8,278 nucleotides of DNA from a bacterium (lineage in GTDB: Bacteria; RBG-13-66-14): contig DATKYS010000095.1 of NCBI GenBank assembly GCA_035528375.1, forward strand, positions 1-8,278, in the 5' to 3' direction. Under the pieces are notes generated by a model that saw only the letters and a program-made list of their open reading frames with translations, did no database searches and was not told the origin of the DNA. This document shows positions 1-8,278 of the stretch, one piece after another. Each line of letters starts with the position of its first letter. The first letter of the stretch is position 1. The translations under genes and the position numbers were made by a program.

Positions 1-60
1 TAAGGTGGCCCTCACCCCAGCCCTCTCCCGGAGGGAGAGGGAGGCCGCAGGCCGCCGCGT
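1..60 (+). repeat. C-rich hairpin module (F copy 1)
   Basis: Starts with TAAGGTGGCCCTCACCC and continues with CCCTCTCCC, a short loop and GGGAGAGGG, giving a stem-loop. It ends in a GCCGCCGCGTTTT tail. The copy at 229-297 has the same order of blocks. Because position 1 falls just where the other copies are preceded by a T-tract, the element probably continues upstream of the window. Confidence 0.75.
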
Positions 61-81
61 TTTCGACGTTCCCGGCCCCGA

Positions 82-129
82 CCCTCACCCTGACCCGTAG
101 GCGAGCCTCTCCCTGGAAGGGAGAGGGGA
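82..129 (+). repeat. Diverged C-rich hairpin module (F copy 2)
   Basis: Carries the CCCTCACCCTGACCC lead and a CTCTCCCT...AGGGAGAGGGG hairpin, but has a short GTAGGCGAG segment inserted between the two blocks and lacks the TAAGGTGG lead of the other copies. It is a degenerate member of the same family. Confidence 0.6.
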
Positions 130-182
130 CCGCTGCAACCCCCTACCCGACCTGTCGGCGGGCCGCCGCGAATTGCGATGAC

Positions 183-228
183 GTAGGGGCCGACCGACGG
201 CGCGCCGTTCAGGTCGGCCCGTTTTTTT
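183..228 (+). repeat. GTAGGGGC palindrome with T-tract (type B, copy 1)
   Basis: The outer stem GGGCCGACC pairs with GGTCGGCCC and encloses a self-complementary ACGGCGCGCCGT. It is followed by GTTTTTTT (221-228), so it looks like an intrinsic terminator read rightward, although no rightward gene precedes it in the window. The 50 bases 174-223 recur identically at 4342-4391, where no T-tract follows. The T-tract here runs directly into the C-rich module at 229. Confidence 0.8.
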
Positions 229-297
229 ATAAGGTGGCCCTCACCCCCATCCCCTCTCCCGGAGGGAGAGGGGGGCCGCGGGCCGCCGCGTTTTTTC
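229..297 (+). repeat. C-rich hairpin module (F copy 3), part of a 56-bp perfect inverted repeat
   Basis: Block order is ATAAGGTGGCCCTCACCCC, ATCCCCTCTCCC, loop, GGGAGAGGGG, GGCCGCGGGCC, GCCGCCGCGTTTTTT. Positions 223-278 are the exact reverse complement of 7159-7214. The module abuts the T-tract of the preceding palindrome. Confidence 0.8.
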
Positions 298-325
298 CAA
301 CCCCGGCCCGCGCCCCGCGGCGGCC

Positions 326-1048
326 CTACGACCCCGGCGGCGGCTCCCGGTTGATGCAGAAAAGATCGGGCAGCCGAATCTCCTCCCAGTCCATGGACCG
401 CGGCATGACCCGCCCCGAGACGTTGTCGGCCCCCGTCTCGGCGAAGGGGGTTATGTTGAACCCCACCAACTCGGCGCACAACGCCACCACGCAGGACCGG
501 GCCAGCCCCCGCTTGCGGAACTCGGGATGCGTCGCCACCCCCAGGTCGGCGTAGGCACCGTCCTCGGCGTAGACCGCGGCCATCGAGCGGATGTGCCCCC
601 CCACCTGGGCCCCGAAGGCGTTCTCGTTCTCGATGAAGTGGGCGATGCTCGCGTGGTACTTCCAGAGCCAGGGCTCGTCTATCTCCCCCACGTCCCTCTC
701 GTCGCGGGGGGCCAGCCAGCGCACCGGGTGCTCCGGCTCCGGGTAGGGCTCGCGGGCGATGAAACCGACCCGGGGCCACCGGACGACCGCGTTGAAGGCC
801 TGGCGCAGCACGCCCTCCCAGTCCGGCCCGGCGTAGCAGAAGCCGGTCCAGTCCACCGGAGGCATGACGGCCAGCACCTCGGGCTCCTGGGGCTCACCGC
901 CGCAGGCCAGGTCGTCGAGGTGGGAGTGCACCGCCCAGCCATCGCCCAGGCGTATCACGCCCCGCCCGGCTAAAAGGTTCGCCCGGGGTATCTGCAGCCC
1001 GGGGTCTGGCGGGAAAAATTTCAGGGCAATCTCGTAATCGTCGTTCAT
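326..1048 (-). CDS. GNAT-family N-acetyltransferase
   Basis: A 240-residue protein whose C-terminal half looks like a GCN5-related acetyltransferase, an enzyme that moves an acetyl group from acetyl-CoA to an amine. The signature is around residues 150-185: a strand (HIRSMAAVYAEDGAYADLGV), then THPEFRKRGLA, which matches the Q/RxxGxG/A acetyl-CoA pyrophosphate loop (R178, K179, R180, G181, A183). A later ETGADNVSGR (204-213) resembles the Asn-containing strand near the GNAT C-terminus. The layout recalls the PF12746-type GNATs, but I could not search for this. Residues 1-110 are not recognisable to me. The ATG lies 2 bases after the tgt stop and no Shine-Dalgarno is visible, so it is probably translated by coupling with tgt. 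The substrate is unknown; nothing beyond operon position links it to queuosine. Confidence 0.85.
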   Translation of the reverse strand: MNDDYEIALKFFPPDPGLQIPRANLLAGRGVIRLGDGWAVHSHLDDLACGGEPQEPEVLAVMPPVDWTGFCYAGPDWEGVLRQAFNAVVRWPRVGFIAREPYPEPEHPVRWLAPRDERDVGEIDEPWLWKYHASIAHFIENENAFGAQVGGHIRSMAAVYAEDGAYADLGVATHPEFRKRGLARSCVVALCAELVGFNITPFAETGADNVSGRVMPRSMDWEEIRLPDLFCINREPPPGS

Positions 1049-1050
1049 GG

Positions 1051-2283
1051 TTATTCGGGGTAGGCGGCGAAAACCCGTTCGGCGAGCTTTTGTAGACTAC
1101 GGTCCTCTATCGCCTCGCGGATCCGCCGCATCAGTTGTAGGTAGAAGAAGAGGTTGTGATAGGTCGCCAGCCTGAGGCCGAGAAATTCTCCGGCGCGCAC
1201 CAGGTGCGCCAGGTAGGCCCGGGTGTGCCCGGCGCATACCGGGCAGCCGCACTCGGGGTCCGGCGGCGTGTAATCCTGTCTGAACCGCGCGTTGCGCAGG
1301 TTGAGCTTCCCGGCCCAGGTGAAGAGCTGGCCGTTGCGGGCGTTACGCGTGGGCAGGACGCAATCGAAGAGGTCAATCCCGCGGGCCGCGGCGTGGACGA
1401 TGTCCGCCGGGGTGCCCACGCCCATCAGGTATCGGGGCCGGTCCCCGGGCAACAGCGGCGCCGAGGACTCCAGCACCTCGCGGTACAGCGCCTTGGGCTC
1501 GCCCACGGAGAGCCCCCCCAGGGCGTAGCCGTCGGCGTCCAGCTCCGTCAGAAACGCCGCCGATTCGGCCCGCAGCGCGGGGTGCATCCCGCCCTGGACG
1601 ATGGCGAAGAAGGCGCGCCGCGTGCCGTTCTCGGAGTTCAGCCGCCGGTGCTCCTCCAGCGACCGCCGCTCCCAGGCGTGCGTGAGCGCCAGGCTCGTCC
1701 GCACCTCCTCCGGGGTCGCCGGGTACGGGGTACACTCATCCAGGGCCATGACCACGTCGGCCCCCAGGGAGTGCTGCACCCGCACGGACCGCTCCGGGGT
1801 CAGCTCGTAGAGCTCCCCGTCCAGGGGGCTGGCGAAGAGCACCCCGTCGGCGTCCAGGCGCCGGACGACCGGCTCCCGCTCGCGGCTCCAGGCTTCGGGG
1901 ACCGCGTTCTCGCCGTCCAGTCCGGGGAAGCCCTCGTCGCGGTCCGGCTCGGTCTCCGCGGGCAGTCGGGCGCCGATTCCGCGGCGGCCGGAGAGGGAGA
2001 AGACCTGGAAGCCGCCCGAGTCGGTGAGAATCACCGGGCCGTCGTCGCCCAGACCCATGAAGCGGCGCAACCCGCCGGCGCCCTCCACCACCTCCGGGCC
2101 GGGACGCTGCCACAGGTGGTAGGTGTTGCAGACCAGTTGCTGGACGCCCAGGGCCCGGATGTCGCCGGCGTCGAGGGTCTTGACCGTGGCCTGGGTCGCC
2201 ACCGGCATGAAGGCCGGGGTTTGGATGGTGCGGCCTCCGACGGTGCAGGCGCCCCGCCGGGCGAGGGAATCCTCCGCCTGCAC
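1051..2283 (-). CDS. tgt: Queuine/preQ1 tRNA-guanine transglycosylase
   Basis: Exchanges guanine-34 in the GUN anticodons of Asp, Asn, His and Tyr tRNAs for the queuosine precursor preQ1. Family hallmarks are all present: NTYHLWQRPG (53-62), the general acid/base Asp88 in ILTDSGGFQVFSL, DECTPYP (182-188), LGGLSVGEP (256-263), nucleophile Asp307 in DLFDCVLPTRNARNG, and a zinc site C345/C347/C350 (CxCxxC) plus His376 in TYHNLFFY. The protein has 410 residues against about 375 usually; the excess is an insertion of about 40 residues between FSL (95-97) and DGVLF (146-150). The start is GTG; no ATG, GTG or TTG lies upstream in frame before a stop at 2344-2346. The family's N-terminal pattern (F-x-L/V...D..ARRG) fits a start at or slightly before this point, and the best SD-like GGGAGG is oddly far (about 25 bases). 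First gene of a unit with the GNAT gene. Confidence 0.97.
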   Translation of the reverse strand: MQAEDSLARRGACTVGGRTIQTPAFMPVATQATVKTLDAGDIRALGVQQLVCNTYHLWQRPGPEVVEGAGGLRRFMGLGDDGPVILTDSGGFQVFSLSGRRGIGARLPAETEPDRDEGFPGLDGENAVPEAWSREREPVVRRLDADGVLFASPLDGELYELTPERSVRVQHSLGADVVMALDECTPYPATPEEVRTSLALTHAWERRSLEEHRRLNSENGTRRAFFAIVQGGMHPALRAESAAFLTELDADGYALGGLSVGEPKALYREVLESSAPLLPGDRPRYLMGVGTPADIVHAAARGIDLFDCVLPTRNARNGQLFTWAGKLNLRNARFRQDYTPPDPECGCPVCAGHTRAYLAHLVRAGEFLGLRLATYHNLFFYLQLMRRIREAIEDRSLQKLAERVFAAYPE

Positions 2284-2345
2284 GCTGAATTCGAGGTCGC
2301 CCGCCTTGCCTCCCGGGTCCGCGAGTGGGGGAGACCACCCCCCTT

Positions 2346-2374
2346 ATTATGCAGCCCGGAAGGTCATTTTGCAA
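2346..2374 (-). promoter_or_regulatory. Sigma70-type promoter for tgt-GNAT
   Basis: Read leftward: TTGCAA (2374-2369), a 17-base spacer, CATAAT (2351-2346). The predicted start is near 2339, giving a leader of about 55 bases. The leader opens with a GGGGG/CCCCC hairpin (2342-2327, 6-base loop). I see no preQ1-riboswitch-like element in this short leader. Confidence 0.65.
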
Positions 2375-2390
2375 CACCCCCAATGAATCC

Positions 2391-2420
2391 GTGACAAACA
2401 CCCCCATCGCATCGTATATC
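2391..2420 (+). promoter_or_regulatory. Probable promoter for the CsgG-like/vWA gene
   Basis: GTGACA (2391-2396), 18-base spacer, TATATC (2415-2420), with a predicted start near 2427. A stem TCTTGA/TCAAGA (2428-2433 with 2443-2448) sits right at the predicted transcript start. The ribosome binding site GGAGGG (2454-2459) lies just before the ATG at 2463. Confidence 0.5.
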
Positions 2421-2462
2421 TTACGCATCTTGACCCGTTAATTCAAGACCCGGGGAGGGAAG

Positions 2463-4253
2463 ATGAAAAAGGCGCTTCTGGTCGTGCTTTCGGTTCTGGC
2501 GGCCGCTTCCGTGGCGCTGGCGCCCAAGAAAATCGCGGTCCTCTACTTCGACGTGGCCGCCCCGACGAACGACTACGACTACCTCGCCACCGGCATCCCC
2601 GAGATGCTCATCACCGACCTGGCCAACCAGCGCGACATCACCGTCATCGAGCGGGAGCGGCTGGACGAGGTTCTCCAGGAGATGGCCCTGGGAGGCTCGG
2701 GAATCACCGACAACGCCACCGCCCTCGAGGTGGGGAAAATCCTGAACGTGGAGCTCCTGATAATGGGCAACCTGACGGTGGCCGGGGAGAGCTTCCGGCT
2801 GGACACCAAGATTCTGGAGGTGGAGACGGCGGAGGTTATCGGCGCGGTGAAGGCGGCCACGGAGGACGAGGGGGACCTGTTCGATCTGGTGGACGCGACG
2901 TCGGCGGCGCTCATTGACAAGCTGCGCGGCGTGACGCTGGGCTCGGGGCTCACCTACGACATCCCCGAGGGCGCCGTCCGCTTCGACGTGGCCTTCGTCA
3001 TAGACACCACCGGCTCCATGGGCGACGAGATCCAGGTGGTGAAGGAGAAGATGAAGGAGATCGCGGCCGAGGTGGCGCAGGGGACCCCGCCGCCCGCCGT
3101 GCGCTTCGGCATCGTCGAGTACCGCGACCGGGGCGACGTGTACGTGACGCAGACCACGGACCTGACCTACGACGTGGCGCGGCTCAACGAGCGGATAAAC
3201 TCGATCATCGCCTCGGGTGGCGGCGACGCGCCGGAGAGCGTGGCCGAGGGGCTCCGGGCCGCCATCCACGAGCTATCCTGGGAGACCGGACCCGTCGTCC
3301 GCCTGGCCTTCGTCATCGGTGACGCGGCCGACCACCTCTACGGCGACGCCGGCTACACCCTCCAAGACGCCGCCGAGGACGCCGCCGACCTGGGGCTCAC
3401 ATTCTTCACCATCGGCTGCTCCGGCCTGGACCCCGCCGGCGAAAGCCAGTTCGTAAAGCTGGCCTACGAGACCAACGGCAGCTTCGAGTACCTCACCTAC
3501 CGCCAGCGCTACATTGACGATACCGGCAAGGAGGTGGCGCTTCTGTACGAGGGGGACCACGTGTACGAGGAACCGACTCTCACCGAGCCGTCCCTCACCG
3601 CGAGCATAGACTACGCCTACCCTGCGGAGTCCGAAGAGGTGGGCGGCGTGGGCAGCTCCGGCATCATCACCTCGGCCCTGAAGGGCGAGGGCTACGGCGC
3701 CGGGGGGTCGGGGAGCTACGACGAGTACTACACCGAGGCCACCGGGGCCGAAGCGGAATACCTGGCCTCCGAGGAAACGGTGATGAGCGTCTCGGGCGGC
3801 AGCACCGTGGGGGCCAAGGAGAACAACCTGGACCGGCTGGTCACCGACGTCATCATGGCGGAGGCCATCCGCCGCGACGTGAGCTACGACCTGGGCATCC
3901 CCGTGGCCAAGGTCCTGGTGGAGAACTCGGGGCGCCGCGCCTGGCTGCCGGTGACCGACCCGACGATGATGGACCGGCTGCGGTCGGCGGCCGGGGCCGG
4001 GGAGACCCTGTGGGTTTCGGCGGGCGTTTCGCCGAAGCCGGAGGGCTCCGCGGCCGAGAACGCCTTCGTGTTCGTGGCGGGCACCCTGCGGCTCTTCGAC
4101 AAGGAGAGCCAGGTCCCGGCGATGGCCCGGGGCGATTTCGCCGTTTTCGACGGCGACCCGGCGTACTACCGGGACCACGGCCTGGGCAGCCCCAACGTGT
4201 GGGCCGTGCCGGTGCGGGTGCTGGAGTTCGAGGCGGTTGAACCGGCCGAGTAG
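2463..4253 (+). CDS. Secreted protein with CsgG/FlgO-like domain and MIDAS-type von Willebrand A domain
   Basis: 596 residues, probably exported across the inner membrane. Residues 1-20 form a Sec signal peptide (KK, then a hydrophobic run); cleavage after SVA (16-18) is more plausible than after ALA, because Pro follows the latter. There is no lipobox Cys. Residues 22-157 resemble the CsgG/FlgO fold: KKIAVLYFD, GIPEMLITDLAN, VIERERLDEVLQEM, LGKI-type helix, LLIMGNLTV, DTKILEVETAEVIGAV. Residues 172-345 form a vWA domain: VAFVIDTTGSMGDEI with MIDAS residues D181, T183 and S185, then YRDRGD, SGGGDAPESV (a GGGDxPE loop as in alpha-kinase VwkA-like vWA proteins) and VIGDAADH (D287). Residues 360-450 are acidic and rich in Gly, Tyr and Ser, probably a linker; 455-596 is an unrecognised, probably beta-rich domain. 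It stands alone with its own promoter and terminator. A cell-surface or periplasmic adhesion or assembly role is inference. Confidence 0.85.
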   Translation: MKKALLVVLSVLAAASVALAPKKIAVLYFDVAAPTNDYDYLATGIPEMLITDLANQRDITVIERERLDEVLQEMALGGSGITDNATALEVGKILNVELLIMGNLTVAGESFRLDTKILEVETAEVIGAVKAATEDEGDLFDLVDATSAALIDKLRGVTLGSGLTYDIPEGAVRFDVAFVIDTTGSMGDEIQVVKEKMKEIAAEVAQGTPPPAVRFGIVEYRDRGDVYVTQTTDLTYDVARLNERINSIIASGGGDAPESVAEGLRAAIHELSWETGPVVRLAFVIGDAADHLYGDAGYTLQDAAEDAADLGLTFFTIGCSGLDPAGESQFVKLAYETNGSFEYLTYRQRYIDDTGKEVALLYEGDHVYEEPTLTEPSLTASIDYAYPAESEEVGGVGSSGIITSALKGEGYGAGGSGSYDEYYTEATGAEAEYLASEETVMSVSGGSTVGAKENNLDRLVTDVIMAEAIRRDVSYDLGIPVAKVLVENSGRRAWLPVTDPTMMDRLRSAAGAGETLWVSAGVSPKPEGSAAENAFVFVAGTLRLFDKESQVPAMARGDFAVFDGDPAYYRDHGLGSPNVWAVPVRVLEFEAVEPAE

Positions 4254-4282
4254 ATCGGCGTTTTGCGTAACCGTTATTGTAG

Positions 4283-4311
4283 GGGCGGACCCATCGGTCC
4301 GCCCTTTTTTT
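4283..4311 (+). terminator. Intrinsic terminator of the CsgG-like/vWA gene, built from a repeat palindrome
   Basis: GGGCGGACC pairs with GGTCCGCCC across a CATC loop and is followed by seven Ts. It lies 30 bases after the stop codon. The upstream GTAGGGGC (4279-4286) shows that it belongs to the same palindrome family as the other intergenic repeats, and the T-tract is followed by ATAATCGCCCCTCACTCC, a truncated version of the C-rich module lead. Confidence 0.9.
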
Positions 4312-4341
4312 ATAATCGCCCCTCACTCCGGGTTGCGATGT

Positions 4342-4391
4342 TGCGATGACGTAGGGGCCGACCGACGGCGCGCCGTTCAGGTCGGCCCGTT
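4342..4391 (+). repeat. GTAGGGGC palindrome (type B, copy 2)
   Basis: Fifty bases identical to 174-223, including the flanking TGCGATGAC. After the shared GTT the sequence turns to GGGTCATCA, so unlike copy 1 it has no T-tract. The preceding bases 4333-4348 contain a tandem TTGCGATG duplication. Confidence 0.85.
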
Positions 4392-4418
4392 GGGTCATCA
4401 ACCGTCGTGCGCCTACAC

Positions 4419-4445
4419 TTAGGGCGGGGACTTTAATCCCCGCCG
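4419..4445 (+). repeat. Palindrome, type D (TTAGGGCGGGGA variant)
   Basis: GGGCGGGGA pairs with TCCCCGCC across a CTTTAA interior. It shares both arms with the element at 4543-4568 but has a different loop and TT instead of GT at its left edge. It runs directly into the next, oppositely oriented element at 4446. Confidence 0.75.
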
Positions 4446-4472
4446 CGGGCGACCGTGGACGGTCGCCCCTAC
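4446..4472 (-). repeat. Palindrome, type A (copy 1 of 4)
   Basis: Reverse complement reads GTAGGGGCGACCG, TCCA, CGGTCGCCCG. The four 27-bp copies (this one, 6999-7025, 7351-7377, 8219-8245) are identical, two in each orientation. Stem of at least 9 bp. Confidence 0.85.
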
Positions 4473-4502
4473 GAGGTTTTCGCCGATGGTTGGCGATTTG
4501 GC

Positions 4503-4530
4503 GTAGGGGCGGGTGTCCACACCCGCCCGC
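4503..4530 (+). repeat. Palindrome, type E (copy 1 of 2)
   Basis: GTAGGGGCGGGTG, TCCA, CACCCGCCCGC: a stem of at least 9 bp with the same TCCA loop as type A but a different core. Identical over 28 bp to the reverse complement of 7300-7327. Confidence 0.85.
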
Positions 4531-4542
4531 ATTCGCCCAAAT

Positions 4543-4568
4543 GTAGGGCGGGGATTCCTATCCCCGCC
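4543..4568 (+). repeat. Palindrome, type D (GTAGGGCGGGGA)
   Basis: GGGCGGGGA/TCCCCGCC stem with a TTCCTA interior. It shares arms with 4419-4445 and with the longer-looped version at 7215-7270; the window edge (8268-8278) cuts off another copy starting with the same 11 bases. Confidence 0.8.
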
Positions 4569-4573
4569 GCTTT

Positions 4574-4613
4574 CGCCCCTCTCCCTAGCCCTCCCCCCAG
4601 AGGGGGGAGGGGA
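4574..4613 (+). repeat. C-rich hairpin module (F copy 4)
   Basis: CCCCTCTCCCTAGCCCTCC followed by CCCCAGAGGGGGGAGGGGA: a strong GC hairpin of the CCCTCTCC family, lacking the TAAGGTGG lead. It closes the repeat cluster that fills 4279-4613. Confidence 0.7.
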
Positions 4614-4654
4614 CACGCGGCACCCCCCGTACTACTCCTTTTCACGCCCCCATG

Positions 4655-4663
4655 TGCTATGAT
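4655..4663 (+). promoter_or_regulatory. Extended -10 promoter for the YchN-like gene
   Basis: TGCTATGAT matches the TGnTATAAT extended -10 pattern. No good -35 hexamer sits 17 bases upstream, as expected for this class. A second possible -10 is TATACT (4666-4671). The leader would be about 38 bases, ending in a strong AAGGAGA ribosome site at 4692-4698. Confidence 0.5.
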
Positions 4664-4707
4664 TTTATACTCGAACGACTGACCCAAACCAAAGGAGAGA
4701 TAGCCCC

Positions 4708-5079
4708 ATGCGCGTCTTCATCATCGTAACCCACCCGCCCTACGGGAACGAGACCACCCGGTCGGCCCTGCGCGTCGCCCGGCGGCTGCGTAAAATCCCG
4801 GACATCGAGCTGGCGCTCTTCTTGATGGCCGACTCGGTCTACTGCGCCCGCAAGGGAGAGGCCTACGCCGAAGGGGTGTACGACCCCGAGCTGGGCCACA
4901 CCTACTCGGCGCCGCAGATGCTGGCCGTCATCAAGGACAACGCGGAGGTCTTCGCCTGCGGCACCTGTATGGGCGAGCGCGATTTCAAGGAGGACGAGCT
5001 CATCGAGGACATCGCCATCGGCACCCTGGACGTCATCGCCGAGTACACCGCCAAGGCGGACAAAGTCCTGACCTTCTGA
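4708..5079 (+). CDS. YchN-like DsrE/DsrF-family protein
   Basis: A 123-residue cytoplasmic protein of the DsrE/DsrF fold, the family of sulfur-carrier subunits such as TusBCD and of E. coli YchN. It resembles YchN along its whole length: THPPYGNETTRSALRVARRL near the start, LFLMADSVYCA (38-47), APQMLAVIKDNAEV (68-81), CGTC (84-87), and the C-terminal IGTLDVIAEYTAKADKVLTF. Cys84 and Cys87 sit where the family has its conserved or active cysteines; Cys46 is an additional one. YchN-type proteins form small oligomers and their exact job is not settled, so a persulfide-relay role here is inference. The start is fixed by AAGGAGA nine bases ahead of the ATG. No dsr or tus partner genes are adjacent. 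Its stop lies 3 bases from the stop of the opposing SDR gene. Confidence 0.92.
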   Translation: MRVFIIVTHPPYGNETTRSALRVARRLRKIPDIELALFLMADSVYCARKGEAYAEGVYDPELGHTYSAPQMLAVIKDNAEVFACGTCMGERDFKEDELIEDIAIGTLDVIAEYTAKADKVLTF

Positions 5080-5082
5080 GCC

Positions 5083-5961
5083 TCAGCGCCTCGGGGGACG
5101 CAGGCCGGCGATCCCCGCCATCAGCCGCACCACCCAGGTGGTGAACTCGTTGGGCGCGTAGCGCTTGAAGAACATCGAGAGCCCGGCGAAGCCCCCGCTC
5201 GTCCAATGGAGGCCGGGGTTGCGGGCGCCTATCGCCCTACGGATGGTGCGCGCCACGACCCGCGGGTCCACCGCCCCCTTCCCGTGGGTCATCCCGGTGA
5301 AACGTTTCGGGACGATGGAGAGGAGGTCGGCGTAGGGCGAATCGGGCCCGTCGTTCCACTTCGCCGGTCGCTTGAGCGACGTGCCGGCGAACTCGGTCCT
5401 CGTGGAGTACGGCTCGACCGAGACCGCCCGGATGCCCAGCGGCCGCAGCTCCAGCCGCCACTCCTCCACCAGGCCGATGAGCGCGAACTTGGTCGCCGAG
5501 TAGAGGCCCATGAGGGGGTATCCCGCCCGGCCCGCCGTGGAGCTGACCACCACCAGCGTCCGCCTGCGCGATTCGTCGGCCCGCATGAGCGGCAGGAAGG
5601 CCCGCGCCACCCGCAGCACGCCGAAGACGTTGGTGTCGAACTGGTCGAAAATCTCCGCGTCGGAGAAGTCCTCCAGGACGCCCAGGTAGGGGAAACCGGC
5701 GTTGTTGACCAAATTGGTCAGGCGGCCGTCCACGGCGCGGACGCGCTCCGCCGCGGCGGCGATGGTCGCCGGGTCGGTCAGGTCCAGCGGGAGGAGCTCG
5801 ACCTCCACCCCGGCCGCGGCGCAGGCCGCCAGGAGGGGGGCCTTCTTACCGAGGTCGCGCATCGTGGCGTAGACCTTGTGCCCGACACGGGCCAGCTCCA
5901 CCGCCGTCACCAGGCCGATTCCCGACGAGCATCCGGTCACCAGGGTCACGGGTCGAACCAT
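5083..5961 (-). CDS. SDR-family NAD(P)-dependent oxidoreductase
   Basis: A 292-residue classical short-chain dehydrogenase. Near the N-terminus is the Rossmann dinucleotide motif TGCSSGIG (9-16), then NNAG (86-89) after LTNLV, structural Asn111 in NVFG, catalytic Ser141 in VVVSSTAG, and YSATK with Tyr154 and Lys158. EPYSTRTEF (183-191) replaces the usual PG motif after the active site. The C-terminal part (GMTHGKGAVDPRVVARTIRRAIGARNP, then a hydrophobic tail) resembles SDRs acting on lipid, steroid or retinol-like substrates, but the substrate cannot be read from sequence. I chose the ATG at 5961, which has GGGAGG seven bases ahead, over an in-frame GTG at 5991 that would overlap the panD -35 element and add ten unconserved residues. 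The gene is divergent from panD and convergent with the YchN-like gene. Confidence 0.93.
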   Translation of the reverse strand: MVRPVTLVTGCSSGIGLVTAVELARVGHKVYATMRDLGKKAPLLAACAAAGVEVELLPLDLTDPATIAAAAERVRAVDGRLTNLVNNAGFPYLGVLEDFSDAEIFDQFDTNVFGVLRVARAFLPLMRADESRRRTLVVVSSTAGRAGYPLMGLYSATKFALIGLVEEWRLELRPLGIRAVSVEPYSTRTEFAGTSLKRPAKWNDGPDSPYADLLSIVPKRFTGMTHGKGAVDPRVVARTIRRAIGARNPGLHWTSGGFAGLSMFFKRYAPNEFTTWVVRLMAGIAGLRPPRR

Positions 5962-5984
5962 CTCGTTCCCTCCCTCGAATCGCC

Positions 5985-6013
5985 TTGACACCCCCCGAAG
6001 CGGGCCCTATAAT
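5985..6013 (+). promoter_or_regulatory. Perfect consensus sigma70 promoter for panD
   Basis: TTGACA (5985-5990), exactly 17 bases, TATAAT (6008-6013). The predicted start is near 6020, at the base of a short hairpin GGGCG/CGCCC (6019-6023 with 6027-6031). The leader of about 43 bases ends in AAGGAG (6048-6053), nine bases from the ATG. The divergent SDR promoter probably shares this 100-bp gap, but I see no convincing leftward hexamer pair. Confidence 0.9.
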
Positions 6014-6062
6014 GCCCTGGGCGACACGCCCGAGGCGTTTTCATTTTAAGGAGACCGGACCG

Positions 6063-6428
6063 ATGGCGCTCTATCGCATGGTCGGCGGAAAAATTCACCG
6101 CGCCACGGTGACCGAAACGGAGCTGGACTACGAGGGCTCGATATCCATTGACCCGGAGCTCTACGAGCGGGCGGGTTTTCGGCCCGGCGAGCTCTTGCAG
6201 GTTTACAACCTGGCCAACGGCGCCCGCTTCGAGACGTACCTGATTGACGCGCCGCGCGGCTCGGGGATGATCGGCGTCCGTGGCGCCGCAGCCCACCTGG
6301 CCGACCTCGGCGACAAGCTCATCATCGTCAACGTCCTCATGCTGGATTCCTCCGAGCTCGAAGGCCACCGGTTCCGTGTGGTCCGGGTGGACGAGCGCAA
6401 CCGCCCGGTGGAGGATACCAAAGCCTGA
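6063..6428 (+). CDS. panD: Aspartate 1-decarboxylase (pyruvoyl-dependent)
   Basis: Makes beta-alanine from L-aspartate for pantothenate and coenzyme A synthesis. The 121-residue proenzyme is of normal length and self-cleaves at Gly25-Ser26 (in LDYEGSISID), turning Ser26 into the pyruvoyl cofactor. Active-site residues are recognisable by the E. coli pattern: Lys10 (K9), His12 (H11), Arg55 (R54), Thr58 (T57) and Tyr59 (Y58). The C-terminal half has GAAAHLADLGDKLIIVNVLMLD and the RVVRVDERNRP tail typical of the family. One departure stands out: the usual NGAA motif reads RGAA here, with Arg73 at the position of E. coli Asn72 (codon CGT). The gene has a consensus promoter and strong ribosome site, so high expression is expected. 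A hairpin with a T-tract follows its stop; no other pan genes are in the window. Confidence 0.97.
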   Translation: MALYRMVGGKIHRATVTETELDYEGSISIDPELYERAGFRPGELLQVYNLANGARFETYLIDAPRGSGMIGVRGAAAHLADLGDKLIIVNVLMLDSSELEGHRFRVVRVDERNRPVEDTKA

Positions 6429-6450
6429 CCCGCCGCGCCAGCGGGAGCGT

Positions 6451-6474
6451 GGCGGGGCCCGACCCCGCCTTTTT
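6451..6474 (+). terminator. Intrinsic terminator or attenuator between panD and the phosphatase
   Basis: GGCGGGG pairs with CCCCGCC across a CCCGA loop, followed by five Ts. It starts 22 bases after the panD stop and ends one base before the phosphatase ATG. It may end panD transcripts while letting some read through into the phosphatase. Confidence 0.65.
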
Positions 6475-6475
6475 G

Positions 6476-6964
6476 ATGAGGAATCCGACGGACATCCACC
6501 CCGACCTGCCCGACCTGACCTGGATCATCCCCGGTGAGCTGGCGGCCATGTCGCGGCCCGGGTCGGGCGTGGGGCTGGCCCGCGAGCTCCGGGCGCTCCG
6601 CGAGCTGGGCATCCGGCGGATTCTCACCCTCGCCGAGCACCCCCTCGGGGTGGGCCTGGGCCGCCTCCCCTTCTCAAAGCTCCACCACCTGCCCATCGAG
6701 GACTTCACCGCCCCGCCCCAGGGGGTCCTGGACTGGGCGGTGGAGCTGATTGACGAAGCCCGCCGCGCCGGCGAGCCGATCCTGGTCCACTGCTACATGG
6801 GCCTGGGGCGGACCGGGATGGTCCTCGCCTGCTATTTCGTCCACCGGGGGCGCACCGCCGAGGAGGCCATCGAGCACGTCCGTAGCCTGCGGCCGGGCTC
6901 CGTGGAAAGCCCCGTGCAGGTGGAGTCGGTGTTCGAGTTCTGGTCCCGCCGCGGCGGGAAGTGA
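6476..6964 (+). CDS. Dual-specificity / tyrosine-type protein phosphatase
   Basis: A 162-residue cytoplasmic protein with the cysteine-phosphatase signature HCYMGLGRTG: nucleophile Cys106 and phosphate-binding Arg112 in HCx5RT. The general acid is Asp76 in LPIEDFTAPP, followed by a helix (GVLDWAVELIDEARRAGEP) leading to the P-loop. The N-terminal WIIPGELAAMSRP and the LRPGSVESPVQ segment after the P-loop are typical of compact DUSP23-like and archaeal PTP-type phosphatases. The substrate may be a phosphoprotein or a small phosphorylated molecule. I prefer the ATG at 6476, because the conserved WIIPG lies close to the start in relatives. The in-frame GTG at 6449 would add nine residues spanning the terminator hairpin and has only a badly spaced GGGAG. 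Neither start has a good Shine-Dalgarno. It follows panD on the same strand, but co-transcription is uncertain because of the hairpin. Confidence 0.88.
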   Translation: MRNPTDIHPDLPDLTWIIPGELAAMSRPGSGVGLARELRALRELGIRRILTLAEHPLGVGLGRLPFSKLHHLPIEDFTAPPQGVLDWAVELIDEARRAGEPILVHCYMGLGRTGMVLACYFVHRGRTAEEAIEHVRSLRPGSVESPVQVESVFEFWSRRGGK

Positions 6965-6998
6965 ACGGCGGCCCATCAGAGCATCGTGAGATTGACCC

Positions 6999-7025
6999 GT
7001 AGGGGCGACCGTCCACGGTCGCCCG
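6999..7025 (+). repeat. Palindrome, type A (copy 2 of 4)
   Basis: Identical 27-bp copy with a TCCA loop, 34 bases after the phosphatase stop. It is followed by TCGGTG, not by a T-tract, so it is a weak terminator candidate for the phosphatase. Confidence 0.85.
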
Positions 7026-7039
7026 TCGGTGTAAAACTC

Positions 7040-7065
7040 GTAGGGGCCGACATGCGGTCGGCCCG
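7040..7065 (+). repeat. Palindrome, type C (copy 1 of 2)
   Basis: GTAGGGGCCGAC, ATGCG, GTCGGCCCG: 8-bp stem GGGCCGAC/GTCGGCCC. Identical over 26 bp to 8139-8164. No T-tract follows. Confidence 0.85.
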
Positions 7066-7091
7066 CGGTCAAGGTGAGGGCTGCATTATAT

Positions 7092-7130
7092 CCCCTCTCC
7101 CTTCTAGGGAGAGGGTTAGGGTGAGGGTCG
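7092..7130 (-). repeat. C-rich hairpin module (F copy 5)
   Basis: Read leftward it is CCCTCACCCTAACCCTCTCC followed by CTAGAAGGGAGAGGGG, a stem-loop of the same family as 229-297 but without the TAAGGTGG lead. It lies 30 bases from the next copy in the same orientation. Confidence 0.75.
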
Positions 7131-7158
7131 GGGTTGGGAGCGTGAAAGCGGCGACCCA

Positions 7159-7214
7159 CGGCCCCCCTCTCCCTCCGGGAGAGGGGATGGGGGTGAGGGC
7201 CACCTTATAAAAAA
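7159..7214 (-). repeat. C-rich hairpin module (F copy 6), partner of 223-278
   Basis: Exact 56-bp reverse complement of 223-278, including six Ts, ATAAGGTGG and the CCCTCTCCC hairpin. Its T-tract (7214-7209 read leftward) directly follows the type D palindrome at 7270-7215, copying the palindrome, T-tract, F-module order seen at 183-297. Confidence 0.9.
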
Positions 7215-7270
7215 CGCGGCGGGAAAGGATTTGCTTCGCATAGCTCGCTTCGCTCGGTTCCCCGCCCTAC
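7215..7270 (-). repeat. Type D palindrome with enlarged loop
   Basis: Read leftward, GTAGGGCGGGGA opens and TCCCGCCGCG closes, enclosing about 34 bases with two GCGAAGC blocks (seen on the plus strand as GCTTCGC at 7233-7239 and 7246-7252). The other type D copies have only about six bases in this place. A T6 tract and F module follow in the leftward direction. Confidence 0.7.
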
Positions 7271-7299
7271 ATTTCAACGCACGGCGGTAAATCAATACA

Positions 7300-7327
7300 G
7301 CGGGCGGGTGTGGACACCCGCCCCTAC
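7300..7327 (-). repeat. Palindrome, type E (copy 2 of 2)
   Basis: The reverse complement is identical over 28 bp to 4503-4530 (GTAGGGGCGGGTG, TCCA, CACCCGCCCGC). It has no T-tract in its own orientation. Confidence 0.85.
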
Positions 7328-7350
7328 GTCACGAATCGTTGCCGTTATCC

Positions 7351-7383
7351 GTAGGGGCGACCGTCCACGGTCGCCCGTTTTTT
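7351..7383 (+). repeat. Palindrome, type A (copy 3 of 4) with T-tract
   Basis: Identical 27-bp palindrome followed by TTTTTT (7378-7383), so it has intrinsic-terminator form for rightward transcription. The nearest rightward gene ends at 6964. It may act as a distal terminator that keeps rightward transcripts from running antisense into the ABC gene. Confidence 0.8.
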
Positions 7384-7425
7384 CCCAATCGGCGCCGGTC
7401 CCCCGCCAAGAGCTAAAACGCGGGT

Positions 7426-8121
7426 TTAAAGCCCTATAACCCTCTCCGCCACGCCCCCGAACGCCCCCCTCCCCGGGTCGGCCACGACCACCAACCGCGC
7501 CGACGCCTCCCCCGCCAGCCAGACGACGAGCCTCCCGCGCTCGTTCGGACCCAGCCCCGCCAGGGGGTCGTCCACGAGGAGCGCCGCCGGCTCCAGCGCC
7601 GCCCGCGCCCCCAGGGCCAGCCCCAGCCTCCGCCAGCGGTCCATGCCGGCGAGGGGCGCGTCGTCGGTGATTTTTCCGATCAACGGCTCGGCCCGCGCCA
7701 GCGCCTCCTCCCCCAACTCCCCCGCCCGCTCGGCCAGGTGCCACAGCGCCGGGTTCTGGCCCAGGTAGAGGTTTTTGGCAAAGGCCCGCCGCCGCTTCCG
7801 TCCGGCCAATCGCCAGGGCTCCGATCCGTCCACGGTAATCCGTCCCGCGTCGGGCCGCAGTGCGCCGGAGAGCATAAGGAGGAGGCTCGACTTCCCGGCG
7901 CCGGGACCGCCGGTGACCGTGACGAGCCCCCGGCGCGGCATCTCCAGGCCCAGGTCCCGGAAGACCTCGACCCGTTTTTGGCGGACGAAGGGTCCGCCCA
8001 GGCCGACCGGTCGGCTGAGGCAGACGCCCTCGAGGGCGATGAAGGCGGCGCTGGGGCTGGGTTGGGGCATTTTGGAAACGTGCGTCCGGTTGATTTTAAC
8101 AGAAGGCCGACGGCGGTTCAT
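7426..8121 (-). CDS. Degenerate ABC-type ATPase
   Basis: A 231-residue single ABC nucleotide-binding domain without membrane segments. Walker A is intact (GGPGAGKSS, 71-79, Lys77), the Q-loop is LGQNPALW (Gln122) and Walker B is ALLVDDP (180-186). Three catalytic signatures are altered: the LSGGQ motif reads LAGMD (157-161), the residue after the Walker B Asp is Asp185 instead of Glu, and the H-loop position in VVVADP (211-216) has Ala214 for His. Overall order and spacing match LolD/MacB-like export ATPases, where such a domain pairs with a permease, but no permease is visible and the upstream neighbour lies outside the window. The start at 8121 has GGAG ten bases ahead; an alternative ATG at 8070 removes 17 unconserved residues, lacks a Shine-Dalgarno, and has an extended -10-like TGTTAAAAT just upstream. 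It could bind ATP with weak hydrolysis, or be decaying. Confidence 0.83.
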   Translation of the reverse strand: MNRRRPSVKINRTHVSKMPQPSPSAAFIALEGVCLSRPVGLGGPFVRQKRVEVFRDLGLEMPRRGLVTVTGGPGAGKSSLLLMLSGALRPDAGRITVDGSEPWRLAGRKRRRAFAKNLYLGQNPALWHLAERAGELGEEALARAEPLIGKITDDAPLAGMDRWRRLGLALGARAALEPAALLVDDPLAGLGPNERGRLVVWLAGEASARLVVVADPGRGAFGGVAERVIGL

Positions 8122-8138
8122 ACCGGCGGTGCTCCGAC

Positions 8139-8168
8139 GTAGGGGCCGACATGCGGTCGGCCCGTTTT
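8139..8168 (+). repeat. Palindrome, type C (copy 2 of 2) with short T-tract
   Basis: Identical 26 bp to 7040-7065, here followed by TTTT. It lies 17 bases upstream of the ABC gene's first ATG, so a leftward promoter for that gene would have to lie within or beyond it. It continues into an F module at 8170. Confidence 0.8.
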
Positions 8169-8169
8169 A

Positions 8170-8213
8170 TCAAAGGCAGCCCTCACCCTAGCCCTCTCCC
8201 ACGGGGAGAGGGG
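8170..8213 (+). repeat. C-rich hairpin module (F copy 7)
   Basis: TCAAAGGCAGCCCTCACCC, TAGCCCTCTCCC, loop, GGGGAGAGGGG. The lead differs from TAAGGTGGCC but holds the same place between the T-tract of a palindrome and the CCCTCTCCC hairpin. Confidence 0.75.
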
Positions 8214-8218
8214 ACACG

Positions 8219-8245
8219 CGGGCGACCGTGGACGGTCGCCCCTAC
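8219..8245 (-). repeat. Palindrome, type A (copy 4 of 4)
   Basis: 27-bp copy identical to 4446-4472 and oriented the same way. It lies five bases after the F module ending at 8213. Confidence 0.85.
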
Positions 8246-8267
8246 GGGACATCGCGCGGTTCGTAAC

Positions 8268-8278
8268 GTAGGGCGGGG
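8268..8278 (+). repeat. Truncated type D palindrome at the window edge
   Basis: GTAGGGCGGGG is the left arm shared with 4543-4568; the rest lies beyond the window. Confidence 0.5.

Follow-up and report, generated by a model that had tools for sequence, protein, structure and literature searches.

Two kinds of short intergenic repeats come closest to the arrangement described here. The palindromes of our arrangement share with the GTAG-tagged REP/RAYT system, or REPtrons (Nunvar 2010, PMC2817692; Di Nocera 2013, PMC3733652; Corneloup 2021, PMC8266576), the GTAG tag, a palindrome of 20–40 nt, a high copy number and an intergenic location, as well as the coexistence of several families in one genome, RAYT genes enclosed by inverted REPs, REPs in inverted pairs, and alternative loops with inner palindromes. 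The triplex motif known as TM, BoxC or PIT (Holder 2015, PMC4666352) combines a CCCTCTCCC-loop-GGGAGAGGG hairpin with a third strand, CCCTCACCC, occurs as TTA and CCG spacer variants, and is intergenic and locally unstable between relatives, traits that the second part of our arrangement also displays at the level of its sequence. Moreover, REPs adjoined to unrelated stem-loops have been described in Pseudomonas putida and fluorescens (TIR section of PMC3733652).

The DNA studied here comes from an uncultured genus of the Coatesbacteria, a name found neither in the GTAG REP survey nor in the 2025 RepRanger paper, in which these two known kinds of short repeats are joined repeatedly, in one order, across a T-run. 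The window, i.e., the whole stretch of 8,278 nt that was analysed, holds four such composites. Statistics were obtained from 868 kb of stretches of the source genome (G000), with a final recount over 1.05 Mb; the stretches were partly picked as contigs with matches, which biases density but neither orientation nor adjacency.

Composites and solitary repeats in the window

The initial annotation described the same order of palindrome, T-tract, lead and motif at four sites, and all four read in that way. Composite 1, on the plus strand, starts with a class a GTAG REP (183–220; RNA fold −26.6 kcal/mol, z −4.1) enclosing a 13-nt inner palindrome, GACGGCGCGCCGT, which is followed by a T7 tract (222–228), the lead ATAAGGTGG (229–237) and a triplex-motif (BoxC/PIT/TM) module (238–273), assigned by motif as in Table 1 of PMC4666352, where the third strand CCCTCACCC (238–246) precedes a CCCCTCTCCC/GGGAGAGGGG hairpin that ends at 273. 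In composite 2 (plus strand), a class d REP (4279–4304; fold −21.8 kcal/mol, z −5.0) starts 25 nt past the stop of a vWA/CsgG gene and runs into a T7 tract (4305–4311), the best candidate for an intrinsic terminator in the window, and then into a decayed lead and triplex motif, ATAATCGCCCCTCACTCC, lacking the hairpin (4312–4330). Composite 3 lies on the minus strand and shows a class e REP with an enlarged loop, due to an insert of ~30 nt of the ACCGAGCGAAGCGAGC family (7218–7270), a T6 tract (7209–7214), and the lead ATAAGGTGG with its triplex module, CCCTCACCC and a hairpin to ~7159 (7159–7208). Composite 4, again on the plus strand, combines a class a REP with a short loop (8139–8163), a T4 tract (8165–8168), and the lead ATCAAAGGCAG plus a triplex module (8169–8213; CCCTCACCC at 8180–8188, hairpin at 8192–8213). 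The 56 identical bases reported between two of the sites are exact, 223–278 (+) being equal to 7214–7159 (−), T6 tract included.

Composites are headed by only four of the 13 GTAG palindromes of the window, the remaining ones being solitary, followed by a T-run without module, or arranged as inverted pairs. Wherever the two parts adjoin, their order and polarity do not vary, but each part is also found on its own. The same 38 bases of the composite 1 REP are found at 4351–4388 (+), within 51 identical nt if the 5′ flank is counted, but without T tract or module, and a REP identical in sequence to 8139–8163 lies without module at 7040–7064 (+). Class c REPs are located at 4447–4472 (−), 6999–7024 (+), 8220–8245 (−) and 7351–7376 (+), the latter followed by GTTTTTT and no module (a REP plus T-run alone), class b REPs at 4503–4528 (+) and 7302–7327 (−), and a class e REP at 4543–4568 (+), with a CCCCTCTCCC..CCCCCC/GGGGGG hairpin after it. 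As for modules, a lead TAAGGTGG with a triplex module occupies the contig edge (1–57, +), its upstream partner being cut off, a second module type with the lead ACGTTCCC..CCCCGA and a nested palindrome, GTAGGCGAGCC (97–107), spans 66–128 (+), and a module of TM type A, CCCTCACCCTAACCCTCTCCCTAGAAGGGAGAGGGG, lies at 7092–7127 (−). Two further palindromes from the scan, 281–329 (−) and 5332–5365, were dropped as chance, and scanning the window for Rfam families and tRNAs gave no matches.

Identity of the two parts

The family identity of both parts is established by sequence. The palindromes of the first slot, already annotated as REP-like, read as a set of GTAG REP families with cognate RAYTs. 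The source genome contains 463 GTAG-tagged palindromes in 868 kb, mostly of 25–39 nt, with the GTAG located 5′ of a palindrome of 20–40 nt; they exceed 100 copies and are extragenic, just 14 of the 463 falling inside called genes. Two inverse REPs separated by a short linker, as in BIMEs and REPINs, gave 78 pattern matches on both strands of the 868 kb, and 87 REPs were classed as preceding an inverted REP. Inverted palindromes of the slot-1 classes bracket all RAYT genes examined in genomes G000–G003 (seven loci, both sides clear in six); at the remaining one (G003:C11) a palindrome is seen on one side only, because the locus ends. The RAYT of the source genome itself is flanked by classes d and a, that of G001:C310 by classes b and c, and those of G001:C240 and G003:C454 by GTAGGGCGGGG with a TTTCCTAA loop, whereas GTAGGGCGGGGACTTTAGTCCCCGCC is identical on both sides of the RAYTs of G001:C353 and G002:C41. 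RAYTs sharing a palindrome type are 79–82% identical, against 32–54% otherwise, so palindrome classes track RAYT lineages. The NCBIfam RAYT model NF047646 scored above its cut-off in the four RAYTs tested, and PF01797 was found in all of G000–G003. Multiple RAYT-REP families thus occur side by side in these Coatesbacteria, and for some REP classes the RAYT was found only in sister species.

The second part corresponds to the known BoxC/PIT intrastrand-triplex motif preceded by a genus-specific lead. It carries the CCCTCTCCC hairpin, the CCCTCACCC third strand and a spacer of the TTA or CCG type; its core sequences are those of Table 1 in PMC4666352, and 147 exact cores occur in the source genome compared to 0 for a reversed control. 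This part behaves as a coherent unit: the mutual information between its lead and its loop reaches 0.86 bits, where 0.21 would be expected (p<0.0002). The palindrome and the lead share only 0.37 against 0.26 expected (p=0.07), as anticipated for the exchangeable first slot and kept second part originally proposed, and a weak residual association links palindrome and loop (p=0.003). Slot 1 is, then, only weakly coupled to part 2, although some dependence remains between the palindrome and the loop subtype. Class c REPs, which make up 55 of all 463 REPs, head none of the 79 composites, a result that free assortment does not predict and that speaks against the mosaic reading given below.

Adjacency, polarity and turnover

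The fusion of GTAG REPs to C-rich hairpins of the triplex type is confirmed throughout the genome. The 868 kb of the source genome contain 124 leads of the form "AAGGNRG-CCCTCACC", and for 79 of them a GTAG-tagged palindrome lies 7–12 nt upstream on the same strand. In 1000 rounds of random placement in non-coding DNA, same-strand pairs numbered 0.88 on average and never exceeded 5. An adjacency no more frequent than expected from repeat density would have refuted the composite-element idea of the initial annotation, which survived this comparison. Only one palindrome in opposite orientation was detected within 40 nt upstream of the leads in the source genome, and at distances of 5–14 nt the counts were 82 same-strand versus 1 opposite, and 26 versus 0 in the sister genome G001, which shows both polarity and spacing. 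A hairpin of any kind is present within 16 nt upstream of 112 of the 124 leads, but of only 391 out of 1500 random intergenic points. Most leads thus follow hairpins while 384 of the 463 REPs lack a lead, so that the dependence runs from lead to hairpin, with REPs needing no lead. Several of the 12 leads without a detected upstream hairpin resemble decayed REPs, and some leads follow other triplex hairpins instead of REPs. T-runs of at least 4 nt end 66 of the 79 composite REPs, 35 of the 225 REPs with nothing recognised after them, and 1 of the 87 inverted-pair REPs.

Another genome of the same family contains both parts, leads being essentially absent from it. Matches to the composite pattern in Nostoc, Pirellulales, Lysobacter, Planctomycetota, Gracilibacteria and a betaproteobacterium are chance joins, since their triplex core lacks a preceding GTAG-tagged palindrome. 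A comparison of strand with GC skew gave no usable bias (31/65; contigs short).

Turnover between sister species is evident. At orthologous sites of congeners the module is present in one and absent in the other, the same spot carries a REP of class d or a (L117/L044), or both loop and lead have changed (L128/L045). A conserved GTAGGGCGGGGTTTCCTAACCCCGCC directly links the palindrome of a RAYT unit to the head of a composite: it forms the end of the RAYT unit at G001:C240, and at G000:C76 it is followed by T6, lead and triplex. Numerous differences separate most of the orthologous intergenic regions, and no clean, single-step empty site was found among them for the lead-bearing module.

Altogether, the two known kinds of repeat rather probably form a BIME-like mosaic. 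Several GTAG REP families would each have been spread by their own RAYT (Y1/HuH) transposase, which would explain why the slot holds differing palindromes. Many slot-1 REPs end in a T-run and therefore resemble intrinsic terminators. Part 2 would then have been added 3′ of existing hairpins, usually REPs with a T-tail but in some cases other triplex hairpins, through a joining step that we infer, although the order of arrival of REP and part 2 could be reversed. Loops, leads and whole modules may later have been exchanged as dispersed repeats recombined or underwent gene conversion, and such exchange among copies would be the reason why orthologous spots carry differing combinations. The lead-bearing triplex form occurs almost solely 3′ of hairpins, mainly RAYT-linked REPs, and its turnover between sister species opens it to strain comparison. 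It is conceivable, if unlikely, that the triplex-motif module is itself mobile and inserts at T-tailed REP hairpins, with the REP transposase perhaps serving for this step, in which case the widespread BoxC/PIT repeats would gain a mode of spread.

Alternative origins and known systems

Movement of palindrome, T-tract and triplex module as a single MITE-like composite, as proposed in the initial annotation, would account for 79 copies with fixed order, strand and 7–12 nt spacing, for entire composites found in only one of G000 and G001 (L214/L092, at 2493–2812) and for the weak palindrome-loop association. We nevertheless find it improbable, as its halves belong to different known families that also occur apart: one part 2 stands behind different REPs, one REP appears with and without part 2 even within the window, part 2 also lies 3′ of other triplex hairpins, and the RAYT units belonging to the palindrome classes lack part 2. 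No shared ends, terminal inverted repeats or target duplication were seen for the composites in orthologous alignments, which offered no clean empty site. Equally doubtful is a selected terminator cassette, where REP and T-run would terminate transcription and the triplex part stabilise the end or block read-through. The structure of an intrinsic terminator is real, with strong GC-rich hairpins followed by T4–T7 (at least T4 in 66 of 79 composites), composite 2 sits just past the end of the vWA gene, 87 of the 132 REPs that come first after a stop codon point in the same direction as the gene (p=0.0003), and composite density is higher between convergent genes. However, the orientation of genes does not in general support terminator function, nor such a function as the reason for the arrangement: between tandem genes, 13 composites run with and 17 against the gene direction; gene 3′ ends within 80 nt show no side preference (palindrome side 16/35, triplex side 13/39, p=0.34); and first REPs that share the direction of the gene have no excess of T-runs (36/87 versus 16/45, p=0.58). 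An apparent polarity of 20 versus 3 vanished once distances were measured from the outer edges of the element. Isolated triplex motifs, moreover, lacked terminator activity in earlier work, as far as it is relayed in PMC4666352. Less likely still is a passive by-product of fork stalling at hairpins and template switching between repeats, with no transposition of part 2; the extensive module shuffling at orthologous sites and the tie of triplex motifs to local instability (PMC4666352) agree with it, but alone it does not yield a single orientation and a 7–12 nt spacing in nearly all copies.

The arrangement also differs from the described systems. Unlike known GTAG REPs, many copies here bear a T-run and a triplex-motif module on one side, and unlike the TM/BoxC/PIT repeats of PMC4666352, the triplex motif has a genus-specific lead, (A)TAAGGNRG, sits directly 3′ of REP hairpins and contains nested palindromes of 11–14 nt within its hairpin. 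The Pseudomonas fusions (PMC3733652), present in hundreds of copies, similarly couple a different stem-loop with a degenerate GTAG REP, but those were described as inverted repeats around RAYT-type genes, whereas here the partner is a triplex motif across a T-run, and REP-triplex fusions were not seen at RAYT ends in this genus. Finally, BIMEs and the GTAG-23 REPs of T. roseum (PMC3733652) offer comparable mosaics of REPs with other short motifs and a regular second palindrome, with the REP of T. roseum lying inside its target palindrome and the parts described here lying side by side, in one order.

The two-part arrangement and its frequency

The 8278 bases of the window form a complete contig (G000:C95), broken at both ends within repeats of the kind described here, of a 2.63 Mb, 144-contig draft genome. 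Sister genome G002 is apparently Candidatus Coatesbacteria RBG_13_66_14, as one of its matches (G002:C13:4871-4886) is contained in the MFAF01000013 match at 4858-4896; by these coordinates the host would belong to the same Coatesbacteria genus. The gene content is ordinary (acetyltransferase, queuine tRNA-ribosyltransferase, CsgG/VWA protein, DsrE, short-chain dehydrogenase, aspartate decarboxylase, phosphatase and ABC ATPase). The four sites of the initial annotation, where a palindrome is followed by a T-run and a C-rich module, were borne out on re-reading, as was the 56-base identity between two of them; the arrangement is headed by four of the 13 GTAG palindromes in the window.

In 868 kb of the source genome (G000), 463 palindromes were counted together with 129 copies of the lead that opens part 2, (A)TAAGGNRG, or 124 once in-gene and edge leads were taken out. 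A same-strand palindrome lay 7-12 nt upstream of 79 of these 124, whereas an opposite-strand one occurred within 40 nt upstream of a single lead. Random placement in non-coding DNA gave a mean of 0.88 same-strand pairs, which excludes chance as the source of the adjacency, and the proposal of a composite element withstood this comparison with repeat density. A 1.05 Mb recount, at 5-14 nt upstream, revealed 82 same-strand pairs versus 1 opposite, and the sister genome G001 26 versus 0.

REP families of the first slot

The first-slot palindromes are GTAG REPs. In four genomes of the genus, inverted palindromes of these classes adjoin every Y1 transposase gene found, and inverted REPs bracketing a gene are a published hallmark of REP-linked Y1 transposases, or RAYTs (PMC2817692); four tested proteins passed the RAYT model. 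RAYT lineage agrees with palindrome class (79-82% identity within, 32-54% between). The slot thus holds members of distinct REP families rather than versions of a single cassette part.

One RAYT is kept in G000, of the d/a lineage (L031:1429-1902, between purF-like and purM-like genes); for classes b/c and e, the cognate lineages come from sister genomes. Despite this sole RAYT, hundreds of REPs belong to classes b, c, e and f, as orphan families. In the G000 sample, the class c REP (GTAGGGGCGACC...) headed 0 of 79 composites, although it accounts for 55 of the 463 palindromes overall.

The second part and its joining

Part 2, laid out as CCCTCACCC-NN-CCCTCTCCC-loop-GGGAGAGGG, is the reverse complement of the BoxC/PIT/TM triplex motif (PMC4666352). 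Among the genomes searched, its lead is dense in this genus only. A same-family genome (G005) yielded 34 triplex cores and, for one palindrome shape searched, 41 REPs, with one lead-like match, and therefore the presence of both parts is not sufficient. Lead and loop covary (TGG with GGA; 0.86 vs 0.21 bits), and REP class is weakly coupled to them. Genome-wide, the final four lead bases before CCCTCACCC (GTAG, GTGG, GCAG, GAAG) resemble a degenerate GTAG tag.

A hairpin lies within 16 nt before 112 of the 124 leads, versus 26% of random intergenic points. Of these hairpins, 79 are clear REPs and 15 decayed ones, 10 are of the triplex kind and 8 are others; most REPs lack the lead. The T-run is a feature of the REP junction, and leads after triplex hairpins have ATAT or similar in its place. 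On the simplest reading, part 2 was added onto hairpins already in place, an order of events that we infer.

The composite structures are compatible with intrinsic terminators, as initially proposed, and composite 2 lies 25 nt past the stop codon of the CsgG/VWA gene. The functional side of that proposal found no general support in genome-wide orientation and distance tests, performed with our own codon-usage gene calls. For REPs as a whole, the first one after a stop was co-oriented with the gene in 87 of 132 cases.

Turnover and relation to known repeats

Genes of G000 and G001 are about 90% identical, and module sets differ at orthologous intergenic regions; these sites are few, with several changes each, which precludes a clean event count. 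Between a REP and a hairpin that are both conserved, one species has a 73-nt triplex module of the second type that the other lacks; the REP of one composite is of class d or class a depending on the species, and a shared locus (L128/L045) differs in both REP loop and lead. At L214/L092, one palindrome ends a RAYT unit in G001 and heads a T6-lead-triplex composite in G000.

Elsewhere, a RAYT unit of G001:C353 (L106:4853-5430) is bracketed by identical REPs, and the orthologous site in G000:C30 retains one REP beside a different, CsgG-like gene. About four tandem copies of a ~125-nt REP and triplex unit in G001:C67 (L110:8121-8686) correspond to a single REP cluster in G000. Nested palindromes of 11-14 nt occur within hairpins of both repeat kinds (window 97-107 and 196-208), in the G000 sample as GTAGGACGAGTCC (31), GACGGCGCGCCGT (54), GTCGGCGCGCC (38), GTAGGCGAGCC (28) and GTAAGCGCGCTT (13); at orthologous copies, several occur in just one of the two species.

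REPs and the triplex motif are each already known as separate repeat kinds, and no report of their joining was found in the open-licence papers searched. In Pseudomonas, fusions of REPs with unrelated stem-loops have been reported (PMC3733652), whereas here the partner is the triplex motif.
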